Source: Desulfocarbo indianensis
GTDB lineage: Bacteria; Desulfobacterota; Desulfarculia; Desulfarculales; Desulfarculaceae
DNA length: 64,000 nt
NCBI GenBank assembly: GCA_001184205.1
Contig: LBMP01000003.1
Coordinates: 62,001 to 126,000, forward strand
Direction of reading: 5' to 3'
Part shown: in pieces, positions 1 through 64,000 of the stretch
Layout of the letters: each line of letters opens with the position of its first letter
Numbering within the stretch: position 1 is the first letter of the stretch
Translations under genes and position numbers: made by a program
The notes under the pieces: generated by a model
What the model was told of the DNA's origin: nothing
Databases searched by the model: none
What the model saw: only the letters and a program-made list of their open reading frames with translations

Positions 1-590
1 TTCTGGAATACTTGGGCGTGGCCAAGGCCCGGGTTCTGGTGGTGGCCATCGCCGACCCGGTGGCCACCCGCCGGGTGGTGGCCGCGGCCAAGTCGCTCAA
101 TCCGGGGCTTTATCTCATCGCCCGCACCAGGTTCCTGCAAGAGGTGGAAGAGCTGGCCAAGCTGGGCGCGGACGAGGTGATACCCGAGGAATACGAAACC
201 GCCCTGGAAATATTCGCCCGCCTGCTGCGGCGTTTTCTGGTGCCCCAGAGCGAGATCGAGCGTTTCGTCAATGAACTCCGCTCCGAGTCCTACTGCATGC
301 TGCGCGCGCCGGAGCCGGCCGGCGACACCGCCGGGGAACTGTCCCGGCTGTTGAGCGACGTGCAGCTCATCACCCTGCGGGTGGTCGCCGGCTCGGCGGC
401 CGAAAATCGCAAGCTGGGGGAGCTTGAACTGCGCCGCCAGCACGGGGTCACCATGCTGGCGGTGGGACGCGGGGCCGAGGTCCTGGCCGAGCCCGGCGCC
501 GGCACCCAGCTCCTGGCCGGCGACCTGGCGGTGCTGATCGGCACCCCGGAGCGCCTGGCCGCCGCCAGAGGCTTGTTCAGGGCCGCTTGA
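1..590 (+). CDS. Kef/TrkA-type cation:proton antiporter, C-terminal part (partial at left edge)
   Basis: The reading frame is open from base 3, and the residues before the first possible start (LEYLGVAKARVLVVAIADP) read as the middle of a TrkA-N domain. The gene therefore begins outside the window. About the first 90 visible residues are the second half of a Rossmann-type TrkA-N (RCK) domain. The last 80 (LITLRVVAGSAAENRKLGELELR through DLAVLIGTPERL) match the TrkA-C fold. In KefB/KefC/YbaL-type transporters these cytoplasmic domains sit behind a 12-helix Na+/H+ or K+/H+ exchanger and gate it through bound nucleotide. The membrane part is not visible, so a soluble TrkA-like subunit is possible, but the linker fits the Kef arrangement better. 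The frame ends at TGA 588-590. Confidence 0.8.
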   Translation, partial: LEYLGVAKARVLVVAIADPVATRRVVAAAKSLNPGLYLIARTRFLQEVEELAKLGADEVIPEEYETALEIFARLLRRFLVPQSEIERFVNELRSESYCMLRAPEPAGDTAGELSRLLSDVQLITLRVVAGSAAENRKLGELELRRQHGVTMLAVGRGAEVLAEPGAGTQLLAGDLAVLIGTPERLAAARGLFRAA

Positions 591-651
591 CCGGAGGGGG
601 CCAACCATTAACTGCCCCATAGGCGCGGACTGCATGGGAAGCATCGGGCGA

Positions 652-681
652 TTGACCGGGAGATTTATGTAGGGATATTAT
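652..681 (+). promoter_or_regulatory. Candidate sigma-70 type promoter for the PsiD-like gene
   Basis: TTGACC (652-657) and TATTAT (676-681) are separated by 18 bases. Each box differs from consensus at one position. The predicted transcript would start near 688 and carry a leader of about 170 bases before the ATG at 862. The leader includes a small GCCCC/GGGGC hairpin near 748-763. Inferred from sequence only. Confidence 0.45.
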
Positions 682-861
682 GCTATTTGATCGGGGGGAT
701 ACCCACCGGATTTTCATGGCCATGAGGCGCAAGCGAGGCGGACTTGGGCCCCTTTGAGGGGCGAAACAGGGCGCTCCCGCGCTTATGCGGCAATACAGCA
801 GCTCGCGACATCATCCTCCACGGAACAGAACCCGTTTTCTCACCTGATTGAGAGGGAAATC

Positions 862-2136
862 ATGAAGTTAAGATGGTCCCTGCCGAGCATGCTTGCAGCC
901 GCCCTTTTACTGCTGGTTTCCTGGCAGTCGCCGCTCGTCCAAGCGGCGACTGCGGAAAAATCTGTTGAAAAGGCTTTGTCCTCCCAGGCCGACAAGGCGC
1001 CTTTGCATCCCGTGGTTCAGGAGTTCAAGGATGTGATCGAGAACGATCCTGAGCTATACATGCTGTTTACAGAAATGTTTAAGGAGGCCCCCAATAAGCC
1101 GAGAACCCCCACGGGCCAACCCCAGGTCCGCAGCTATCAGGAAATGCTCCGGAGTATAAACCGCATTATGACTCAGGCTCCGGAGTTCAATCAGACCGGC
1201 CTGGTGGGCTTCCCCCTCAACGCCATCCTGGACTGGCCCATGGGAACCCGGGCCGGGGTCTCGGCCTTCCTGAACCCCAAGGTTAATTGTCAGCTTAAAA
1301 AGATACTCAACCAATGGGCGGTGTTCCTGGACTCGCCGGACTCGCGCTACGTGCTGAACAACGACCCCCACAAAGGCTGGTTCGGCCGGGATGCCAAGAA
1401 GGCCATGCCCACCTTTGTGGAGGACTTCATCTGCGACCCCAAGCTACCCTACTATGGCTTCAAGTCCTGGGATGACTTTTTCACCCGCCGTTTCCGCGAG
1501 GGCCGCCGCCCCGTGGCCAGCCCCAAGGATAACTCAGTTGTCGCCAACGCCTGCGAGTCGGCGCCCTACAGCGTCGCCCGCAACGTCAAGCTGCGTGATC
1601 AGTTCTGGATCAAGGGCCAACCCTACTCCCTGTATCACATGCTGGACGGCGATCCCCTGGCGCATGAGTTCGTGGGCGGCACCATCTATCAGGCCTTCCT
1701 GAGCGCCCTGAGCTATCACCGCTGGCACAGCCCGGTGAGCGGCACCATCGTCGAGACCAAGCTACTGGACGGCTCCTACTACGCCGAGACCTTTTCCGAG
1801 GGCTTTGACCCGGCCGGGCCCAACCGGTCGCAGGGTTACATCACCCAGGTGGCGGCCCGGGGCCTGGTGTTCATCCAGGCCGACAACCCGGACATAGGCC
1901 TGATGGCCGTGCTGTTCGTGGGCATGGCCGAGGTGTCGTCCAACGAGTTCACGGTCTACGTGGGCCAGCACGTGAACAAGGGCGACCAGTTGGGCATGTT
2001 CCACTTCGGCGGCTCCACCCACTGCCTTATCTTTCGGCCGGGGGTGAAACTGAAGTTTGACCTGCACGGCCAAAAGCCCGGCCTGGACTCTCATAACATT
2101 CCCGTGCGCGCCCGGATCGCCACCGTGACGAAATAA
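862..2136 (+). CDS. Exported PsiD-like / phosphatidylserine decarboxylase-family pyruvoyl decarboxylase
   Basis: The protein has 424 residues. The ATG at 862 is chosen because it follows GAGAGGGA and opens a clear Sec signal peptide (MKLRWSLP, then a Leu/Ala core and an AxA-type site near VQAA, residues 25-30). A frame extension upstream to 754 lacks these signs. An N-terminal PSDC-type domain (about residues 45-190) precedes the catalytic domain. Key features are YHRWHSP (His286 and His289) and FHFGGST, where self-cleavage would occur between Gly384 and Ser385 to give the pyruvoyl alpha chain of about 40 residues. The usual Asp motif of bacterial PSD is replaced by ACES, as I recall for the Psilocybe tryptophan decarboxylase PsiD. 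The family decarboxylates phosphatidylserine or aromatic amino acids; the substrate here is unknown. The gene stands alone, with its own promoter and a hairpin after the stop. The export signal is unusual. Confidence 0.85.
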   Translation: MKLRWSLPSMLAAALLLLVSWQSPLVQAATAEKSVEKALSSQADKAPLHPVVQEFKDVIENDPELYMLFTEMFKEAPNKPRTPTGQPQVRSYQEMLRSINRIMTQAPEFNQTGLVGFPLNAILDWPMGTRAGVSAFLNPKVNCQLKKILNQWAVFLDSPDSRYVLNNDPHKGWFGRDAKKAMPTFVEDFICDPKLPYYGFKSWDDFFTRRFREGRRPVASPKDNSVVANACESAPYSVARNVKLRDQFWIKGQPYSLYHMLDGDPLAHEFVGGTIYQAFLSALSYHRWHSPVSGTIVETKLLDGSYYAETFSEGFDPAGPNRSQGYITQVAARGLVFIQADNPDIGLMAVLFVGMAEVSSNEFTVYVGQHVNKGDQLGMFHFGGSTHCLIFRPGVKLKFDLHGQKPGLDSHNIPVRARIATVTK

Positions 2137-2210
2137 GCCGCACCCTGACCGCCCGGGAGGCTGCTTCGTAGGGGCCGTTGGGCCCCGAGCGTGAGGACAA
2201 GGATCAGTCA

Positions 2211-2237
2211 GGGGAGGAGGGTTTGCCCCTCCTCCCC
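2211..2237. terminator. Bidirectional hairpin between convergent genes
   Basis: GGGGAGGAGGG (2211-2221) pairs perfectly with CCCTCCTCCCC (2227-2237) across a five-base loop. It lies between the stop of the PsiD-like gene and the stop of the leftward glycosyltransferase. There is no strong T-tract on either side, so termination is inferred from position and stem strength. Confidence 0.55.
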
Positions 2238-2251
2238 TTCACCATTGATTT

Positions 2252-3874
2252 CTAGGATTGGCCCGGCTTGCCGGATTTGACGGCGGTCTGGCGGTCGGCG
2301 CGCTTAAGGCGCCAGAGGATGGCCCGGCCGCCGTCGGGCAGGGGATAGTCAATCAGCCTGACCCCCAGATCAGCGCCCATGTCTTCCATCATGCGGCAGG
2401 CGCGCCCATAGGCCGGCTCCAGGCCCAGGCCGCCGGTCTTGGTGACCAGATAATCCAGGCGCGATAGATCCCGGCGCAGGCCCTCCTTGGGCCGGCCGGG
2501 CGGCCAGCACTGCGGTTCCAGGCAGGACCTGGTGGTCACCGGTAAGCCGCGCAGCCTGGCCCAGGCCAGAAACCCGCTCTTGTGGAAAAAGCGCATGCTG
2601 GCCATCACCCCCAAAACCGGCGTCCTGTCGCTCTCGCGCCAGTCCTGCTTCACGGCCTGCAATATGGCCGGCACCTGCCAATCCGCCCGCACCGGCGGCC
2701 GCGAATATTCGGTATCCAGCCCGCAGACCCTTAACACGCCGCCGGGGTAGGCCAGGCCGTAATCCCTGGCCAGCGGACCCCAGGCAAAGCCGGAACCCCA
2801 GGAAACCAAAAAGGCCAACCCCAGGGCGCAGGCGCTGAGCCCGGCCGCCAGGGCGCGGGGCTTGAGCGAGGCCAGCCAGCCCATGCTCAAAAGGCAGGCC
2901 GCCGGCAGCAGGGGAAAAAGATAGCGCATGTCCTTGTTGCTGAGCAGGATCAACACGGCCCAGCCGCCCAGCAGCCATACCAGGAGCGGCTTGGATTCGG
3001 CCCTGCCCCGGATCAACCCCCATACCAGTCCGCCGGCCAGCAGCAGGGCCAGGGGCAGGAATATCTGGTCGTTGACCAGCGAGATGGGATAGTAGAGCAA
3101 CGAACCCAGGCTGAACACCGAGGGATCGCCCTCGGCCGCCGGCACCGGCCCCAGGTTGCCCAGCATGCCCTTGATGAGGGTGCGCGGCGTGTGCAGATAC
3201 CAGGGCAGGGTCAAGGCCAGGAAAATCAGCAAGGCTTGCCACAGGGACTTGCGGTGGCGGGCCACGCCCTGCCTGCCGCCCTGCCACCAGGCCCAGGCCA
3301 TGGGCAGCGCCAGGTAAAGGACAAAAGACCACTTGGCCAGCATGCCCAGCCCGGCCAGGGCTCCCAAGGCCAGCACCCAATGGGGCCGGCTGTAGTTTTC
3401 GCTCATCAGCAGCGCGTAAACGCTCCAAACCACCGTGGCGGCCAGGCTTATCTCCACCAGCACGTCCCTGGTGAGCCCGGCGCACACCGGCAGCAAGGCC
3501 AGGAGCGCCGCCGCCGCCGCCCCGGCCCAGCCGCCCACGCTGCGGCGGCCGATCAGCCAGGTCCCCAGCATCAGCGCCAGGAGCCAAAAGAGGTTCACCA
3601 GGGCCGCCATCTGCATTTCGGGGCCGGCTATGAACAGCCAGAGCGCCAGGGAGCAGTGGTAAAGGGGCGGATAATAAATGGCCACGGTGAGGATATCCAG
3701 CCAGCGGGCGGGGCTGACCAGCACCGGCTGGTAATCCAGGGCCAGCAGGAGGTGGTGGGCCTGGTCATAGGAAAACGGCTGCAGATTCAGGCCCAGCCAA
3801 TGCCAATGAGCCCAGCTCATGCCGCACCAGGCCAGAAGCAAACAACAAAGCTGAATGGCGGTGCGGGAAGACAC
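2252..3874 (-). CDS. GT-C fold membrane glycosyltransferase (ArnT/PMT_2-like)
   Basis: An integral membrane protein of 540 residues with about ten hydrophobic segments in the first 390 residues and a soluble C-terminal domain, the arrangement of polyprenyl-phosphate-sugar-dependent GT-C enzymes. The first periplasmic loop carries an FSYDQAHH motif with an acidic residue at the position expected of the GT-C catalytic loop, followed by YYPPLYH, typical of PMT_2/ArnT-like proteins. I chose the GTG at 3872-3874 over the ATG at 3901 because AGGAGGAGA lies seven bases before the GTG and nothing comparable precedes the ATG. The acceptor cannot be told; lipid A, protein or a surface glycan are all possible. 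The gene appears monocistronic. Confidence 0.75.
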   Translation of the reverse strand: MSSRTAIQLCCLLLAWCGMSWAHWHWLGLNLQPFSYDQAHHLLLALDYQPVLVSPARWLDILTVAIYYPPLYHCSLALWLFIAGPEMQMAALVNLFWLLALMLGTWLIGRRSVGGWAGAAAAALLALLPVCAGLTRDVLVEISLAATVVWSVYALLMSENYSRPHWVLALGALAGLGMLAKWSFVLYLALPMAWAWWQGGRQGVARHRKSLWQALLIFLALTLPWYLHTPRTLIKGMLGNLGPVPAAEGDPSVFSLGSLLYYPISLVNDQIFLPLALLLAGGLVWGLIRGRAESKPLLVWLLGGWAVLILLSNKDMRYLFPLLPAACLLSMGWLASLKPRALAAGLSACALGLAFLVSWGSGFAWGPLARDYGLAYPGGVLRVCGLDTEYSRPPVRADWQVPAILQAVKQDWRESDRTPVLGVMASMRFFHKSGFLAWARLRGLPVTTRSCLEPQCWPPGRPKEGLRRDLSRLDYLVTKTGGLGLEPAYGRACRMMEDMGADLGVRLIDYPLPDGGRAILWRLKRADRQTAVKSGKPGQS

Positions 3875-4178
3875 GCCATCTCCTCCTGATGATTCAGGCA
3901 TAAGAATGCGAGGGCTTGTTTATGATTGCCCTTATCGGGCGTTTCGGACCCCCAGTGCTGGGGCTGTATATTGACAGATGCCTGCGGCCACGGCAAGCGT
4001 TAATCACCTGCTTGTTACCTAGTTATCTAAAAAGATGGCTTTGCCTGCCCTCTAAACGCTTGGTGAGATGTTGGCGTTATGCCATATTGAAAAGAAAGGG
4101 CTAATTGTTATGCGTCGCCGCGATTATTTTTGATGCGCGCCATGCTCTGCCAAGCGGGCGGCTTGAGAGGCCATGACC
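3875..4178. other. Divergent intergenic region
   Basis: About 300 bases separate the leftward glycosyltransferase from the rightward lipoprotein gene. A TTGACA occurs at 3971-3976 but has no convincing -10 partner at 16-18 bases. No RNA gene or coding sequence is supported. Confidence 0.5.
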
Positions 4179-4718
4179 ATGAAAAATGCTCTGTTTGCCA
4201 TAACCATTGGTTTTATGCTGTTGGCGGCGGGCTGCGCCAGCTCCATTGTGCCGCCGGACCTGCAAAACGAGGTGAAACGCGATCTGGGCTTGAGCCAGGT
4301 CAAATCCAACCCAGGAGCCCACAAGGACCAGGTGGTGCTGTGGGGCGGCAGGATCATCAAAACCATCAACAAGAAAAAAGGCACCCTCATAGAGGTGCTG
4401 CAATTGCCCCTGGACCAGCAGGAAAGGCCCAAACAGGTGCACGACACCCAGGGCCGCTTCATCGTTTCCATGACCGGCTTCCTGGACCCGGAGGTTTACC
4501 AGGCCGGCAAGGAAGTGACCGTGGTGGGCAGGGTCGCCGGCGTGGAGGAACTGCCCCTGGGCGAGATCACCTACACCTACGTGCTCCTGCGGGGCAAGGA
4601 AGTGTACCTCTGGCCGCAGCGCCAGCCCGCGGAGAACTACCCGCCCTACCCTCCGGTGTATTTCTATTACGGCGTGGGGCCGGGCTACTGGTACAACGCG
4701 CCTTACATGTGGTGGTAG
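4179..4718 (+). CDS. slp: Slp-family outer membrane lipoprotein
   Basis: The protein has 179 residues. It opens with a lipoprotein signal peptide ending in LLAAGC, although the residue at -3 is Ala rather than the usual Leu/Val. The mature part resembles the Slp family: the IVPPDLQNEV start, a VLWGGRIIKTIN strand, GFLDPEVYQAGKEVTVVGRV and a C-terminal aromatic tail rich in Tyr/Pro. Slp proteins are outer membrane lipoproteins induced by starvation or stationary phase in enterobacteria; the molecular role is unclear. The second ATG (4179) is preferred over 4173 because GAGAGG lies eight bases upstream. The gene stands alone. Confidence 0.8.
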   Translation: MKNALFAITIGFMLLAAGCASSIVPPDLQNEVKRDLGLSQVKSNPGAHKDQVVLWGGRIIKTINKKKGTLIEVLQLPLDQQERPKQVHDTQGRFIVSMTGFLDPEVYQAGKEVTVVGRVAGVEELPLGEITYTYVLLRGKEVYLWPQRQPAENYPPYPPVYFYYGVGPGYWYNAPYMWW

Positions 4719-4962
4719 GGTTTAGCCTCGCCGAGGCCGTCTAGCCGCTCCTGGGACCCCTGACCGGCGCGGCGGGCGAAAAGCACGTCCTCGCGCGCCG
4801 AGGCTTGCGGGTCCAAGAGAACCGGAACCTGGCTCTTGCCCACCCCCAGAGCGGTCGCCCCGGCCAGGCGGGCCATGGTGGCCGCCAGGTATCTAAGAAA
4901 GTCGCGTCGGTCCGTGTCCGCCTGCCTGAAAGATTGGCTTTGCCGCTGCGGCCGCGCCTCAT
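4703..4962 (-). pseudogene. Possible decayed gene with Tat-like signal sequence
   Basis: On the minus strand one frame reads DRRDFLRYLAATMARLAG, then VPVLLDPQASAREDVLFARR, and ends at TAA 4703-4705 inside the end of the slp gene. RRDFLR plus a hydrophobic stretch looks like a twin-arginine signal peptide. That frame has no start codon upstream before a TGA. An ATG at 4960-4962 lies in the next frame and reads MRRGRSGKANLSGR, so a single frameshift near 4920 would join a plausible N-terminus to the RRDFLR segment. No ribosome site is evident. I read this as a small frameshifted or degraded gene, with low confidence. Confidence 0.25.
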
Positions 4963-5195
4963 CGGAGGTTTTCAGACGGCAGGCAAGTCATGGCGGGCGC
5001 GCAATTTAATTTTAGTACGAGCGGCTTCGGCTAAATACGCGGCCCCTGCAATTAAGCGCATAAGTCGGCCATGCGGCTAAAATCCCGTCGCCAGGCCTTA
5101 CCCATCCCCACCTTAGCTGTTAATATAGAAAGCATCTGTAGGAGATTCAGAGATCACGCTGTCAATCGCACGATTCACCGCTCAGGGGGTTGTTC

Positions 5196-6017
5196 ATGAA
5201 GATCGCGTTCTGTTATTTCAGCGCCACGGGAAACACCAGGCGGGTGGCCGGGGAAATCGCTTCGCGCCTGTCCGCCCTGGGGGCCGAGGTGGAACTCAAG
5301 GACCTAACCACGTCCCAGGCCAGGCAGACCAAACCCGATATGACCCAATACCAGGCGGCCGTGTTCGGGTCTCCCATCCATTCCATGCGCGCCCCGCGTC
5401 TGGTGCGGGAGTGGCTGGAGGGCCTGCAAGGCGAGGGCCGGCCCTGCGCCACCTTTTTCACCTATGGCGGTTTCCAGGTGGCCCCCACCCATTTCGACAC
5501 CAGGCGCATCCTGCAAGAACGGGGCTTCAAGGTGGTGGCCACGGCCGAGTTCCTGGGGGCGCACACCTTCAACCTGGGCGGTTGGCAGGCCATGGCCGGC
5601 CGGCCGGATGACGGCGATCTGGCGATCGCCCGCGCCTATGCGGAAAAGATCTACGAGCGCTTCGCCGCGGGCGACACCGCCATCGCCGAGAGCCTGGACC
5701 CCAGCGCCTACACCAACGAGCAATTGGACCAGTTCGAAGGCTTCCGTTTCAAGGTGCTCACCACCCTGCCCACCCGGCAGGGCCAGGAATGCCAGATGTG
5801 CCTTTTGTGCGAGGATGATTGTCCCTCGGGAGCCATGGACGCGGAAAAAGGAGAGGCCGATCCGGCCAAGTGCATCTGCTGCCTGCGCTGCGTGCAGAAC
5901 TGCCCGGACGAGGTCCTGGTCATCAACGACCTGCGCGAGGCCTTTAAAAACAAGATGAACATGGACAAGGAGACGGCCGAGACCCTGGCCAAAAAGAAAA
6001 GCCGCATTTATTTGTAG
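5196..6017 (+). CDS. EFR1-family flavodoxin-ferredoxin fusion protein
   Basis: The protein has 273 residues. Residues 1-165 are a flavodoxin-like domain with the FMN phosphate loop SATGNTRR near residue 10 and GSPIHSMRAP as the second flavin loop. Residues 190-245 hold two 4Fe-4S motifs, CQMCLLCEDDCP and CICCLRCVQNCP. EFR1 proteins are soluble electron carriers of anaerobes, presumably moving electrons between Fe-S donors and flavin acceptors; the partners here are unknown. The ATG at 5196 is supported by AGGGGG six bases upstream and is preferred over the TTG at 5190. The gene is alone, converging with the leftward operon that ends at 6031. Confidence 0.88.
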   Translation: MKIAFCYFSATGNTRRVAGEIASRLSALGAEVELKDLTTSQARQTKPDMTQYQAAVFGSPIHSMRAPRLVREWLEGLQGEGRPCATFFTYGGFQVAPTHFDTRRILQERGFKVVATAEFLGAHTFNLGGWQAMAGRPDDGDLAIARAYAEKIYERFAAGDTAIAESLDPSAYTNEQLDQFEGFRFKVLTTLPTRQGQECQMCLLCEDDCPSGAMDAEKGEADPAKCICCLRCVQNCPDEVLVINDLREAFKNKMNMDKETAETLAKKKSRIYL

Positions 6018-6030
6018 GAAGCGGCGGTGT

Positions 6031-7035
6031 TCAGCGCGCGGCCCGGCTCAGCTCCTCCCAGAGCCGCCGGCCCTCGCTGGCGCCCGCCAGACCGGAGCCG
6101 GGCCCTTCGTATTCCACGCTGACCAGGCCCTGATACCCCGTCTGGCGGATAGCCTGGGCTTGGGCGGCCATATGAGCGCGCTCCGCGTGCCCCGGGGTCC
6201 GGCTTCTCAGCTTCCAATGCACCAACACCGCCCGGGGGGCCAGGAGCCGCGCCGCCGCCGTGGGGTCCACCTCCGGGGGCCAATTGCCGGTATCCAGACA
6301 AACCCCCAAGCCCGGTCCGGCCTGGGGCGAGCGGGCGGCCCATCCTTCGTCCCGGCGCTCGTGCGGGGATTCGCCCGGCCCTTGCGCTGCCAGGTCCAAT
6401 AGCTCCAGCAGGCCTTGCGGATGGCTTGTGAGGCCGAAATGGTTTTCAACGCCCAGCCTGATGCCCAGTCCGGCCGCCTGGCGGGCCAGGGGCTGCAGGG
6501 ACCAGGCGACGCTTTGCAGGGCCATGGCCTCCGGTTGCCGGCCCCGGCGATGAACCCGCGCGGGAAGGCGAAGCATCAGCCGGTACAAGCCCCGGCCCAG
6601 GGCGTTCAAGGGCCGGGGCTCCCCCGCCCTTTTGGCGTTTAGCTGGGTGTGCAGGATCAGCCTCGCCAAGGAAAGCCTGCCGCCTCCCACCGATACCCGC
6701 GCGGCGCTCACCCCCAGGCGAGGGCACAAGCCCAGGATGACCTTGGCCCGGTCCTTTTGCGCGGCCACCAGGCCGGGCGCGGCGGTGAGGTCCAGGCTCA
6801 GGCTAAAGGCGGCGGCGGTCAAGCCGGCCTCCTTTTGCGCGGCGGCCAGTTCGTCCCAGTACGCCGGCTCAAAAGAGGGCATCAGCCTATCCAGCCATTC
6901 CACGCCGTTGAAGCCGGCCTGGGCGGCCAAGGCGGGAACCCGCAGCAGGTCCAAGCGCCGGCCCGCTATCTCCCTGGCCAGGGACCAGGCGTGCAAGAGA
7001 ACCGGATTGGGTTGCGGGGCCGGCGGGCTGCTCAT
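6031..7035 (-). CDS. Sugar phosphate isomerase/epimerase-type TIM barrel protein
   Basis: The 334 residues match the AP-endonuclease-2 / xylose-isomerase-like fold. Signature strands are FNGVEWLDR near the N-terminus, LGIRLGVENHFG (a metal-ligand Glu and a following His), LGVCLDTGNWP, AVLVHWKLRS and GLVSVEYEGPG, which place the expected acidic and His metal ligands at barrel strand ends. Family members isomerise or epimerise sugars, or act as inosose dehydratases or hydroxypyruvate isomerases; specificity cannot be read here. The start ATG overlaps the stop of the HAD gene upstream by four bases, so the two are probably translationally coupled. It is the last gene of a three-gene operon. Confidence 0.75.
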   Translation of the reverse strand: MSSPPAPQPNPVLLHAWSLAREIAGRRLDLLRVPALAAQAGFNGVEWLDRLMPSFEPAYWDELAAAQKEAGLTAAAFSLSLDLTAAPGLVAAQKDRAKVILGLCPRLGVSAARVSVGGGRLSLARLILHTQLNAKRAGEPRPLNALGRGLYRLMLRLPARVHRRGRQPEAMALQSVAWSLQPLARQAAGLGIRLGVENHFGLTSHPQGLLELLDLAAQGPGESPHERRDEGWAARSPQAGPGLGVCLDTGNWPPEVDPTAAARLLAPRAVLVHWKLRSRTPGHAERAHMAAQAQAIRQTGYQGLVSVEYEGPGSGLAGASEGRRLWEELSRAAR

Positions 7036-7715
7036 CGCAAATCCAGGCCCAGATGGCGGGCGATGTCTTCCAGGCTGGAGAAGACCTGGTCGGCCTGGCT
7101 CAAACGCCCGGCGGGGAGCGTGGTGGTTACCGCGAAGCAGGCCGCCCCGGCGGCGCGGGCCGCGGCGATGCCCGCCGGCGCGTTCTCCACCACCAGGCAG
7201 GCGCTGGCCTCCAGGCCCAGGGCGGCCGCGCCGCGCAGGTAGGGATCGGGATGGGGCTTGTGGCGCGGCACGTCGTCGGCGGTAACCATGGCCGTGAAAT
7301 AACGGCCCAGCTCGTCGGGCAGGCAGCCGGCCACCACTTCCCGGCGCGAGCTGGTGACTAAAGCGCTGGGCGTGCCGCTTGCGGCCAAGGCCGAGATCAT
7401 TCGCAGGGCGTCCGGAAAGGGCCGCACCATGGCGGCGCGTTCCTGGATGTAGCGCCGGGCCTGGCGGTTCAGCATGGCGCTCATGCGCTGGCCCATGTCC
7501 ACGGGCTCCGCCTGGTCCAAGCCGGCTTCACGCATGAATTTGACCAGCACCTCGGCCCCCAGGGCCCCCTCGTGCTCCAGAATGAAATCGCGGGAAACGC
7601 GCAGCCCTTCATCGGCCAGGACCTCTTCCCACAAATCCGCGTGGTGGCCCATGGAATCCAGGATCACTCCGTCCAGATCGAAAAGAATCGCCTTGTAGCC
7701 GTTCAAGGGCGTCAC
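7032..7715 (-). CDS. HAD-superfamily phosphatase (beta-phosphoglucomutase/Gph-like)
   Basis: The protein has 227 residues. Motif I is FDLDGVILDS near residue 12, with nucleophile Asp and acid/base Asp. Motif II is ALVTSSRR, and the C-terminal motifs are RHKPHPDPYLRG (Lys) and CLVVENAPAGIAAARAAG (motif IV acidic residue). A helical cap lies between about residues 20 and 90, as in subfamily IA enzymes. The substrate is probably a small phosphosugar. I chose the GTG at 7713-7715: it follows GGGAGAA at eight bases and overlaps the stop of the upstream gene in GTGA. The longer ATG-started frame from 7784 runs through that upstream gene. The coupling supports a shared function with the TIM barrel protein. 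Confidence 0.85.
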   Translation of the reverse strand: MTPLNGYKAILFDLDGVILDSMGHHADLWEEVLADEGLRVSRDFILEHEGALGAEVLVKFMREAGLDQAEPVDMGQRMSAMLNRQARRYIQERAAMVRPFPDALRMISALAASGTPSALVTSSRREVVAGCLPDELGRYFTAMVTADDVPRHKPHPDPYLRGAAALGLEASACLVVENAPAGIAAARAAGAACFAVTTTLPAGRLSQADQVFSSLEDIARHLGLDLR

Positions 7716-8431
7716 TTGGCCGCTTCTCCCAGGCGCAACGCCTGCACCACGCCGTGACACAGGCAGGCCGTGCCGATGATCCAATTGCCGTTTTCGCCGC
7801 TGTTGCGCAGCGTATCCCTCAGTTCCATCAATTCCGGACGCGGGAGCCCGCCCACGCCGGGGGCCAGTTGCCGGCTGCGCAGAACCCTGGTTCGGTAACC
7901 CGGCAGACTTATGCCGGCCAGGCGCTCATGCATGGGCACGCCCCTGGGCAGGCCGGTGTGGGTGCAAATCCCGGCCGGCTCCAGGCAATCGTCCGGGCAC
8001 CTGAAATCCGCCAGGCTCAAGTACCATTCCAGGTTGCGTCCCGCGTGGATCATGGCGGCCTTGGGCAGGCTCTCCCGGGGTATCTCCGCCAGGCGGGGCG
8101 ACCGGTCACTCAGGCTCAGCATGAGCCATTCCACCAGAAAATGGCGCGGCAGCGCCGGCACCAGCCAATAGGGGGCCTGCTCTTGCTCCAATATTTCCGC
8201 CGCCGCGGCGATGCCGTCCTGAACCAGGAGCGGCGCTCCCATGGCCTTAAGCTCGGGGCTGGGATCGGGCTCCACCACCAGGGCCACCCGCGGACCCAGA
8301 CGCTGCACGGCCAGACAGCCGAAACGCCCGCCTCCCAGCACCAACACCCGCTTATCTTGGGCCTCGCTTCCCATAAGGACGAAAATGTTATCCCAAGCCG
8401 GGCCCGGCGGCAAGCCACAGGCTTGCGTCAT
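7712..8431 (-). CDS. Uncharacterised protein with N-terminal Rossmann-like motif and cysteine cluster
   Basis: The protein has 239 residues, or 220 if translation starts at the internal ATG at 8374 (MGSEAQDKRVLVLGGG). The N-terminus has VLVLGGGRFGCLAVQRLG, a glycine-rich dinucleotide-binding turn, followed by VVEPDPSPELKAMGAPLL as in TrkA-N or siroheme-synthase-like Rossmann folds. The middle has FRCPDDCLEPAGICTHTG, three Cys and a His that could bind metal or an Fe-S cluster. A CLCHG motif lies near the C-terminus. I do not recognise a named family. It is the first gene of the operon with the HAD phosphatase and TIM barrel protein, with four-base overlaps throughout. Neither start has a good ribosome site. 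Confidence 0.7.
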   Translation of the reverse strand: MTQACGLPPGPAWDNIFVLMGSEAQDKRVLVLGGGRFGCLAVQRLGPRVALVVEPDPSPELKAMGAPLLVQDGIAAAAEILEQEQAPYWLVPALPRHFLVEWLMLSLSDRSPRLAEIPRESLPKAAMIHAGRNLEWYLSLADFRCPDDCLEPAGICTHTGLPRGVPMHERLAGISLPGYRTRVLRSRQLAPGVGGLPRPELMELRDTLRNSGENGNWIIGTACLCHGVVQALRLGEAAK

Positions 8432-8485
8432 TGCCGCGGAGCCGTGGCGAGGTGGCCATTGAAAACGCCGCCCGCCGGGCGCGCG

Positions 8486-9994
8486 CTACAGCTTCAGGAC
8501 CGCCCTGATGTGGTTGAGCACGGCTTGCAGCCTTCCTTCCTTGGTCTGGATGTTCTTGGCCTTGAACATGCTGGCCAGGGACTCGTTCTCGTTGCGCCGG
8601 GCCTCCACCAGCGTGGTCAGGTTCTCCAGGAATTGCTCATGCTCGGCCGCCAGCTTCTTGAACACCTGGCGGTCCATGCGGATGACCTGGGAGTCTTCCA
8701 GGAACCGTATGGTGGCGGCGCGCGGCTGGCCCAGGAGCAGGGACATCTCGCCCATGATGCTGCCCGGCTGCAGCACGGCCAGCTCCTTTTCCTCCTGGCC
8801 GGACATTTTTTTCAGCACCTGGGCGCTCCCGCTCACCAGCATGTACATGGTGTCGCCTTCCTGGTTTTCCTGGAACAGGGCTTCCCTGGTCCCGTAGGTC
8901 TCCAGGCGCATGCGCCGCGCCAGCTTTTCCAGGGATTCGTCCGGCACGCTGGCCAACAGCTCGGAGCTTTTCAGCAAAGGCATCAATTGGGCGATCGTCT
9001 CTTGGATGACGGTGTTTTCGGGCACGGCCTTGGTGGGGCGGTGCAGGGTGCGGATGGGGAAAGGAATCTCCAGGCTCCGCCGCTTGAATTGATACCAGAT
9101 ATGGGTGTTGACCTGCTCCTTGGCCTGCTCCAACACGCTCATGTCGTTGATCCACATGTTGAGCCGGTACACGATGGCCGAATCGCCGAACTCGTCCAGG
9201 AACACCGACGGCGCCGGCGAATCCAAAACATGAGGACAAAGCCTGGCCGCGGCGGTCATGGCCTGCTTGACCGAGTTGGGGGGATGGCGGTAGTGCACGC
9301 CCACTTTCATGGTGATGCGGTGCAGGTTGCTGGGCAGGGCGTGGTTGACGATGGCGGTTTTCATGATTTGGGAGTTGGGCAATATCAAGGTGTCGCCATT
9401 GCGGGTTTCCAGCATGGTCCGCCGCCAGGTTATGTCCACCACCTTGCCTTCCGCCCCATCTATGGTGATCCAGTTGCCTATGACGATGGGCCGCTCCACG
9501 CCGATCACGACCCCCGCCAGGATGGAGCCCAATAGATCCTGGGAAGCCAGGCCCACCACAAAGGAAACCACCGCCGAGGTGGCCACCAGCGAGGTTACGT
9601 CCAGATTCAGATAAGCTCGCAAAATGATGGTGGCCACCAGGAAATAGGCCACCAGGAGCAAAAAACGCCGCAAAATGGGCGGCACGTGACGGCCCCTCAG
9701 CCGCACCATGAAATAGCCCACGCTTAAGCCCTCCACCGCCTGGATGGCCAGCGCGATGGCGCCAAAGGCCAGAATGGCCCTGGCATAGGGCGAAAGCGCG
9801 TGGGTCCAGCCTTCGGGCATGCGCCAGAAGGATAATTCCAGGCCCAGGCCCAAGATCAAAAGATGCAGGGGCAGCCTCAAGCTGGCCAGGGAGGGCAAGC
9901 GCCGGATGATCACTTCCAGCAAAACCGCCAGAATCAGATAGGCGGCCAGCGGCGGCAGCAGCCAAAGATAGGTTTGCGGGTCTGACAAAGCCAT
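8486..9994 (-). CDS. MscS-family mechanosensitive channel with C-terminal cyclic-nucleotide-binding domain
   Basis: The protein has 502 residues. About five hydrophobic segments occupy residues 8-165. The last is the MscS pore helix and the following SQDLLGSILAG. The beta domain (VIGNWITIDGAEGKVVDI, then TLILPNSQIMKTAIVNH) is typical of MscS. Residues 350-465 form a cNMP-binding fold (YGTREALFQENQEGDTMYML, PGSIMGEMSLLLGQPRAATI), with the GEMSLL and PRAATI phosphate-binding-cassette features. Such fusions are presumed to be osmotic channels tuned by cAMP or another nucleotide. The ATG at 9994 is preferred over the TTG at 10003. The gene stands alone, ending after the start of the leftward operon. 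Confidence 0.9.
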   Translation of the reverse strand: MALSDPQTYLWLLPPLAAYLILAVLLEVIIRRLPSLASLRLPLHLLILGLGLELSFWRMPEGWTHALSPYARAILAFGAIALAIQAVEGLSVGYFMVRLRGRHVPPILRRFLLLVAYFLVATIILRAYLNLDVTSLVATSAVVSFVVGLASQDLLGSILAGVVIGVERPIVIGNWITIDGAEGKVVDITWRRTMLETRNGDTLILPNSQIMKTAIVNHALPSNLHRITMKVGVHYRHPPNSVKQAMTAAARLCPHVLDSPAPSVFLDEFGDSAIVYRLNMWINDMSVLEQAKEQVNTHIWYQFKRRSLEIPFPIRTLHRPTKAVPENTVIQETIAQLMPLLKSSELLASVPDESLEKLARRMRLETYGTREALFQENQEGDTMYMLVSGSAQVLKKMSGQEEKELAVLQPGSIMGEMSLLLGQPRAATIRFLEDSQVIRMDRQVFKKLAAEHEQFLENLTTLVEARRNENESLASMFKAKNIQTKEGRLQAVLNHIRAVLKL

Positions 9995-10227
9995 GCTATG
10001 CAACGCCCTTTTTAGGATTGGCGGGTCAGGCTGGGGCGTAATTATACCAAAAGCGGATGGCGCGCGTTCAGGGGGGGTGCCGGGTTGGCTTGTGGCGGGA
10101 TTGCGGGGCGTTGCCGCCCGCTTGAGGATTGAAGGGAAAAGGGGTCACGCGGCCTGGGCCTGGAGCCGGAAGCTATTGGTGTCCAGCAACGGAGCCGCCT
10201 ACCCCCGATTACCCCAGCCGCAACGCC

Positions 10228-10257
10228 AAGGGGCTAGGCCTGTCGACCTAACCCCTT
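10228..10257 (-). terminator. Hairpin downstream of tRNA-Cys
   Basis: Read leftward, AAGGGGTTAGG pairs with CCTAGCCCCTT through ten Watson-Crick pairs and one G-U pair with an eight-base loop. It begins nine bases after the encoded CCA of tRNA-Cys. There is no T-tract in that direction, so it may be a processing or attenuation structure rather than a classical terminator. Confidence 0.45.
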
Positions 10258-10265
10258 TCAATTTT

Positions 10266-10341
10266 TGGAGGCGGCGACCGGATTTGAACCGGTGAATAAC
10301 GGATTTGCAGTCCGCTGCCTTAGCCACTTGGCTACGCCGCC
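10266..10341 (-). tRNA. tRNA-Cys(GCA)
   Basis: Read leftward, the acceptor stem GGCGGCG pairs with CGCCGCC, followed by discriminator T (U73, typical of tRNA-Cys) and an encoded CCA. The anticodon loop is CTGCAAA, giving GCA. The T-arm has GGTTCAAATCC. All cloverleaf arms can be drawn. Confidence 0.95.
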
Positions 10342-11167
10342 ATCGTATTTTTATCAATGGTCACAAGTAGTTATGCTTAGCTTGCAGCATCACCAATATT
10401 AACGGCGGCGCGCACGGGTGTCAAGGGCTTTTCTGGCAGGCGCCAGGTGCGGCTGCCGAATGACTCCCATTGCCCCAGTGATTGCCCAAAGTGACTGGTT
10501 ATTGAGATATTGCCAATAAATTGTCATTGTGAAAACCATGACTGATAGCGTATGCTATCTAACAATTTTAATGAAAAATAATCATCCCAATGCCCTAGAG
10601 TGTTGCGGTAAACCAGAATAATATTTATACTGAAAACCAATCCTCATTGGCTGATCAACTATCAGAACGCCAGCCAACCAAGGATTTTGATGAAATAACC
10701 TTCAAGACTGGGTGGTTAGCCTTTTATAGCCCGCTCCTCCCGGCTAACCTTCAATATTGCTTGCCCACCGACAAAAAATAATGAACTTGTTCTCTCCTCT
10801 CCATGGGAGGTCTGAGGCTTAAGCTCGCGGTCGTAAAAGATCCCGGCAATCTAAAAAAGGCAATAAAAGCGTGTGCGTGGGGGGGCAACCACCAATTAAT
10901 CACGTTGTTGCACCCTTATGCGCTATCGCAGCATTGGGCGGGAAAATTAAATAATTTCTTAATAACTTATTTTGAACAACAAGTTATCGCCACTTGATTC
11001 TTATTGGCGCGCAGGGGCGCCGATAAAAACCAGGGCGCATGACTCGGATTCGCGGAGTTCTGAGCCACTGAACGCAACCCAATTGCGGGGCCAGTCGGCA
11101 TGGAATCCTCCCTTCATGGCAACACGCATACTTTTGCATAAAACAAATTGAAAAGGAGATTCTTGCA
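10342..11167. other. AT-rich intergenic region upstream of chemoreceptor pair
   Basis: About 825 bases, visibly AT-richer than the flanks. Open frames of 64-71 codons occur but have no ribosome sites or protein-like composition. A perfect GCCGATAA (11019-11026) matches the flagellar sigma-28 -10 box, but the -35 position (CTTATTGG at 11000-11007) is poor. A strong ribosome site precedes the chemoreceptor ATG. An inverted repeat (10714-10749) is listed separately. I see no RNA gene. Confidence 0.5.
10714..10749. repeat. Inverted repeat GGTTAGCC/GGCTAACC
   Basis: GGTTAGCC (10714-10721) and GGCTAACC (10742-10749) are perfect inverted copies with a 20-base loop in the AT-rich island. It may be a protein-binding site or a remnant stem-loop; no adjacent gene explains it. 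Confidence 0.4.
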
Positions 11168-13093
11168 ATGGCTGCCAAAAACATGAAGTTGAGCGCCAAA
11201 CTCTATCTTGGCTTTGGGGTTGTTTTGGCGCTTCTGGTTGTGATCAGCATCGCCGCTTGGAACGCGTTGCAAAACTCCAGCCACGGCTTTACGGGATATC
11301 GCCAGATGGCAAGGGACAACAACATGTTGGGGCTTTTGGAAAGCGACATGTTGATGTTGCGGATGAACGTGAAGGACTTCCTCATCACCGGCAGTGAAAA
11401 GGACCAACGGGAATACGCTGAATACGCCGAAAAGCTGCACGGCTATCTCGATGAAGCCAAAAAGGAAATTCAAAACCCGGAACGGCAGAAAAAAATCCAA
11501 ATCGTTGACAAGGAAATCGATACCTACGACGCCGCTTTTAAACGCGTCATCGCCATCCGGAAAAGCCGCGATCACAAGGAAAAAGAAGTCCTGAACGTCA
11601 AGGGGCCGGAAATGGAGAAGGCCCTGACCCAAATCCTGCAATCGGCCTCCCAAGACAACCACATGAACGCCGCCTACCTGGCGGGAGTGGCCATGCGCAA
11701 CCTGTTGCTCGGCAGGCTTTACGTGGTCAAGTTCCTAAATGACAACTCACAGGCCTCGGCGGACCGGGTCGCCAAAGAGATGGGCGCCTTCAAGGAAAGC
11801 CTGGCCAGGCTGGACAAGGAACTGCAAGACCCCGAGCGGCGCAAGTTCTTGGAATCCACCAAGCAAAACGAGGAAGTCTATCAAACGACTTTCGCCGGGA
11901 TCGTGGGCGATATAAACGAACGCAACAAGATCGTTAGCGATACCCTGGATAAGATCGGTCCATCCGTGGCGCATAACGTCAAAGAGGTGAAGCTTTCCAT
12001 CAAGGCCGAGCAAGACAAGCTGGGCCCTGAGTTGCAAGCCAGCAACACCCGGGCCGTCCAAATCATCGTCATTGTGGGTTTGATCGCCGTCTTGCTCGGC
12101 GTTCTGTTGGCTTATATCATCACGCGCAGCATCACCAAACCCATAAACAAGGCCATCGAGGGGCTTTCGGCCAGTTCCGATCAGGTGGCGGCCGCTTCCA
12201 GCCAGGTGGCCAATTCAGGCCAATCCCTGGCGCAAGGCGCGGCCGAGCAGGCGGCCTCTCTGGAAGAGACCTCCGCCTCCATGGAAGAGATGTCTTCCAT
12301 GACCTTGCGCAACGCCGAGAACGCCAGCCAAGCCGATGGCATGATGAAAGAGGCCGCCGCCATCGTTGAAGACGCCAATCAGGCCATGAGCGAGCTGAGC
12401 CAGGCCATGGTCAAGATCAACCAGGCCAGCGATGAAACCGCCAAGATCATCAAGACCATCGATGAGATCGCCTTCCAGACCAACCTGCTGGCCTTGAACG
12501 CCGCCGTGGAGGCCGCCAGGGCCGGCGAGGCGGGCGCCGGTTTCGCGGTGGTGGCCGACGAGGTGCGCAACCTGGCCATGCGCGCGGCCGAGGCCGCCCA
12601 AAACACGGGCAACCTCATTGAAACCAACATCGCCGACATCAGGAACGGGGCCGGCTTGGTGGCCAAGACCGACGAAGCCTTTAAAAAGGTGCGGGAGAGC
12701 GCCGGCAAGGTGGCGGAACTGGTGGCGGAGATCGCTCATGCCTCCAAGGAGCAGAGCCAGGGCATCCAGCAAGTCAACCAAGCCATGTCGGAGATGGACA
12801 AGGTCACCCAGCAGAACGCGGCCAGCGCCGAGGAGTCGGCGGCGGCCTCCGAGGAACTTACGGCCCAGGCCGCCACGGTGGCAGATTTTGTGGGCGATCT
12901 GGCCTCAGTGGTGGGCGGGCGGAATGCCGCCGGGAAATCGGCCAATAAAGGGCCGGCCAGGCGTCTGCTGGGCTACTCGGGCGGCAAAAAACAAACCACC
13001 AAAACCATGAGCCCGGGCGGACCGCGCCACGCGGGTCAAAAGCCGCAAGACCTGATTCCGCTGGATGACGAGGAGGAGTTCCAGGATTTCTAG
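11168..13093 (+). CDS. Methyl-accepting chemotaxis protein, HBM-type sensor (copy 1)
   Basis: The protein has 641 residues. TM1 ([19 protein letters not shown]) is followed by a long helical periplasmic module of about 265 residues, resembling the helical bimodular (HBM) ligand domain known to bind organic acids. TM2 lies near residues 298-318, followed by a short HAMP segment. The signalling domain has the conserved hairpin tip [19 protein letters not shown] near residue 436, and flanking methylation helices rich in Glu/Gln/Ala. The protein ends EEEFQDF, an aromatic-x-x-Phe tail like the CheR/CheB docking pentapeptide. AGGAGA precedes the ATG. It is a paralogue of the next gene, with the same layout and its own terminator. 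No che genes are in the window. Confidence 0.92.
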
Positions 13094-13163
13094 GGACCGG
13101 CGGGAAAAGACGCCTGCTTAAAAGCGCCGGGGAATTAACGAGCCCTTGCCCAACCCAAAAACA

Positions 13164-13191
13164 CGCCGGCCTTCCTCTGGGAGGGCCGGCG
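13164..13191. terminator. Terminator hairpin after chemoreceptor copy 1
   Basis: CGCCGGCCTTCC pairs with GGAGGGCCGGCG (one G-U) around a TCTG loop, 70 bases past the stop. Nearly the same hairpin follows copy 2 (15625-15652), so it was carried along in the duplication. Confidence 0.75.
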
Positions 13192-13580
13192 CTTATATTC
13201 CATGGCAGCCGTTTCGCTGGTTCTTAAAAACGAAACCCAGTTGATCCTTTTGGATACGCTATTGCTTTAAAATGTATATGGGAACTATAATAATATTCCA
13301 CTTTCTACGACACAAGGAGTGGGAAGTTTAAAGGTTGGGGATTCACGTCGAATTATCTTAAATTTGTGATCGGTTAACCTGTTTCTGCCCCGCCTTGGCA
13401 GGTTAACGGCCACTCCTTTCTGGCTCCACATAAATTTGACCATTTTTAACATGTCTCCTTTTGGGGGGATGAAGTCTGGGATAACGTCGCCACTTTTGGC
13501 GAGTTTCGGCCAACGGCTCACTGAAAACGGTCAATGAATCGCCTTCCAATTATGAGCGCGCGTGAAAGGAGAATAATGTG
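13192..13580. other. Spacer between the two chemoreceptor genes
   Basis: Holds an inverted repeat GTTAACCTG (13373-13381) / CAGGTTAAC (13399-13407). TAAAGGTT near 13329 resembles a sigma-28 -35 box but has only a weak -10 partner. A leftward 78-codon frame (13285-13521) is discussed under rejected items. AAAGGAGAA ends the region as the ribosome site of copy 2. Confidence 0.5.
13373..13407. repeat. Inverted repeat GTTAACCTG/CAGGTTAAC
   Basis: Two perfect nine-base arms flank a GC-rich 17-base loop, about 170 bases before chemoreceptor copy 2. It could be an operator or transcript hairpin. It is absent from the region upstream of copy 1. Confidence 0.4.
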
Positions 13581-15512
13581 ATGCTGGCCAGGAATATGAA
13601 ATTGAGCGCCAAAATATACCTTGGCTTTGGCGTTGTGTTGGTCCTTCTCGTGGTGATCGCTTTGGCCGCTTGGACTGCCCTGCAGACCGCCAGCCATGGT
13701 TTCGTGGACTACCGTAACATGGCTAGGGACAACAACTTGGCCGGGCTTTTGGAAAGCGACATGATGAAGGCGCAAATGAGCGTAAAAGATTTTCTCATTG
13801 CCGGCAGCGAAAAATCCTTGAGCGAATACGCTGAATACGCCCGGCAGATGCGCGAATTCCTCAAACAGGCCAAGCAAGAGATAAATCAGCCTGAAAGGCT
13901 GAAAATCATCAACCGCGTGGATGAGGAGTTCCGCACCTACGACCAGGCATTCGCCAAGGTGGTCGCCCTCAGGAAGGACCGCGATCTCAAGGAAAAAGAG
14001 ATACTGAACGTCAAGGGCTCTGAAATGGAAAAGACCCTGACGGAAATCCTGCAAACTGCGGCCAGCGATAACAACATGGGAACCGCCAACGTAGCCGGGC
14101 TGGCCATGCGCGAGCTGCTCCTGGCCCAGATCTATGTAGTCAAGTATATGAGCGCCAACGAGCCTTCGGCCCTGGAGCGGGTCAACAAGGAGCTCGATGC
14201 TTTCAAGGAAAGCCAAAACAGGCTGGCCATGGGGCTGCAAACCTCGGAGCTGCGCGCCCTTTTGGAATCCGTCAAACAAAACAGCGCGCTTTACGAAAAG
14301 ACCTTCGCGGAGGTCGTAGAGCTGATCACCCAACGCAACGCCATCATCGCCGATACCCTGGAGAGAATAGGCCCCATGGTGGCCCAGGACATCAAGGAGG
14401 TGAAACTATCCATCAAGGCCGAGCAGGACAAACTGGGGCCGGAGCTGCAAGCCAGCAACGCGAGGTCGCTGGGAATCATCGCCATAGTGGGCGCGATCGC
14501 CGTCGTGCTGGGCATTCTGTTGGCCTATTTGATGGCGCGCATCATCACCAAGCCCATTAACAGGGCCATCGATGGGCTTTCGGCCAGTTCCGACCAGGTG
14601 GCGGCCGCTTCCGACCAGGTCGCCAATTCGGGGCAGTCCATGGCCCAGGGCGCGGCCGAGCAGGCCGCCTCCTTGGAAGAGACCTCCGCCTCCACGGAAG
14701 AGATGTCTTCCATGACCCAGCGCAACGCGGAAAACGCGGGCCAGGCCGACGCCATGATGGCAGAGGCCGCCCGCATCATCGAAGACGCCAACCAGGCCAT
14801 GGGCGAGTTGAGCCAGGCCATGGCCAAGATAAACAAGATGAGCGGGGAAACCGCCAAGATCGTCAAGACCATCGATGAGATCGCCTTCCAGACCAACCTG
14901 CTGGCCTTGAACGCCGCCGTGGAGGCTGCCAGGGCCGGCGAGGCCGGCGCGGGTTTCGCGGTGGTGGCCGATGAGGTGCGCAACCTGGCCATGCGCGCGG
15001 CCGAGGCCGCCAAGAACACGGGCAGCCTCATAGAGACCAATATCACCGACATAAAAAGCGGGGCCGCCCTGGTCGCCAAAACCGACGAGGCTTTCAAAAA
15101 GGTGCGGGAGAGCGCCGGCAAGGTGGCGGAATTGGTGACGGAGATCGCCCATGCCTCCACCGAGCAAAACCAGGGCATCCACCAGATCAACCAGGCGCTC
15201 ACGGAGATGGACAAGGTCACCCAGCAGAACGCGGCCAACGCCGAGGAATCGGCGGCCGCCGCCGAGGAGCTCACGGCCCAGGCGGCCACGGTGGCTGAAT
15301 TCGTGCGCGATCTGGTGATAGTGGTGGGCGGGCGGAACTCAGCCAGGCAGGCGGCCGGCAGAGGCCCGGCCAAGCGTCTGCTGGCCTATTCGGGCGCTAA
15401 AAAGCCGACCCCCAAGGCCGCCAGCCAGGGAAAGCCCGCCAAAGCCAAGACGGAGCCAAAGCCGCAAAACCTGATTCCCCTGGACAAGGAAGAGGAATTT
15501 CAGGATTTCTAG
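13581..15512 (+). CDS. Methyl-accepting chemotaxis protein, HBM-type sensor (copy 2)
   Basis: The protein has 643 residues and aligns with copy 1 over its whole length: [20 protein letters not shown] at the start, the same helical sensor layout, the same [19 protein letters not shown] signalling tip and the same EEEFQDF C-terminus. The cytoplasmic half is almost unchanged, while the periplasmic module (residues 40-290) differs at many positions, suggesting divergent ligand preference after duplication. I use the ATG at 13581, which aligns with the copy 1 start and lies eight bases after AAAGGAGAA; the GTG at 13578 is an alternative. The C-terminal linker between the signalling domain and the docking tail is Lys/Pro-rich and slightly longer than in copy 1. 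Confidence 0.92.
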
Positions 15513-15624
15513 GGCCCGTCGGGAAAAGACGCCCCTTGAAAGTAGCCCGGCAAAGGCCGTTGGCGTTGAAGAAGGTGAAGTTGGTTTAAAGGATTTTTAC
15601 GGGGTCCTCGCTTAATATAAAAAA

Positions 15625-15652
15625 CGCCGGCCCTCCTCTGGGAGGGCCGGCG
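15625..15652. terminator. Terminator hairpin after chemoreceptor copy 2
   Basis: CGCCGGCCCTCC pairs perfectly with GGAGGGCCGGCG around TCTG. It lies between the chemoreceptor stop and the leftward tRNA-Gly and may serve both strands. Leftward, the stem is followed by a TTTTTTATATTAAG run. Confidence 0.8.
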
Positions 15653-15685
15653 CGCATATTTTATGGAAGCCTTTTTTGTTTGAGG

Positions 15686-15760
<75 letters not shown>

Positions 15761-15819
15761 TCGACTGAGGCGGAATGATAGCAGATATCATCGCCTTGTC
15801 AAGGTGAAAAAGGCCCGGG

Positions 15820-16398
15820 TCACCGGCCAGCCATGTGCCCCAACTCACGCCGGAAACGAATAAAATATCCCAGGCCGGACCAGGCGGTTATGAAGATCGC
15901 CCCCCACAGGGCCGCCATGCCCCAAAAGTGGGGATCAAAGCCGCCCAGGGGATAGTGCATCACCAATAGCAGCAAGGCCAGCATCTGCACCGCGGTCTTC
16001 CATTTGCCCCACATGTCGCTGGGCACCTTGAAGCCCTTGATGGCGGCCAGGGCCCGCATGCCGGTGACGGCTATCTCGCGGCAGATCACCAGAATGGCCA
16101 TCCAGGCCGGCGCCCGCCCCTCCCCCACCAAGGCTATCAGCAGGGAGGCTATCAGCAGCTTGTCGGCCACCGGGTCCAGATATTGGCCCAGCACGCTTAC
16201 CTTTTTCATGCGCCGGGCCAGCCAGCCGTCGGCCAGATCGGTGAGTCCCGCCACGAAAAACACCGCTCCCGCGGCCCAGCACCAATAGGGGCCGTTATGG
16301 TGGATCATCACCACCAGGATCGGGATGGAGCCCACCCTGACCAGGCTTAGCAGGTTGGGCAGGCTGAAGAGATCCTCCTTGGAAGGCGGAGGGGTCAT
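15820..16398 (-). CDS. pgsA: CDP-diacylglycerol-glycerol-3-phosphate 3-phosphatidyltransferase
   Basis: The 192 residues and about five membrane segments match PgsA, which makes phosphatidylglycerol phosphate at the inner membrane. The CDP-alcohol phosphotransferase signature is complete: D-G-x2-A-R-x8-G-x3-D-x3-D, seen as DGWLARRMKKVSVLGQYLDP followed by VADK, near residues 56-78. The N-terminal NLLSLVR before TM1 is typical of PgsA. It lies leftward, 25 bases after fsa, so the two may be co-transcribed; tRNA-Gly follows. Confidence 0.92.
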   Translation of the reverse strand: MTPPPSKEDLFSLPNLLSLVRVGSIPILVVMIHHNGPYWCWAAGAVFFVAGLTDLADGWLARRMKKVSVLGQYLDPVADKLLIASLLIALVGEGRAPAWMAILVICREIAVTGMRALAAIKGFKVPSDMWGKWKTAVQMLALLLLVMHYPLGGFDPHFWGMAALWGAIFITAWSGLGYFIRFRRELGHMAGR

Positions 16399-16423
16399 GG
16401 CGGATCGGCTCCCGGATCGCTGT

Positions 16424-17068
16424 TTAAGCTTTGCGTTTTTCCCAATCGGCCAGGAACTTTTGCAGGCCGATGTCGGTCAAGGGATGCTTCAAAAGGGCGT
16501 CGATGACGTTAAGGGGTATGGTGGCCACGTCGGCGCCCATCAAAGCGGCCTGCACCACGTGCATGGGATTGCGCACCGAGGCCACCAGCACCTCGGTGTC
16601 AAAGGCGTAATTGTCGTAGATTTCCACCACCTGGTTGATCAGCTCCATGCCGTCCTGGGAGATGTCGTCCAGGCGGCCCACAAAGGGGCTAATATAGGCG
16701 GCGCCGGCCTTGGCGGCCAACAGCGCCTGCATGGGCGAGAAGCAGAGGGTGACGTTGACCTTGATGCCCTCGTCGGAAAGGGTCTTTATGGCCTTGAGGC
16801 CCTCTTTGATGATGGGCACCTTCACCACCACGTTGCCGGCCCATTTGGCATAGGTCTCGGCCTCCTTGACCATGCCGTCGTGTTCCAGGGCGGTCACTTC
16901 TACGCTCACCGGTCCCGGCACCTCGGCCAGGATTTCCTTGATGCAGGCCTCAAAGGGTTTGCCGGTTTTGGCCACCAGACTGGGATTGGTGGTGACCCCG
17001 TCCAGGATGCCCAAGGCCTTGGCCTCCCGGATTTCACTGATGTCGGCGGTATCGATAAAAATCTTCAT
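16424..17068 (-). CDS. fsa: Fructose-6-phosphate aldolase / transaldolase-like protein
   Basis: The 214-residue length is that of the short transaldolase (TalC/FSA) subfamily. [38 protein letters not shown] (with the Schiff-base Lys), [18 protein letters not shown] and [10 protein letters not shown] are all conserved. The enzyme acts in the cytoplasm on C3-C7 sugars; in organisms without a classical transaldolase it can serve the non-oxidative pentose phosphate path. The ATG at 17068 (MKIFID) is chosen because GGGAG lies five bases upstream and all relatives start there. Transaldolase and FSA activity cannot be separated by sequence alone. Confidence 0.9.
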
Positions 17069-17117
17069 CTCGGCTCCCATCTGGCTGGGTTTGTATTTTT
17101 ATGCGCCCTTGGCGGGC

Positions 17118-17405
17118 TTATTGCTGATTTTGCTCCGGACTTTCACCCTTTATAAAGGCGTCGCGGCAGGCCTCCGAGCAAAAGAACCTTTCCTCGCCCT
17201 TCACGATGGCCTTGATGGCCTCGTGCTTGGGAAGATAGGTGCCGCACTGGGGGTCCTGAACCATCACGTCTATCACCTGGTCCGGTCCCTGGGGCGCGGG
17301 CCGGCGGCCGGGATTGCCGCCGCCCAGGAGCCTGCGCACGCTGCGGTACAACAGCCAGACCGCCAGCGCGATCAGCCCGAATTTTACCAGGTTCCAAAGA
17401 CCCAC
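17118..17405 (-). CDS. PP0621-like small membrane protein with TRASH-type zinc motif
   Basis: The protein has 95 residues. One membrane helix (NLVKFGLIALAVWLLYRSVRR) is followed by a Pro-rich linker and a C-terminal TRASH/YHS-like module: DPQCGTYLPKHEAI, then RFFCSEACRDAF, with the spaced Cys residues expected to bind metal. The GTG at 17403-17405 is chosen because AGGGAGAGA lies just upstream and it starts 11 bases after the methyltransferase stop. The longer frame from 17582 lies inside that gene. Function is unknown; family members are found next to many different genes. Confidence 0.75.
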   Translation of the reverse strand: MGLWNLVKFGLIALAVWLLYRSVRRLLGGGNPGRRPAPQGPDQVIDVMVQDPQCGTYLPKHEAIKAIVKGEERFFCSEACRDAFIKGESPEQNQQ

Positions 17406-17416
17406 CCAATCTCTCC

Positions 17417-18622
17417 CTATGCTTGGCCGCCCGGTTTTCGCAAACGGCGCTTGAGCCCCTGGGGAGTGCAGCGGGCAACCAGCTTGCGCAGCCATACCAG
17501 GGGAAAAAGCAGTTGCCGCAAGTAGTCGATGCCATCCTGCAGCCGTTGGTCCTCGCTTTCCAATTCCCGCACCCTGCCCCACAGGGCGGCGGACTGGGCT
17601 TGATGGAAATCATGCAGGCGCACGCCCGCGTCGTCCAGGCCATCGGTGAGGCGCTTGGGGTCGATGGCCGCCTGGCCCGTGTCGGCGCGGCGGTTTTCCA
17701 GCACCCGGAAAAAATGCAGCTTGGTGCGCCAGAGATAAAGCAAATCCAAATGGTATCGCCTCAGACGCGCCGCTCTATCCTTGGCGGCCTGGCTGTCCTG
17801 CCGCAGCACGAAGAAGCTGCACTGGGCCCGCCAGAGATAAGGGTCGAACAGCCGGTGCAGGCTCTTTTCCAAATCCTCGTCCCGTTGCCAGCCGTGACTC
17901 TTGAATTGGTTCTCCCACCATTGGCTGTGGGCCCAGACCAAATGGCCGTTGGCCGGAATCACCGGCTCCAGGCTTTCGGCCATGAGATACTCAAAGGGCC
18001 GGCGCTCGTTGAAGGCCGTGCGGTTTTCCTCCACCTCCAGGGGGTGCAGCTCGCCGAATATCCGGTCCTCGCCAAAGGCGGGGATGATGAAGAACAAGAG
18101 GGCGTCCTCGCTGGCGACGGTGCGCAGGGCGGCCAAATGGTCGTTAAGCTGGGCCGGGTGCAGGTGCTCCCAGATGTCAAAGCCGGTTATGGTGTCGAAG
18201 CGCCGGCCTTGGCCCGCCAACTGGCGGCAGCTCTCCAAAAGCCCGCCCACCATGATTTTGCCTTGCAGCTCCGGCGGCGCGCTTTGGGCCGCGTCCCGGC
18301 TGATGTCCAAGCCCAATAAATCCTCGCGGCCGGCCAGGCTCAAAAGCCACAACACGTCGCCCCGGCCGCAGCCCAGCTCCAGGAGCTTGTCCGGGTTCAG
18401 CAAGTGGACGATCTCGGCCAGGCCCAGGTTTTCATATTTGAGCTGGCCGCTCTGGTGATGCAGGTTGCGTTGAAAATAGTCCTCGTTGTAATAGCCCGAG
18501 TCCAGGATATTGGCGAGCAGCTGGTCGTAATCGGCGGGCGCTTCGATCTGAATGAGCTTGGCGGGACGGCCGTCGTTGTACAGACGCCCGTCGTCGAGGT
18601 AATGGCTGTCCAAGATCCTCAT
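17417..18622 (-). CDS. Class I SAM-dependent methyltransferase with coiled C-terminal region
   Basis: The protein has 401 residues. The Rossmann SAM motif is LLELGCGRGDVLWLL near residue 80, followed by LLGLDISRDAA (acidic loop) and FDTITGFDIWEHLHPAQL, the usual layout of methyltransferase domain 11/23 proteins. Residues 280-380 are rich in Arg, Leu and Glu and look helical (RAARLRRYHLDLLYLW, VRELESEDQRLQDG), ending in a basic tail. The substrate is unknown; similar proteins sit in polysaccharide clusters, but no such cluster is here. The 95-residue TRASH protein follows after 11 bases. Confidence 0.75.
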   Translation of the reverse strand: MRILDSHYLDDGRLYNDGRPAKLIQIEAPADYDQLLANILDSGYYNEDYFQRNLHHQSGQLKYENLGLAEIVHLLNPDKLLELGCGRGDVLWLLSLAGREDLLGLDISRDAAQSAPPELQGKIMVGGLLESCRQLAGQGRRFDTITGFDIWEHLHPAQLNDHLAALRTVASEDALLFFIIPAFGEDRIFGELHPLEVEENRTAFNERRPFEYLMAESLEPVIPANGHLVWAHSQWWENQFKSHGWQRDEDLEKSLHRLFDPYLWRAQCSFFVLRQDSQAAKDRAARLRRYHLDLLYLWRTKLHFFRVLENRRADTGQAAIDPKRLTDGLDDAGVRLHDFHQAQSAALWGRVRELESEDQRLQDGIDYLRQLLFPLVWLRKLVARCTPQGLKRRLRKPGGQA

Positions 18623-18710
18623 GCCGCCGCGCTCCCCTCGCCTCTCGCCAAGCCAGTGTTAACGCCTGTGTCCTCTTGCGCGTCGCCCCGGCGGTGCGGC
18701 CTTGCCCGCT

Positions 18711-19241
18711 TCAAGCGCCATGCCATGCTTCCTTGCGCACGGTTTGCTCCCGCCGCTCAGCGGGCGTCATGGCCTCGTAGAGTTGGGCGGCGGTCTTGCC
18801 CCAGCGCGGCAGCCTTAGGTCCGGCGCCAACTCCATGAGCGGCACCAGGACGAAAGCGCGCCGCCACATCTCCGGATGGGGCACCTGGAGGTCCGGCTGG
18901 TTTATGATCTCCTCGCCGAAAATGAGAAGGTCCAGGTCCAGGGTTCTGGGCCCCCAATGCTCCAAGCGCTCCCGGCCTCGGCTCGCCTCTATTTTTAAAA
19001 GGGCCCGCAGCAACTCCCGCGCGTCGCCCCTAAACCTACCACGGGCCACCGCGTTCAAAAAGGGAGGCTGCTCCACCGGCCCCACCGGGGCTGTTTTATA
19101 GAGCGAGGACACCGCCACCGGCCGGTAGGCCTCCAGCGCCGCCAGGCCCTCCAGCCCGGCCGCCAGATTGGCCTCGGCGTCGCCCAGGTTGGAGCCCAGG
19201 CCTATGAACACCTCCACCCAGCCGGGGTCCGCTTCTTTCAC
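18711..19241 (-). CDS. folK: 2-amino-4-hydroxy-6-hydroxymethyldihydropteridine diphosphokinase
   Basis: The 176 residues are standard for HPPK, which pyrophosphorylates 6-hydroxymethyl-dihydropterin in folate synthesis. Conserved elements are VFIGLGSNLGDAEANL, VSSLYKTAPVGP, PPFLNAVA, and the catalytic signature RLEHWGPRTLDLDLLIFG with the two Asp that bind Mg-ATP, then VPHPEMWRRAFVLVPL. The start is a GTG 12 bases after the dapL stop, so it is probably in the dap operon. No folP or folB is nearby. Confidence 0.92.
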   Translation of the reverse strand: MKEADPGWVEVFIGLGSNLGDAEANLAAGLEGLAALEAYRPVAVSSLYKTAPVGPVEQPPFLNAVARGRFRGDARELLRALLKIEASRGRERLEHWGPRTLDLDLLIFGEEIINQPDLQVPHPEMWRRAFVLVPLMELAPDLRLPRWGKTAAQLYEAMTPAERREQTVRKEAWHGA

Positions 19242-19253
19242 TCCGCGTGCAGC

Positions 19254-20420
19254 CTAAAAGCCGAGCTTGGCCAGGCGATCCACCGCTTCGGCCAGGCGGG
19301 ATTTGTCCACGGTCAAGGCCAGGCGCACGAAGCCCTCGCCCGGCTCGCCGAAGCCGTTGCCCGGCGTGGAAACGATGCCGCACTCGTTCAGCAGACGCTT
19401 GGTGAACTCGGCGCTGCTTATCCCCTTGGGGCAGGGGCACCACACATAGAAGGTGGCGCGCGGCATTTCCACGGCCATGCCCAAGTCTTGCAGGCCCTTC
19501 ACCAGCACGTCGCGCCTTTCCTGATACAGGGCGCACATGTCGGCCACGCACTTCTGGTCGCCCTCCAGGGCGGCGATGCCGGCTATCTGCACGGCGTCAA
19601 AGGCGCCGCTGTCGATCTGGCTCTTCACCTGGCCCAGGCCGGCCACCAGTTCGGCGTTGCCCACGGCGAAGCCCAGGCGCCAGCCGGTCATGTTGTAGGT
19701 CTTGGAGAGGCTGTGGAACTCGATGCCCACCTCCATGGCGCCGGGAACCGTAAGGAAGCTGGGCGGCTTGAATCCGTCGTAGGCCATTTCGGTGTAGGCC
19801 GCGTCGGAAACCACCATCAGGCCGTGCTTCTGGGCGAAGGCCACCACCTGGGCGTAATAGTCCACATCGGCCACCGTCGCGGTGGGGTTGTTGGGATAGT
19901 TGATGAGCAGCACCTTGGCCTTTTTCAAGACCCCCGCCGGAATGGCCTCCAAATCGGGCAGGAAGCCGTTTTCCTTTAAAAGCGGCATGTGATAGGGCTC
20001 GCCGCCGGCCATGATGGTGGAGGAGTTGTACACCGGATAGGCCGGGCTGGGGCAGAGCATCACGTCGCCGGGATTGATAAAGGCAAAGGGGAAATGGGCC
20101 AGGCCTTCCTTGGAGCCGATCAGGGTGATGATTTCCTTGGCGGGGTCCAGCTTCAGCCCGAAGCGCCGCTCGAACCAGCCGGCCGCGGCGTCGCGGAAGC
20201 GGTTCATGCCGGAGTAGGCCGGGTAGCGGTGGGTGGCGGGGTCCTCCGCCGCCTCTTGCAGCTTGGTGATGATGTGCTGGGGCGTGGGCAAATCCGGGTC
20301 GCCGACCCCCAGGTCTATGATATCCACGCCGCGGGCCCGCACCTCGTCGCGCAAGCGGTCGATCTCCTTGAACAGGTAAGGGGGAAGTTTGTTGAGTCGC
20401 TCAGCCTTTGCAAATCCCAT
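19254..20420 (-). CDS. dapL: LL-diaminopimelate aminotransferase
   Basis: The 388-residue fold-type I PLP enzyme converts tetrahydrodipicolinate directly to LL-diaminopimelate with glutamate as donor. MGFAKAERLNKLPPYLFKEI, IIDLGVGDPDLPTP, HRYPAYSGMNRFRDA, SPAYPVY, NYPNNPTA and the PLP-Lys motif FHSLSKTYNMTGWRLGFAVG match DapL of bacteria. It lies with dapB, dapA and dapF, and no dapD/dapE or ddh is in the window, which supports the aminotransferase route. Its ribosome site is GAGG seven to nine bases upstream. A leader of about 410 bases separates it from the FAH-family gene, so it may have its own promoter. Confidence 0.92.
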   Translation of the reverse strand: MGFAKAERLNKLPPYLFKEIDRLRDEVRARGVDIIDLGVGDPDLPTPQHIITKLQEAAEDPATHRYPAYSGMNRFRDAAAGWFERRFGLKLDPAKEIITLIGSKEGLAHFPFAFINPGDVMLCPSPAYPVYNSSTIMAGGEPYHMPLLKENGFLPDLEAIPAGVLKKAKVLLINYPNNPTATVADVDYYAQVVAFAQKHGLMVVSDAAYTEMAYDGFKPPSFLTVPGAMEVGIEFHSLSKTYNMTGWRLGFAVGNAELVAGLGQVKSQIDSGAFDAVQIAGIAALEGDQKCVADMCALYQERRDVLVKGLQDLGMAVEMPRATFYVWCPCPKGISSAEFTKRLLNECGIVSTPGNGFGEPGEGFVRLALTVDKSRLAEAVDRLAKLGF

Positions 20421-20548
20421 TGTTTACCTCAGTCCTCTTCTGCTGGCCATGCTAGCGCCCGGCCTCCTGGGAGTCCGGGCGATGGATTTCAAATGTCTCT
20501 CGGCTTTTGATCGGTTTTCTGGGGGGCTCTCCCGCGAACCCCGCCCGG

Positions 20549-20641
20549 CTATTTCTCCGCCACGGGATATATATAATTCAAAAATCCGATCACCACCATG
20601 ACCGTGCCGTATTCTTGTTTGGGCGCCAGGCGTCTCACCAT
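20549..20641 (-). CDS. Possible 30-residue single-pass membrane protein
   Basis: A frame of 31 codons, in the gap between the FAH-family gene and dapL. It encodes MVRRLAPKQEY followed by a hydrophobic stretch GTVMVVIGFLNYIYPVAEK and then TAG. A strong GGAGGG lies ten bases before the ATG at 20639-20641; an in-frame ATG at 20659 would give 36 residues but lacks that site. Positive residues before the helix suggest an inside N-terminus. It is too short for statistics and could be the remnant of a longer gene, but its composition and ribosome site are better than chance frames nearby. Confidence 0.4.
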   Translation of the reverse strand: MVRRLAPKQEYGTVMVVIGFLNYIYPVAEK

Positions 20642-20833
20642 GATCTTGGCGCCCTCCATCTCGTGCGGTCCAGGGGCCGCCCATGCCTCGGGTTACGGGT
20701 TCATCCTTATGGCCGCGAGCGGTTCATCCGATGGCCAACGGTGCGCTTCGGCTGGCGCGCCCGAGGGCGGCTTTGCTCCCGAGGCCATAGCGGACAACCA
20801 TCTCGGCGGCGACGCCGGGGGGCGTTTCAATAT

Positions 20834-21631
20834 CTACTTGCCGTCCTCCACCGTGTTTATGAGCCTGCCCAGATTTTCCACCTCTATAACCACTTCCTGG
20901 CCCGCCTTCATGGGCCCCACCCCTTCCGGGGTGCCGGTGGCGATCACATCGCCGGGGTTTAGGGTCATGACCTTGCTGATGAAGGAGATGAGCCGGGCCA
21001 CCGGGAATATCTGGTCCGAGGTGTGGCCGTCTTGCTTAAGGTGGCCGTCCAAGAGGCAGCGCACGTAAAGGTCTTGCGGCTCCAGGTTAAGCGCGATGCA
21101 GGGCCCCAGGGGGCAGAAGGTGTCGAAGCTCTTGGCCCTGGTCCACTGCACGTCCGCCTTTTGCAGGTCGCGCTCAGTGACGTCGTTCACGCAGGTGTAG
21201 CCCAGCACGTAAGCCAGGGCCTCCTCGGGCTCCACCTTGCGGCATCTGCGGGCCATGACCACGCCCAACTCGGCCTCGTGGTCCACCCTGGTGGCGCCGG
21301 GCGGCCGCCGGATGGTTTCGCCGGGGGCGATCACCGTGGTGGGCGGCTTGAGGAATATGATGGGCGTTTCGTCCGGCACCTCGTTGCCCAACTCCCTGGC
21401 GTGGGCCGCGTAGTTGCGCCCCACGCACACGATCTTGGAAGGCCGGCAGGGGGCCAGAAGGCGCGCGTCCTTCAGCGCGGCGTACTGCTTGCCCAACTGC
21501 CCTCCGCTGAAGGGCGAGCCCTCGTAAAGGCGGATGCGCCCTCCGTTCATGAGGCCGAAACGCACCGTGCCCCCATGGGCGATGCGTACGATGGCCTTTT
21601 CCGCGAAAATCGCGCCGCTGTCCACGGCCAT
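20834..21631 (-). CDS. Fumarylacetoacetate hydrolase-family protein
   Basis: The 265 residues match the FAH/HpcE superfamily. SKIVCVGRNYAAHARELGN, PIIFLKPPTTV, DHEAELGVVM (metal ligand Glu residues), GYTCVNDVTERDLQ, KSFDTFCPLGPCI and GDVIATGTPEGVGPM are all present. Members hydrolyse or decarboxylate 2-oxo acids (acylpyruvases, oxaloacetate decarboxylase, 5-oxopent-3-ene-dioate decarboxylase). It starts ten bases after the dapB stop, within the lysine cluster. An acylpyruvase or oxaloacetate-handling role near aspartate-derived synthesis would fit, but that is inference from position only. Confidence 0.85.
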   Translation of the reverse strand: MAVDSGAIFAEKAIVRIAHGGTVRFGLMNGGRIRLYEGSPFSGGQLGKQYAALKDARLLAPCRPSKIVCVGRNYAAHARELGNEVPDETPIIFLKPPTTVIAPGETIRRPPGATRVDHEAELGVVMARRCRKVEPEEALAYVLGYTCVNDVTERDLQKADVQWTRAKSFDTFCPLGPCIALNLEPQDLYVRCLLDGHLKQDGHTSDQIFPVARLISFISKVMTLNPGDVIATGTPEGVGPMKAGQEVVIEVENLGRLINTVEDGK

Positions 21632-21641
21632 GCGCCTTGCC

Positions 21642-22448
21642 CTATCCTTTCAGTCCCAGCACGTCTTGCATGTCGTAAAGCCCAGGCTCCCTGCTGGCGA
21701 CCCAAAGCGCCGCGCGCACCGCGCCCTGGGCAAAGGTATCGCGGGAATGGGCCCGGTGGACAAGCTCCAGGCGCTCGCCCTGGCCGATGAAATAAACCGT
21801 GTGATCGCCCACGATGTCGCCGCCCCTTATCACGCCCACCCCGATCTCCTCTTGGGGCCGCGCGCCCACCAGGCCGTGGCGGCCGTGTTGGCAGACCTTT
21901 TCCGGGTCCCAGCCCCGGGCGGCGGCCAGTTCCGCGATGAGCTTCACCGCGGTGCCCGAGGGGGCGTCCTTTTTCTGGTCGTGGTGGGCTTCCACCAGCT
22001 CCAGGGCGTAGCCCTCGCCCAATACCTTGGCCATCATGCCCGCCAGCTTGAACATGAGGTTCATGCCCACGCTCATGTTGGGCGCGTAGACCACGGGAAC
22101 CTTCCTGGCCAGCTCATGCAGGCGCTCCACCTGGCCGGCGTTCAGGCCGGTGGTGCCGATGACCGCGGCCTTGCCCATTTCAGCGGCCAGCGCCAGGTGA
22201 GCGAGGGTGGCCTCCGGCGCGGTGAAATCTATGAGCGCGTCGGCTTTGGCCAGGGCCGCGGCGGGATCGCCCTCCACCGCGCCCTGGGCTCCGGCCAGGC
22301 CGGCCACCTCGGCGATGGACCGCCCCACGGCCGGATGGCCGGCGAACTCGAAAGCGCCGGCCAGCTCGGCCCGCTCCTGGCAAGCGATGGTGTGGATGAT
22401 GCGTCCGCCCATGCGGCCCGCCGCGCCGGCCACGGCTATGCGTACCAT
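21642..22448 (-). CDS. dapB: 4-hydroxy-tetrahydrodipicolinate reductase
   Basis: The 268 residues carry the N-terminal nucleotide-binding turn VAGAAGRMGGRI, DALIDFTAPEA, AVIGTTGL, and the signature LELVEAHHDQKKDAPSGTA with catalytic His/Lys, then HTVYFIGQGERLELVHRA. DapB reduces the DapA product with NAD(P)H in the cytoplasm. GGGAGGAG precedes the ATG. It lies 16 bases after dapA, a clear operon. Confidence 0.96.
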   Translation of the reverse strand: MVRIAVAGAAGRMGGRIIHTIACQERAELAGAFEFAGHPAVGRSIAEVAGLAGAQGAVEGDPAAALAKADALIDFTAPEATLAHLALAAEMGKAAVIGTTGLNAGQVERLHELARKVPVVYAPNMSVGMNLMFKLAGMMAKVLGEGYALELVEAHHDQKKDAPSGTAVKLIAELAAARGWDPEKVCQHGRHGLVGARPQEEIGVGVIRGGDIVGDHTVYFIGQGERLELVHRAHSRDTFAQGAVRAALWVASREPGLYDMQDVLGLKG

Positions 22449-22464
22449 GATCAGCGGCTCCTCC

Positions 22465-23343
22465 CTATTTTATAAGCCCGTTGTCGGCCAGCGCCTTCTT
22501 CAGCTTTTCCAGGTTGGCCGGGGCCATTTCGCACATGGGCAGCCGCATGGCGCCGTTGGTGATGAGCCCCATGAGGGCGGCCGCGGTCTTGACCGGTATG
22601 GGGTTGGTCTCCAGGAACATGGCCTTGCACACGGGCAATAGCTTGTAGAAAAGCTCCTGGGCCTTGCCCGCCTGGCCCGCCTCCCAGGCCGCGATCAAGT
22701 CCGCGGTCTGGCGCGGCAATATGTTGGAGATCACGCTGATCACCCCGGCCCCGCCGATGGCCAGCACCGGCAGGATCAGGTTGTCGTCGCCGGAGAGCAG
22801 AACCAGCTTATCCCCGCAGAGCTGTATGATCTCCGCCATCTGGCCCAGATTGCCCGAGGCCTCCTTCACGGCCACTATCTCCGGCAGTTCGGCCAGGCGG
22901 GCCATGGTGGCGGGCTCGATGTTAACCCCGGTGCGGCCCGCGATATTATAAGGAACCAGGGGGAACTTGGCCTCTTTGGCGATGGCCTGATAATGGCGGT
23001 AGATGCCCTCCTGGGTGGGCTTGTTGTAATAGGGCGTGATGTGCAGCGCCGCGTCGGCGCCCACCGCCTTGGCGTGCTTGGTGAGATCAATGGCCTCGGC
23101 GGTGTTGTTGGAGCCCGCGCCGGCCACCACGGGCACGCGCTTTTTAACCTGGTCCACCGTTATCTCGATCACCCGCTTGTGCTCATCGTGGCTGAGGGTG
23201 GGCGATTCGCCGGTGGTGCCGCAGGGCACGATGCCGTTGGTCCCGTTTTCGATCTGGAACTCGATGAGGCGCCGCAAGGACTCCTCATCCACGGTTCCAT
23301 TGGCAAACGGGGTGACGATGGCCACCAAGGCTCCCTTGAACAT
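22465..23343 (-). CDS. dapA: 4-hydroxy-tetrahydrodipicolinate synthase
   Basis: The 292-residue TIM barrel condenses pyruvate with aspartate semialdehyde. GTTGESPTLSHDEH, ADAALHITPYYNKPTQEG, PLVPYNIAGRTGVNIEP and the Schiff-base Lys in IVAVKEASGNL are conserved. AGGAGA lies eight bases before the ATG. The gap of 111 bases from dapF contains a weak CCCGCC/GGCGGG hairpin (23384-23402), so transcription may re-initiate or be attenuated here. Confidence 0.96.
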   Translation of the reverse strand: MFKGALVAIVTPFANGTVDEESLRRLIEFQIENGTNGIVPCGTTGESPTLSHDEHKRVIEITVDQVKKRVPVVAGAGSNNTAEAIDLTKHAKAVGADAALHITPYYNKPTQEGIYRHYQAIAKEAKFPLVPYNIAGRTGVNIEPATMARLAELPEIVAVKEASGNLGQMAEIIQLCGDKLVLLSGDDNLILPVLAIGGAGVISVISNILPRQTADLIAAWEAGQAGKAQELFYKLLPVCKAMFLETNPIPVKTAAALMGLITNGAMRLPMCEMAPANLEKLKKALADNGLIK

Positions 23344-23454
23344 CTCTCACAGTCTCCTAGTTTTGGGTTGGAGGGATTAACGCCCCGCCTTTTTCCGGCG
23401 GGAGCGCGTGACCGAAGCGAGCCCGCCCTCCCCTCGCGGGCCCGCCGGCTCTGG

Positions 23455-24348
23455 CTAAACCGACAGCCAGGCGAAGGCTTCCTCATGGAGGACGCCTTTA
23501 TATACATAATGGGCCGGGCCTTCCAGAAACACATCCCCGAAACCGTCCCGGCCCTTGTCGTCAAAGTACACGGTCAGGGTTTCGCCGCTACGCACCCTGG
23601 CGGTGACCGGGGACCGCAAGAGGCCGCGCGCGCCGGTCATGAGGGCCGAGGCCACCACGCCGGTGCCGCAGGCCAGGGTCTCGTCTTCCACCCCGCGCTC
23701 ATAGGTGCGCACCCACAGCTCGCCCTGATGGGGCGCGACGAAGTTGACATTGCTGCCCGCCGGCGCGAAGTGGGCGTGAAAGCGCAACGCCCGGCCCAAT
23801 TCCCTCACCGGCGCGGCTTCCAGATCATCCACCAAGAGCACGGCGTGGGGAACCCCGGTGTTGACTCCATCCAGGCGCACCGCTTGCCCGGCCGCCTCCA
23901 AATGCAGATCCTGGTAAGCGCCAAAGGGCGGCACCATCTCCAGCTTCACCGAGGAGCCCTTCACCCAGGCCCGGATGGGGCCGGCCAGGGTGTCGAACAC
24001 CATTTCCGGACCGGCCAGACCCGCATCCACGGCGAAACGCGCGGCGCAGCGGCCGCCGTTGCCGCACATCTCGGCCGAGGAGCCGTCCGCGTTGAAGAAA
24101 TCCCAGCGGAAATCAACCTTTCCCAGCTTTGGGTCCACTCTAGCCGATGGCGAGAGGCAAATCAAGCCGTCCGCGCCCACCGAGCGGCCCCGCGGGCAGA
24201 TGGCTCTGGCCAGGCCGGAGATGAGGCTTTCCGGCAGCTTGGCCTCCCGGTTGTCCAGCAAGATGAAATCGTTGCCCGTGCCGGTCATCTTGGTAAAAGA
24301 GAGGCCCGCCAGGGACTGGAGCTGTTCATAGGTGCCGGGGTCTGCCAT
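23455..24348 (-). CDS. dapF: Diaminopimelate epimerase
   Basis: The 297 residues contain both catalytic Cys motifs of the racemase: MCGNGGRCAARF near residue 93 and LACGTGVVASAL near residue 229. TKMTGTGNDFILLDN starts the domain. DapF interconverts LL- and meso-diaminopimelate, the step needed after DapL. The start has an extra 19 residues before the conserved FTKM; the ATG at 24348 follows GAGGCG. It is followed leftward by dapA. Confidence 0.95.
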   Translation of the reverse strand: MADPGTYEQLQSLAGLSFTKMTGTGNDFILLDNREAKLPESLISGLARAICPRGRSVGADGLICLSPSARVDPKLGKVDFRWDFFNADGSSAEMCGNGGRCAARFAVDAGLAGPEMVFDTLAGPIRAWVKGSSVKLEMVPPFGAYQDLHLEAAGQAVRLDGVNTGVPHAVLLVDDLEAAPVRELGRALRFHAHFAPAGSNVNFVAPHQGELWVRTYERGVEDETLACGTGVVASALMTGARGLLRSPVTARVRSGETLTVYFDDKGRDGFGDVFLEGPAHYVYKGVLHEEAFAWLSV

Positions 24349-24589
24349 GCTTACGCCTCGCGAAAAGGGCCGCTTTCCCTAAGTGCATGATGCCAAGAAA
24401 CAAATTAGCCCGCAAAAGGGCCATGCTGAGGGAAATACCATAAAGTGGCGCGATCGTCACTCATCAATTGGCAGACAGGCCCGGCCAACCAGGCAAGATA
24501 AGCCATAAAGCGGCCGACGAGCCCAACCTGTAGCGGCGCGGCCAAGCCCCTAAATACCACGCCGCGCCGGTTCCGCTACCTGTCGGCGG

Positions 24590-25270
24590 CTAATTGAGCG
24601 TCAGCAGCACCTCGGGGAAAAGCGAGGTAGCCTTGATGGGGCCGCAGGATTCGCGCACCAGGATGCGTATAGTCTGGCCGGGTTTCACGTTCAGGTCCGC
24701 GTATTCCAGCGCCCCGCTGATAACTTTGCCCTTGACGGGTATCCGCTGGCCCGCCTTCTTGCCGGGGAAGCCCATGGCGCTGACCACTTCCTTTTTCTCG
24801 GCATCCGATTTGCCTTCCAGCTTATACAGCCCCATGGCGCCGAAACGCTCCACCGGCTTGGCCCCCCTGGAGCCGCCGGTGCAGGCGGTCATGCCGTTAT
24901 CGAATTTGATGCAGGATTCGATCGGGGCCCGGTAGTTGAAGCCGGTCTTGTCCTTGTAGAACATGAGGGTGGCCCCGCTCTTGGGGTCGTTGTCCGTGTC
25001 GAAATAGACATCCACCACCGCGCTGGCGTAATTGCCGGGCGGTTCCTTGAGGGTGACGTCGAACTTCAGTTCCTTGCCGTCGCTGTTTATGGCCACCTTG
25101 ACCACGTCCAAGCCGGGATGGCTGCCCAGGTTGGTGTTGATGGGCTCCACGTCGCCGGAGGCGTCGCTAAGCTCGATGCCGCCTTTGGCTTTTTTCACCT
25201 CGGCCGAGGCGCTGATGGCCAGGGACAGGACCGCCGCCAATGCCACGAGGCTTAACAAAAGACGCTTCAT
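24590..25270 (-). CDS. Secreted conserved protein of unknown function
   Basis: The protein has 226 residues with a classical Sec signal peptide (MKRLLLSLVALAAVLSLAISASA). The ATG at 25270 follows GGGAGGA; the longer frame from 25396 has no such site. The mature protein looks like a beta-rich domain: VVDVYFDTDNDPKSGAT with an acidic loop that could bind calcium, YRAPIESCIKF, ACTGGSRG, and a second Cys pair near the C-terminus (ESCGPIK). I do not recognise a named family. It lies between dapF and a DUF4019 gene, both leftward. Confidence 0.7.
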   Translation of the reverse strand: MKRLLLSLVALAAVLSLAISASAEVKKAKGGIELSDASGDVEPINTNLGSHPGLDVVKVAINSDGKELKFDVTLKEPPGNYASAVVDVYFDTDNDPKSGATLMFYKDKTGFNYRAPIESCIKFDNGMTACTGGSRGAKPVERFGAMGLYKLEGKSDAEKKEVVSAMGFPGKKAGQRIPVKGKVISGALEYADLNVKPGQTIRILVRESCGPIKATSLFPEVLLTLN

Positions 25271-25480
25271 CGCATCCTCCCTTGCAAAAGAAAAAAGCGA
25301 CGGGACCGACCTTAGCTCCAGGTCGGGCCGGGGGTCAAGGCGCTCCGAGACAGGGGAAAAGGCTAACCACTTGGAATCGAAATTTATTTCAAACACATGC
25401 GCGGCGTGGTGAGAACCAGCGCCGCGCTATGGCATTTTCCGCCGCGGCGGGTGAGACCCGCCTGGCCGGTCTGCTTGGGT

Positions 25481-25930
25481 CTATTTTATGAAATAACCCA
25501 CCACCCGCCAGCCGCGCTGGGGCTCCTTGGCCATGGTCAGGGTTTCCAGGGCGGTTTTCTTGTTGGCGTAGCTGCTTTGGAGCTGCACCAGCATGTATTC
25601 GCCTTTTGGCGCGCCGGGCAGGCTTTTCTCGGTCTTGGCGGCGGCTATCTTGCGTCCCGCCGCCTTGCCCAGGGGGTTGTGGATGATGCTGATGGTATTC
25701 ACCCATTTTTCTTGGCTCATGGCCTTTTGGAAAAGCTGTCCGGCTTCCCGCCAGGATTGGGCGTATTGGCCCTGGTCGATCAGATTCAGCCAGGCCAGGG
25801 CGCTGTCCTGGCCGGCCTGGAGGTCTTTATCCGTGGCCGCGGCCGGCAGGGCCAGAGCCAGCGCGCAGGCGGTCAGGATCACAAGGAAGAGTAAGCGTAG
25901 CGCTAGCCTCGGTTTCGCGGGGAGGGTCAT
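25481..25930 (-). CDS. DUF4019-type exported protein
   Basis: The protein has 149 residues with an N-terminal signal peptide (LALRLLFLVILTACALALA then LPAAA). The mature part has ALAWLNLIDQGQYAQSWREA, WVNTISIIHNPLGKAAGRK, GEYMLVQLQSSYANKKTALET and a closing GWRVVGYFIK, which fits the DUF4019 pattern of small NTF2-like secreted proteins. Function is unknown. AGGAG lies before the ATG, and it begins 12 bases after the nitroreductase stop, so the pair is co-transcribed. Confidence 0.75.
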   Translation of the reverse strand: MTLPAKPRLALRLLFLVILTACALALALPAAATDKDLQAGQDSALAWLNLIDQGQYAQSWREAGQLFQKAMSQEKWVNTISIIHNPLGKAAGRKIAAAKTEKSLPGAPKGEYMLVQLQSSYANKKTALETLTMAKEPQRGWRVVGYFIK

Positions 25931-25942
25931 CCTTACTCCTTA

Positions 25943-26452
25943 TTACCAGCGGTTGTGATGAATGCGATCTTTGCGGAATCGGTCTTCCGGTGGCGGGATC
26001 ATATCCGGATAACCCACCATCACGAAGGCCAGCACCTCCACGTTGGGGGGCATTTTCAAGAGCTTTCTGAAGGCGTGCACCCGTTCGGTGAGGGGGTAGA
26101 CGCCGGTCCACAGCGCGCCCAGGCCCATGGCATGGGCGGCCAGCAGCATGTTTTCCACGGCCGCCGCGCAATCCTGCTCCCAAAACCCGCCGAAGCGGTC
26201 CTCGCCCAAGTCGGCGCAGGCCAGGATGGCCAGGGGCGCGCTCCTGGCCGGGGCGGCGCCGGGATAAAAGCGCGAGGCCAGGTCCAACATTTCGCGGTCG
26301 TCGATCACCACGAAATGCCAGGGCTGGCCGTCGCCGGCCGAAGGCGCTTGCATGGCCGCGGCCAACAGTTTCAAAACCATTTCGGGGGGCACTGGCTTGT
26401 TCAACCATGCGCGGGGGCTGCGCCGGGTCATGATCGCTTCCAGAGCCTCCAT
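25943..26452 (-). CDS. Nitroreductase-family FMN oxidoreductase
   Basis: The 169 residues match short nitroreductases. RRSPRAWLNKPV (FMN phosphate contact), AMQAPSAGDGQPWHFVVID, AAVENMLLAAHAMGLGALWTG and VLAFVMVGYP are conserved. Such enzymes are cytoplasmic NAD(P)H-dependent reductases of nitro compounds, quinones or flavins; the substrate is unknown. AAAGGAGG precedes the ATG. It sits between lysA and the DUF4019 gene. Confidence 0.88.
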   Translation of the reverse strand: MEALEAIMTRRSPRAWLNKPVPPEMVLKLLAAAMQAPSAGDGQPWHFVVIDDREMLDLASRFYPGAAPARSAPLAILACADLGEDRFGGFWEQDCAAAVENMLLAAHAMGLGALWTGVYPLTERVHAFRKLLKMPPNVEVLAFVMVGYPDMIPPPEDRFRKDRIHHNRW

Positions 26453-26499
26453 GCCGTCCTCCTTTGCCTGAAACGGTTTTTTAATGCACCGCGCTTTTC

Positions 26500-27759
26500 C
26501 TAACCCGGCCAGGAGGGCAGTTTTTCGCCCCGGCTGAGGTCTGCCAGGGTTTCCCGCTGCCTGACCACGCTGTATTGCCCGCCGTTGACCAAGACCTCGG
26601 CCGCCCTGGGCCGGGAATTGTAATTGCTGCTCATGGCGAAGCCATAGGCCCCGGCCGAAAGCACGGCCAGAAGATCGCCCCGCTCAAAAGCCGGCATCTC
26701 CCGATCGCGGGCCAGGAAATCGCCGGTCTCGCAAATGGGGCCCACCAGATCGGCCACCTGCGTCTCCCCCGCCGCGGCCTTGGCCACCGGCCAGACCGCG
26801 TGATAGGAGTCATAAAAGCTGGGCCGGATGAGATCGTTCATGGCGGCGTCGGCGATGACAAAGTGCTTGGCCGGGGTCTGTTTGGTGAAAAGCACCCGAG
26901 CCATGAGAATCCCCGCGTTGCCCACCAGAACCCGGCCCGGCTCCAGGATCAGCTTCATGCCCAGGCGGCTCACGGTCTCCTTCAGGGCCGCCGCGTATTC
27001 ATCGGGCTGGGGCGGGCTTTCCTGATCATAGGTGATGCCCAGGCCGCCGCCCAAGTCCAAGAGGCTCAAGTTGATTCCCACCTCGCGGAGCTTCTCCACC
27101 AGACGCGCCACCCTGTCCAGGGCGTCGGCAAAGGGCCGGGTGTCGGTGAGCTGGCTTCCGATGTGGCAGGAGACGCCTTTCAGCTCCACGTGGGGCAAGG
27201 CGGCGGCAATGGGGTACTGGCGGAAGGCGGTCTCCATGTCCAGGCCGAACTTGTTCTTGGCCAGACCGGTGGTTATCTTGGGATGGGTGTGGGCGTCCAC
27301 GTCGGGATTCACCCGGAAGCTCACCGGCGCTTTCACGCCCAGCCGGCCGGCCACCTGATTGAGCACCTCCAACTCGTCCACGCTCTCCAGGTTAAACATG
27401 AGGATGCCCGCCTTGAGCGCGGCCTCCATCTCGGCCTCGGTCTTGCCCACGCCTGAGTAGACGATGCGCTCCGGTTGCACGCCGGCGGCCAGGGCGCGGG
27501 CCAACTCGCCGCCGGAGACTATATCCGCCCCGCCGCCCAGGCTGGCGAACAAGGCCATGACCGCCTTGTTGGAATTGGCCTTCACCGCGTAGCAGACCAG
27601 ATGATCCATGCCCTGGAAGGCCCGGGAAAAGGCCTGGAAATGTCGGGTCAAGGTGGCTTGCGAATAGACGTAGGTCGGCGTGCCCACTTCTTGGGCGATC
27701 CGCCCCAAGCTGACCTCCTCGGCGTGCAACACGCCGTCGATGTAGTGAAAATGGTGCAT
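26500..27759 (-). CDS. lysA: Diaminopimelate decarboxylase
   Basis: The 419-residue fold-type III PLP enzyme performs the last step to lysine. Conserved elements are YVYSQATLTRHF, CYAVKANSNKAVM (PLP Lys), GADIVSGGEL, KFGLDME, HIGSQLTD, LDLGGGLGI, LEPGRVLVGNAG and the closing CETGDFLARDREMP and GAYGFAMSSNYNSRPR. The ATG at 27759 (MHHFHY) is preferred to the TTG six codons upstream, though neither has a strong ribosome site. It is the promoter-proximal gene of the leftward lysine cluster. Confidence 0.95.
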   Translation of the reverse strand: MHHFHYIDGVLHAEEVSLGRIAQEVGTPTYVYSQATLTRHFQAFSRAFQGMDHLVCYAVKANSNKAVMALFASLGGGADIVSGGELARALAAGVQPERIVYSGVGKTEAEMEAALKAGILMFNLESVDELEVLNQVAGRLGVKAPVSFRVNPDVDAHTHPKITTGLAKNKFGLDMETAFRQYPIAAALPHVELKGVSCHIGSQLTDTRPFADALDRVARLVEKLREVGINLSLLDLGGGLGITYDQESPPQPDEYAAALKETVSRLGMKLILEPGRVLVGNAGILMARVLFTKQTPAKHFVIADAAMNDLIRPSFYDSYHAVWPVAKAAAGETQVADLVGPICETGDFLARDREMPAFERGDLLAVLSAGAYGFAMSSNYNSRPRAAEVLVNGGQYSVVRQRETLADLSRGEKLPSWPG

Positions 27760-27794
27760 GGTAAGCGCTAACCCCAATGGTCTGGTTAATGGTT

Positions 27795-27800
27795 ATTATA
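27795..27800 (-). promoter_or_regulatory. Perfect -10 box upstream of lysA
   Basis: Read leftward the sequence is TATAAT, in a short AT-rich stretch; the -35 region is not consensus. Transcription would start about 30 bases before the lysA ATG. No lysine riboswitch fold is apparent in so short a leader. Confidence 0.4.
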
Positions 27801-27962
27801 GTAAACAAATAATAAACGTTTTTACCAGGATGCACAGGGCAATGCATATAAAAAAACCACCGGCGGCCCCATGAAAAACGCCGTGGTACTAAACATCCAT
27901 GGTAAAGCGGGGAAAGAGGAGCCGTCGGGGCTTACAGGCGTTGGCTCCAGGGGGTGCCTGAA

Positions 27963-27997
27963 GACCTTGCCGGGCCTTTTCGCAGCCCGGCAAGGTC
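27963..27997 (-). terminator. Strong hairpin after the protease gene
   Basis: GACCTTGCCGGGC (27963-27975) and GCCCGGCAAGGTC (27985-27997) form a perfect 13-pair stem with a nine-base loop, 15 bases beyond the leftward protease stop. A T-tract is lacking. Confidence 0.6.
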
Positions 27998-28011
27998 CAA
28001 ACCGCCTCACC

Positions 28012-29358
28012 TCAAGGGCGTAAGCGGCTGCACTTGGCCTGCCCCACCACGGGAGAGTCCTTCGCATTCAACTTGTGGTCGGCGTCCTGGTCGAATTGGG
28101 TCAAGAAAGCTCCGTCAAGGCACCATGGCTCGCCGGCGCCGTGGCTGTTAATCCCTCTTTTCTCCACCCCGATCCAATATGAGGACCCCCAGCGTTGATA
28201 CTGGGCTCCGCTCAGCTTGCAGCAGCGCACCTGGCCAACCTTCGGCGAATCATGAGCGCTGGACTTGGCATCGGCGTCCAGGTCGATCTGGGTCAGGAAA
28301 CTGCCGTTGGGGCACCAGGCGGGCAACATCTGATGGGAATTTTTCTTGGCCTGCCCAACCTTGTGCCAGGCGCAGGAAGCCCATTTGTTATTCTCCGCGC
28401 CGGCCAACTTGCAGCATCTCGCGCTGCCGATCACCGGGTCGTCATGCGCGCTGAGCTTGGGGCCCCGGTCCAGGTCCAGGGCCACCAGGAAGCTGCCTTG
28501 CGGGCACCAGGCCTTGCCGGCCTGATGGCTGGCGATTCCCTTTTGGGCCACCTTTACCCAGACGCAGGCGCTCCAGGAGGGACGCGGCAAATCGAAAATC
28601 CAGTTGTAGCTGAAACCGGTGGGGCGATAGACGCTTGCGGTGTTGTCAGTCCAACTGGCCACGCCAACCACCTTGCCTGCCGCGTTCAAGGCCGGCCCCC
28701 CCGAGTCGCCGCCACAGGCAATGGCTTTGAATCCGATGCCGCCCCATTCGCTGCCTTGCACCTCCATTTTAGCCATCATTTTGGCTCCGGAGCCTTTGCA
28801 ATCTTTCCCCGTGCTGCCGTAGCCCACCACGGTCAATTGCTCTCCGGCCAAGGGAGTGTTTTGCGGCTCCTCCACCGGAATGGGTTTGACCTTGGCCACC
28901 TGGCTTATTGGCTTTTCCAACTCCACCACGGCCAAATCCTCCCTTAACCAACCGCGCAAGCTATACTCGGGATGCACCCTGACCGTGCCCTTTACGGTCA
29001 CGTTTTTTCTGGTTTTGGATTCATCGGCCGGGGTCTTGGGGTCATCCACCGGGAAGACTTCGTGCAAGATAAAGGACGCCTTGGCATCGCAGCCTTTAGT
29101 CTTCCAATCGCCCCGGCAAACGCAATGCGCCGCGGTAAGCGCCAGCTTGTCGGTGATCAAGGTGCCCGAGCAACCTGTTGTAATGGTTCCCACCGCTTCC
29201 AGATATCCCGGCGGCACCACGCTCCCCGTTCTTATAAAGAGCATTCCCGTATTGGTCGTCGGTTGCGCCCAGCAAGGGCCGCCAAGCAAGCTGGCTGAAA
29301 AAATTAGGGTAATTAAAGTTAAAACCAATTGGACTCCGGGTTTCCCCCCCTTTGGCAT
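28012..29358 (-). CDS. Secreted trypsin-like serine protease with three C-terminal Cys/Trp repeats
   Basis: The protein has 448 residues. The ATG at 29358 follows GGAGGAAGG and opens a Sec signal peptide (cleavage near WAQ, residue 31). The chymotrypsin-fold domain spans about residues 40-258 with all three catalytic residues: His78 in LTAAHCV, Asp141 in REDLAVVEL and Ser219 in CGGDSGGP. Three repeats of about 60 residues follow (262-318, 327-382, 390-446), each with Trp, SH, WCP/WCL, GSFL/GAFL, an Asp-rich LDLD-like loop, AHD/AKD-SP-V-G and Cys pairs. The Asp-rich loop suggests calcium binding, and the Cys suggest disulphides. The repeats probably bind a surface or substrate. The third has lost one Cys of the CC pair (KCSRL). 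The gene is monocistronic. Confidence 0.88.
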   Translation of the reverse strand: MPKGGKPGVQLVLTLITLIFSASLLGGPCWAQPTTNTGMLFIRTGSVVPPGYLEAVGTITTGCSGTLITDKLALTAAHCVCRGDWKTKGCDAKASFILHEVFPVDDPKTPADESKTRKNVTVKGTVRVHPEYSLRGWLREDLAVVELEKPISQVAKVKPIPVEEPQNTPLAGEQLTVVGYGSTGKDCKGSGAKMMAKMEVQGSEWGGIGFKAIACGGDSGGPALNAAGKVVGVASWTDNTASVYRPTGFSYNWIFDLPRPSWSACVWVKVAQKGIASHQAGKAWCPQGSFLVALDLDRGPKLSAHDDPVIGSARCCKLAGAENNKWASCAWHKVGQAKKNSHQMLPAWCPNGSFLTQIDLDADAKSSAHDSPKVGQVRCCKLSGAQYQRWGSSYWIGVEKRGINSHGAGEPWCLDGAFLTQFDQDADHKLNAKDSPVVGQAKCSRLRP

Positions 29359-29655
29359 ATGCCTTCCTCCATACGGGACGAGGTTTGACGCCGAGGAACG
29401 GTTCCCCCAGAATCGGCTGGAAATAAAGAGACGCTCTCTATTTGGGGCAGACGGTTTGGCGAGATTGTGTCGAAGCACACGATCGGAGAACAACTAGCCT
29501 TATATATTCAAAATAAAGCTGGGCAGCGCAAGGTGTCAATCGATAATTTCAATAGTGATATTATCCTTTTTCATTGCCTTGCCAACGGCTTTACCCCTGG
29601 CGCGCACCCTGTTACCCTAATCTCAAAGAGGTATTTTTTTAGGGATCGGCAAACC

Positions 29656-30243
29656 ATGACAGAGCAAATAGAGGAACTGGCCCAGCGCTTGGCGGAGTTT
29701 CGCGGCCGGGCCCAGCAAGAGCCCGCCGCATACCTGCCCAAGGTGGCCGGCGCCTGCAACAACCTGGGCAACCTTCTGGCGGACCAGGGACGCTATGAGG
29801 ACGCGGGAGCCCATCTGGCCGAAGCGCTCGTCCTGCACATGATGCTCTGGCTGGGGGACCGCAACGCCCACGGCCCCAACCTGGGCATAGTGCTGGCCAG
29901 CGTGCGCGGACTGGCCGCCAACCCGGAATTCGAATCCCGCTGGGAATGGCTGGCCAAGCTGTGGGGCGTGGTGCTGTACAACCTGCACGGCAAGTGCTTC
30001 CCCTTCTGCCGGGAACTGGGGGGGCTTTTCGAAAGCCTGGAGCAGTGGGAACTGGCTCTGGAGCCCTACATCTTCGCGGAGTTGATTTTAAGGGAGCAAA
30101 GCCCGGAGCAGGCGGCCATGGCCAGGGCCGACGCCCAGCGCCTGGAGGACAAGCTGGACCAGGATTTGGAGCCGCTGCGGGCCGGCATCGAGGAGCGTCT
30201 GCTCCGTTTCACCAGCGGCCCATCCCGGCCGGCACCTGGATAG
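29656..30243 (+). CDS. Helical repeat (TPR-like) protein of unknown function
   Basis: The protein has 195 residues, mostly helical. ACNNLGNLLADQGRYEDAGAHLAEAL near residues 32-57 fits a tetratricopeptide repeat, and LEQWELALEPYIFAELIL fits a second degenerate one; WEWLAKLWGVVLYNLHGKCFPF lies between. I chose the ATG at 29656 because the upstream extension to 29467 has Phe/Ile-rich non-repeat composition. The ribosome site is weak. Its last 35 bases overlap the end of the convergent EamA gene. Probably a protein-protein interaction module; no partner is evident. Confidence 0.65.
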   Translation: MTEQIEELAQRLAEFRGRAQQEPAAYLPKVAGACNNLGNLLADQGRYEDAGAHLAEALVLHMMLWLGDRNAHGPNLGIVLASVRGLAANPEFESRWEWLAKLWGVVLYNLHGKCFPFCRELGGLFESLEQWELALEPYIFAELILREQSPEQAAMARADAQRLEDKLDQDLEPLRAGIEERLLRFTSGPSRPAPG

Positions 30244-31195
30244 GCTCGGGCCCGTCAAGGGCGCCAGGCTTCCGCGGCGCGGGCTGAGGGTCTTTTCCCG
30301 CCAGGCTTATGAGCAAGATGGCCGCCACCGCCAGGAGCCCGGCCGCCAGGTGAAGCCAGGTGAGGCGCTCGCCCAGAAACAGGCTGATCAAGGCCAAGGC
30401 GCTCACCGGCATCAAGGCGGTGAACACCCCGGCGGTGCCCCCGGAAACCTGGGACACCCCCCGGAACCAGAGGAAGTAGGCCAGCACCGTGAAGACCAGC
30501 CCAAAATAGACAATGGACGCCCAGCCCCCCGGGCCCACCGCGGCGAAATCAAAATCCGCGGCCTGCCAGATGCCCAGCGGCAAGGAAAACAGCAGCCCCC
30601 ACAGGCAGAGCGCCGCCGTGACCGTGAGATTGGGTAGGTCGGCGGGAAGCCGCTTCCTGATGAGCAGGAACACGGCCTCCCCCAAAACCGCCCCGGACAC
30701 CAAGAGATTGCCCAGCCAGCGTTGAGCCCCCGCGCCTTGTCCGCCGGCAGGGTCGGCCTGAAGACCGCCCAAGAGGTGCACCAAAAGCAAAGCGCCCATT
30801 GCCAAGGCCACTCCCAGGGCAACCCGCAGATTCAGGCGCTCGCCCAGGATAAAAAAGGCCATCAGGGCCATGGCGGCCGGGGTGGTGCTGGTGATGAGCC
30901 CGGCCTCCATGGCGCCGGTCAGGCGCAGGCCCCACAGCAGCAGCAAGGTGAACAGGACTTGCCCGCAGATGGCCATGCCGGCCAGAAGCAGCCAAGCGTC
31001 CCTGCCCAGTCGGCTAAAGCCGCCGCCCCGGACCAGCACATAGGGCAGCAGAAAGCCGGCGGCTATGGCGAACCGCAGGCTGGAAGCCAAGAACAGGGGA
31101 AAGGCCTGGGTGATGACCTTGCCCACCGCCACCCCGCTGCCCACCAAAACCATGGCTCCGCCCAGGCAAATATAGGCGTCCAGTCTTTTTCCCAT
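30209..31195 (-). CDS. EamA/DMT-family transporter
   Basis: The protein has 328 residues with ten predicted membrane helices arranged as two EamA repeats: about residues 10-140 (VGSGVAVGKVITQAFPLFLA, ITSTTPAAMALMAFFILGERL) and 160-300 (FTVLAYFLWFRGVSQV, FTALMPVSALALISLFLGERL). Such carriers export amino acids or other metabolites. The ATG at 31195 is preferred because GGGAG lies nine bases before it. It lies downstream of an AraC regulator on the same strand, a common pairing that suggests AraC controls it. Confidence 0.85.
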   Translation of the reverse strand: MGKRLDAYICLGGAMVLVGSGVAVGKVITQAFPLFLASSLRFAIAAGFLLPYVLVRGGGFSRLGRDAWLLLAGMAICGQVLFTLLLLWGLRLTGAMEAGLITSTTPAAMALMAFFILGERLNLRVALGVALAMGALLLVHLLGGLQADPAGGQGAGAQRWLGNLLVSGAVLGEAVFLLIRKRLPADLPNLTVTAALCLWGLLFSLPLGIWQAADFDFAAVGPGGWASIVYFGLVFTVLAYFLWFRGVSQVSGGTAGVFTALMPVSALALISLFLGERLTWLHLAAGLLAVAAILLISLAGKDPQPAPRKPGALDGPEPIQVPAGMGRW

Positions 31196-31259
31196 GGGAC
31201 CCATCTCCCGCCCCTTGCGGGCTGGCAAAGGTTGCGTCCCAATGGTGCGCCCGGGTTGC

Positions 31260-32120
31260 TCAGGATTCTTGCACGCTATTGCGGTATTGGCCCGGCGTGA
31301 AGCCGTAGACTCGCTTGAAATGGCGGGTCAGATGGCTCTGGTCGCTGAACCCGCTGGCCAGGGCCGCCTCGGCCGGCGGCAGGCCGGCGCGCAAGAGGCT
31401 CTTGGCTTTTTGCAGGCGCAGTTGAATCTGGAAGGCGTGGGGCGTGAGCCCCAGTTGGCGGGAGAACACGCGCAAGAGGTGATAGCGGCTCAGGCCGGCG
31501 ATGCGGCTGATCTCGCTCAGGGAAGGATTGCGCAGCAGATTATCGGCCAGGTATTCGCGGGCCAGGGCCACGGCCCGGGCGCTGGAGCGGGCCCGGCCTT
31601 CGGCCGGCCGGGGATGGCAATGACGCTCCACCAGGTGGCGCAAAAAGCCCAGGAAACGCGATTCCTGCTCCAAGGCCCCGGCCGCGCCGGGCTCCAGGCA
31701 GCGATGCAGGCTCAAGAGCTCCAGGGCCAGGTCCGGGTCCTTTAGCACGCCGGAGCGAAAAAACGGCTCGCCCATGGTTTTGGCCTGCGCCGAGCCGATG
31801 CAGGCGCCGCGCAGCCAATGGTTGCCCAGGTAGAGCATGCGGTAGCGCCAGCCGGATTCATGGGCGGGCTTGCCGTTGTGGGGCTCGCCGGCCAGGCACA
31901 GGTTTATCTCGCCGGGGGCCGCCAACAGGCTGCCTCCCCGGTAATCGAACTGCAAGGCCCCCGCCTGAATGACGCCCACGGCAAAGCAATCGTGAAAGTG
32001 CTTGCTGAAATGCTGCCGCAGATAATGGGCGCTGAGGAGTTCCACCTCCCGCAAATGGGGCAGACTCCACACCCGGGCGTTTTCCGGGGCCGTGGCTCCC
32101 AAGCCTGGGCCCGCGCGCAA
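31260..32120 (-). CDS. AraC-family transcriptional regulator
   Basis: The protein has 286 residues. The N-terminal cupin-type sensor (about 20-140) contains HFSKHFHDCFAVGVI and LLAAPGEINLCLAGEPH. The C-terminal double helix-turn-helix (about 190-285) has PSLSEISRIAGLSRYHLLRV, LTPHAFQIQLRLQKAK, ASGFSDQSHLTRHFKRVYG and TPGQYR. The start is a TTG at 32120, supported by GGGGAGG eight bases before. It probably senses an amino acid or small ligand and controls the EamA gene 64 bases downstream; that is inference from the pairing. Confidence 0.88.
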   Translation of the reverse strand: MRAGPGLGATAPENARVWSLPHLREVELLSAHYLRQHFSKHFHDCFAVGVIQAGALQFDYRGGSLLAAPGEINLCLAGEPHNGKPAHESGWRYRMLYLGNHWLRGACIGSAQAKTMGEPFFRSGVLKDPDLALELLSLHRCLEPGAAGALEQESRFLGFLRHLVERHCHPRPAEGRARSSARAVALAREYLADNLLRNPSLSEISRIAGLSRYHLLRVFSRQLGLTPHAFQIQLRLQKAKSLLRAGLPPAEAALASGFSDQSHLTRHFKRVYGFTPGQYRNSVQES

Positions 32121-32218
32121 ATCATCACCTCCCCGTCAAAGTCGCCTCGGTTCCATTATCGCCGGGGCGGGCGGTTTTTTCTTGAACGAAATTGCGCTCA
32201 GCGCCGGCGCAACGTGGG

Positions 32219-32491
32219 TCACGCTTTCTTTTGCAATACGATGGTCACCGCGTTGAGACGGTCGGGACACTCCAGGGTGATCTGCCCGTCCGGGGCCCAG
32301 GGAATGACTCCGCCGAACTGCAAGGTTTGCACGGTGGGGAATATGTCGTGATAAAAATAGCCGCACATGCCGCCGGCGTCCCAGCAGCTAAGCTCCATGA
32401 CCTGCCCCTTGCGGTGACCGGCCTGACACTCGCCTTTGGTGGCAACGACTTCGGCCTGAAACGTGGCGAACCCCTCGGGTGTGGCTGCCAT
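32219..32491 (-). CDS. TIGR04076-family small protein
   Basis: The 90 residues match the TIGR04076 pattern: CQAGHRKGQVMEL (Cys-x3-His-x2-Gly), CGYFYHDIFPTVQTLQFGG, IPWAPDG and a C-terminal CPDRLNAVTIVL. Conserved Cys and His suggest metal binding, but no activity is known. GGAGG lies before the ATG. It precedes the AraC gene on the same strand with about 100 bases between. Confidence 0.8.
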   Translation of the reverse strand: MAATPEGFATFQAEVVATKGECQAGHRKGQVMELSCWDAGGMCGYFYHDIFPTVQTLQFGGVIPWAPDGQITLECPDRLNAVTIVLQKKA

Positions 32492-32968
32492 GGAAACCTC
32501 CTTTGGTGACGCGCCTCGGGGGCGTTTATTAATCGTTGGCCTACCCGAAACCGTATATACTCACCAGGAACAATTATCCCCTGCCAAGCCGGCAAGACAG
32601 GCAAGGAGAAATTTCTATTTTGCAAGAATTCTCCGCAGGATGAAAAACACCTTGACTTTGACCGGGAAAGCATAACAAGCTCATAGGAGCCCGTCTCCGT
32701 CGGTTCGCTGCCGGAAGCCCGGTATGGAGTCGCGGAGTTATGCTTCCCCGATCACTAGAGATCTGCCACTTCTTCATGGGTTCTCCGGCGCGTTGTCATG
32801 CTGAAGGCTTCCTTGGTCCCCGGTGGTCGTCGACCCTCCTGGCTATTTTATCCTGTCCTTATGGCGTATTGGCTTTCATTTTGCAATTGATGACAATCAA
32901 ACTGCCGCAAGGAATGGGCGGAGAGTCTCGACCTTTGTAAACTGCCCCCTTAATAAAGGTGTGTTAAA
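32492..32968. other. Intergenic region with large imperfect hairpin
   Basis: Nearly 480 bases between the TIGR04076 gene (leftward) and the acyltransferase gene (rightward). The only structure I can support is the inverted repeat at 32664-32748, listed separately. Open frames of 66-70 codons here lack ribosome sites and protein-like composition. Confidence 0.5.
32664..32748. repeat. Inverted repeat enclosing about 60 bases (possible structured RNA)
   Basis: GGGAAAGCATAAC (32664-32676) pairs with GTTATGCTTCCC (32737-32748), with one bulged base. Inside, CTCCG/CGGAG and CGG/CCG elements can pair further, giving a long branched hairpin. TTGACT lies just before it. It may be a leader RNA, an sRNA or a remnant of a small mobile element; I cannot match it to a known riboswitch class. 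Confidence 0.4.
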
Positions 32969-34030
32969 ATGAGACTGCAACAAACCACCATCAATTCCAT
33001 CCCATTGATATTCAAAGAAAAGAGTCCCTCGCTTCCCAAGGATTGGGGCCTTGAGAAAATCCTGGCCGGCCTGGCGGGGGCCCGCGGGCTGGACCTGAGC
33101 CGCATGTTGCAGGCATCCTCCAGCGTATGGCTTTTCCAACGCCTGCCCGCCTGGGCCAGCCGCCATCTCATGGGGCTGGTGGGCGCCGCCTATTTCAGGC
33201 TGAACCAAGCCAAGCGCTCCAAGATCATGACCAGTCTCCGGGCCTATCTCGGCGAGGATGCAGATCATGAAACCTTGCGCCGCATGTGGGTTGCCGTGCG
33301 CGCGGGCATCGTGGATCACTACCACGAGAAGCTCATGATGGGCTTCAAGCCCCTTGATTGGCTGCAAGGGCTCATGAACCGCCGCCTGAAGGTGGAGGGC
33401 CTGTCCGTGCTCAAACAGGCCCACGACCTGGGCCGCGGGGTCATCATGGTCACCGGCCATTTCGGCGCGGTGGAGTTCATGCCCTTGAGCCTGGCCATGC
33501 ACGGCTATCCCCTGGCCACCATGGTGCATTGCAAGAGTCAGGGCCTGCGCGAGGCCCTGGAGTACAAGGCTTCCCTTTTCAACACCAATCTGCTTGACCC
33601 CAAGAGCGAGAGCGTGTTATTTCGCGCCTTGCAGGAGTTGAAAGAGGGCCGGGTGCTCATCACGCAATGCGACGAGTTGGATTGCTGGCGGCCCTACCCT
33701 AACAAATTCATAAATTTTCTGGGCCAAGAGGCCGGCCTCGACCGCTCCCTGGACCTGTTGGCGCGTAAATCCCGCGCGCCGGTGGTGTTCGGTCTCATAC
33801 ACCGCCGGCCGGGCGGCCGTTATCTCCTGCGGATAACGCCCGTCTCAGACATGCGAAACCCAGAGCGCGGCCAGGTTGCCCGCGCTTGCCTTGACTTGCT
33901 CTGCCAAAACATAGGCCAAGAACCCCAGGCCTGGTATGAGTGGGCCAAGCTGACTAGGTTGATAAATGATCCTCCCGTTAAAACTGAAGCTGAAGAGTCT
34001 ATCCCTATACCTAGCGAGGCTGCCGCTTAA
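32969..34030 (+). CDS. LpxL/HtrB-like lysophospholipid acyltransferase family protein
   Basis: The 353 residues include GRGVIMVTGHFGAVEFMPL near residue 158, the H-x4-E catalytic motif of LpxL-type acyltransferases, then RVLITQCDELD and VVFGLIHRRPGGRYLL. LpxL enzymes add secondary acyl chains to lipid A; this protein lacks a clear N-terminal membrane anchor and is longer at both ends, so the acceptor may differ. AAGGTG lies before the ATG. Its last 65 bases overlap the next gene in another frame, implying coupled expression. Confidence 0.75.
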   Translation: MRLQQTTINSIPLIFKEKSPSLPKDWGLEKILAGLAGARGLDLSRMLQASSSVWLFQRLPAWASRHLMGLVGAAYFRLNQAKRSKIMTSLRAYLGEDADHETLRRMWVAVRAGIVDHYHEKLMMGFKPLDWLQGLMNRRLKVEGLSVLKQAHDLGRGVIMVTGHFGAVEFMPLSLAMHGYPLATMVHCKSQGLREALEYKASLFNTNLLDPKSESVLFRALQELKEGRVLITQCDELDCWRPYPNKFINFLGQEAGLDRSLDLLARKSRAPVVFGLIHRRPGGRYLLRITPVSDMRNPERGQVARACLDLLCQNIGQEPQAWYEWAKLTRLINDPPVKTEAEESIPIPSEAAA

Positions 34031-35105
34031 GTTCCCCATTGAGCACAGCTTGGCCAGCAACACCAACACCGATTCCCTGGTCATACGCCTGGAGGACCAA
34101 AGCGGTCTGACGGGCTACGGCGAGGGGGTCCCCCGACCCTACGTCACCGGCGAGAGCCGGGAGAGCGCCTCGGCCTTCATCACTGAAAAGGCGGCGGCTT
34201 CATTGCTGGGGCGGGAGTTCGAGCCCTGCGACGTTTGGGCGTGGTTCGCGCGCAACTTTGCCGAACAAGCCATCGACGCCGCGCCGGCGGCGGTGTGCGC
34301 CCTGGAAACCGCGCTCTTGGATCTGGCCGGCCGCCTCTGGCAAAAAAGCATGAGCGACTTCCTGGGAGGCCGGCAACGCGCCCAGGTGACCTACGGCGCG
34401 GTGATTCCCTTTGCCGGGCGCGAGCTGCACCAGCGCCTCACCGAGATGATAAAGGCCATGGGCATGTCCGAGGTGAAGCTAAAGGTGGGGCGGTCGGACG
34501 ACCTGGAGCGCCTGGCTTCCTTGCGCAAAGCCCTGGGGCCGGAGGTCAGCATCCGGGTGGACGCCAACGCCTGTTGGACCAGCCAGGAGGCGCTGGCCAA
34601 TATCCAAGCCATGCGGCCCTTCAACGTGGCGGCGGTGGAGCAGCCGGTGGCGGCCGAGGACTTGGCGGGCCTGGCCAGCCTGCGCCAAGCCGTGGAGCCC
34701 TTGATCCTGGCGGACGAATCCTGCTGCACCCCCGGCCAGGCCCGGGCCCTGATAGATGCGGGCGCGGTGGATGGATTCAACTTGCGCCTAAGTAAATGCG
34801 GAGGGCCCGCCCGCACCTTGGCGCTTTTGGAGCTGGCCCTGGCCAACGGCCTCAAGGCGCAGATGGGCTGCCAGGTGGGCGAGTTGGGCATACTCTCGGC
34901 CCTGGGCCGCCACCTGGCCTGCGCCCGGAGCGAGCTGATTTTCCTGGAAGGCAGCCTGGGCAAATATTATGTGCAGGGCGACGTTATCGAGGAGGATATA
35001 TCCTTCGGCCCCGGCGGCCAAGCCGAGGCCCTGCCAGGCTGGGGCCTGGGGGTCACGGCGCGGGAAGAGGCCTTGCGGCCCTTCCATCTGGTCACCCTGG
35101 ATTAG
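33966..35105 (+). CDS. Enolase-superfamily enzyme (muconate cycloisomerase / dipeptide epimerase subgroup)
   Basis: The protein has 379 residues. The catalytic pattern of the MLE subgroup is present: EVKLKVG (K-x-K), metal ligands in RVDANACW (Asp), AAVEQPV (Glu) and LILADESC (Asp), and the second Lys in NLRLSKCGG. Possible activities are o-succinylbenzoate synthase, muconate cycloisomerase or dipeptide epimerase; no menaquinone or aromatic genes are nearby. The ATG at 33966 lies inside the acyltransferase gene; later in-frame ATGs would remove conserved N-terminal strands (LPLKFPIEHS, TGYGEGVPRPYVTGE). The unusual 65-base overlap argues that the two proteins act together, perhaps on a peptide or acylated product. 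Confidence 0.85.
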   Translation: MILPLKLKLKSLSLYLARLPLKFPIEHSLASNTNTDSLVIRLEDQSGLTGYGEGVPRPYVTGESRESASAFITEKAAASLLGREFEPCDVWAWFARNFAEQAIDAAPAAVCALETALLDLAGRLWQKSMSDFLGGRQRAQVTYGAVIPFAGRELHQRLTEMIKAMGMSEVKLKVGRSDDLERLASLRKALGPEVSIRVDANACWTSQEALANIQAMRPFNVAAVEQPVAAEDLAGLASLRQAVEPLILADESCCTPGQARALIDAGAVDGFNLRLSKCGGPARTLALLELALANGLKAQMGCQVGELGILSALGRHLACARSELIFLEGSLGKYYVQGDVIEEDISFGPGGQAEALPGWGLGVTAREEALRPFHLVTLD

Positions 35106-35252
35106 CCAAGACAATCCCGGCGGAGTCGGCGCGCGCCGCTTCCCGCGCGGCCGGGCGCGTCGGGCGATTTGGCTTTGGATCGCTGGGGGCCCCTTGCCGG
35201 TTGGTGTGCGACCGGCTGCCCCCCCTATTCTTGCGGTAAGTCAGGCCGGTTT

Positions 35253-37142
35253 CTAAGCGCCGGCTTCCATGGCGTCCCGCTTCACCACCCGGAAACGGTG
35301 GTTTTCGCCGGGCCGGTACATGGGCCGCCCCATGTCGTCAAAGCCCTCTTCCCTGCCCATGGCCAAGAACTCGGCCACCATGCGCGGATCGAACTGGCTG
35401 CCGGCGGCTTGTTCCAGCCGCTCCATGGCCTCGCTCTTGCGCAGGCTTTTGCGGTAGGGCCGGTCAGAGGTCATGGCGTCAAAGGCGTCGCAGATGGCCA
35501 CCACCCGCACGGCCTCGGGTATTTCCTCGCCGGACAGCCCGTCGGGATAGCCGGTGCCGTCATAGCGCTCATGGTGCAGGCGCACGATGGAACTGACCGC
35601 GGGATTCAGGGCCAGGGGCACCACGATGGCGTGGCCCAGCCTGGGATGTTGGCGCACCACGTCCATCTCGTTTTCCGCCAGGCCGCCAGGCTTGTTCAAT
35701 ATCTCGCGGTTGATGCCTATCTTGCCGATGTCGTGCAGGATGCAACCGTTGGCCACGTGCTGGATCAGTTCCTCGTCCATGCCCAGGCGGGTGGCCAGGC
35801 GGGTGGCCATCTGGCGCACCCGCTCGGAATGACCGGCCGTGTAGGGGTCCTTGGCTTCCAGGGCCAGGGCCAGGGCCTTCATGGTGCCCAGGATGCTGTC
35901 CCTGAGATTTTGGTACATCTTGGCGTTTTCAATGGCCAGGGCCAATTGGTTGGCGAAGACCCCCAGGTAATCGCGGTCCAGTTCGGGCGCGTCAGCGCCG
36001 TTGCGCTTGGATTCGTGCTGATCCGCGGCCAGGATGCCGATCACCTTTCCCCTGGCCATGAGGGGCAACACCACCATGGAACTGATGCGGTAATTGCGGA
36101 TGATCAAGTTGTTGGGATTGAGCCTCAGTTTCTCCACGTCGTTGCAGATAAAGGGCAGGCCGCTGGAGGCCACCCTGGCCAGGAGGTTCTGGGTTCGGTC
36201 CAAGGGAACCTCGTAGCCTAGCAAGGGAATCATTTCCTCCTCGCTGACGCCCACCCCATCCACGAAACGCAGGCAGTTTTCCTGCTCGTCCCTGAGCATG
36301 ATCATGGCGCGGTTATAGCAAATGGCCTTCCGGAATAGGTCCAAGACCGAGGGCAGCAATTCCTTCAGGTTCAATTGGGTGAGGATGGCCGTGCTGGCCT
36401 GTTGGATGCTGAGCAGCTGGTCGATCTTGGCTTGCAGGTTGGCGTTGAGCGCCTGCACCTCGCCGTGCTTGCGTTCCAGAAGAAGCTTGTCCCGCTCCAT
36501 TTCCGCCAGGGTTTCCGCCAAAAGACGCCTGCGCCTGGCCAGCAGATGCCTCACCCGGAAAGACAGGGAGGGATTCTGCCACTCAAGATGCATTTCGCAG
36601 TATTCATCGCCCCGGAATTGGCAGCGGGTTTCCTGGACCCTGGCCGGCGGCACCCCCCACAAGGTGGCCAGCGCCGAGTAGATTCCCTGATTCATCATGC
36701 AGAAATCGCGGTTCAATTCCAGGCTGTCGTCCCAATGCAGCCGCACGATGGCTTCGTCCTTGGCCAGGCGGACGAGTTCCACTTGCTTGTTGCGGTTGAA
36801 TTTTTCGTTGAGATTCTTGGCCCGGCTCAACGCCGCCTTGGGGCCTCCCAAGGCCTTAAGCAGGATATGCTGTATATACCCCAGGCTTTGGTGGGTTACC
36901 GACTCAAAGCCGATAAGATAAGCGGCCTTGGGGTTGCCGCTGATCTTACGCGCGTTGGCGTACATGATGCGGCAAACTTCCGAGGAAACCCAATTATGTG
37001 GATCGCATAAAAATTCCAAAGGCGAGTTAACGCCCTTGAGATGTTCCTCCAATCCCTGCAACAAGAGATCGGGCGAGCCGTGATGCCGGCTGATGTATTC
37101 TATGATGGCTTTGGTGTTGGTGCAGTTGTTATGACGATCCAC
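35253..37142 (-). CDS. HD-GYP cyclic-di-GMP phosphodiesterase-type sensor with V4R-like and GAF domains
   Basis: The protein has 629 residues. The N-terminal 200 residues include a 4-vinyl-reductase (V4R)-like region ending in CQFRGDEYCEMHLEW. Residues 205-255 form a coiled coil, 250-410 a GAF domain (IMLRDEQENCLRF, MVVLPLMARGKVIGILAAD), and 425-590 an HD-GYP domain: HSERVRQMA, CILHDIGKIGI, LHHERYDGTGYPDGL, CDAFDAMTSDRPYR. All HD and GYP residues are intact, so hydrolysis of cyclic di-GMP is likely. The start is a GTG after GGGAGA. It is monocistronic with an AT-rich upstream region; the V4R-like and GAF parts imply ligand control. Confidence 0.9.
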   Translation of the reverse strand: MDRHNNCTNTKAIIEYISRHHGSPDLLLQGLEEHLKGVNSPLEFLCDPHNWVSSEVCRIMYANARKISGNPKAAYLIGFESVTHQSLGYIQHILLKALGGPKAALSRAKNLNEKFNRNKQVELVRLAKDEAIVRLHWDDSLELNRDFCMMNQGIYSALATLWGVPPARVQETRCQFRGDEYCEMHLEWQNPSLSFRVRHLLARRRRLLAETLAEMERDKLLLERKHGEVQALNANLQAKIDQLLSIQQASTAILTQLNLKELLPSVLDLFRKAICYNRAMIMLRDEQENCLRFVDGVGVSEEEMIPLLGYEVPLDRTQNLLARVASSGLPFICNDVEKLRLNPNNLIIRNYRISSMVVLPLMARGKVIGILAADQHESKRNGADAPELDRDYLGVFANQLALAIENAKMYQNLRDSILGTMKALALALEAKDPYTAGHSERVRQMATRLATRLGMDEELIQHVANGCILHDIGKIGINREILNKPGGLAENEMDVVRQHPRLGHAIVVPLALNPAVSSIVRLHHERYDGTGYPDGLSGEEIPEAVRVVAICDAFDAMTSDRPYRKSLRKSEAMERLEQAAGSQFDPRMVAEFLAMGREEGFDDMGRPMYRPGENHRFRVVKRDAMEAGA

Positions 37143-37638
37143 GCCAATCTCCCACTCCCCCCCTATCTACATAAATTTACATTACAGTCTTAAGGTAGTG
37201 TCAAGATAAAATTGAGATGGCGACACTATAACGCCAATATTTTTTAACAGATTTATAATAATTGCCAAGTTACATTATTGAATCGCCAAGTCAACACATA
37301 ATAATAAATCTGATCATACGCTCAGCCATTTCTGGTATTTTTTGCAGATCGCAAAAATTGCTAATCAAATTTATTATGCCACTATATCTATTACCTCTTA
37401 CCAAATATTGTGTGGAGCATAATTCCCGGCACAATATAAAGTATGCAGATTGTCATTTAGTTATTATTTGCTTTTCTGGATTGTTAAAAACGCATTAAAC
37501 TAATGGGGAATCTTTTTGCCCATGTCTCTGGCGCAGATGGCTGTTCATTAATTTGCCGTGGCAGTCGATAATCATTGCCTGAATCATGATTCATAATTCA
37601 GGTTGACACGGGGCCCGCCCGGTGAAATATTTAGGACC
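37143..37638. other. AT-rich divergent intergenic region
   Basis: About 500 bases, strikingly AT-rich against GC-rich flanks, between the leftward HD-GYP gene and the rightward phosphatase gene. It contains an inverted repeat TAGTGTC (37196-37202) / GACACTA (37222-37228) just upstream of the HD-GYP start. A palindrome at 37581-37592 and TTGACA at 37603-37608 precede the phosphatase. The 78-codon frame at 37262-37498 is low-complexity and has no ribosome site. Confidence 0.5.
37581..37592. promoter_or_regulatory. Palindrome before a -35-like box (possible operator)
   Basis: GAATCATGATTC is a perfect 12-base palindrome, followed by a nested CTGAAT...ATTCAG pair and then by TTGACA at 37603-37608. 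A -10 candidate TATTTA (37628-37633) is 19 bases further, which would start transcription close to the phosphatase ATG. Protein binding is inferred. Confidence 0.35.
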
Positions 37639-38280
37639 ATGGCTCAAGAAGAGCACATTTTAGCCGTGGGCGACATTCATGGCTCATATGACAGGCTGGA
37701 GCGGGTTCTTCAAGAGCTTGTTCCGTCTTTGCCCCCCGCCACGCGCCTGGTCTTTCTGGGCGATTATATTGACCGCGGACCTGACTCGCGGCAAGTCCTG
37801 GAAAGCTTGATCCGGCTCAAGAGCGAGAGGCCGGACACGGTTTTTCTTCTGGGCAATCATGAACGCATGCTCCTGGAAGTGCGCGAGGGGCGCGATCTGC
37901 TGCTTTGGTCGGTCAACGGGGGCTCTCAGACCATGGCCTCCTATGGGCTTTCCTTCCGCCGCATTAAAGACATCCCCGCCGAGCACATCGATTTTTTAAG
38001 CTCCCTGACCCTCTACCACCAAAGCGGCGATTATATCTTCGTGCACGCGGGCCTGAGGCCGGGGGTTCTCCTGGCCCAACAGGAGGAACGCGATCTGCTG
38101 TGGATCAGGGAGTCGTTTTTCCTGGCCGAACCCACCTGGGAGGGAACCGTGGTGTTCGGCCATACGCCCTTTTCCACCCCCTTCCAGCGCCCCGGTTTGA
38201 TCGGCATCGACACCGGCGCGGTGTATAACAACGTGCTGACGTGCCTCAAGCTGCCTGAAAGAAAGTTCCACCACTTCTGA
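37639..38280 (+). CDS. PPP-family metallophosphatase (serine/threonine phosphatase or ApaH-like)
   Basis: The 213 residues contain the three PPP motifs: GDIHGSYDRLERV (GDxHG), VFLGDYIDRGPDS (GDxxDRG) and FLLGNHERML (GNHE), plus downstream HAGLRPGV and VFGHTPF that give the other metal-binding His. Members dephosphorylate Ser/Thr proteins or hydrolyse Ap4A. The ATG at 37639 is the first that gives a normal N-terminus; AGGA is close to it. The acyl-CoA synthetase gene follows after 22 bases. Confidence 0.88.
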   Translation: MAQEEHILAVGDIHGSYDRLERVLQELVPSLPPATRLVFLGDYIDRGPDSRQVLESLIRLKSERPDTVFLLGNHERMLLEVREGRDLLLWSVNGGSQTMASYGLSFRRIKDIPAEHIDFLSSLTLYHQSGDYIFVHAGLRPGVLLAQQEERDLLWIRESFFLAEPTWEGTVVFGHTPFSTPFQRPGLIGIDTGAVYNNVLTCLKLPERKFHHF

Positions 38281-38302
38281 TCAAGCGCGTTAAGGAGTTC
38301 AG

Positions 38303-40363
38303 ATGAAGCAGTTTTATTATCCTGATTCAGTGGCCATCATCGGTGTCTCGCCGCGGGCGGGCAATCTGGGCCGCAACATCGTCGCCAACCTCAATACCTT
38401 TGGTTTCCAGGGCAAGGTTTATTACGTCTCGCCGCGGGGCGGCGAATACAAGGGAGAGCGCATCTACGCCGACGTGCGCGAACTGCCGGCCACCCCCGGC
38501 CTGGCCGTGATATTGACCCCCGCCCGCACGGTGCCCGGACTCATGGAAGCCTGCGGAGAAAAGGGAATCAAGCGGGTGGTGGTGGAGACCGGCGGCTTTT
38601 CCGAGCTGGATCAGGGCCGCGGCGAACTGGAGCTGCAGCTCAAGGAAGCGGCCCAAAAGCACGGCATGCGCTTCATCGGACCCAACTGCATCGGCCTGGT
38701 GAGCACCGACAACGGCTTGGCCATACCCTTCCCCATCATCACCCGGCCCACCAAGAAGGGCGGTCTTTCCATCGTGGCCCAGAGCGGCGGCATCGGGCTC
38801 ACCTACCTGCACCATTTCTCCGAAAGCGGCGTGGGCGTGGCCAAGTTCGCCAGCGTGGGCAACAAGCTCAACGTCAACGAGGAGGACTTCCTGGCCTACC
38901 TCATCGAGGACCCCAAGACCGAGATCATCCTCTTATATCTGGAATCCATCGTGGCCGGCCGCCGCATGTTCGAACTTATCAGCTCCACGGACAAGCCCGT
39001 GGTGGTGCACAAGTCCAACATCGGGCCCACCAGCCACCGCATAGCCCAGAGCCACACCTCGGCCCTGGCCAACGACGACGCGGTGGTGGAGGCCGCCCTG
39101 GCGCAGGCCGGAGCCATCCGCGCCCACACGGTGGACGACTGTTTCCAGATCGTCAAGGGCCTCTCCCTGCCCCGCATGAAGGGACGCCGGGTGGCGGTGA
39201 TCAGCCGCTCCGGCGGCCACGCGGTGGTGGCGGCCGACGCGGCCTACACCCAGGGCATGGACCTGCCCCAGTTTCCCGACAACTACCTGAGCGCCATTCA
39301 GGAGCACACCCGCGCCTCGGTGATCAAGTTGCAGAACCCCCTGGACTTGGGCGACCTGTTCGACTTCCACTTCAACGTGGAAATTCTGAAAGGTGCCCTG
39401 GGGCTCGCGGAGGTGGACGGGGTGCTCATCGTGCATGGCTACCGCGGCCCGGAAGTGCCCTCCTCCCGGGAATACATCGCCAAGGCCGGCGAACTTTGCC
39501 AAGAACACCAAAAGCCCGTGGCCGTGGTGCTGCTCACCGACCCCGACGAACTGGCCGAAGTCAAGAAGCTCTCCACCCTGCCCATTTTCCTGGCGCCGGA
39601 GCAGGCCATGCTGGCCTTGAAGGTAAACGCCCTGGCCGCCGCCAAACAGCCCGCCAGCGGCGGGCCAACTGGCGAGACCGTGAACCCGGCCGCCTGCCGC
39701 CAGGTTCTCAAGGCGGCCAACCCGGACGGCTCCCTGGAGCTGCCCGAGGCGCTGCGCCTCCTGGAGGTGGCCGGGGTGCCGGTGGCGCCTTTTATTGCGG
39801 TGACCAGACCCGAGGAAGCGGCCGCCGCGGCTGATATGCTGGGCTACCCGGTGGTGCTGAAAGCCGTGGGCGCCGAGGTGAGCCACAAGACCGAGCACGG
39901 CGGCGTCAAGCTGGGCCTGGCCGATTCCGAAGCACTCATCGCGGCCGCGCGGGAAATGCAGGAACGCCTTTCCCTCAAGCGCCTGGTGGTCATGAAGCAG
40001 CTTGCCGGCGGGGCGGAGGTCATCGTGGGCGCCAAGCAGGACCCGGTGTTCGGGGCCTTGATCCTCTGCGGCCTGGGCGGCGTCTTCACCGAGGTTCTGC
40101 GCGACGTGAGTCTGCGCCTGGCGCCGGTGGACGCGGGCCAGGCCCTGGCCATGCTGGATGGCCTCAAGGGCAATGCCTTGCTGAAGGGCTTCCGGGGCTC
40201 GCCGCCGGCCGACCGCCGGGCCCTGGCCCAGGTGGTGAGCAAGGTGGCGGCCCTGGCCGCGGCCCTGCCCGAGCTGGCGGAGCTGGACCTGAACCCCGTG
40301 CTGGCCGGCCCGGAGGGAGCCGTGGCGGTGGACGCCAGGGCCAATCTGCTGCCCAAACCCTAG
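38303..40363 (+). CDS. ADP-forming acyl-CoA synthetase (acetate-CoA ligase, single-chain)
   Basis: The 686 residues combine alpha and beta subunit regions. The CoA-binding domain (1-130) has SVAIIGVSPRAGNLGRN and RFIGPNCIGLVST. Two ligase-CoA domains follow (about 150-440), with the phosphorylated His in QSHTSALANDD. A C-terminal ATP-grasp domain (about 470-686) has YPVVLKAVGAEVSHKTEHGG and LDLNPVLA. Such enzymes make ATP from acyl-CoA thioesters in anaerobes or activate acids at the cost of ATP. The substrate is unknown. AAGGAG precedes the ATG. The HgdB-like gene follows with about 75 bases between. Confidence 0.88.
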   Translation: MKQFYYPDSVAIIGVSPRAGNLGRNIVANLNTFGFQGKVYYVSPRGGEYKGERIYADVRELPATPGLAVILTPARTVPGLMEACGEKGIKRVVVETGGFSELDQGRGELELQLKEAAQKHGMRFIGPNCIGLVSTDNGLAIPFPIITRPTKKGGLSIVAQSGGIGLTYLHHFSESGVGVAKFASVGNKLNVNEEDFLAYLIEDPKTEIILLYLESIVAGRRMFELISSTDKPVVVHKSNIGPTSHRIAQSHTSALANDDAVVEAALAQAGAIRAHTVDDCFQIVKGLSLPRMKGRRVAVISRSGGHAVVAADAAYTQGMDLPQFPDNYLSAIQEHTRASVIKLQNPLDLGDLFDFHFNVEILKGALGLAEVDGVLIVHGYRGPEVPSSREYIAKAGELCQEHQKPVAVVLLTDPDELAEVKKLSTLPIFLAPEQAMLALKVNALAAAKQPASGGPTGETVNPAACRQVLKAANPDGSLELPEALRLLEVAGVPVAPFIAVTRPEEAAAAADMLGYPVVLKAVGAEVSHKTEHGGVKLGLADSEALIAAAREMQERLSLKRLVVMKQLAGGAEVIVGAKQDPVFGALILCGLGGVFTEVLRDVSLRLAPVDAGQALAMLDGLKGNALLKGFRGSPPADRRALAQVVSKVAALAAALPELAELDLNPVLAGPEGAVAVDARANLLPKP

Positions 40364-40437
40364 TTTTGCCTGGTTCGGCGCGGCGTTTAGCGCCCCAGGG
40401 GTCGAAAGCGGGGCCTCTTGGGTCTATACTAGGCGCC

Positions 40438-41433
40438 ATGACCAGGGAAGTAGGCATAACCACTACGGTTCCGGTGGAAATTCTGCTGGCGGCGGGCTGC
40501 AAGCCGGTTGACCTGAACAACCGCTTCATCACCCATGCCGACCCGGCCGGGCTGGTGCGCGAGGCCGAGGAGCTGGGCATGGCCCGCACCCTGTGCGCCT
40601 GGATCAAGGGCATCTACGCCTGGGCCCTGGCCAATCCCCAGATGGAAACCGTGATCGCGGTGACCCAGGGCGATTGCTCCAACACCCACGCCCTGATGGA
40701 GCTTCTGGCCCTGGCCGGACGGCGGGTGATCCCCTTTGACTTCCCCTATGGCCGCGACCCCCAGGCCATCGCCGACCAGTTGACCCGCCTGGCGCGGGCC
40801 CTGGGCACCACCGTGGACCAGGCCGAGGAGGTGCGGCAAGGCCTGGCCGGCCTGCGCGCGGATTTGGCCTGCCTGGATGAAATGACCTGGCGAGAGGGCA
40901 AGGTATCCGGCGGCGAGAACCACCTCTGGCTGGTCAGCTCCAGCGATTTCGACGGCGACCCCGATGAATTCCACGGCCGCCTCAAGGATTTTTTGGCCCA
41001 GGCCCGGGAAAGGCCGCCGCGCCCCAAGGCCAAGGCCAGGCTGGGGGTGCTGGGCGTGCCCACCATCATGAGCGATCTGCATCAATGCCTGGAGGCGTTG
41101 GGCGCGGAGGTGGTCTATAACGAGATTCCGCGCCAGTTCGCCATGCTGCCCACCGGCAATGGCGATGATGAATCCCTGGTGGAGCAATACCGGCGCTACA
41201 CTTATCCTTATGACGTGTTTCACCGCATGGAAGATATAAAAGAGCAGATCGCCCTGCGGGGCCTGGACGGGCTGGTGCACTACACCCAGTCCTTCTGCTT
41301 CCGCCAAATGCAGGATTTGGTGCTGCGCGAGGGGCTTAAGCTGCCCATGCTCACCCTGGAAGGCGACCGGGTGGGCCCGGTGGACGCCCGCACCCGCCTG
41401 CGCCTGGAGGCTTTCGTCGATGTGCTCCGCTAG
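40438..41433 (+). CDS. 2-hydroxyacyl-CoA dehydratase D-component family protein, possible double-cubane cluster protein
   Basis: The 331 residues belong to the HgdB/BcrB-type family: ITTTVPVEILLAAGCKPVDLNN at the start, VTQGDCSNTHALMELL and YTQSFCFRQMQD. Cys21, Cys53, Cys80 and Cys287 lie at places expected for cluster ligands. Dehydratases and benzoyl-CoA reductases use two such subunits; here only one is present, followed by an activase. That pattern is known for the single-component double-cubane cluster proteins (YjiM-like), which perform ATP-driven reductions of small molecules. The ATG at 40438 starts the conserved region; the longer frame from 40366 is not protein-like. Its stop overlaps the activase by 14 bases. 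The substrate is unknown. Confidence 0.82.
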   Translation: MTREVGITTTVPVEILLAAGCKPVDLNNRFITHADPAGLVREAEELGMARTLCAWIKGIYAWALANPQMETVIAVTQGDCSNTHALMELLALAGRRVIPFDFPYGRDPQAIADQLTRLARALGTTVDQAEEVRQGLAGLRADLACLDEMTWREGKVSGGENHLWLVSSSDFDGDPDEFHGRLKDFLAQARERPPRPKAKARLGVLGVPTIMSDLHQCLEALGAEVVYNEIPRQFAMLPTGNGDDESLVEQYRRYTYPYDVFHRMEDIKEQIALRGLDGLVHYTQSFCFRQMQDLVLREGLKLPMLTLEGDRVGPVDARTRLRLEAFVDVLR

Positions 41434-42196
41434 GGCCATGGCCTGGCCGCCGGAGCCCCGGGCGGGCCTGGATCTGGGCAGCCGCACGGTGAAGCTGTGC
41501 GTGGCCGGGCCCCAGGGCGTCCTGCACAGCCGCCTTCTGGAAGCGGTGCCCTTTGTGCTGGCCGCCCGCTGCAACGGCAGCCTGGACCCCGCCGCGCTGG
41601 ATCTGGACCCGGCCTGGCCCCTGACCTACACCGGCTACGGCCGGGCGGCGCTCAGCGGCGTGCAGGGCATCAGCGAAATCCGGGCCCATTTTCGCGGGGC
41701 CTTGTTGCAAACCGGGCTCGGCGATTTTACCTTGGTGGAGTTGGGCGGGCAGGACAGCAAGGTAATCCAGGTGGAGGGCGGCCGGGTCATGGATTTCGTC
41801 ACCAATGACCGCTGCGCCGCCGGCACCGGCCGCTATCTGGAAAACATGGCCCGGCTGCTGGGCGTGGAGCTCGGTGATTTGGCGGCCTGCCATGAGGACC
41901 CGGTGGAGATCAACAACACCTGCGCCACCTTTGGCGAGACCGAAATCCTGGCCCGCCTCATGGAGGGAGCGCCCTTGGCCAGCATCATGGCCGGGGTGAA
42001 TCTTTCCGTGGCCCGCCGGGTGGCCCAAATGGTGCGCCGCTACCGGCCGCGCACCCTGGTCTTCTGCGGAGGCGTGGCCCTGAATCAGGCGGTGGTGGAG
42101 CTGTGCGGCCGGGTGATAGGCTGCCGGGTGCTGGTGCCGCCGCAACCCCAACTGAACGGCGCCCTGGGCTGCTGCCTGGAACCGGACGCCATTTGA
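41420..42196 (+). CDS. BcrAD/HgdC-type ATP-dependent activase (CoA-substrate-specific enzyme activase)
   Basis: The 258 residues form an ASKHA ATPase fold: RAGLDLGSRTVKLCVAG (phosphate 1), LVELGGQDSKVIQVEGG (phosphate 2), and VFCGGVALNQAVVELCG (adenosine). Cys132 in RCAAGTGRYLE and Cys168 in NNTCATFGETE would each hold half of the 4Fe-4S cluster bridging a homodimer. It couples ATP hydrolysis to low-potential electron delivery to the upstream HgdB-like partner. The first ATG (41420) overlaps that gene; a second at 41438 is possible. An Mrp carrier follows within 21 bases, making one operon. Confidence 0.88.
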   Translation: MCSARAMAWPPEPRAGLDLGSRTVKLCVAGPQGVLHSRLLEAVPFVLAARCNGSLDPAALDLDPAWPLTYTGYGRAALSGVQGISEIRAHFRGALLQTGLGDFTLVELGGQDSKVIQVEGGRVMDFVTNDRCAAGTGRYLENMARLLGVELGDLAACHEDPVEINNTCATFGETEILARLMEGAPLASIMAGVNLSVARRVAQMVRRYRPRTLVFCGGVALNQAVVELCGRVIGCRVLVPPQPQLNGALGCCLEPDAI

Positions 42197-42216
42197 TACA
42201 GCGAAAGGAGTCCCCC

Positions 42217-43269
42217 GTGATTGATGAAATGTTCCGCAAGGCGCTAGCCAATGTGCGCTATCCCGGTTTTGAAGTGGATATCGTCGCCATGGACCTGGTG
42301 GAGGAGGCCGGCCTGCAGGGCGGCGTGGCCAAGATAAAACTGCGCGCGGTGCAGGCCCCGCCCCAGGTGCGCGAAGACCTGGAAAACGCCGTGGCCGCGG
42401 CGGTGATGGAGATACCGGGCGTCAAGGAATTGCAGCTTGATTTCCCCGAGCCGCCCAAGCCCAAGGCCGAGGAGCCAAAGGGCCCCCATCCCGTGGCCGG
42501 GGTGAGCGCCATCGTGCCGGTGGCCTCCGGCAAGGGCGGCGTGGGCAAAAGCACCGTGGCGGTCAACCTGGCCCTGGGCCTGGCCAGGCAAGGCCTCAAG
42601 GTGGGCCTCCTGGACCTGGACCTTTACGGTCCCTCGGTGCCCATCATGCTGGGGCTCAAGGACGCCGAGCCGGAAAGCGACGGCAACAAGCTTAAACCCA
42701 TCGAGGCCCACGGCCTCAAGGTCATGTCCATCGGCTTCATGATCCCCCCGGAAAAGGCCCTGATCTGGCGGGGGCCCCTGATCATGAAAGCGGTGCGCCA
42801 ATTGCTGCACGAGGTATCCTGGGCGCCCCTGGACGTGCTGGTCCTGGACCTGCCTCCCGGCACCGGCGACGTGCAGATTTCCATGACCCAGGAGGTGCCC
42901 ATCACCGGCGCGGTGGTGGTGACAACCCCCCAGGACGTGGCCCTGGTGGACGCGGTCAAGGGCGTGGACATGTTCCAGCAGACCGGCGCGCCGGTTTTGG
43001 GCATCGTGGAAAACATGAGCTACTTTATCTGCTCGGAGTGCGACGCCCGGCACGAGATCTTCGGCCACGGCTCGGTGGAGCCCCTGTGCCGCAAGCTGGG
43101 CGTGGACTTCCTGGGCGAGCTGCCCCTGGACACCCAGGTCCGCCAGCAGGCCGACCAGGGCCGGCCCGCGGTGAACGGCGATTCGGCCGCCTCCCAGGCC
43201 TACCGCGAGCTGGCCGGCAAGATCAAGGCCAAGCTGGTCAAGCTGGGGGCCATCAAGGAGGTCGCCTGA
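42217..43269 (+). CDS. Mrp/NBP35-family Fe-S cluster carrier ATPase
   Basis: The protein has 350 residues. The N-terminal MIP18/DUF59-like domain (1-80) has LANVRYPGFEVDIVAMDLV. The ATPase domain has the deviant Walker A SGKGGVGKSTVAVNLA near residue 105, DLDLYGPSVPIMLGL (switch I), DLPPGTGDVQISM (switch II) and near residue 271 CSECDARHEIFG with the CxxC that bridges a 4Fe-4S cluster in the dimer. The GTG at 42217 is chosen because AAAGGAG lies seven bases before. Mrp transfers clusters to apo-proteins; its position after the HgdB/activase pair and before a NifU-type scaffold suggests maturation of those proteins. Confidence 0.92.
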   Translation: MIDEMFRKALANVRYPGFEVDIVAMDLVEEAGLQGGVAKIKLRAVQAPPQVREDLENAVAAAVMEIPGVKELQLDFPEPPKPKAEEPKGPHPVAGVSAIVPVASGKGGVGKSTVAVNLALGLARQGLKVGLLDLDLYGPSVPIMLGLKDAEPESDGNKLKPIEAHGLKVMSIGFMIPPEKALIWRGPLIMKAVRQLLHEVSWAPLDVLVLDLPPGTGDVQISMTQEVPITGAVVVTTPQDVALVDAVKGVDMFQQTGAPVLGIVENMSYFICSECDARHEIFGHGSVEPLCRKLGVDFLGELPLDTQVRQQADQGRPAVNGDSAASQAYRELAGKIKAKLVKLGAIKEVA

Positions 43270-43505
43270 TGAGCGCGCCCACGCGGGAGCAGGTGGAGGC
43301 CGCCCTGGATCAGGCGCGGCCCGAGCTGGTCAAGCACGGCGGCAACGTGGAGCTTTTGGGGGTCAATGATCAGGGCGTGGTGCTGGTGCGCCTGGTGGGG
43401 GCCTGCTCCGGCTGCAAGCACGCCAACGCCACCCTGAGCAACATCATCGGCAAGACCCTGAAGGAGCTCCTGCCCGGCATAAGCCGGGTGGACGCCCTGA
43501 TGTGA
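43269..43505 (+). CDS. NifU C-terminal domain Fe-S scaffold protein
   Basis: The 78 residues match the NifU-like domain: VEAALDQARPELVKHGGNVELL, VRLVGACSGCKHANATL with the two Cys of CSGC, and GKTLKELLPGISRVDAL. This short form (NfuA C-terminal type) holds a 4Fe-4S cluster between two subunits. The ATG at 43269 overlaps the Mrp TGA by one base, a coupled pair. It ends the rightward Fe-S block. Confidence 0.92.
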   Translation: MSAPTREQVEAALDQARPELVKHGGNVELLGVNDQGVVLVRLVGACSGCKHANATLSNIIGKTLKELLPGISRVDALM

Positions 43506-43511
43506 GGCGGC

Positions 43512-44040
43512 CTACAAGAGCCCGCTGAACAGGCCGCCGTCTATCCAGTATGACGCGCCGGTGATGTAGGACGCGCGCTCCGAGGCCAGGAAGACCACCA
43601 GGTCGGCGAACTCCTCGGGCCTTCCCAAACGGCCCAGGGGTATGTCCTTGACCACCGCGGCCAGAGCCTCGTCCCGGCTTATGCCCTGGCTTTGGGCGCG
43701 GTGGTTCAGGATGGCCTCCACCCGCTCGGTGTGGATGTAGCCGGGCAGCACGTTGTTCACGGTCACGCCCAGGGCGGCGATGGCTTCCTCGATGAAAGCC
43801 CCGCCCGCGCCGCTTTGGCTCAGGTCCGCGGGCTTGCTCCACACCTTTACCCCGTAGCGATCTTCTATCTCGCCGGCCGTCTTGGCCAGGCCTTCAGCCT
43901 CCCTGGCGCAAAGGGCCAGATCACAGCCTTCCGTTGCCAAGCCCAGGGCCACGGCCCGGCCCAGTCCCCGGCTGGCCCCGGCCCAGTCCCCGGCTGGCCC
44001 CGGCCACCGCCGCTGTTTTGCCTTTAAGGCCGGTTTCCAT
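43512..44040 (-). pseudogene. Broken SDR (FabG-like) gene: frameshift by tandem duplication plus internal deletion
   Basis: The true start is ATG 44038-44040, preceded by GGAGGAAG, and encodes METGLKGKTAAVAGASRGLG. A 22-base segment is present twice in tandem (43962-44005), shifting the frame. With one copy removed, the nucleotide-binding motif GASRGLGRAVALGLATEG reads intact. The downstream frame then jumps from FIEEAIAALG straight to VTVNNVLPGYIHTERV. Normal SDRs have about 85-95 residues between these points, including the NNAG strand, catalytic Ser and YxxxK. The C-terminal part (IPLGRLGRPEEFADLVVFLAS, YITGASYWIDGG) is intact. So two separate lesions are seen, and no active enzyme can result. 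Its start overlaps the stop of the ABC gene upstream by 17 bases. Confidence 0.88.
43962..44005. repeat. 22-bp perfect tandem duplication in SDR pseudogene
   Basis: CAGTCCCCGGCTGGCCCCGG plus CC occurs at 43962-43983 and again at 43984-44005 without a spacer. Since 22 is not a multiple of three it shifts the frame. The unit codes the glycine-rich loop of the SDR. A slippage or assembly event could cause it. Confidence 0.9.
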
Positions 44041-46168
44041 GGCTTCCTCCTTGGGCGGCTTTCAGCTCCTGCAAGCGCACCAGACGCGTGTAAACGCCGT
44101 CTAAGGCCATCAGCTCATCGTGGCGGCCCTCTTCCACCACCCGGCCCCTTTGCATCACCAGGATATGGTCCGCGTGCCGCACGGTGGATAGCCGATGGGC
44201 CACCACCAGGCTGGTGCGTCCTTTAAGCACCTTGGGCAGGGCCTTTTGGATGAGCCGCTCCGATTCCGGGTCGATGGAGCTGGTGGCCTCGTCCAGGACC
44301 AGCACCCCTGGCGCGCCGGCCAAGGCCCGGGCCAGGGCCAGAAGCTGGCGCTGGCCCGCGCTCATCTTGCGCGCGCCCTCGCCCAGGGGCGTATCCAGGC
44401 CCAGGGGCAGGCTGGTGAGCCATTGCTCGGCCCCGGTGGCGGCCAGGGCAGCCTGGAGCCTTTCCGGCGTGGCCTGCTCCCGGCCCATGGTTATGTTTTC
44501 CCGCACGGTGCCGGAGAAAAGGAACACCTCCTGCGGCACCAGGGCCACCAGGGCGGCTATCTGCTCCTCGCTCAGGTCGCGCAGATCATGGCCGTCGATG
44601 AGCACCCGCCCGGCCTGGGGGTCCATGAGGCGCATGAGCAGGTTGACCAGGGTGGTCTTGCCCGCGCCGGTGGGGCCCACCACGGCCCAGGTCTCACCGG
44701 CGGGGATGTCGAATTCCACCCCCTTCAGCACCGGCTTGTCAGCCTCGTAGCCGAAGCTCACCTGGTCGAAGCGCACCTGGCCCGGCCCCGGCGGGAAGCT
44801 CTCCACCGGCCGGCGCGGAGCCGCCAGGGCCTCGCCCTGGTCCATGAGGTGGAATATGCGCTCGGCCGAGGCCATGGCCGCCTGCATAACGTTGTATTTC
44901 TCGGCCATGTCGCGCACCGGCCGGAAAAACATCTGCATATAGAAGATAAAGGCCACCAGGGTGCCCAGGCTGAGCTGATCCTGGATCACCCGCCCGCCGC
45001 CGTACCAGATGATGAGGCCGGCCGCCAGGGAGGAGAAAAGATCGGTGATGGGCATGAACACCGCGAAGACCTTCACCTGGCGCATGCCGGCGCGGTAGTG
45101 CTCCTGGTTGAGCTTGTCGAATTCCTTGGCGCCCTGCTCTTCCGCCCGGAAGAGCTTGACCACGGCCAGGCCGCCCAGGGTTTCGCTGAGGCGGGAGTTG
45201 ATGCGGCCCAATTGCCCCTGCATGGCCCGGAAAGCCTCGCGGGCCATGCGGGCGAAGACCCAGGCCAGCACCGCGATGAACGGCGTCAAGCCCAGACAGA
45301 CCAGGGCCAAGCGCCAATCCAGCACCAAAAGCACCGTCACGATGCCCAGCACCAGCATCACGTCCTGGCAAAAGGCCACCATGGTGGATTGATACATTTC
45401 ATTGAGATTGGCCACGTCGTTGGTGAGCCGGGTCACCAGCTTGCCCACCGGGCTGCGCCCGAAATAGGAAAGCGCCCTCCCCAGGAGACGGCCGTAAAGG
45501 TCCTGGCGGATGGCGTAGGTCATGTTCTGCCCGGCCCGCTCCAAAAGCACGTACTGGGCGAAGCCCAAGGCGGCCGACAGGCTGGCCACCACCAGGAACA
45601 CCAGGGCCAGCCAAGCCAGGCCCCAGGCGTCGGGCCGGCGCAGCTCGCGCAGCTCCTGGCCTGGCAGCCTGGCCAAATCGCCGGAACGGATCAGGAGCCG
45701 CCCCGCCACCCGGCGGAAAAGGCCGGGACGCTCCCGCGCCAGTTCCTCGGACCTGTCCTCCTGAGGAGCCAGATACCAGGGGCTTTCGGCCACCGCGCCG
45801 GCGTCCTTGAGCCGGGCGATGAGCCTGGGGTCCAGCTTGCGCCAGCTGGCCTCCGGCACGTAGACTTCGCCGCCGTCGCCGCGCAGGATAGCCGGCCCGG
45901 CCTCGGCCTGGAGTTGATCCCACAGCGCCGGCGGGGCTTTTGCGCGGCTCACCTCCAGGGCCTGGCGCACCATATAGGAGTCGATGGCCACCCTGGTGAG
46001 ATAGGGCAGCACCAGCTCCAGGCCGGTGTTGCCGGCGATGAGCAGCCCGGCCAGGAGCAGCAGGCGTAGGTGGGGTAGCGCGTAGGAGGCCAGGCGCTTG
46101 AGCAGGCGCGCGTCATAGGGCCTGCCCAGCTTGTCGCCCTCCATGTAGCCGTAATCCCAAACCGGCAC
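44024..46168 (-). CDS. ABC exporter half-transporter with intact Walker B (partner A)
   Basis: The protein has 714 residues. The membrane domain has six helices, with a large extracytoplasmic insertion of about 120 residues between TM1 and TM2 (including EVYVPEASWRKLDPRLI). The nucleotide domain has Walker A GPTGAGKTT near residue 496, a changed signature KMSAGQRQ near 600 instead of LSGGQ, and Walker B LVLDEATSS with the catalytic Glu. The changed signature and the partner's missing Glu fit a heterodimer with one consensus and one degenerate site. The GTG start follows GGAGGAA. It lies just after the partner gene, 3 bases after its stop. Substrate is unknown; lipid or drug export is typical. 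Confidence 0.9.
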   Translation of the reverse strand: MPVWDYGYMEGDKLGRPYDARLLKRLASYALPHLRLLLLAGLLIAGNTGLELVLPYLTRVAIDSYMVRQALEVSRAKAPPALWDQLQAEAGPAILRGDGGEVYVPEASWRKLDPRLIARLKDAGAVAESPWYLAPQEDRSEELARERPGLFRRVAGRLLIRSGDLARLPGQELRELRRPDAWGLAWLALVFLVVASLSAALGFAQYVLLERAGQNMTYAIRQDLYGRLLGRALSYFGRSPVGKLVTRLTNDVANLNEMYQSTMVAFCQDVMLVLGIVTVLLVLDWRLALVCLGLTPFIAVLAWVFARMAREAFRAMQGQLGRINSRLSETLGGLAVVKLFRAEEQGAKEFDKLNQEHYRAGMRQVKVFAVFMPITDLFSSLAAGLIIWYGGGRVIQDQLSLGTLVAFIFYMQMFFRPVRDMAEKYNVMQAAMASAERIFHLMDQGEALAAPRRPVESFPPGPGQVRFDQVSFGYEADKPVLKGVEFDIPAGETWAVVGPTGAGKTTLVNLLMRLMDPQAGRVLIDGHDLRDLSEEQIAALVALVPQEVFLFSGTVRENITMGREQATPERLQAALAATGAEQWLTSLPLGLDTPLGEGARKMSAGQRQLLALARALAGAPGVLVLDEATSSIDPESERLIQKALPKVLKGRTSLVVAHRLSTVRHADHILVMQRGRVVEEGRHDELMALDGVYTRLVRLQELKAAQGGSHGNRP

Positions 46169-46171
46169 CGC

Positions 46172-47923
46172 TTATTCCTCCAACTCGGCCAATAGCGCCT
46201 GCTCGGCGAACAGGGCGTGATAGACCCCGCCCAGGGCCATGAGGGATCGGTGGTCGCCCTCCTCCGCCAGGCGGCCCTGATCCAGCACGAATATTCGGTC
46301 CGCGAAGGCCACGCTGGCCAGGCGGTGACTCACCATGAGGGTGCTCTTGCCTTGCCGCTCCCGGCCCAGGCCGGCCAGGATGCGGCCCTCGGTTTCGGTG
46401 TCCACCGCGGAAAGCGGATCGTCCAGGAGCAGGATGGGCGGGTCCAGGAGCAAGGCCCTGGCCAGGGCCAGGCGCTGGCGCTGGCCGCCGGAGAGGCTGT
46501 GCCCCTTCTCGCCCAGTTGGCTCTCCAGGCCCTGGGGCAACTCGCGGGCCTCCTGCTCCATGCCGGCGGCGGCCAGGGCGGCCCACAGCTCATCGTCGCT
46601 GGCCTCGGGCTTGCCCAGGGTGAGATTGGCCCGCAGGGTGGCGGAAAAAAGAAAAGCCTCCTGGGTGACCAGCGCCACCTGGGAGCGCAGATCGGCCTGG
46701 CGCAGATCGCGCACGTCCACCCCGCCCAGAAACACCGCGCCCGGCGGGGGCTCGTAAAGCCTGGTGAGCATGTTGAGGAGGGTGCTCTTGCCGCTGGCGA
46801 TGCGCCCCACCAGCGCCGCCCGCCCGCCGGCGGGGAGATGCAGGCTTATGTTCTTCAGGGCGCGGCGGGTTTCGCCGGGATAGGCGAAGCTGAGGTCGCG
46901 CACCTCCAGGTCCAGGGCCCGGCCCGAGGGTATGGCCAGGGGCGAGGCGGGATCGCTCACCTGGGGGCGGGCCTCCAGGATTTCATCCACCCGCTGCAAA
47001 GAGGCCTTGGCCCGCTGCATGAGGCTGGTCACCCAGCCCAGGGCCATCATGGGCCAGGTGAGCATGTTGAGGTAGGCCGAGAACGCCACGAAGTCGCCGG
47101 CGGTGATGTCGCCGAACACGGCCATGGGGCCGCCCACCGCCAGCACCACGGCCAGACTCAGATTGGTGAACAAGGCCATCAAGGGGAAGAACAGGCCCAA
47201 CACCTTGGCCAGACCCATGTTCAGCCGCAAATGCCGCTGGCCGTGGCGGGCCAGCCGCCCCAGCTCCTGGCCGGCCAGGCCGTAGGCCTTGATTAGGCGG
47301 ATTCCGCTCAAGGCCTCGCGCACCTGCTCGGTGATGGCGGAAAACGATTCCTGCACGTCGGTGTAGCTCTGGTGCATCCTGCGGCTCTGCACCCTGGTGA
47401 GCAGCACCACCGCCGGCATGGGCAGGATCGCCAGAAGAGTCAGCAAGGGGCTTATGTAGAGCATGAAGCCCAGGGCGGCCAGACCCATGAAGAAGCCGTC
47501 GATGCCGGCCACCAGGCCCATGCCGGCGGCCATGCGGATGTTGTTCAGGTCGTTGGTGGCCCGAGCCATCAGCTCGCCCGGCGGCTGCTCGCTCAGATAG
47601 CCCACATGCATGCCCTGGATTTTGTCGAAAAGCCGGCCGCGGAAATCGCGCTCGGCCGCGCGGGCGTAGCCGAAAAGCAGCGGCCGCCAGATTATGCGCA
47701 AGACAGCCATGAGCGCGGCCAGGCCCAGCACCCCCAGGCCCAGGATCAAAAGCGAGCGGGCCGTGGCGGAGCCGGAGGTGAGCTGATCCACCGCGAACTT
47801 GATGAGGCGGGGGACGTACAACTGGGCCAGGTCCACCGCCACCAGGGCCGCCAGGCCGATGGACAGTCGCCACCAGCGGCGGCGGGCCAGGTCTTTTAGG
47901 ATGGTCAGGCCGGGACTAGCCAC
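46172..47923 (-). CDS. ABC exporter half-transporter with degenerate Walker B (partner B)
   Basis: The protein has 583 residues: six membrane helices in about residues 20-310, then a nucleotide domain with Walker A GRIASGKSTLLNML near residue 373, intact signature HSLSGGQRQR near 474 and Walker B ILLLDDPLSAVD near 497 where the catalytic Glu is Asp. Combined with partner A, its LSGGQ completes the active site and its own Walker B forms the degenerate site. The start is GTG. The TlpA-like gene lies upstream, 24 bases before. Such pairs (TmrAB/BmrCD type) export lipids, peptides or drugs. Confidence 0.9.
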   Translation of the reverse strand: MASPGLTILKDLARRRWWRLSIGLAALVAVDLAQLYVPRLIKFAVDQLTSGSATARSLLILGLGVLGLAALMAVLRIIWRPLLFGYARAAERDFRGRLFDKIQGMHVGYLSEQPPGELMARATNDLNNIRMAAGMGLVAGIDGFFMGLAALGFMLYISPLLTLLAILPMPAVVLLTRVQSRRMHQSYTDVQESFSAITEQVREALSGIRLIKAYGLAGQELGRLARHGQRHLRLNMGLAKVLGLFFPLMALFTNLSLAVVLAVGGPMAVFGDITAGDFVAFSAYLNMLTWPMMALGWVTSLMQRAKASLQRVDEILEARPQVSDPASPLAIPSGRALDLEVRDLSFAYPGETRRALKNISLHLPAGGRAALVGRIASGKSTLLNMLTRLYEPPPGAVFLGGVDVRDLRQADLRSQVALVTQEAFLFSATLRANLTLGKPEASDDELWAALAAAGMEQEARELPQGLESQLGEKGHSLSGGQRQRLALARALLLDPPILLLDDPLSAVDTETEGRILAGLGRERQGKSTLMVSHRLASVAFADRIFVLDQGRLAEEGDHRSLMALGGVYHALFAEQALLAELEE

Positions 47924-47947
47924 GCGTCACCCCAGGCGCGCCGTCCC

Positions 47948-48871
47948 TCACCTTACCCGCGCTGTGTAGCAACCAGGGTTCTGCACGATCATTTCACCGC
48001 TTTTCTCGACAGGTTGCTGGTTGTGATCGAGGATGGTCACCCATACGCGGTAGAGCGCGCCCAGGGGTGCGGCGGGAAGCTGGTCGCAGCGCACGAAAAG
48101 TATGTGGTGGCTGCGGGTGGCGTCGTCCACGCGCTGATAATAGGGCTTGGCCTCGGACACCGGCGCCAGGCCGTTGCCCACCCTGGCCTCCGGCCTCAGG
48201 TTCAGGGCGAGCCACAGGCCCTGCTCGGCGGGCATGTCGGCCACGTCGGCCATCACGTGAATGAAAATGCCGCGGTAGCCCTGCAATATCTGGTTTTCCT
48301 GCACCCAGACCCGCATGAAGCGGCTTTCGCCCTGCTGGCGGCGCTTCACCTGGGAAGCTGCCGGCGGCTGCGGAGCGGAGCGCGGCAGATAGGCCAGCAC
48401 CGCGTTTTCCAGATTGCCCATGCTGGTGCCGCCCACCATGCGGTTAACCACCCGGCCCTGGGGGTCTATGATCAGGGTGGTGGGCAGATAGCGCACTGGG
48501 TCCAGGTAGCGGGCTTCCTGCAGGCTGCCCAGGACCACCGGGAAGTTGATGCCCAGGCGGGAGACGAAAGGCTTTACCGCCTTTTTGCCGCCCTCATCCA
48601 CGGAATAGGCGATCACCGAGAGCCCCCGGTCGCGGTAGCGCTGGTGCAGCTCCTCCAGCTTGGGCATGGCCGCCTTGCAGGGCCCGCACCAGCTGGCGAA
48701 GAAATCCAGCACCACCACCCGGCCCCTGAATTCCGAAAGGCGCAGGCGGCCGCCGTCTATGGTGGGAAGATCGAAATCCACCGGCTCCGCGGCTCGCGAA
48801 GCGGAAGCGGTCAAGAAAACAGCTAAAACGACTCCAAAAAACAAAACGGACCAGCTTTGGCTTTTTCCCAT
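47948..48871 (-). CDS. TlpA-like thioredoxin-fold protein with extra C-terminal domain
   Basis: The protein has 307 residues with a signal peptide (SVLFFGVVLAVFLTASASRA). The thioredoxin domain (about 30-165) has FFASWCGPCKAAMPKL with the CxxC active site, VIAYSVDEGGKK and YLPTTLIIDPQGRV with the cis-Pro motif. Residues 180-307 are a separate, probably beta-rich domain (QENQILQGYRGIFIHV, SHHILFVRCDQLPA), without a family I recognise. It is a periplasmic disulphide or haem-related reductase by type. GGGAGGGG lies before the ATG. It heads the leftward set with the ABC genes, and may be divergently regulated with the RNase gene. Confidence 0.85.
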   Translation of the reverse strand: MGKSQSWSVLFFGVVLAVFLTASASRAAEPVDFDLPTIDGGRLRLSEFRGRVVVLDFFASWCGPCKAAMPKLEELHQRYRDRGLSVIAYSVDEGGKKAVKPFVSRLGINFPVVLGSLQEARYLDPVRYLPTTLIIDPQGRVVNRMVGGTSMGNLENAVLAYLPRSAPQPPAASQVKRRQQGESRFMRVWVQENQILQGYRGIFIHVMADVADMPAEQGLWLALNLRPEARVGNGLAPVSEAKPYYQRVDDATRSHHILFVRCDQLPAAPLGALYRVWVTILDHNQQPVEKSGEMIVQNPGCYTARVR

Positions 48872-48996
48872 ACGACCCCTCCCAAGGGTATTTATTCATA
48901 ATACCATTTGCAGCGCGCCGGGCAAGTTGACACTCCACAAGCGGGCCGGTAGACTGATGTTCCATTTTTCACACAAGTTCCCCTATCTGGTGTTTC

Positions 48997-51006
48997 ATGG
49001 ACCCCGTTGGCCATCTAGCCGAGTTTATAGAAAAAAATCGCATCACCCTTGCCATGGTGCAGACCGCGAAGAAGAGCCGCTGGGGCGTTCTCACCGCTTC
49101 CGACCGCCAGATGGCCCTGCCCGCCGGCCGGGTTCTGCATTTATCGCCGGCCGCCATATCGCCGGAGCGTCCCCGCCAGGCCCTGGCCGATTATTTAAAA
49201 GAAGTGGACACTCGCCGCGAAGAACTGGCCGCCCAGGTCAACGTGGCGGAGCTGTGGGAGCTGGTGCACGAGGAAAAAGACCTGGTCCCCCTCAAGGACC
49301 TGGCCGAGTTGCAGTTCGGGCCCGAGGCCGGCGACGATCACCAGGCGGCCGTGCTGCGGGCGCTGTTTTACGAGCGCCTGCATTTCCGCCTGGCCGGCGG
49401 CGACTACGTGCCCCTGACCCTGGAGCAACTGGAGCAAAAGCAGCTCCAGCAGGAACGCGAGGAAGCCCACCGCCAGGAGGTGGACGAGGCGGTGGAGTTC
49501 CTGCGCTCCCTGCCCAAATCCCGCACCGCCCTGCCCGCCGGCGAGCCGCCCGAGGGTTTGCTGGACCTGCTCACCGAGCTTCTGATTTTCGAGGATGACG
49601 CGCCGCGTGCCAAGAAGGCCAAGGAGATCGTCTCCCTGGCCGAGATCGGCGGCAGGCGGCAACTCTTCAAGCTGTTGGTGCGCCTGGGCGCCATGCCGCC
49701 GCACGCCAACGTGCCGCTGCTCAAGGAAGGCCTGTCCACCGAGTTCAGCCCCCAGATCGAGGAACTGGCGGAAAGTCTCTCCCCGGAGAGCGCCCTGCAA
49801 GAAGAACGCCGCGACCTGAGCGAACTGTACACCTTCACCATAGACGGCCTCTACACCACTGATTTCGACGACGCCCTTTCCTTTGAGCCGGATGATGAAG
49901 GCGGCGGCACCCTGGGCATCCACATCACCGACGCCGCGTCCCTGCTGGCGCCGGGCGACGCCTTGGACAGCGAGGCCATGGAGCGCGCCACCACCCTCTA
50001 CATGCCCGACGCGCGCATTCCCATGCTGCCGCCCCAGTTGAGCGAGGACGCGCTTTCCCTGCGCGAGGGCCTGCCGCGCCCCGGCATAAGCTGCCTGGCG
50101 CGGCTGGACGCCCAGGGCAAGGTGCTGGACTTTGAATTCATGCGCAGCGTCCTCAAGGTGCACAAGCGGCTGACCTATGACGAAGCCGATGAAATGCTGG
50201 AGGCGGGCGAGGCCAGGCTGAAAGGCCTGCTGGCCTGCTGCGACGCTTTGCGCCGCCAGCGCGGCCAGGCGGGGGCCTATTTCCTGCCGCTGCCCGAGGT
50301 GCTGGTGGGGGTGGATGAGGATTTCCAGGTGCGGGTGCGCCTCCTGGGGCGCGACGGCCCCAGCCGCGAGATGGTGGCCGAGACGGCCATCCTGGCCAAC
50401 ACCCTGGTGGGGCGCTTTCTGGACGAGCAAGGCGTGCCCAGCCTCTACCGCACCCAGGCCGAGCCCCGCGAACCCATCGAGGAAGGCGACCCCGAAGATC
50501 TCTTCCTCCATTTCAGGCAACGCCGCCTGTTGAATCCGGTGGATATCACCACCACCCCGGGCAAGCACTCCAGCCTGGGGGTGGAGCGCTACACCCACGC
50601 CACCAGCCCCATCCGCCGCTATTTGGACCTGGTGATGCAGCGCCAATTGTCCGCGGTGCTCTCCGGCCGGGGACCGGCCTACGGCAAGGAAGAATTGGAA
50701 GATTTGGCCATGCGGGTGCAGCCCAACGTGCGGCGGGCCATGCGCGTGCGCCAGTCCCGGCAGCGCTATTGGCTGCTGAAGTGGCTGGACGAGCGCAAGG
50801 ACGAGAAGCATCCGGCCCTGGTCATGGAGTATCAGACCCGGCGCTGGCAGCTTTTGCTCAATGAACTGATGCTTATCACCGCCATCCCCAACCAGCCGGG
50901 CCTGAGCCTGGAGCCGGGGCAAACGGTGTGGGTGAAAATCGAAAAGGCCGATCCCTTTTACGATCAGCTCCGGGTGAGCCTGGCCGATAATTACGAGCGC
51001 GATTAA
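48997..51006 (+). CDS. RNase II/R-family exoribonuclease (RNB domain)
   Basis: The protein has 669 residues. The catalytic RNB domain (about 275-600) has FTIDGLYTTDFDDALSFE with the Mg-binding Asp residues, LGIHITDAASLL, LYMPDARIPMLP, and RYTHATSPIRRYLDLVMQRQL. The N-terminal 250 residues are not typical cold-shock domains; they include a long helical Glu/Gln-rich part (EQKQLQQEREEAHRQEVDEA). No full C-terminal S1 motif is evident. This divergent RNase II subfamily is found in plastids, cyanobacteria and deltaproteobacteria. The ribosome site is weak. Its last four bases overlap the convergent PNPOx gene. Confidence 0.88.
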   Translation: MDPVGHLAEFIEKNRITLAMVQTAKKSRWGVLTASDRQMALPAGRVLHLSPAAISPERPRQALADYLKEVDTRREELAAQVNVAELWELVHEEKDLVPLKDLAELQFGPEAGDDHQAAVLRALFYERLHFRLAGGDYVPLTLEQLEQKQLQQEREEAHRQEVDEAVEFLRSLPKSRTALPAGEPPEGLLDLLTELLIFEDDAPRAKKAKEIVSLAEIGGRRQLFKLLVRLGAMPPHANVPLLKEGLSTEFSPQIEELAESLSPESALQEERRDLSELYTFTIDGLYTTDFDDALSFEPDDEGGGTLGIHITDAASLLAPGDALDSEAMERATTLYMPDARIPMLPPQLSEDALSLREGLPRPGISCLARLDAQGKVLDFEFMRSVLKVHKRLTYDEADEMLEAGEARLKGLLACCDALRRQRGQAGAYFLPLPEVLVGVDEDFQVRVRLLGRDGPSREMVAETAILANTLVGRFLDEQGVPSLYRTQAEPREPIEEGDPEDLFLHFRQRRLLNPVDITTTPGKHSSLGVERYTHATSPIRRYLDLVMQRQLSAVLSGRGPAYGKEELEDLAMRVQPNVRRAMRVRQSRQRYWLLKWLDERKDEKHPALVMEYQTRRWQLLLNELMLITAIPNQPGLSLEPGQTVWVKIEKADPFYDQLRVSLADNYERD

Positions 51007-51473
51007 AAGCCCGCGCGCCTTCCCGTCATCTCCTCTATGTCTATGCGCAAGATTGCCGTTCTGGCCAGGTTGGGCTCCGGAAAGTCATAGTCGCCCTTAC
51101 CCGCGTAGTGTTCCATTATGAGGCGCAGGCCCGATAGACGCTCCTCCGGATCGTCCACGATGACGGCCCGGCCAAAGCCCACCACGCTTTCATAGCGCAT
51201 GCCCCAGGCGCAAGCCTCCTTGCCTGGCATCACTTCGACGCCGGCCTCCGCCTCGAAACAAACCCGGTCATTGGCGGCCAGGAAATCCATCTTCAGGCCC
51301 TGGCGGCCGGTGTGGCAATAGATGCGCCCCGGCGCCAGGCCGAAGCTGAGCGGCACCACATAGGGCTGGCCGTCCTTGCACATGGCCAGGCGCAGCACCA
51401 GGGCCTTGGCCAGGATGGCCTCCATGGCCTCATGACCGCTCACCAGGGCCTTTTGTTTCCTCATGGGGCGCAT
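51003..51473 (-). CDS. Pyridoxamine 5-phosphate oxidase-fold (NimA-like) protein
   Basis: The protein has 156 residues. The split-barrel flavin fold is indicated by LVLRLAMCKDGQPYVVPLSFGL, IYCHTGRQGLKMDFLAAND, RVCFEAEAGVEVMPG, and YESVVGFGRAVIVDDPEER. Such proteins bind FMN or other cofactors; NimA-type reductases act on nitroimidazoles. Two starts are possible: 51473 with GGAGGA close upstream, and 51464, which overlaps the glycosyltransferase stop in ATGA. I use the first. It is translationally coupled to that gene. Confidence 0.8.
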   Translation of the reverse strand: MRPMRKQKALVSGHEAMEAILAKALVLRLAMCKDGQPYVVPLSFGLAPGRIYCHTGRQGLKMDFLAANDRVCFEAEAGVEVMPGKEACAWGMRYESVVGFGRAVIVDDPEERLSGLRLIMEHYAGKGDYDFPEPNLARTAILRIDIEEMTGRRAGF

Positions 51474-52597
51474 AGCTCCTCCAATGCCCTGCGCCAGGCC
51501 GGCGCCAGGGCTTGCCAGGTCATGGGGCGGGCCAGGGCTTGGTAATCGGTTCGCCGGCACTTATCCGGCGCGGCGATCAAGCCGGCCAAGGCCTGCTCCA
51601 GCTTGCCCGGCCCGTAGCGCAGCCCGGCGGGATAAAGCTCCGGGTAGACCAGTGCGTCCGGCACCAAGGGGCGGCAGCCGGCCCAGGCCGCCTCGGCCAC
51701 GGCCAGGCCCTGGTATTCCTGCAAGGCTGTGCTGACGCACATATCCGCCCAGAAAAGCCAGCGCCAATACTCGCGGCGGTCTTCCAGCGCCCCTTGCCGG
51801 ATCAGGCGTGGCCCCAGCTTGGAGGCCGCTTCCTGAAACACCGCGGGCGGGCGGCCGCTCTGGCGGCCCAACACCGCCACCTGGAAATCCAGCCCCTGCT
51901 CGGCCAGGGCGAACAGCGCCGCGAAAAAGCTCCGCGGGTCCTTGTCCTGGGACCAGCGGTGGTTCCAGAGAATCCTGAGCGGCCCCTGGCGCGGCTCGCG
52001 CCGCAGGCCGTTTGCCTCCTCAACCGATAGCGGCACGGCCAGCGCCCGGCTTTTGGCGCTCAGGGCCTGGGCCAGGCCATGGGGCACCGCGTCGGGCAGC
52101 TTGGCCAGGAGCGCTCCGGCGGCCTGGATCACCTCCCTGCGGTGATAGGCCGAATTAAATAGCGCCAGCTTGGCCGCGGCAACGCTGGTGAGATTGCTGA
52201 AGGCCAGGAACAGATCCTGCCGCTCTTGGCGCTCATCGGCCGCGCCCCCGGCCGGATAGGCGAGCTGGTTCTCGTGAAAATAAACCAAGGCCGGCGTGCC
52301 GGCCAACTCGGGTACCAGCCCCTTGAGCTCGGCCAGGTTCAGCATAGATGAACATATGAGGCCGTCCCAGGGCCGCCGCAGCGCCTCGCCCGCCGCCTCC
52401 GCCAGAAAGGCCGCCGCCCCGCGCATGCGCCAGCGGAAGAAACGCCCCGGCAAGGCCAGCAGGGTCCAGCGTCCGGGCAGGCGGCTCATGAGCGCCTCGG
52501 CCAGGGCGCGGTGCGATCCATTGAGGTAGGGCTCGATGAAAAGCAGGCGCGGCCCGCGCTCGCCCCGCTCTTTTATGATCAAGTTCCCGTTGGCCAT
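51461..52597 (-). CDS. DUF3524/QTMAN-like glycosyltransferase
   Basis: The protein has 378 residues. LLFIEPYLNGSHRALAEAL at the start, DGLICSSMLNLAELKGL, YFHENQLAYP and LFNSAYHRREVI are characteristic of the DUF3524 family. Residues 200-370 form a GT-B C-terminal half with ILWNHRWSQDKDP, VAVLGRQSG and EYQGLAVAEAAWAGCRPLVP, the nucleotide-sugar site. The vertebrate member GTDC1 (QTMAN) mannosylates queuosine in tRNA-Asp, so a queuosine-modifying role is plausible; no queuosine genes are in the window. The ATG at 52597 (MANGN) is preferred over the TTG at 52615. It overlaps the PNPOx gene downstream. Confidence 0.8.
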   Translation of the reverse strand: MANGNLIIKERGERGPRLLFIEPYLNGSHRALAEALMSRLPGRWTLLALPGRFFRWRMRGAAAFLAEAAGEALRRPWDGLICSSMLNLAELKGLVPELAGTPALVYFHENQLAYPAGGAADERQERQDLFLAFSNLTSVAAAKLALFNSAYHRREVIQAAGALLAKLPDAVPHGLAQALSAKSRALAVPLSVEEANGLRREPRQGPLRILWNHRWSQDKDPRSFFAALFALAEQGLDFQVAVLGRQSGRPPAVFQEAASKLGPRLIRQGALEDRREYWRWLFWADMCVSTALQEYQGLAVAEAAWAGCRPLVPDALVYPELYPAGLRYGPGKLEQALAGLIAAPDKCRRTDYQALARPMTWQALAPAWRRALEELCAP

Positions 52598-52717
52598 GGA
52601 AAGCTCTCGCCGCAACGAAGCTCACCCAAAGGGGTGATGGTGATTAGGGGTGCGGTCTGCTAACGTGAAGGCCGTGCCTTTCTCTAAACCCGCGAACCCA
52701 TGCAGGAGATTTTTATC

Positions 52718-53062
52718 ATGATCGCCAGCCCCACGGAATACCGAAAAGCCAGCATGCAGGCCTTTATGCTGTACAAGGAGAAAATGCCCGAAGTGGGCCG
52801 GAACTACGACGCCCTGCCCGGCGAGGTCTACAAGGACGGCGCTTTAAGCGGCAAGGTGAAAAGACTCATGGCCCTGTGCGGCGCGCTGGTGCACGGCTGC
52901 CCCGCCTGCCAGATGGCCCAGACCGAGCGGGCCCTGGAGCTGGGCGCCACCGTGGACGAGGTGCTGGAGGCCTGCGCCGTGGCCATAAGCCTGGGCGGCA
53001 CCATGGGCGCGGGCGAGACCACCAACGTGGTGCGCTTTCTCCAAGAAAAAGGCCTGCTATAA
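52718..53062 (+). CDS. AhpD-like / carboxymuconolactone decarboxylase-family protein
   Basis: The protein has 114 residues, all helical. LSGKVKRLMALCGALVHGCPACQMAQTERALELG contains the CxxC of AhpD-type proteins, although the His normally three residues after the second Cys is Gln here. VDEVLEACAVAISLGG follows. Members act in peroxide defence or are of unknown function. The ATG at 52718 is chosen because AGGAGA lies about nine bases upstream; an ATG at 52700 is weaker. The gene stands alone between divergent and convergent neighbours. Confidence 0.85.
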   Translation: MIASPTEYRKASMQAFMLYKEKMPEVGRNYDALPGEVYKDGALSGKVKRLMALCGALVHGCPACQMAQTERALELGATVDEVLEACAVAISLGGTMGAGETTNVVRFLQEKGLL

Positions 53063-53103
53063 AGCGGGCGCGCCTCGCTTCCCGCGACCCCGGACCGCGC
53101 GCT

Positions 53104-53907
53104 TTAGCGGATGACGCTGCGGCCGGGGTGGAAGCCCGGCTTCACCGCCATGCAAGGGGCCACCAGGCATTTGGGACCCAGGATGGTGCCGGGGTTGGTC
53201 ACCGAGTTGCACCCGGTTTCGCAGCCGTCGCCCAGGATGGCTCCGAACTTGCGCCTTTTTATGGTGTGGGTCTTGTCGCCCAGCTTGATGTAATAAGGCC
53301 GGTCGATGATCTTGAGGTTGGCCAGCTTGGTGCCCGCGCCCAGGTTGACCTCGCGGCCCAGGATGGAATCTCCCAAATAGGCGAAGTGGCCGGCTTTGGC
53401 CCCGTCCAGCATGACGCTGTTCTTCATCTCGGTGGTGTGCCCCACCACGCAGGCCCGCCCCACCAGGCAGGAGCCGCGCAGGTATGCGCCCTGGCGCACC
53501 TCGGAGCCGGCGCCTATGAAGGTGGGACCCTTGATGAGGGCGCCGGGCTCCACCTTGCAGCCCGGAGAAAAATGCACGGCGTCGTCCATGATGGCCGCGC
53601 CGGCGTGAATCACCGCCGCCTCGCTCACCACCTCGCCCTCGAGGCGCACCTTCATTTCGCCCTTGGTGGGATCGCCGCCCAAAAGCTCGAAGCCGGATTC
53701 CCGCACCTTGCCCTGGTGGATCACCACCGTGTTGAGGAGCACGTCCCCGCCGCGACGCAGGATCGCCCCCTGGGGGCCGGCCTGCTCGATGGCGTTCACG
53801 GTGTATTCCTTGATCTGGTCCAGCACTTCCCACACCAGCTTTACGCCGGCGAAAAGAAACGCGTCGCTCAAGTCATCTAGATTGAACAGCCCGCCGGGAG
53901 AAAGCAT
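53104..53907 (-). CDS. Left-handed beta-helix (hexapeptide repeat) acyl/nucleotidyl-transferase-like protein
   Basis: The 267 residues carry many hexapeptide repeats between about residues 95 and 255, such as AVIHAGAAIMDDAVHFSPG, GALIKGPTFIGAGSEVRQGA, GREVNLGAGTKLANL, GDGCETGCNSVTNPGTILG. The N-terminal 90 residues replace the nucleotidyltransferase domain of GlmU-like enzymes. It resembles the C-terminal acetyltransferase half of UDP-GlcNAc or glucose-1-phosphate enzymes. The substrate is unknown. HisF lies 51 bases upstream (leftward order hisH, hisF, ... ), but hisF is read in the same direction and ends before this gene begins, so they may share a transcript. Confidence 0.75.
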   Translation of the reverse strand: MLSPGGLFNLDDLSDAFLFAGVKLVWEVLDQIKEYTVNAIEQAGPQGAILRRGGDVLLNTVVIHQGKVRESGFELLGGDPTKGEMKVRLEGEVVSEAAVIHAGAAIMDDAVHFSPGCKVEPGALIKGPTFIGAGSEVRQGAYLRGSCLVGRACVVGHTTEMKNSVMLDGAKAGHFAYLGDSILGREVNLGAGTKLANLKIIDRPYYIKLGDKTHTIKRRKFGAILGDGCETGCNSVTNPGTILGPKCLVAPCMAVKPGFHPGRSVIR

Positions 53908-53957
53908 ATTTCTGGCCTCGCGAGTAAGGGATTTTGGGCGGCTTGCGCCTTCAGGGC

Positions 53958-54737
53958 CTACCAGTAATTGCGCACCTTGATGCCCTGCCCGTCCAGATAG
54001 TCCTTGATCTGGCGGATGGTGTAGTTGCCGTAGTGGGTCATGGAGGCGATGAGCGCGGCGTGGGCCTTGCCCTGGGTCAGCACCTCGGCCAGATGCCGCG
54101 GTTCGCCGGCCCCGCCCGAGGCGATTACCGGGATGGACACCGCCTGGCTAATGAGCTTGGTGAGGGTCAGCTCGTAGCCGTCCTGGGTGCCGTCGGCGTC
54201 GATGCTGTTAAGGCAGATCTCGCCCGCGCCCAGACTTTCGGCCCGTTGCGCCCATTCCAGGGCGTCCAGGCCCATGGGCTTGCGGCCGCCGTGGATCACC
54301 ACCTCGTAGCCGCTGGGAATGCCCGGCTTGACGCCCACCTTCAACACGTCCATGCCCAGCACCACGCACTGCGCGCCAAAGGCTTCCGCGCCCTGCCGGA
54401 TGATCTCCGGTTCCTGCACGGCGGACGAGTTGACGCTTATCTTCTCGGCCCCGGCCAAAAGCACCGCTCGCATGTCGTCAACGTTGCGCAAACCGCCGCC
54501 CACGGAAAAGGGCATGAAGATGCGCTCGGCCACCCGGCGCACCACGTCTATCATGATGGCGCGGGCGTCGGAGCTGGCCGTGATGTCGTAGAACACCAAT
54601 TCGTCGGCGCCTTCATTGTAATAGAACTCGGCCATCTCCACCGGGTCGCCGATGTCCACGTTGCCCTTAAACTTGATGCCCTTGGTCAGTTTGCCGGCGC
54701 GCACGTCCAAACAGGGAATGATCCTCTTGCTCAGCAT
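53958..54737 (-). CDS. hisF: Imidazole glycerol phosphate synthase cyclase subunit
   Basis: The 259-residue TIM barrel closes the imidazole ring using ammonia from His[17 protein letters not shown] (catalytic Asp), [55 protein letters not shown] (second catalytic Asp) and [15 protein letters not shown] are conserved. It begins at the last base of the hisH stop codon, so they are coupled. No other his gene is in the window. Confidence 0.95.
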
Positions 54738-55375
54738 CAGGCGCCCGCCTTTCCATCCCAGGAGAGGAAGTTCTCCAGGATTTTGAGGCCTGGCGCGCCG
54801 GATTTTTCCGGGTGGAACTGCACGGCCACCAAATTGGCGCGGCCCACGGCCGAGGCGAATTCAAAGCCGTACTCGGTCACGCCCAACACCACTTCGGGAG
54901 CGGAGGGCTTGGGATAATAGGAGTGCACGAAATAGAACTCGGCCTGTTCCGGCAGACCGGCGAAAACCGGGTGCGGCTTGCGCCAGCTCACCCTGTTCCA
55001 CCCCATGTGGGGAACCTTCAGCGGCCCGCCGGCCGCGTCAACGTGGCGCAGGGGAAAGCGCACCACCTCGCCGGGCAACAGCCCCAGGCACGAGGCCAGG
55101 TCCTCCTGGCTGCGCTCGAAAACGATCTGGGTGCCCAGGCAGATGCCCAAAACCGGCTTGCCGCTGGCCACCGCCTGGCGCAGGGCCTGGTCGAGCCCCA
55201 GGCGTTTCAGGCTGGCCATGGCGCTGCCCGCCGCGCCCACCCCGGGAAATATCACCCTTTCGGCCCCGGCGATGGCCTCCAAATCCTGGGTGACCAGGCA
55301 GGGCGCGCCCAGGTGGCCGATGGCGCGGGCCACGCTGGTCAGGTTGCCCGCCTCATAATCAATGATCGCGATCAC
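54737..55375 (-). CDS. hisH: Imidazole glycerol phosphate synthase glutamine amidotransferase subunit
   Basis: The 212 residues of a class I amidotransferase supply ammonia to HisF. The nucleophile is Cys in [13 protein letters not shown] (Thr replaces the common Met after Gly). The other triad members are His and Glu in [25 protein letters not shown] and [11 protein letters not shown] are conserved. The ATG at 55375 is used. It is transcribed before hisF. Confidence 0.95.
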
Positions 55376-55497
55376 GTTATCTCCGTCCCTAACAAGCCTA
55401 TCCGAAACATGGCATATTATTTACCACAACAAGACGGCCGGGGCCGCTTCGGCGCGCTGGGCGCGAGGCAGGCCCCGGAAATTGCATGGTGAGATAT

Positions 55498-56346
55498 CTA
55501 GTACTGATAGAATCCGCGGCCGCTCTTGCGGCCCAGCCAGCCCTGGTCCACGTACTTGCGCAGCAAGGGGCAAGGCCGGTATTTGCTGTCGCCGATGCCC
55601 TGATGCAGCACCTCCAGGATGGCCAGGCAGGTGTCCAGGCCGATGAGGTCCGCCAGGGCCAAAGGCCCCATGGGGTGGTTCATGCCCAGCTTCATGACCT
55701 CGTCGATATCCTTAGCCTCGCCCACGCCCTCCATCAGGCAGAACACCGCCTCGTTGATCATGGGCATGAGGATGCGGTTGGCGATGAAGCCGGGATAGTC
55801 GTTGGCCGGCACCGGAGTCTTGCCCATCTTCAGGGCCAGGTCCTTGGTCAAGGCATGGGTCTCGTCGCTGGTGGCCAGGCCCCGGATGATCTCCACCAGT
55901 TTCATCATGGGCACCGGATTCATGAAGTGCATGCCGATGATGAGCTCGGGCCGCTTGGTGGCGCCGGCGATCTTGGTGATGGAAATGGAGCTGGTGTTGC
56001 TGGAGAGAACCACGTCCGGCCGGCAAACGCCGTCCAGCTTGCGGAAGATGTCGAGCTTCAAATCCACCCGCTCGGTGGCCGCCTCCACCGCGAAATCAGC
56101 CCCGGCCATGTCGCCCATGTCGGTGCTCAGCTTGATGCGGCCCAGGATGGCCTCCAACTGCTCGTTGCTGAGCTTTTCCTTTTTTACCAGCCGGCCCAGG
56201 CTGTTTTTGATGGTGGCCAGGCCGCGCTCGCAGAATTCCTGGCTAATGTCATTCATGATGACCTGGAAGCCGGCCGCCGCCGCCACTTGCGCTATGCCGT
56301 TGCCCATCTGACCGGCGCCGATGACGCCGATGGTCTTAACATCCAT
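55498..56346 (-). CDS. hbd: 3-hydroxybutyryl-CoA / 3-hydroxyacyl-CoA dehydrogenase
   Basis: The 282 residues match the short PaaH/Hbd form. IGVIGAGQMGNGIAQVAA is the NAD site, followed by DFAVEAATERVDLKLDIF, SSNTSSISITKIAG, and the catalytic part IGMHFMNPVPMMKLVEIIRG with the His of the His-Glu dyad. NHPMGPLALADLIGLDTCLAIL is C-terminal. It oxidises L-3-hydroxyacyl-CoA with NAD or runs in reverse during fermentation. AGGAGGAG lies before the ATG. No thiolase or enoyl hydratase is adjacent. A 120-base gap separates it from hisH. Confidence 0.94.
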   Translation of the reverse strand: MDVKTIGVIGAGQMGNGIAQVAAAAGFQVIMNDISQEFCERGLATIKNSLGRLVKKEKLSNEQLEAILGRIKLSTDMGDMAGADFAVEAATERVDLKLDIFRKLDGVCRPDVVLSSNTSSISITKIAGATKRPELIIGMHFMNPVPMMKLVEIIRGLATSDETHALTKDLALKMGKTPVPANDYPGFIANRILMPMINEAVFCLMEGVGEAKDIDEVMKLGMNHPMGPLALADLIGLDTCLAILEVLHQGIGDSKYRPCPLLRKYVDQGWLGRKSGRGFYQY

Positions 56347-56410
56347 TCGCTCTCCTCCTAGCTTGCTGCGATTAAGCGGCGCGTATTATTTACGCGCCGC
56401 TGATTAATCC

Positions 56411-57136
56411 TCAACATCCCGTCTGGCTCAACAGCGCCTTGGCCTCCACCAGGTCGGGATTGATGTCCATGGCTTTTTTGAGCGCGGCCGCCGCCTTGTT
56501 CTTGTGGCCGCCTTCCAAGAGGGCCCTGCCGAAATTGAACCAGAGGTTTTCGTCGTCCTTGGCCAGGCTTAGCGCGCGCCGGTAATAGTCTATAGCTTCC
56601 TCGTGCAGACCCAGCTTGCGGAGCTGCATGCCGCATTCGTTGAAAATGTGCTTGTTGCTGGGGTCCAGCACCGCATCGATGGCCGACAGCTTGCTGAACA
56701 TGTCGCGCGCCTTGTCCTGATCGCCCATGGCCAGGTAGGTCTTGCCCAGACCGAAGTTGGCCCGCACGTTCTCCTCGTCCAGCTTGAGGGCGTTGTTGTA
56801 CTCGAACTCGGCGGACAGGAATTCGTTTTTTTCCAGATGGCGATCCGCCCGGGCGGTGAGCTTATCGGCTTTTTCCTTTTTGGGATCGAACTCGCGGGGC
56901 TGCCAGTTTTCCACCAGGTAAAAACGGTTGTTCAGCTCCTCCAGGTCCACCATCTCGCTGTAGCCGCTGGGCTGGTCGTTCAAATCCAAGAGATCCATCT
57001 TGATCTTGCCGGAGGCCTGCGGCTCGGCCCGCCAATAGTTTTCCATGGTGGCGCTTTTGGCGGTGTCGCCGGTTCCCACCCGCGACTTGATGCGCTCCAA
57101 ATAAACCGCCCCCGGATCGACTGGAGTATCAGGCAT
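56411..57136 (-). CDS. Tetratricopeptide repeat protein
   Basis: The protein has 241 residues. The N-terminal 95 residues are charged and not repetitive (MPDTPVDPGAVYLERIKSR, LDLNDQPSGYSEMVDL). Residues 110-235 form three to four TPRs: LSAEFEYNNALKLDEENVRA, FGLGKTYLAMGDQDKARDM, HEEAIDYYRRALSLAKDDEN, HKNKAAAALKKAMDINPDLV. The ATG at 57136 is chosen because GAGGAGG lies nine bases upstream; the longer frame from 57481 lies in the neighbour. It is likely a scaffold of cytoplasmic complexes. It starts 14 bases after the CDP-alcohol phosphatidyltransferase gene, an operon. Confidence 0.85.
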   Translation of the reverse strand: MPDTPVDPGAVYLERIKSRVGTGDTAKSATMENYWRAEPQASGKIKMDLLDLNDQPSGYSEMVDLEELNNRFYLVENWQPREFDPKKEKADKLTARADRHLEKNEFLSAEFEYNNALKLDEENVRANFGLGKTYLAMGDQDKARDMFSKLSAIDAVLDPSNKHIFNECGMQLRKLGLHEEAIDYYRRALSLAKDDENLWFNFGRALLEGGHKNKAAAALKKAMDINPDLVEAKALLSQTGC

Positions 57137-57150
57137 GGTGACAAGCCTCC

Positions 57151-57846
57151 TCAGGCATAAGCCCCATGGGCGTAATCGCGCAGATAAATGAACTCGGCCC
57201 ACAGCCCCATGGCCAGGGCCACCCAGATGTTGAGCCAGGCGAAGCCGATGAGCCAGCCCCATCCCAGCCAGGCGCCGATTACCGCCAAGCCCAGGGCGCT
57301 GGCGAACCAGCCCGTTTTCAATTTGCCCCAGCGGTTGGGCACGACCTTGGGCGGCGGCCAGAGAGCCCGGCCTTGCCGCTTGCGGCGCAGCAGCGATAAA
57401 ACCGGCACCAGGAAAGTATGCACCTCGGTTAATAATATCATCAGCACCAAAAGCCAGGGCTCCACCAGTCCCCGCCGCCACACCACAACGATCAGCACCA
57501 GGGCGAAGAGCTTGTCGCTCAAGGGATCCAGAAACGCCCCCAGGCTGGTGACCAAGCCCCGGCTGCGGGCCAGGGCCCCGTCCAGGAGATCGCTGAAGCC
57601 CGCCACCAGGCCCAAGAGAATGATCAAGCCCAGGCTGCCGTTAAGCAGCTCCAAAACCAGAATGGCCAGGGAGCAGGCCATGCGCAAAAAGGTGAGGTGA
57701 TTCGGCATGACCCAAGCGGGAAACACGCGCACCACGCGCTGGCCGATAGTCGGGTTTTGCCTGGGTTCCGGCACCGCCTCACCATGCTGAACAAGGGCCG
57801 TCATGAACCGGCCGGGTTTGCTATAAGTCCGTTTTCGTGATGGCAC
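57151..57846 (-). CDS. CDP-alcohol phosphatidyltransferase-family protein (second copy type)
   Basis: The 231 residues include the complete signature D-G-x2-A-R-x8-G-x3-D-x3-D: DGALARSRGLVTSLGAFLDP then LSDK near residue 85-107. Five to six membrane segments are present. It differs from the pgsA in this window by a longer N-terminus and by a basic loop (LRRKRQGRALWPPPKVVP). It may make phosphatidylinositol-like, archaetidyl-like or cardiolipin-type lipids; the acceptor is not readable. Start ATG 57846 or the Met 14 codons later are possible. A TPR gene follows. Confidence 0.82.
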   Translation of the reverse strand: MPSRKRTYSKPGRFMTALVQHGEAVPEPRQNPTIGQRVVRVFPAWVMPNHLTFLRMACSLAILVLELLNGSLGLIILLGLVAGFSDLLDGALARSRGLVTSLGAFLDPLSDKLFALVLIVVVWRRGLVEPWLLVLMILLTEVHTFLVPVLSLLRRKRQGRALWPPPKVVPNRWGKLKTGWFASALGLAVIGAWLGWGWLIGFAWLNIWVALAMGLWAEFIYLRDYAHGAYA

Positions 57847-57972
57847 GCATCAACGCGCGCCCCGGCCGCCTCCGGCAGGGGCGGCGGAGCGGTCACGGCC
57901 CGGTCACCTGATTATATCCGGACTCCGGGAATATAGCGCAGCCGCCAGTGGGGGGCAAGCCGCAACTGGAGC

Positions 57973-59892
57973 CTATCTGATTACGCCGGCTTCGACGCTC
58001 TGGCTCTCTTTGGCCAGGCGGTGCAAATGCAGGGAAAGCACGGCCAGCGCCGCCGGCGTCACGCCGGAGATGCGCCCGGCCTGGCCAAGATTGGCCGGCC
58101 GCACCTTGATCAGCTTCTCCCTGACCTCCCGGCTCAGGCCGGCCAGGGATTCGTAGTCCAAGTCCCGGGGAATCCGCACCTGCTCCCTCTGGCGGAAGCG
58201 CGCCACCTGCTCGCGCTCCCTTTCCTCATAGCCCACATAATGGGCGCGTATCTCCAGTTGCTCGGCCACCTCGCCGCCAAGGCCGTCCAGGGAGGCCAGG
58301 TCCGGATGCAGGCCCAACAGGTTCTTCAAAACCATGCCGGGACGCCGCAGCAGCTCGGCCGCGCTCAAAGGGCGCTTAAGGGGCGCGCTGCCCAGAGCGG
58401 CCAGGCCGTCGTTGAGCGAGGCGGTGGGGTTGAGGCGCACCTCGCTTAAAAGCCGCCAGGCGTCCTCGATGGCTTGGCGCTTCCGGCCGAAGACCGCCCA
58501 GCGCCGGTCATCCACCAGGCCCAGCTCGCGGCCCAGGGCCGTGAGCCGCAAATCAGCGTTGTCCTCGCGCAGGCTCAGGCGGTATTCGGCCCGTGATGTG
58601 AACATCCGGTAGGGCTCCAGGGTGCCCCTGGTCACCAGATCATCCACGAGCACCCCGATATAGGCTTGGGAACGGTCCAGCGCCAGGGGCTCCTCGCCGC
58701 GCACCCAGCGCACCGCGCCGATGGCGGCCATGAGCCCTTGGGCCGCGGCTTCCTCGTAGCCGCTGGTGCCGTTTATCTGGCCGGCCAGGAACAGGCCCGC
58801 CAGTTTGCGGCTCATGAGATCGGGCCCCAGGTCCTGGGGGTCGCTCATGTCGTATTCAATGGCGTAGCCCGGCCGGGCGATGAAAGCCTGCTCGCAGCCG
58901 GGCAGGCTGCGCACCATGAGTTCCTGCACGTGCAGAGGCAGGCTGGTGGGGATGCCGTTGGGGTAGATCAGCCCGTTTTCCAGTCCCTGGGGCTCCAGGA
59001 AAACCTGGTGGGATTCCTTGTCAGCAAAGCGCACCACCTTGTCCTCGATGGAGGGGCAATAGCGCGCGCCGGTGCCGGTGATGCGTCCCGCGTACATGGG
59101 CGCCTGGTCCAGGTTGGCCCGGATCAGTTCGTGGGTGGCGGCGGTGGTGCGGGTCACCCAGCAGCAGACCTGGGGCAGTTGGGGCGGGAACCGGCTCAAG
59201 AAGCTGAAGGCCCTGGGCTGGGCGTCGCCCCATTGCCGGGGAAGCCGGGATAAATCCAGGGAGCGGCGGTCCAGGCGCGGCGTGGTGCCGGTCTTGAGCC
59301 GCCGCAGGTTGAAGCCCAGTTCCTTGAGCTGGTCGCTCAGGGCGTTGGAGGGCGGATCGCCCATGCGGCCGGCCTGATACTGGCTAAGGCCGATGTGGAT
59401 CACCCCGCGCAGGAAGGTGCCCGTGGTCAGCAGCACCGCCTTGGCCGCGATTTCCTGGCCGCGCTGGGTCACCACGCCGGCGGCGCGGCCGTCCTTTACC
59501 ATCAATGAGCGCGCCTCGGCCTCCAGGAGCCACAAGCCCTCCTGCTCCTGGCAGACCCGGCGCATGCGGCGGGGGTAGAGGTCCATGTCCACCTGGGCCC
59601 GGCTGGACCAGACCGCGGGCCCCTTGCCCTGGTTCAGAAGGCGGAACTGAATGCCGGTCCGGTCGGCGTTCAAGGCCATCTCGCCGCCCAGGGCGTCTAT
59701 CTCCCGCACCAGATGGCCCTTGGCCAGGCCGCCCACGGCGGGGTTGCAGGAGAGCGCGGCCAAGTGATCCAGGTTGAAGGTGACCAGGCAGACCCGCGCC
59801 CCCAGGCGGGCGGCGGCCAAGGCGGCCTCGCAGCCGGCGTGACCCGCCCCCACCACGATCAAATCGAAAACCTCGGGCGCTTGCATGGGCAC
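57973..59892 (-). CDS. mnmG: tRNA uridine-5-carboxymethylaminomethyl modification enzyme MnmG
   Basis: The 639 residues match MnmG (GidA), which with MnmE modifies wobble uridine in several tRNAs using FAD. The FAD turn is VVGAGHAGCEAALAAARLG. SCNPAVGGLAKGHLVREIDALGG and GKGPAVWSSRAQVD follow, and YCPSIEDKVVRFADKESHQVF, ARPGYAIEYD, GLFLAGQINGTSGYEEAAAQG and FTSRAEYRLSLREDNADLRL are family signatures. The C-terminal half has YVGYEEREREQVARF. The start is GTG (59892) after GGAG, or ATG two codons later. The flavin reductase lies 15 bases upstream, so a shared operon is likely. Confidence 0.97.
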   Translation of the reverse strand: MPMQAPEVFDLIVVGAGHAGCEAALAAARLGARVCLVTFNLDHLAALSCNPAVGGLAKGHLVREIDALGGEMALNADRTGIQFRLLNQGKGPAVWSSRAQVDMDLYPRRMRRVCQEQEGLWLLEAEARSLMVKDGRAAGVVTQRGQEIAAKAVLLTTGTFLRGVIHIGLSQYQAGRMGDPPSNALSDQLKELGFNLRRLKTGTTPRLDRRSLDLSRLPRQWGDAQPRAFSFLSRFPPQLPQVCCWVTRTTAATHELIRANLDQAPMYAGRITGTGARYCPSIEDKVVRFADKESHQVFLEPQGLENGLIYPNGIPTSLPLHVQELMVRSLPGCEQAFIARPGYAIEYDMSDPQDLGPDLMSRKLAGLFLAGQINGTSGYEEAAAQGLMAAIGAVRWVRGEEPLALDRSQAYIGVLVDDLVTRGTLEPYRMFTSRAEYRLSLREDNADLRLTALGRELGLVDDRRWAVFGRKRQAIEDAWRLLSEVRLNPTASLNDGLAALGSAPLKRPLSAAELLRRPGMVLKNLLGLHPDLASLDGLGGEVAEQLEIRAHYVGYEEREREQVARFRQREQVRIPRDLDYESLAGLSREVREKLIKVRPANLGQAGRISGVTPAALAVLSLHLHRLAKESQSVEAGVIR

Positions 59893-59907
59893 CGGGCCGC
59901 TCCGCTT

Positions 59908-60405
59908 TCAGGACAATCCCAGATAGGTGTGGCCGATTTCATTCACGCTCAGGGCGGAGCCCTCGGCGAAAATTTTGGCGCCCATGACCCTGCCCACCAT
60001 GAGCACGTGATCCCCCGGCCGGTAGACGTTTTCTATGGCGCAACCCAGGGCGGCCAGGCATCCCTGGGGCACGGGCAGCTCCAAGGGCCCCTGTTGCAGG
60101 CCGAGCCCGATGAAGCGCTCGTCGGCCTTGCGGGCCAGGAGGCGATACAGTTCGCGGTCCTTGCCGGGCAACAGGCAGAGGGCATAGGCGGCCCGCGCTT
60201 CCAGGCTGGAGAGCACTTCGCGGTTTTCCCGCACCGCGGCCATGATCTTGGGAGGATAGCCGGAGACCTGGCTCACCCAGGAAACCAGCATGCCCTGGGG
60301 TTTACGCAGGCTGCCGGTGGCCAGGAAATAAAGACCATAATGCATGGCGCTAAGCGCCTGCCGCAGGGCCGGGTCCATGCCGGCGGCCAGGTTATCGTTT
60401 TGCAT
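59908..60405 (-). CDS. Flavin reductase-family protein
   Basis: The 165 residues fit the DIM6/NTAB flavin reductase fold: ALSAMHYGLYFLATG, GMLVSWVSQVSGYPPKIMAAV, and VYRPGDHVLMVGRVMGAKIF. These proteins bind FMN and either reduce it with NAD(P)H or act as electron carriers (flavoredoxin-like) in sulphate reducers. The ATG at 60405 follows GGAGG at nine bases; the TTG-started longer frame is rejected. It lies directly upstream of mnmG. Confidence 0.85.
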   Translation of the reverse strand: MQNDNLAAGMDPALRQALSAMHYGLYFLATGSLRKPQGMLVSWVSQVSGYPPKIMAAVRENREVLSSLEARAAYALCLLPGKDRELYRLLARKADERFIGLGLQQGPLELPVPQGCLAALGCAIENVYRPGDHVLMVGRVMGAKIFAEGSALSVNEIGHTYLGLS

Positions 60406-60764
60406 TAATGGCCTCCTCCAGTCCAAGAAATAAAAACGAATTTTACAATAATTATCACGGAGAGCGCCGGGCTACAAGATTGGAGCAAGGGGTTGGACAA
60501 GGCCGGGCCGCGGATGGGTGAAAAAGCGTATTCCCAAATGCCCAGATCCCGCTGGATGATAGCTGGGCACAATAAACTTATTGACTCGCATCACAACTTT
60601 CAATTTTATTATGGAGTAGCGGATGAAAAATATCCGCGCGTGGGGGGCGACACATCCTGAACAGACCTTTCCGTATTTCCCTCGCTGTCTTAATAAAGTG
60701 GCCTGGTTGACGCAGACTTGCGGAACCATGGTCCGGCCCGCCTGATTGCTATTTGGAGGCAGCA
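60406..60764. other. Divergent intergenic region with small hairpin
   Basis: About 360 bases between the leftward flavin reductase and the rightward coiled-coil protein. GCGGAT (60619-60624) and ATCCGC (60632-60637) form a small hairpin over an ATG (60623) that opens a 40-codon frame ending at TGA 60743-60745. GGAG is six bases before that ATG, but the peptide has no recognisable features. TTGACG occurs upstream of the coiled-coil gene without a clear -10. Confidence 0.45.
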
Positions 60765-61526
60765 ATGGAAACCGCCATATCAGCTTCCACCTTCTCTATC
60801 GTGTCATTTATCGCGACCATCGCTTCTTTGCTTCTGGCGGTGGTGGCTATTTGGCTGTCTCTGTATTTCTACAAACAATCGAATGAACTGGCCGAGAAAA
60901 CCAAGGAAGCCGCCAGAGATATCCAATCAGGGGTCGTGCGGTTGGAAAAGCTGTTCGACAAGCTATACGAGGGCACATTCTCCATGATGAAGGACACGGT
61001 CTCGGATATGCGCCGGCACATGTGGCCCGAAGACGTGGCCGACGATGCGGAAGCCCAAGAAGAGCTGGAGAAAAAAGCAGAGGAAAAAATAGAAGCGTTC
61101 CGACAGGAAATGGCTAAGGAGGTCGCCAGTTTGGCGGACAGACAGAAAAAGGCGGACGGCAAACTGGACGCCACCAAGGAAGAACTGCAACAACTGGTTG
61201 AAAAGGCCATCAACGGTTCTTTGGAGGTGGAACGCGAGGTCAGGGAAGAGAATATCAGGGACGCCATATTGCAGGCGGTAATGGAACAAACCAGCATGCG
61301 CGGCTATGTTGATGTGGCTAACCTATTCAATACACTTGAAAACCGATTTCCGTTTAATTCTTTGATCGACGCTATAGATACCATGGCAAAAGAAGGCGAC
61401 TTGATGATACTTGGCAAGGCCAATAGGCCTTTTAAAGCCCACACCGTAGGCCCTTCCGATCAAATCATGATCAGCGACCGGGGGCGGCGAGCCCTGTCCA
61501 GGAGATTGGCGCAGCCGGAATCCTGA
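60765..61526 (+). CDS. Membrane-anchored coiled-coil protein of unknown function
   Basis: The protein has 253 residues. TM1 lies near residues 8-35 (SIVSFIATIASLLLAVVAIW). A long coiled coil follows to about residue 150, rich in Glu/Lys/Ala (EEKIEAFRQEMAKEVASLAD, QKKADGKLDATKEELQQLVE). Residues 160-253 form a compact domain with EENIRDAILQAVMEQTSMRG, FPFNSLIDAIDTMAKEGDLMI and a C-terminal MISDRGRRALSRRL that looks like a winged-helix or DNA-binding fold. The ATG follows GGAGG. No family is recognised. Base composition is less GC-rich than the neighbours, so recent transfer is possible. The layout suggests a membrane-tethered sensor or defence-like protein, but that is speculation. Confidence 0.7.
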   Translation: METAISASTFSIVSFIATIASLLLAVVAIWLSLYFYKQSNELAEKTKEAARDIQSGVVRLEKLFDKLYEGTFSMMKDTVSDMRRHMWPEDVADDAEAQEELEKKAEEKIEAFRQEMAKEVASLADRQKKADGKLDATKEELQQLVEKAINGSLEVEREVREENIRDAILQAVMEQTSMRGYVDVANLFNTLENRFPFNSLIDAIDTMAKEGDLMILGKANRPFKAHTVGPSDQIMISDRGRRALSRRLAQPES

Positions 61527-61574
61527 CCGTTTGATAAGAGCCATTGGTTTCCTGTTTTATTTGCGGCGTTACTT

Positions 61575-62582
61575 TTACCTATCCGGCAAATCCCTGAGCG
61601 CGGTCATGCCGCCCAGGCTTTCCGCGGCGGCCACCCCGCGCATCACCGCCCGGCAAAAGCAATCCGCGGCGGCCCGGCCCAACTCGTTGATGGCCTGGGC
61701 CTGGGGCGCGGCGAAAAAGCCCGGCGTGTCGGGCAGGTCGCGCTGGCCCGTGGCCAGGCAAAAGATGGTGTCGCCGTCGAACATGGTGTGCGCCGGCCTG
61801 ATGGCCCTGGCCAGGCCGTCGTGGGCCATCTGGGCCAGTTTGCGGGCCTGGGATTTGCTCAGCTTGGCGTCGGTGGCCACCAGGCCGATGGTGGTGTTGC
61901 CCGCGGCCCTGGGCTCTTGCGGCGCGGGCAAGGTCACCGGCCTGCGCCCGGCCGGGCCCAACTCGTTGTTCAATTCCAGGCGCGCCTCCCAGAACAGCCC
62001 GCTGGCCGGGTCCAGCACCGAGCCCAAGGAATTGACCGCCACCAGGGCGGCCACGGTGAGGCCCGACGCCAGCACCTCCGAGGCGGTGCCCAGGCCGCCC
62101 TTGATGCCGCCGGCCAGGGCTCCGGTGCCGGCCCCGGCCGAGCCCAGGGCCGGCGCTCCCCGGCTGGCCGCCTCGCAGGCCAGGCGGCCCCAGGGCGGGC
62201 CGATGGGCGGGATGTATTCCTCCACGCCCCGGCCCAGATCGAAAAGCGCCGCCGCCGGCACGATGGGCGCGACCTGGCCGTTTTCCAGGGGGAAGCCCCA
62301 GCCCTTTTCCCTGAGCCAGGTAACCACGCCGTCCACCGTGGCCAGGCCGTAGACCGATCCGCCGGTCAGAACCACGGCCTGGGCCTTTTCCACCAGGTTG
62401 GAGGGGTCCATGAGATCGGTTTCCCTGGTGCCCGGAGCCGAGCCCCGCACGTCCACCCCGGCCACCGCGCCTTCCGGGCATATGACCACGGTTACCCCGC
62501 TGGCCGCCTGGGCGTCGCTGTAGTGGCCCACCAAGAGGCCCTGGACATCGGTTATGGCGTTCTTGGCTCCGGGCGAAGACAT
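61575..62582 (-). CDS. P1-family (S58/DmpA-like) self-cleaving peptidase
   Basis: The 335 residues match the P1/DmpA family. Marks are VGHYSDAQAASGVTVV, the loop VVLTGGSVYGLATVDGV, APALGSAGAGTGALAGGIKGG, and AGNTTIGLVATDAKLSKSQ, where self-cleavage before the small hydroxyl residue would create alpha and beta chains. Relatives are aminopeptidases or beta-peptidyl hydrolases; specificity is unknown. GGAG precedes the ATG. It converges with the coiled-coil gene and has the lipoprotein gene upstream. Confidence 0.88.
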   Translation of the reverse strand: MSSPGAKNAITDVQGLLVGHYSDAQAASGVTVVICPEGAVAGVDVRGSAPGTRETDLMDPSNLVEKAQAVVLTGGSVYGLATVDGVVTWLREKGWGFPLENGQVAPIVPAAALFDLGRGVEEYIPPIGPPWGRLACEAASRGAPALGSAGAGTGALAGGIKGGLGTASEVLASGLTVAALVAVNSLGSVLDPASGLFWEARLELNNELGPAGRRPVTLPAPQEPRAAGNTTIGLVATDAKLSKSQARKLAQMAHDGLARAIRPAHTMFDGDTIFCLATGQRDLPDTPGFFAAPQAQAINELGRAAADCFCRAVMRGVAAAESLGGMTALRDLPDR

Positions 62583-62666
62583 GCTACTGGCTCCTGGTTG
62601 AGGTGGCTTTAATGGCGGCTCTCAGCCGCCGGTCGCGGCGCTTTGGCGCGGAATGCTGAGGTGGTT

Positions 62667-63170
62667 CTAGGGCGCCTGCCAGATCAGCTTTCCTTTTTCA
62701 TCGGTCATGATCAAGGACGAGGCCGAGCGCTTTTCCGGCCCCATGGCGCCCTTGATGGTCACGGCGCCCAAGGCGGCCCGCAGTTGCTGGCCCGCGTCGT
62801 AAAGAACCGCCTGCGGGGCTCCCTTGGCGTCCAGGCCCAGCCAGAGCCTGGTTTCGCCGCCGGCATCGCTGAGCGCCAGGGCGGGCCGGCAATCCTTGCC
62901 CAATAAAGTCAGGCCGATCTTTTCCTTGCCCTCCTGGTCGTACAAAAACAGGCCGGGGCACAAAGCGCCTTCCACCTGGCGGAAGCCCAGTTGGGCGCGC
63001 ACCCGGCCTTCGTCGTCCACCAGGTTGAGTTCCTTGATGGCGATGCTTTTCAAGGGCGGGTTGGCATTGGCGGCTTCCGCCCTGCCCTGCCGCCACGCCG
63101 CGGCCGCGCCCCCCAAGCATCCGGCCAACAGCACCGCCGCCACCAAAAACGCCAATTGTCTGCGAGGCAT
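62667..63170 (-). CDS. Putative lipoprotein or signal-anchored protein of unknown function
   Basis: The protein has 167 residues. The N-terminus QLAFLVAAVLLAGCLGG includes a lipobox (LAGC), so a lipoprotein is likely, although the hydrophobic stretch continues and could serve as an anchor. The mature part has an unusual pattern of short strands: KELNLVDDEGRVRAQLGFRQ, LFLYDQEGKEKIGLTLLG, ALALSDAGGETRLWLGLDAK, ASSLIMTDEKGKLIWQAP. These are about 25-30-residue repeats of the form x-L-x-D-x-x-G-x-x-R, like repeat proteins around membrane surfaces. The family is not known to me. GAGGAG precedes the ATG. Confidence 0.65.
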   Translation of the reverse strand: MPRRQLAFLVAAVLLAGCLGGAAAAWRQGRAEAANANPPLKSIAIKELNLVDDEGRVRAQLGFRQVEGALCPGLFLYDQEGKEKIGLTLLGKDCRPALALSDAGGETRLWLGLDAKGAPQAVLYDAGQQLRAALGAVTIKGAMGPEKRSASSLIMTDEKGKLIWQAP

Positions 63171-63249
63171 CAGCTCTTCTCCTCAAGATTGAATATGCGT
63201 TTGACGGCCGGCCCGCGCGCCGAGCCTTGGATCACGGCGTCCAAATGCA

Positions 63250-63279
63250 TTGACGCTAATCCGGTCCTCTTCGTAGAAT
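63250..63279 (+). promoter_or_regulatory. Candidate promoter for the radical SAM gene
   Basis: TTGACG (63250-63255) and TAGAAT (63274-63279) with an 18-base spacer each differ from consensus by one base. The transcript would begin near 63286, leaving a leader of about 67 bases before the ATG at 63353. Confidence 0.45.
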
Positions 63280-63352
63280 GCTACTGCTTGCCTTAATCTC
63301 CTCCGCGGCGCGTTGCCTGGCAAGGGCGGGCCCGCGTTTAACTGGATTTTAA

Positions 63353-64000
63353 ATGCCCTCCCACCGCCTTGACAACCTGGCCGTCACCATTGAAAAGGAT
63401 GGCGCCAGCCGTTTCGCCAAGGCCAGCTATCCCATCCGCTTTGGCAAATATTCGGAAATCTCCACGCCGGATTACGAGTTCCAATTCAACCTGACCGGCG
63501 ACATCAAGTTCATCCGCGGCCTGCACGCCAAGTGGCGCCATCCCTCGGAGCTATTGAAACGCACCGACGGCAACGACTGGGTTTTCTATTCCCTGGGCAG
63601 CGTCGGCCAGAAGATCGTTACCTGGCTGGGCGAATATTACCTGCCCTGCCTGCCCTACCCCAGCAACTCCTTTTGGGAGCACAACCCCTTTACCGACCCC
63701 GATATAATGACGGCTTTCGGGGCCTGGTCGCAATTATACGCCAACCTGTGCGGCATGCGGCGCGACGGCCTGCCGGGCGAGGTGAAGGAGTTCCTGGATT
63801 TGGTCAGCCAAAACGATGAAACCGCCTTGCACGAAAAAGCCAAGCGGCTGCGCTCCATCATGGGCGGGCGGCCCTCCGTGCTTCCCCCGGATACCAGGCA
63901 CGTGGATTACGAGGTCATACCCCTCATGGTGGCCGATGGCTGCCTTTACCATTGCGATTTCTGCTGCGTGAAAAGCCCGCAACCCTTCACGCCCCGGACC
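63353..64000 (+). CDS. Radical SAM enzyme, N-terminal part (runs off right edge)
   Basis: An open frame from ATG 63353 continues to the end of the window without a stop, 216 codons so far. The first 190 residues are not a known domain (MPSHRLDNLAVTIEKDG, WVFYSLGSVGQKIVTWLGEY, DGLPGEVKEFLDLVSQND). The last 25 contain MVADGCLYHCDFCCV, the C-x3-C-x2-C motif of radical SAM proteins that holds the 4Fe-4S cluster. The unusual N-terminal domain before the cluster motif is notable. The full length and reaction cannot be judged. The leader suggests its own promoter. Confidence 0.82.
   Translation, partial: MPSHRLDNLAVTIEKDGASRFAKASYPIRFGKYSEISTPDYEFQFNLTGDIKFIRGLHAKWRHPSELLKRTDGNDWVFYSLGSVGQKIVTWLGEYYLPCLPYPSNSFWEHNPFTDPDIMTAFGAWSQLYANLCGMRRDGLPGEVKEFLDLVSQNDETALHEKAKRLRSIMGGRPSVLPPDTRHVDYEVIPLMVADGCLYHCDFCCVKSPQPFTPRT

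Follow-up and report, generated by a model that had tools for sequence, protein, structure and literature searches.

A single HGD-D protein, P0001, and the ATP-dependent activase encoded next to it are together a putative non-orthologous replacement for QueF, namely a probably oxygen-sensitive, ATP-dependent Fe-S reductase that would convert preQ0 to preQ1. We give this reading a probability of roughly 0.8 and base it on the queuosine operon context of the pair and its mutual exclusion with QueF across genomes. PreQ0 is 7-cyano-7-deazaguanine and its conversion to preQ1 is the QueF step of queuosine tRNA modification. Gene content, cysteine pattern, fold, queuosine operon context, exclusion with QueF and the existence of a separate activase clade were all computed here.

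The pair lies in a 64,000-nucleotide stretch of the Desulfocarbo indianensis genome, referred to as the window, in a run of genes on one strand. Genes at the loci were called with a composition-aware caller, as long antisense ORFs in GC-rich loci mislead. The features are as follows.

37639..38280, + strand: metallophosphatase-like gene (gene clusters; also found 5' of the HGD-D gene in other Desulfobacterota)
38303..40363, + strand: ADP-forming acyl-CoA synthetase (Pfam ATP-grasp_5, Succ_CoA_lig, CoA_binding_2)
40438..41433, + strand: HGD-D protein P0001 (331 aa), candidate catalytic subunit of a preQ0 reductase (Pfam HGD-D, 105 bits; alignments; AF2; anticorrelation with QueF)
41420..42196, + strand: ATP-dependent activase P0002 of the BcrAD/BadFG type with ASKHA fold (TIGR00241; matches to solved activases; HGD-D-linked clade)
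42217..43269, + strand: Mrp/ApbC-type Fe-S carrier with a MIP18-like N-terminus (Pfam ParA/NUBPL, 330 bits)
43269..43505, + strand: NifU C-terminal (Nfu) scaffold domain protein with a CxxC at 46/49 (Pfam NifU, 73 bits)

The sequence-only reading had described an HgdB-type gene, its activase, an Mrp gene and a NifU C-terminal gene with overlaps or very short gaps, and an ADP-forming acyl-CoA synthetase just upstream, and this description proved accurate: the four genes are present in the orientation claimed and each is backed by Pfam, the gaps and overlaps across them are at most 20 bp, and the synthetase gene ends 74 bp before the HGD-D gene. The activase start at ATG 41420 overlaps the HGD-D gene and an alternative ATG at 41438 would leave a 4-bp gap, the Mrp gene starts with a GTG at 42217 with AAAGGAG in front, and the NifU-domain gene overlaps the Mrp stop by 1 bp. 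The Mrp protein scores 340 bits against ApbC PRK11670, slightly below the cut-off of 348, and its Pfam match is to the NUBPL type of ParA. A second HgdB-like subunit had been reported as absent, which is true of the block but not of the genome, where four other HGD-D genes are found elsewhere.

The match of P0001 to PF06050 (HGD-D) lies well above the cut-off of 28.4 bits and covers profile positions 2-342 of 342. Its AF2 model (pLDDT 92.9) has the superfamily fold of two alpha/beta domains and a helical middle domain, and aligns with known superfamily members at Z 25-32 over at least 314 residues, the values for BzdN, DCCP and HadC being about 30-32 at 16-21% identity. Since these alignments begin at residue 27-67 of the solved relatives, the N-terminal extension of the latter is absent from P0001. 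Close relatives are recovered at E < 1e-80 with 44-68% identity and the next HGD-D proteins only at about 1e-7; judged by this similarity gap P0001 is a family of its own, sharply set apart from other HGD-D proteins. A pattern scan returned at least 578 relatives, of which the best 80 come from Firmicutes, Desulfobacterota, Nitrospirota, Armatimonadota/Zipacnadia, Planctomycetota, Coatesbacteria and others, and the family was absent from the 50,697 phage records searched. It is nearly always present as a single copy per genome and its member is the sole HGD-D protein in 10 of 30 sampled genomes, which favours a homo-oligomer for P0001.

P0001 contains cysteines at positions 21, 53, 80, 145, 217 and 287. 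When 58 members of the family were aligned with 12 DCCP orthologues, C53, C80 and C287 proved invariant (58/58) and common to the DCCPs as well; Cys21, which had been listed along with these three, is correctly positioned but is found in 5/58 members only. The [8Fe-9S] cluster of BzdN has six cysteine ligands, and in BzdO and HadB three cysteines hold a [4Fe-4S] cluster that has one open iron (PMC11971306). The pattern in P0001 is of the three-cysteine type seen in BzdO/HadB, and the protein probably holds one site-open [4Fe-4S] cluster per chain on Cys53/80/287. Also invariant in the family are the polar residues D25, N27, N28, D79, E88, R140, N161, D170, E229, Q233, H281 and Q284, which are consistent with a predicted nucleobase pocket.

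The activase P0002 scores 163.7 bits against TIGR00241 (cut-off 125.4) and 114 bits against Pfam BcrAD_BadFG, matches the solved activases HadI, HgdC and DCCP-R, and has the two cysteines previously pointed out, Cys132 and Cys168 (numbering from ATG 41420). An activase lies directly 3' of the P0001-family gene, often overlapping it, in 52 of 152 loci. The HGD-D-linked activases, P0002 among them, form one clade with 100/100 support apart from 28 other activases drawn from such genomes, including neighbours of dehydratases and DCCPs, the linked set having been gathered by similarity clustering, which may have left out outlying linked activases. An adjacent activase is missing at roughly 60% of P0001-family loci and one genome (G003) has a single activase that belongs to the other clade; the activase is therefore shareable, or its need unproven.

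A gene-neighbourhood survey, the check that had been recommended with the initial reading, pointed to preQ0 reduction and not to small gases or acyl-CoA. In Ilyobacter polytropus pILYOP01 the HGD-D and activase genes are followed by queD, queE, folE and queC, all on the same strand and never more than 13 bp apart, so that this cluster is a complete preQ0 operon plus the HGD-D/activase pair, the two members of which are annotated as '2-hydroxyacyl-CoA dehydratase' and 'acyl-CoA dehydratase activase'. The usual gene at such a spot is queF, as in the queCDEF operon of B. subtilis. One Firmicutes locus (G229) encodes the HGD-D protein, an activase (4-bp overlap), QueC, QueD and QueE, with QueC above the NCBIfam cut-off, QueD slightly below it and QueE assigned by best match, and a further locus (L091) is similar. 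In 14 Armatimonadota-type loci QueE is directly upstream of the HGD-D gene, together with a gene that we take from our own reading of its sequence to be DUF366-like, and in Desulfarculaceae loci QueC comes after Mrp-NifU. Queuosine genes make up 39 of the 2036 neighbour genes and are found in 22 of the 152 P0001-family loci. No preQ1 riboswitch reached the gathering score in the window or in the eight loci tried. Overall the immediate neighbours vary by phylum and preQ0/queuosine genes recur. The surroundings of the Firmicutes pair include GlmE/S/L and methylaspartate ammonia-lyase (glutamate fermentation) and MurI/RNase PH/RdgB; we discarded this neighbourhood as a functional clue, as it is clade-specific and not common to other phyla.

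The distribution of the family was then compared with that of QueF. Among 297 Desulfobacterota genomes 85 have the P0001 family, 143 have QueF, 73 have neither and 4 have both where 41 would be expected (Fisher p = 2e-24), and the same exclusion is seen among the Desulfobacterota genomes having epoxyqueuosine reductase (p = 1e-22). As genomes share ancestry these genome-level values overstate independence and the figure at the level of taxonomic families is safer, with 22 families having the P0001 family, 62 having QueF and 5 having both (p = 2.5e-6). Three taxonomic families (f1, f15 and f54) contain both genome types, never co-occurring, and in the first of these, the window's own, the only sampled genome lacking the P0001 family (G006) has QueF. 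Two of the four genomes with both enzymes (f87) carry a divergent P0001-family version. In Firmicutes QueF is present in 0/42 P0001-family carriers versus 7/38 non-carriers (p = 0.004). QueC occurs with neither QueF nor the P0001 family in at least two genomes assembled as single contigs, G076 and G464, so that a third enzyme is conceivable.

In the window genome QueC and QueH are encoded and QueF was not found, so that the step without an assigned enzyme there is the one from preQ0 to preQ1. More widely, QueH or QueG, the epoxyqueuosine reductases, is present in 76 of the 81 Desulfobacterota carriers lacking QueF, and QueC in 32 of the 40 carriers tested. Import of preQ0 is known (PMC11130926, PMC6593275), and the 8/40 carriers without QueC would have to import preQ0, unless the P0001-family protein has another role in them.

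The sequence-only reading had taken the composition of the block to be that of a double-cubane system, with P0001 a DCCP forming a homodimer whose [8Fe-9S] clusters reduce small molecules. The common fold (Z about 31 to 6eno and 7yzm), the single subunit with an activase and a weak match to the double_cubane model speak for this, but the match to that model (NCBIfam NF040772) is only 33 bits for P0001 against a cut-off of 350 (56-63 bits for other family members), and the columns of the DCCP cysteines C77, C96 and C130 (numbering of the DCCP of the window genome) are T, N and a gap in the P0001 family, these cysteines being absent in 58/58 members though invariant in 12/12 DCCPs. The true DCCP of the genome, encoded on a different contig, reaches 482 bits. 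We consider it very improbable that P0001 is a DCCP; of the homodimer and very-low-potential chemistry once envisaged, what stands is a lone HgdB-type subunit that is paired with an ATP-dependent activase and probably acts as a homo-oligomer in low-potential Fe-S chemistry. A preQ1-I riboswitch-like motif picked up by a loose pattern 5' of the DCCP gene had no Rfam match at E up to 3 and is not conserved in relatives, and was dismissed as chance. Another possibility, that the upstream ADP-forming synthetase supplies P0001 with its substrate and P0001 works as a 2-hydroxyacyl-CoA dehydratase or acyl-CoA reductase, would account for the fold, the activase and the synthetase adjoining in most Desulfarculaceae loci. 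We hold it to be improbable, because the synthetase is unlinked outside Desulfarculaceae, the N-terminal extension of the solved relatives is missing, and the recurrent linkage to preQ0 genes and the QueF exclusion would be left unexplained. Linkage of Mrp and NifU to the P0001-family gene is likewise almost confined to Desulfarculaceae, with one Planctomycetota case of NifU linkage outside, and therefore neither these genes nor the synthetase define the system or its substrate. In the reaction proposed here the synthetase has no obvious part.

Two further alternatives remain within queuosine metabolism. P0001 could act at another point, reducing preQ0 after its insertion into tRNA by Tgt or processing salvaged deazaguanines, and this would share the same context and distribution and fit the carriers without QueC. 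We regard it as unlikely given that the exclusion is specifically with QueF, that nearly all carriers have QueH and that the place beside queD/E/C in Ilyobacter suits a free-base step. Replacement of the epoxyqueuosine reductase QueG/QueH was our first hypothesis, suggested by the QueE and QueC neighbours and by a chemistry similar to dehydration; it was rejected on the co-occurrence of the P0001 family with QueH, found in 249/297 Desulfobacterota genomes including nearly all carriers, and we now give it next to no credence.

For preQ0 reduction by P0001 we infer the substrate, the cluster type, the electron path and the use of free preQ0 instead of preQ0-tRNA, and the following sequence of events is proposed. 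Cys53, Cys80 and Cys287 of each P0001 chain would bind a [4Fe-4S] cluster with one open iron as in HadB/BzdO, and an activase dimer, its two halves joined by a separate cluster on Cys132/Cys168, would receive electrons from ferredoxin or flavodoxin. ATP hydrolysis by the activase would then drive single low-potential electrons into the P0001 oligomer, as with HadI and DCCP-R. The nitrile of preQ0 may bind to the open iron or close by it, in a pocket lined by the invariant polar residues, and would be reduced stepwise by four electrons and four protons to the aminomethyl base preQ1. Same-fold relatives of P0001 are known to drive very low-potential reductions (PMC11971306).

The proposed enzyme would share with QueF its reaction and its place in queuosine operons, however the folds are unrelated, and QueF, a T-fold enzyme, relies on NADPH and a thioimide on a catalytic Cys, in place of which P0001 would use Fe-S chemistry and ATP-driven electrons. 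With DCCP and DCCP reductase (PDB 6eno / 7yyl) it has in common the fold, a single subunit with an ASKHA activase and three cluster cysteines, but P0001 has neither the remaining DCCP cysteines nor the N-terminal part of roughly 66 residues, and belongs to a separate family with a separate activase clade. HadBC, BcrBC and BzdNO likewise show the fold and an ATP-driven activase, with the three-Cys site as in HadB/BzdO; these are heterodimers acting on CoA esters, in contrast to the lone, shorter and preQ0-gene-linked P0001. A superfamily relative acting on a modified nucleotide already exists in TudS, a 4-thio-UMP desulfidase (PMC11971306), although TudS consists of one domain only and its chemistry removes sulfur.

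Our literature search, with most subscription papers and preprints outside its scope, found no paper tying the P0001 family to queuosine, and earlier publication is possible. QueF is, to our knowledge, the only biological catalyst for the reduction of nitriles to amines. From the genomic patterns above we think it likely, if somewhat less so than the assignment of P0001 itself, that several anaerobe phyla make preQ1 with a [4Fe-4S] enzyme of the benzoyl-CoA reductase/dehydratase family that an activase supplies with electrons at the expense of ATP. This enzyme would be the first nitrile-to-amine reductase beyond the QueF T-fold and a CoA-independent, nucleobase branch of that family. If true, this would represent a second, unrelated solution to nitrile reduction by ATP-driven Fe-S chemistry and would close the preQ0 to preQ1 gap of a large proportion of anaerobes. 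Genomes without QueF have been read as preQ1-dependent (PMC6593275), and such calls of queuosine auxotrophy would change. It would also provide a physiological substrate for a widespread HGD-D family and extend the reach of a radical family beyond CoA esters. Members of this widespread P0001-type family are at present annotated as '2-hydroxyacyl-CoA dehydratase'.

Distribution of the preQ0 reductase QueF and of the family of P0001, the window HGD-D protein and candidate QueF replacement, leaves some exceptions. In genomes G492 and G532 of family f87 (loci L210, L211 and L173), QueF occurs together with a divergent P0001-family member scoring about 255 bits, which is perhaps a paralogue with a different role. 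Desulfobacterota that carry QueC and lack both QueF and the P0001-type HGD-D family include the single-contig genomes G076 and G464, family f22 and others; such organisms may have yet another, third enzyme for preQ0 reduction, or may import preQ1.

The window genome additionally encodes a true double-cubane cluster protein (DCCP), with no adjoining activase match:
G000:C290:313940-314983, locus L116, DCCP (482 bits)
In G003, a single contig of 3,655,731 bases, there are six HGD-D genes against only one PF01869 activase match, which suggests that a single activase serves several enzymes.

A gene encoding some 185 aa, named DUF366-like from our own reading of the sequence, is repeatedly linked to QueE and the P0001 family (L046, L050, L051, L053, L060, L061, L066, L067, L069, L098, L107, L114 and L187) and may be a deazaguanine pathway member in its own right. 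At L052, L136 and L137 the P0001-family gene is overlapped upstream by a gene whose product, roughly 360 aa long, resembles a DUF2229/HGD-D-type relative; at L052 and L137 an RNA 3'-phosphate cyclase (RtcA-like) gene overlaps downstream.

The window also contains a frameshifted gene:
43512-44040, - strand, short-chain dehydrogenase, frameshifted
The frameshift is caused by a 22-bp tandem duplication (GGGGCCAGCCGGGGACTGGGCC x2) directly past the Rossmann glycine motif, and possible explanations are a pseudogene, slippage or an assembly error.

Follow-up and report, generated by a model that had tools for sequence, protein, structure and literature searches.

A probable tRNA-queuosine glycosyltransferase of the QTMAN family encoded in the genome of Desulfocarbo indianensis

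In many bacteria, GluQ-RS acts on queuosine (Q) at position 34 (Q34) of tRNA-Asp, and in animals QTMAN (GTDC1), described by Zhao et al. in Cell in 2023, is reportedly a tRNA-queuosine α-mannosyltransferase. Excerpts of another article describe animal QTMAN as an enzyme of tRNA-Asp whose α-mannose goes onto the allylic hydroxyl of Q (PMC12518689). The same excerpts list QTGAL (B3GNTL1), the Q-tRNA galactosyltransferase, which also glycosylates queuosine in tRNA; by its description, it is a separate enzyme that attaches β-galactose to the other hydroxyl and is set apart from QTMAN. Passages of a 2024 review assign galQ and manQ to vertebrates and gluQ only to bacteria, and they describe GluQ-RS as a bacterial enzyme through which tRNA queuosine gains a further group (PMC12710937). 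GluQ-RS (YadB, TIGR03838), the bacterial glutamyl-queuosine tRNA-Asp synthetase, resembles the role proposed below in modifying tRNA queuosine in bacteria, but it is a small relative of glutamyl-tRNA synthetase and not a glycosyltransferase. The excerpted text of a lectin study describes glycosylated RNA in E. coli (PMC12873605), which is a different matter because our control E. coli genome has no PF12038 match. Among the papers listed by our literature search, judged by titles, the first lines of abstracts, and selected passages, none described manQ or a QTMAN activity for a bacterium.

In this study, we analyzed a gene of this family in a 64,000-nucleotide stretch of the D. indianensis genome, hereafter the window (assembly GCA_001184205.1, contig LBMP01000003.1, positions 62,001 to 126,000). 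The gene belongs to a known family, since Pfam already names it after the animal enzyme, and by sequence comparison and structure prediction it is probably a tRNA-queuosine glycosyltransferase. The likeness to animal QTMAN, known via the Pfam profile, consists of the same full-length N-terminal domain, and queuosine genes are present in the host cell. Unlike the host of animal QTMAN, the host here is a bacterium that, judged by its genes, makes queuosine itself.

Domain composition and predicted fold

The glycosyltransferase gene and its two halves are as follows.

51461..52597, minus strand: QTMAN-family (PF12038) GT-B glycosyltransferase gene, 378 aa from ATG 52597
52028..52546, minus strand: QTMAN_N domain (residues 24–196 of the 384-aa reading) with the GSH and HENQ-x-x-YP motifs; profile match, coordinates counted from TTG 52615
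51464..51979, minus strand: GT4-type donor half with W-N-H-R-W-x-x-D-K and the QEYQGLAVAE segment (E300, E308); alignment and profile matches

The open reading frame (51461-52615, minus strand) extends up to TTG 52615, and in that reading the product has 384 residues. ATG 52597 appears to be the better start, judged by the starts of relatives, and the 378-aa product that the earlier note had assumed agrees better with these sites. QTMAN_N, which we take to be the former DUF3524, matches residues 24–196 (384-aa numbering) over model positions 2–168 of 168 (E = 1e-49); a score of 169.1 bits against a cut-off of 25 places this match far beyond chance. A whole-genome search found a single copy of PF12038 in the host assembly (5.1 Mb, 333 contigs, 98.65% complete), and none of the NCBIfam profiles matched the glycosyltransferase at E 0.001.

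The DUF3524 motifs that had been read from the sequence, IEPYLNGSH and YFHENQLAYP, are present and located at the most conserved columns of the family (S34 and H35; H114, E115, N116, and Q117; Y120 and P121). An alignment of 75 sequences, the window protein plus 74 relatives taken from named records, has 16 invariant columns: R63, H114-Q117, P121, W217, R220, W221, D224, K225, P227, G250, G275, Y283, and G303. We presume, by comparison with GT4 enzymes, that residues such as E300 and E308 have a catalytic role.

A GT-B donor site had also been proposed, and it is borne out by profile matches to the C-terminal halves of GT4 enzymes and by the predicted fold. An AlphaFold model computed with the alignment of relatives as input (pLDDT 92.3, pTM 0.90) predicts a complete GT-B fold with a GT4-type C-terminal donor half. 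All of the top 50 PDB matches listed by VIA-align 2 are GT-B proteins (Z 23.5–32.1, 288–334 residues, region 19–384), and the best of them reaches Z 32.1 with an rmsd of 2.5 over 332 aligned residues (residues 21–384). The GT4 mannosyltransferases PimA and PimB′, whose acceptors are lipids, share the GT-B fold with the window protein at Z about 25: PimA with GDP-mannose aligns over 316 residues (Z 24.9, rmsd 3.7) and PimB′ over 326 residues (Z 25.3, rmsd 3.6). The donor half also aligns to PimA by profile, whereas sequence identity to the two enzymes is 16%. In the profile search against solved structures, low E-values were reached by the donor half only, and no solved QTMAN structure was found by phmmer, by profile, or among the fold matches listed. 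GT4 enzymes are retaining, which fits an α-mannoside product. Since GT4 folds serve many acceptors, the acceptor cannot be named from the fold alone.

Gene neighborhood

The genes around QTMAN in the window include the following.

51003..51473, minus strand: PNPOx-fold gene (Pyridox_ox_2, weakly Nim-like), sharing bases with the 3′ end of QTMAN; an accessory gene; profile match E 3.6e-24
48997-51006, plus strand: RNB-domain exoribonuclease gene, a convergent neighbor of QTMAN that is also conserved among relatives; its scores fall far short of the equivalog cut-offs for RNase R and RNase II
52700-53062, plus strand: carboxymuconolactone-decarboxylase (CMD)/AhpD-like gene between the hexapeptide gene and QTMAN; profile match
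53104..53907, minus strand: hexapeptide-repeat (GlmU C-terminal-like) gene, adjoining QTMAN upstream in relatives; profile match and relatives' loci
57973..59892, minus strand: mnmG (tRNA wobble-uridine-34 modification), in the same conserved run, 5.4 kb upstream of QTMAN

The earlier note had coupled QTMAN to the PNPOx-fold gene through an overlap. The open reading frame list starts this gene at GTG 51560; a start at GGAGGAGCTATG with ATG at 51473 is likelier and gives an overlap of about 13 bases. The protein has weak matches to models of Nim nitroimidazole reductases, well below their cut-offs. While the gene and its overlap are real, it follows QTMAN in five of nine relatives and was not found in the other four, so the coupling says little about function, and we rejected PNPOx as a functional partner.

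In nine relatives, hisH, hisF, the hexapeptide gene, and QTMAN form a conserved run with the convergent RNB-domain gene behind it. mnmG is part of the run in eight of these relatives (Desulfarculaceae), and the contig of the ninth stops short of the mnmG site. Because the hexapeptide gene and QTMAN are adjacent in all nine, the CMD gene looks like an insertion in the lineage of the window. In the phylum sample, QTMAN has the same neighbors in seven genomes that belong to the window's family. Two ABC exporter genes near QTMAN in the window resemble MsbA and SmdAB, with scores below the cut-offs.

Tgt, QueA, QueG, and QueH were not found in the window, in line with the earlier statement that no queuosine genes are nearby, but mnmG, another gene for wobble-34 modification of tRNA, does lie on the same strand. 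Elsewhere, we examined 140 other QTMAN loci, some of which share a genome; none contained Tgt, and a single one (L099) had QueA, at a distance of about 7 kb. When the neighbors in 80 loci were clustered and 67 same-strand neighbors were scanned with Pfam (the first 25 of 79 families listed), no conserved operon with queuosine genes emerged, and thiI was the sole recurrent tRNA gene. thiI acts on U8 and mnmG on U34. In one actinobacterial clade, 11 of 13 rows, among which two pairs of proteins are identical, show thiI immediately before QTMAN; in the remaining rows, L053 gave no match to thiI, and L074 starts at the QTMAN gene. On a KSB1 contig (L095:5341-9107), thiI and QTMAN share a strand, thiI coming first by about 1.5 kb, and a gene of the opposite strand separates them, making this a second lineage with thiI nearby.

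Queuosine genes and the proposed substrate

According to the earlier note, the queuosine reading would not hold in a host that lacks queuosine synthesis genes. The genome-wide search found Tgt (C268:129492-130562, E = 5.8e-152), QueA (E = 2.1e-100), and QueH (C1:1004692-1005195, E = 1.5e-57); hence such genes are not lacking. QueH takes the place of QueG in some bacteria. QueG gave only partial ferredoxin-like matches and none over the cut-off in the host genome; we rejected it as the last step of Q synthesis there, and QueH is present instead.

PF12038 is carried by 42 of 296 genomes in the window's phylum, by 19 of 316 in an Actinobacteria sample (the phylum to which G312 belongs, a genome with a record labeled "Actinobacteria bacterium"), and by 11 of 187 Gammaproteobacteria (the class of G315, a Neptunomonas genome), and there was no match in 14 control genomes, including E. 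coli. In the window's phylum, all 42 QTMAN-positive genomes have Tgt (one as a fragment), and 38 have QueH, with over-cut-off QueG in two of the other four; G192 and G247 have no QueA, and G182 and G247 have neither QueH nor over-cut-off QueG. QueA is present in 40 of the 42 genomes with QTMAN and in 250 of the 254 without it (p = 0.20). As it is near universal there (290/296), co-occurrence within this phylum is uninformative, and the test was discarded.

The QTMAN family tracks queuosine genes in Actinobacteria. When related genomes are treated as independent, all 19 QTMAN-positive genomes have Tgt against 34 of 61 QTMAN-negative genomes (one-sided Fisher p = 1e-4), and all 19 have over-cut-off QueA against 25 of 57 (one-sided Fisher p = 4e-6), or against 36 of 57 when all QueA matches at E 0.001 are counted (p = 7e-4). 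The QTMAN-negative sample comprised the first 61 of 297 genomes, ordered by handle, for Tgt and the first 57 of the same 61 for QueA. The actinobacterial label needs four changes on the family tree, indicating that these carriers are not one clade. Across named lineages, Tgt is present in 42 of 46 QTMAN-positive genomes, a count drawn from 47 of the 80 named loci (the best 80 of at least 578). Among the four without Tgt, for which completeness is not stated, QueA is present in three; the fourth, G317, is a MAG of 1.8 Mb that lacks both genes.

We lean towards a GT4-type transfer of a hexose, most likely mannose, to tRNA queuosine at position 34 by the window protein. The enzyme would be a GT4-type, presumably retaining, glycosyltransferase; the hexose donor would most likely be GDP-mannose, and the acceptor would be one of the cyclopentenediol hydroxyls of Q34 in one or more tRNAs with a GUN anticodon. 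The earlier proposal of a QTMAN-like enzyme of queuosine tRNA is supported in part, namely as to family and predicted GT-B fold and by the queuosine genes in the host and the association in Actinobacteria, while we infer the acceptor (queuosine in tRNA), the sugar, the hydroxyl, and the tRNA.

The tRNA is the weakest part of the earlier reading, which had named tRNA-Asp. We expected QTMAN and GluQ-RS, the enzyme of tRNA-Asp Q34, to exclude each other, but saw no such exclusion: among Gammaproteobacteria, GluQ-RS occurs in 9 of the 11 genomes with QTMAN and in 106 of the 176 without it (p = 0.21; 115 of 116 over-cut-off genomes, leaving out G770, whose sole over-cut-off match lies in a 470-aa frame and is probably GltX). 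This coexistence makes tRNA-Asp doubtful as the sole substrate; either both enzymes use tRNA-Asp in one cell or the bacterial QTMAN acts on another GUN tRNA. Moreover, manQ was mapped to tRNA-Tyr in the mosquito Aedes, according to the excerpted text of PMC11705514, which gives m/z 572.22 for both manQ and galQ, so that even animals show no fixed choice of tRNA.

The same observations lend some weight to a reading that keeps the acceptor of our preferred explanation and differs in its details, namely, that Q-tRNA is glycosylated unlike in the animal case, with another sugar (glucose, galactose, or GlcNAc), at another hydroxyl, or only on a non-Asp tRNA (Tyr, His, or Asn). Both GDP-mannose and UDP-sugar enzymes appear among the fold matches, and within the top 50 listed, the GT4 enzymes that use UDP-sugars score equal to or above those that use GDP-mannose. 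However, the family is that of a mannosyltransferase, and coexistence with GluQ-RS could mean competition on one tRNA; we regard this reading as possible but not favored.

It seems unlikely to us that the protein is a common GT4 glycosyltransferase serving glycan, lipid, or small-molecule metabolism and that its link to queuosine genes is a phylogenetic coincidence. GT4 enzymes are diverse, the neighbors in the window include the GlmU-like hexapeptide protein and the two sub-cut-off MsbA- and SmdAB-like exporters, the association tests take related genomes as independent, and both Tgt and QueA are missing from one MAG that carries QTMAN. On the other hand, the actinobacterial association (19/19 against 34/61 for Tgt and 25/57 for QueA) extends across more than one clade, and two different tRNA-modification genes, thiI and mnmG, adjoin QTMAN in separate lineages. 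Least probable is an acceptor other than Q34 in tRNA, be it some different modified nucleoside of tRNA or queuine or queuosine in free form: the adjoining tRNA genes are indeed thiI and mnmG and not queuosine genes, but the Pfam family name refers to Q-tRNA, and both Tgt and QueA occur in all 19 actinobacterial carriers.

Distribution of the family and implications

The scan of species genomes yielded at least 578 relatives of the window protein. Among the best 80 of these, which form our named set, the records bear 11 NCBI phylum names, the named isolates include strains of Marinobacterium, Halomonas, and Neptunomonas, and a Desulfarculus sp. MAG holds the nearest relative that carries a genus name, at 60% identity. 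No QTMAN copies were found on the viral contigs, phages, and plasmids searched.

QTMAN activity in bacteria is a readily testable prediction. We see about even chances that glycosylated queuosine is widespread in bacteria, produced by homologs of animal QTMAN in a scatter of species from 11 or more phyla and occurring alongside glutamyl-queuosine in many gammaproteobacterial cells. If so, queuosine glycosylation in animals would be one branch of an older bacterial chemistry. If the bacterial QTMAN homologs glycosylate Q, the division between vertebrate manQ and galQ and bacterial gluQ would be wrong, and cultured single-celled models would become available in which the function of Q glycosylation could be tested by simple gene deletion; that function is termed unclear in the excerpts of PMC12518689.

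Two observations concern individual records. The QTMAN tree groups L049, whose title reads Aeromicrobium, as a pair with a record from Coriobacteriia, and the L049 label may be wrong. The actinobacterial genome G651 has two diverged QTMAN copies (L132 and L147), one of which contains an in-frame TGA; the two might have different tRNA targets, or one may have decayed.
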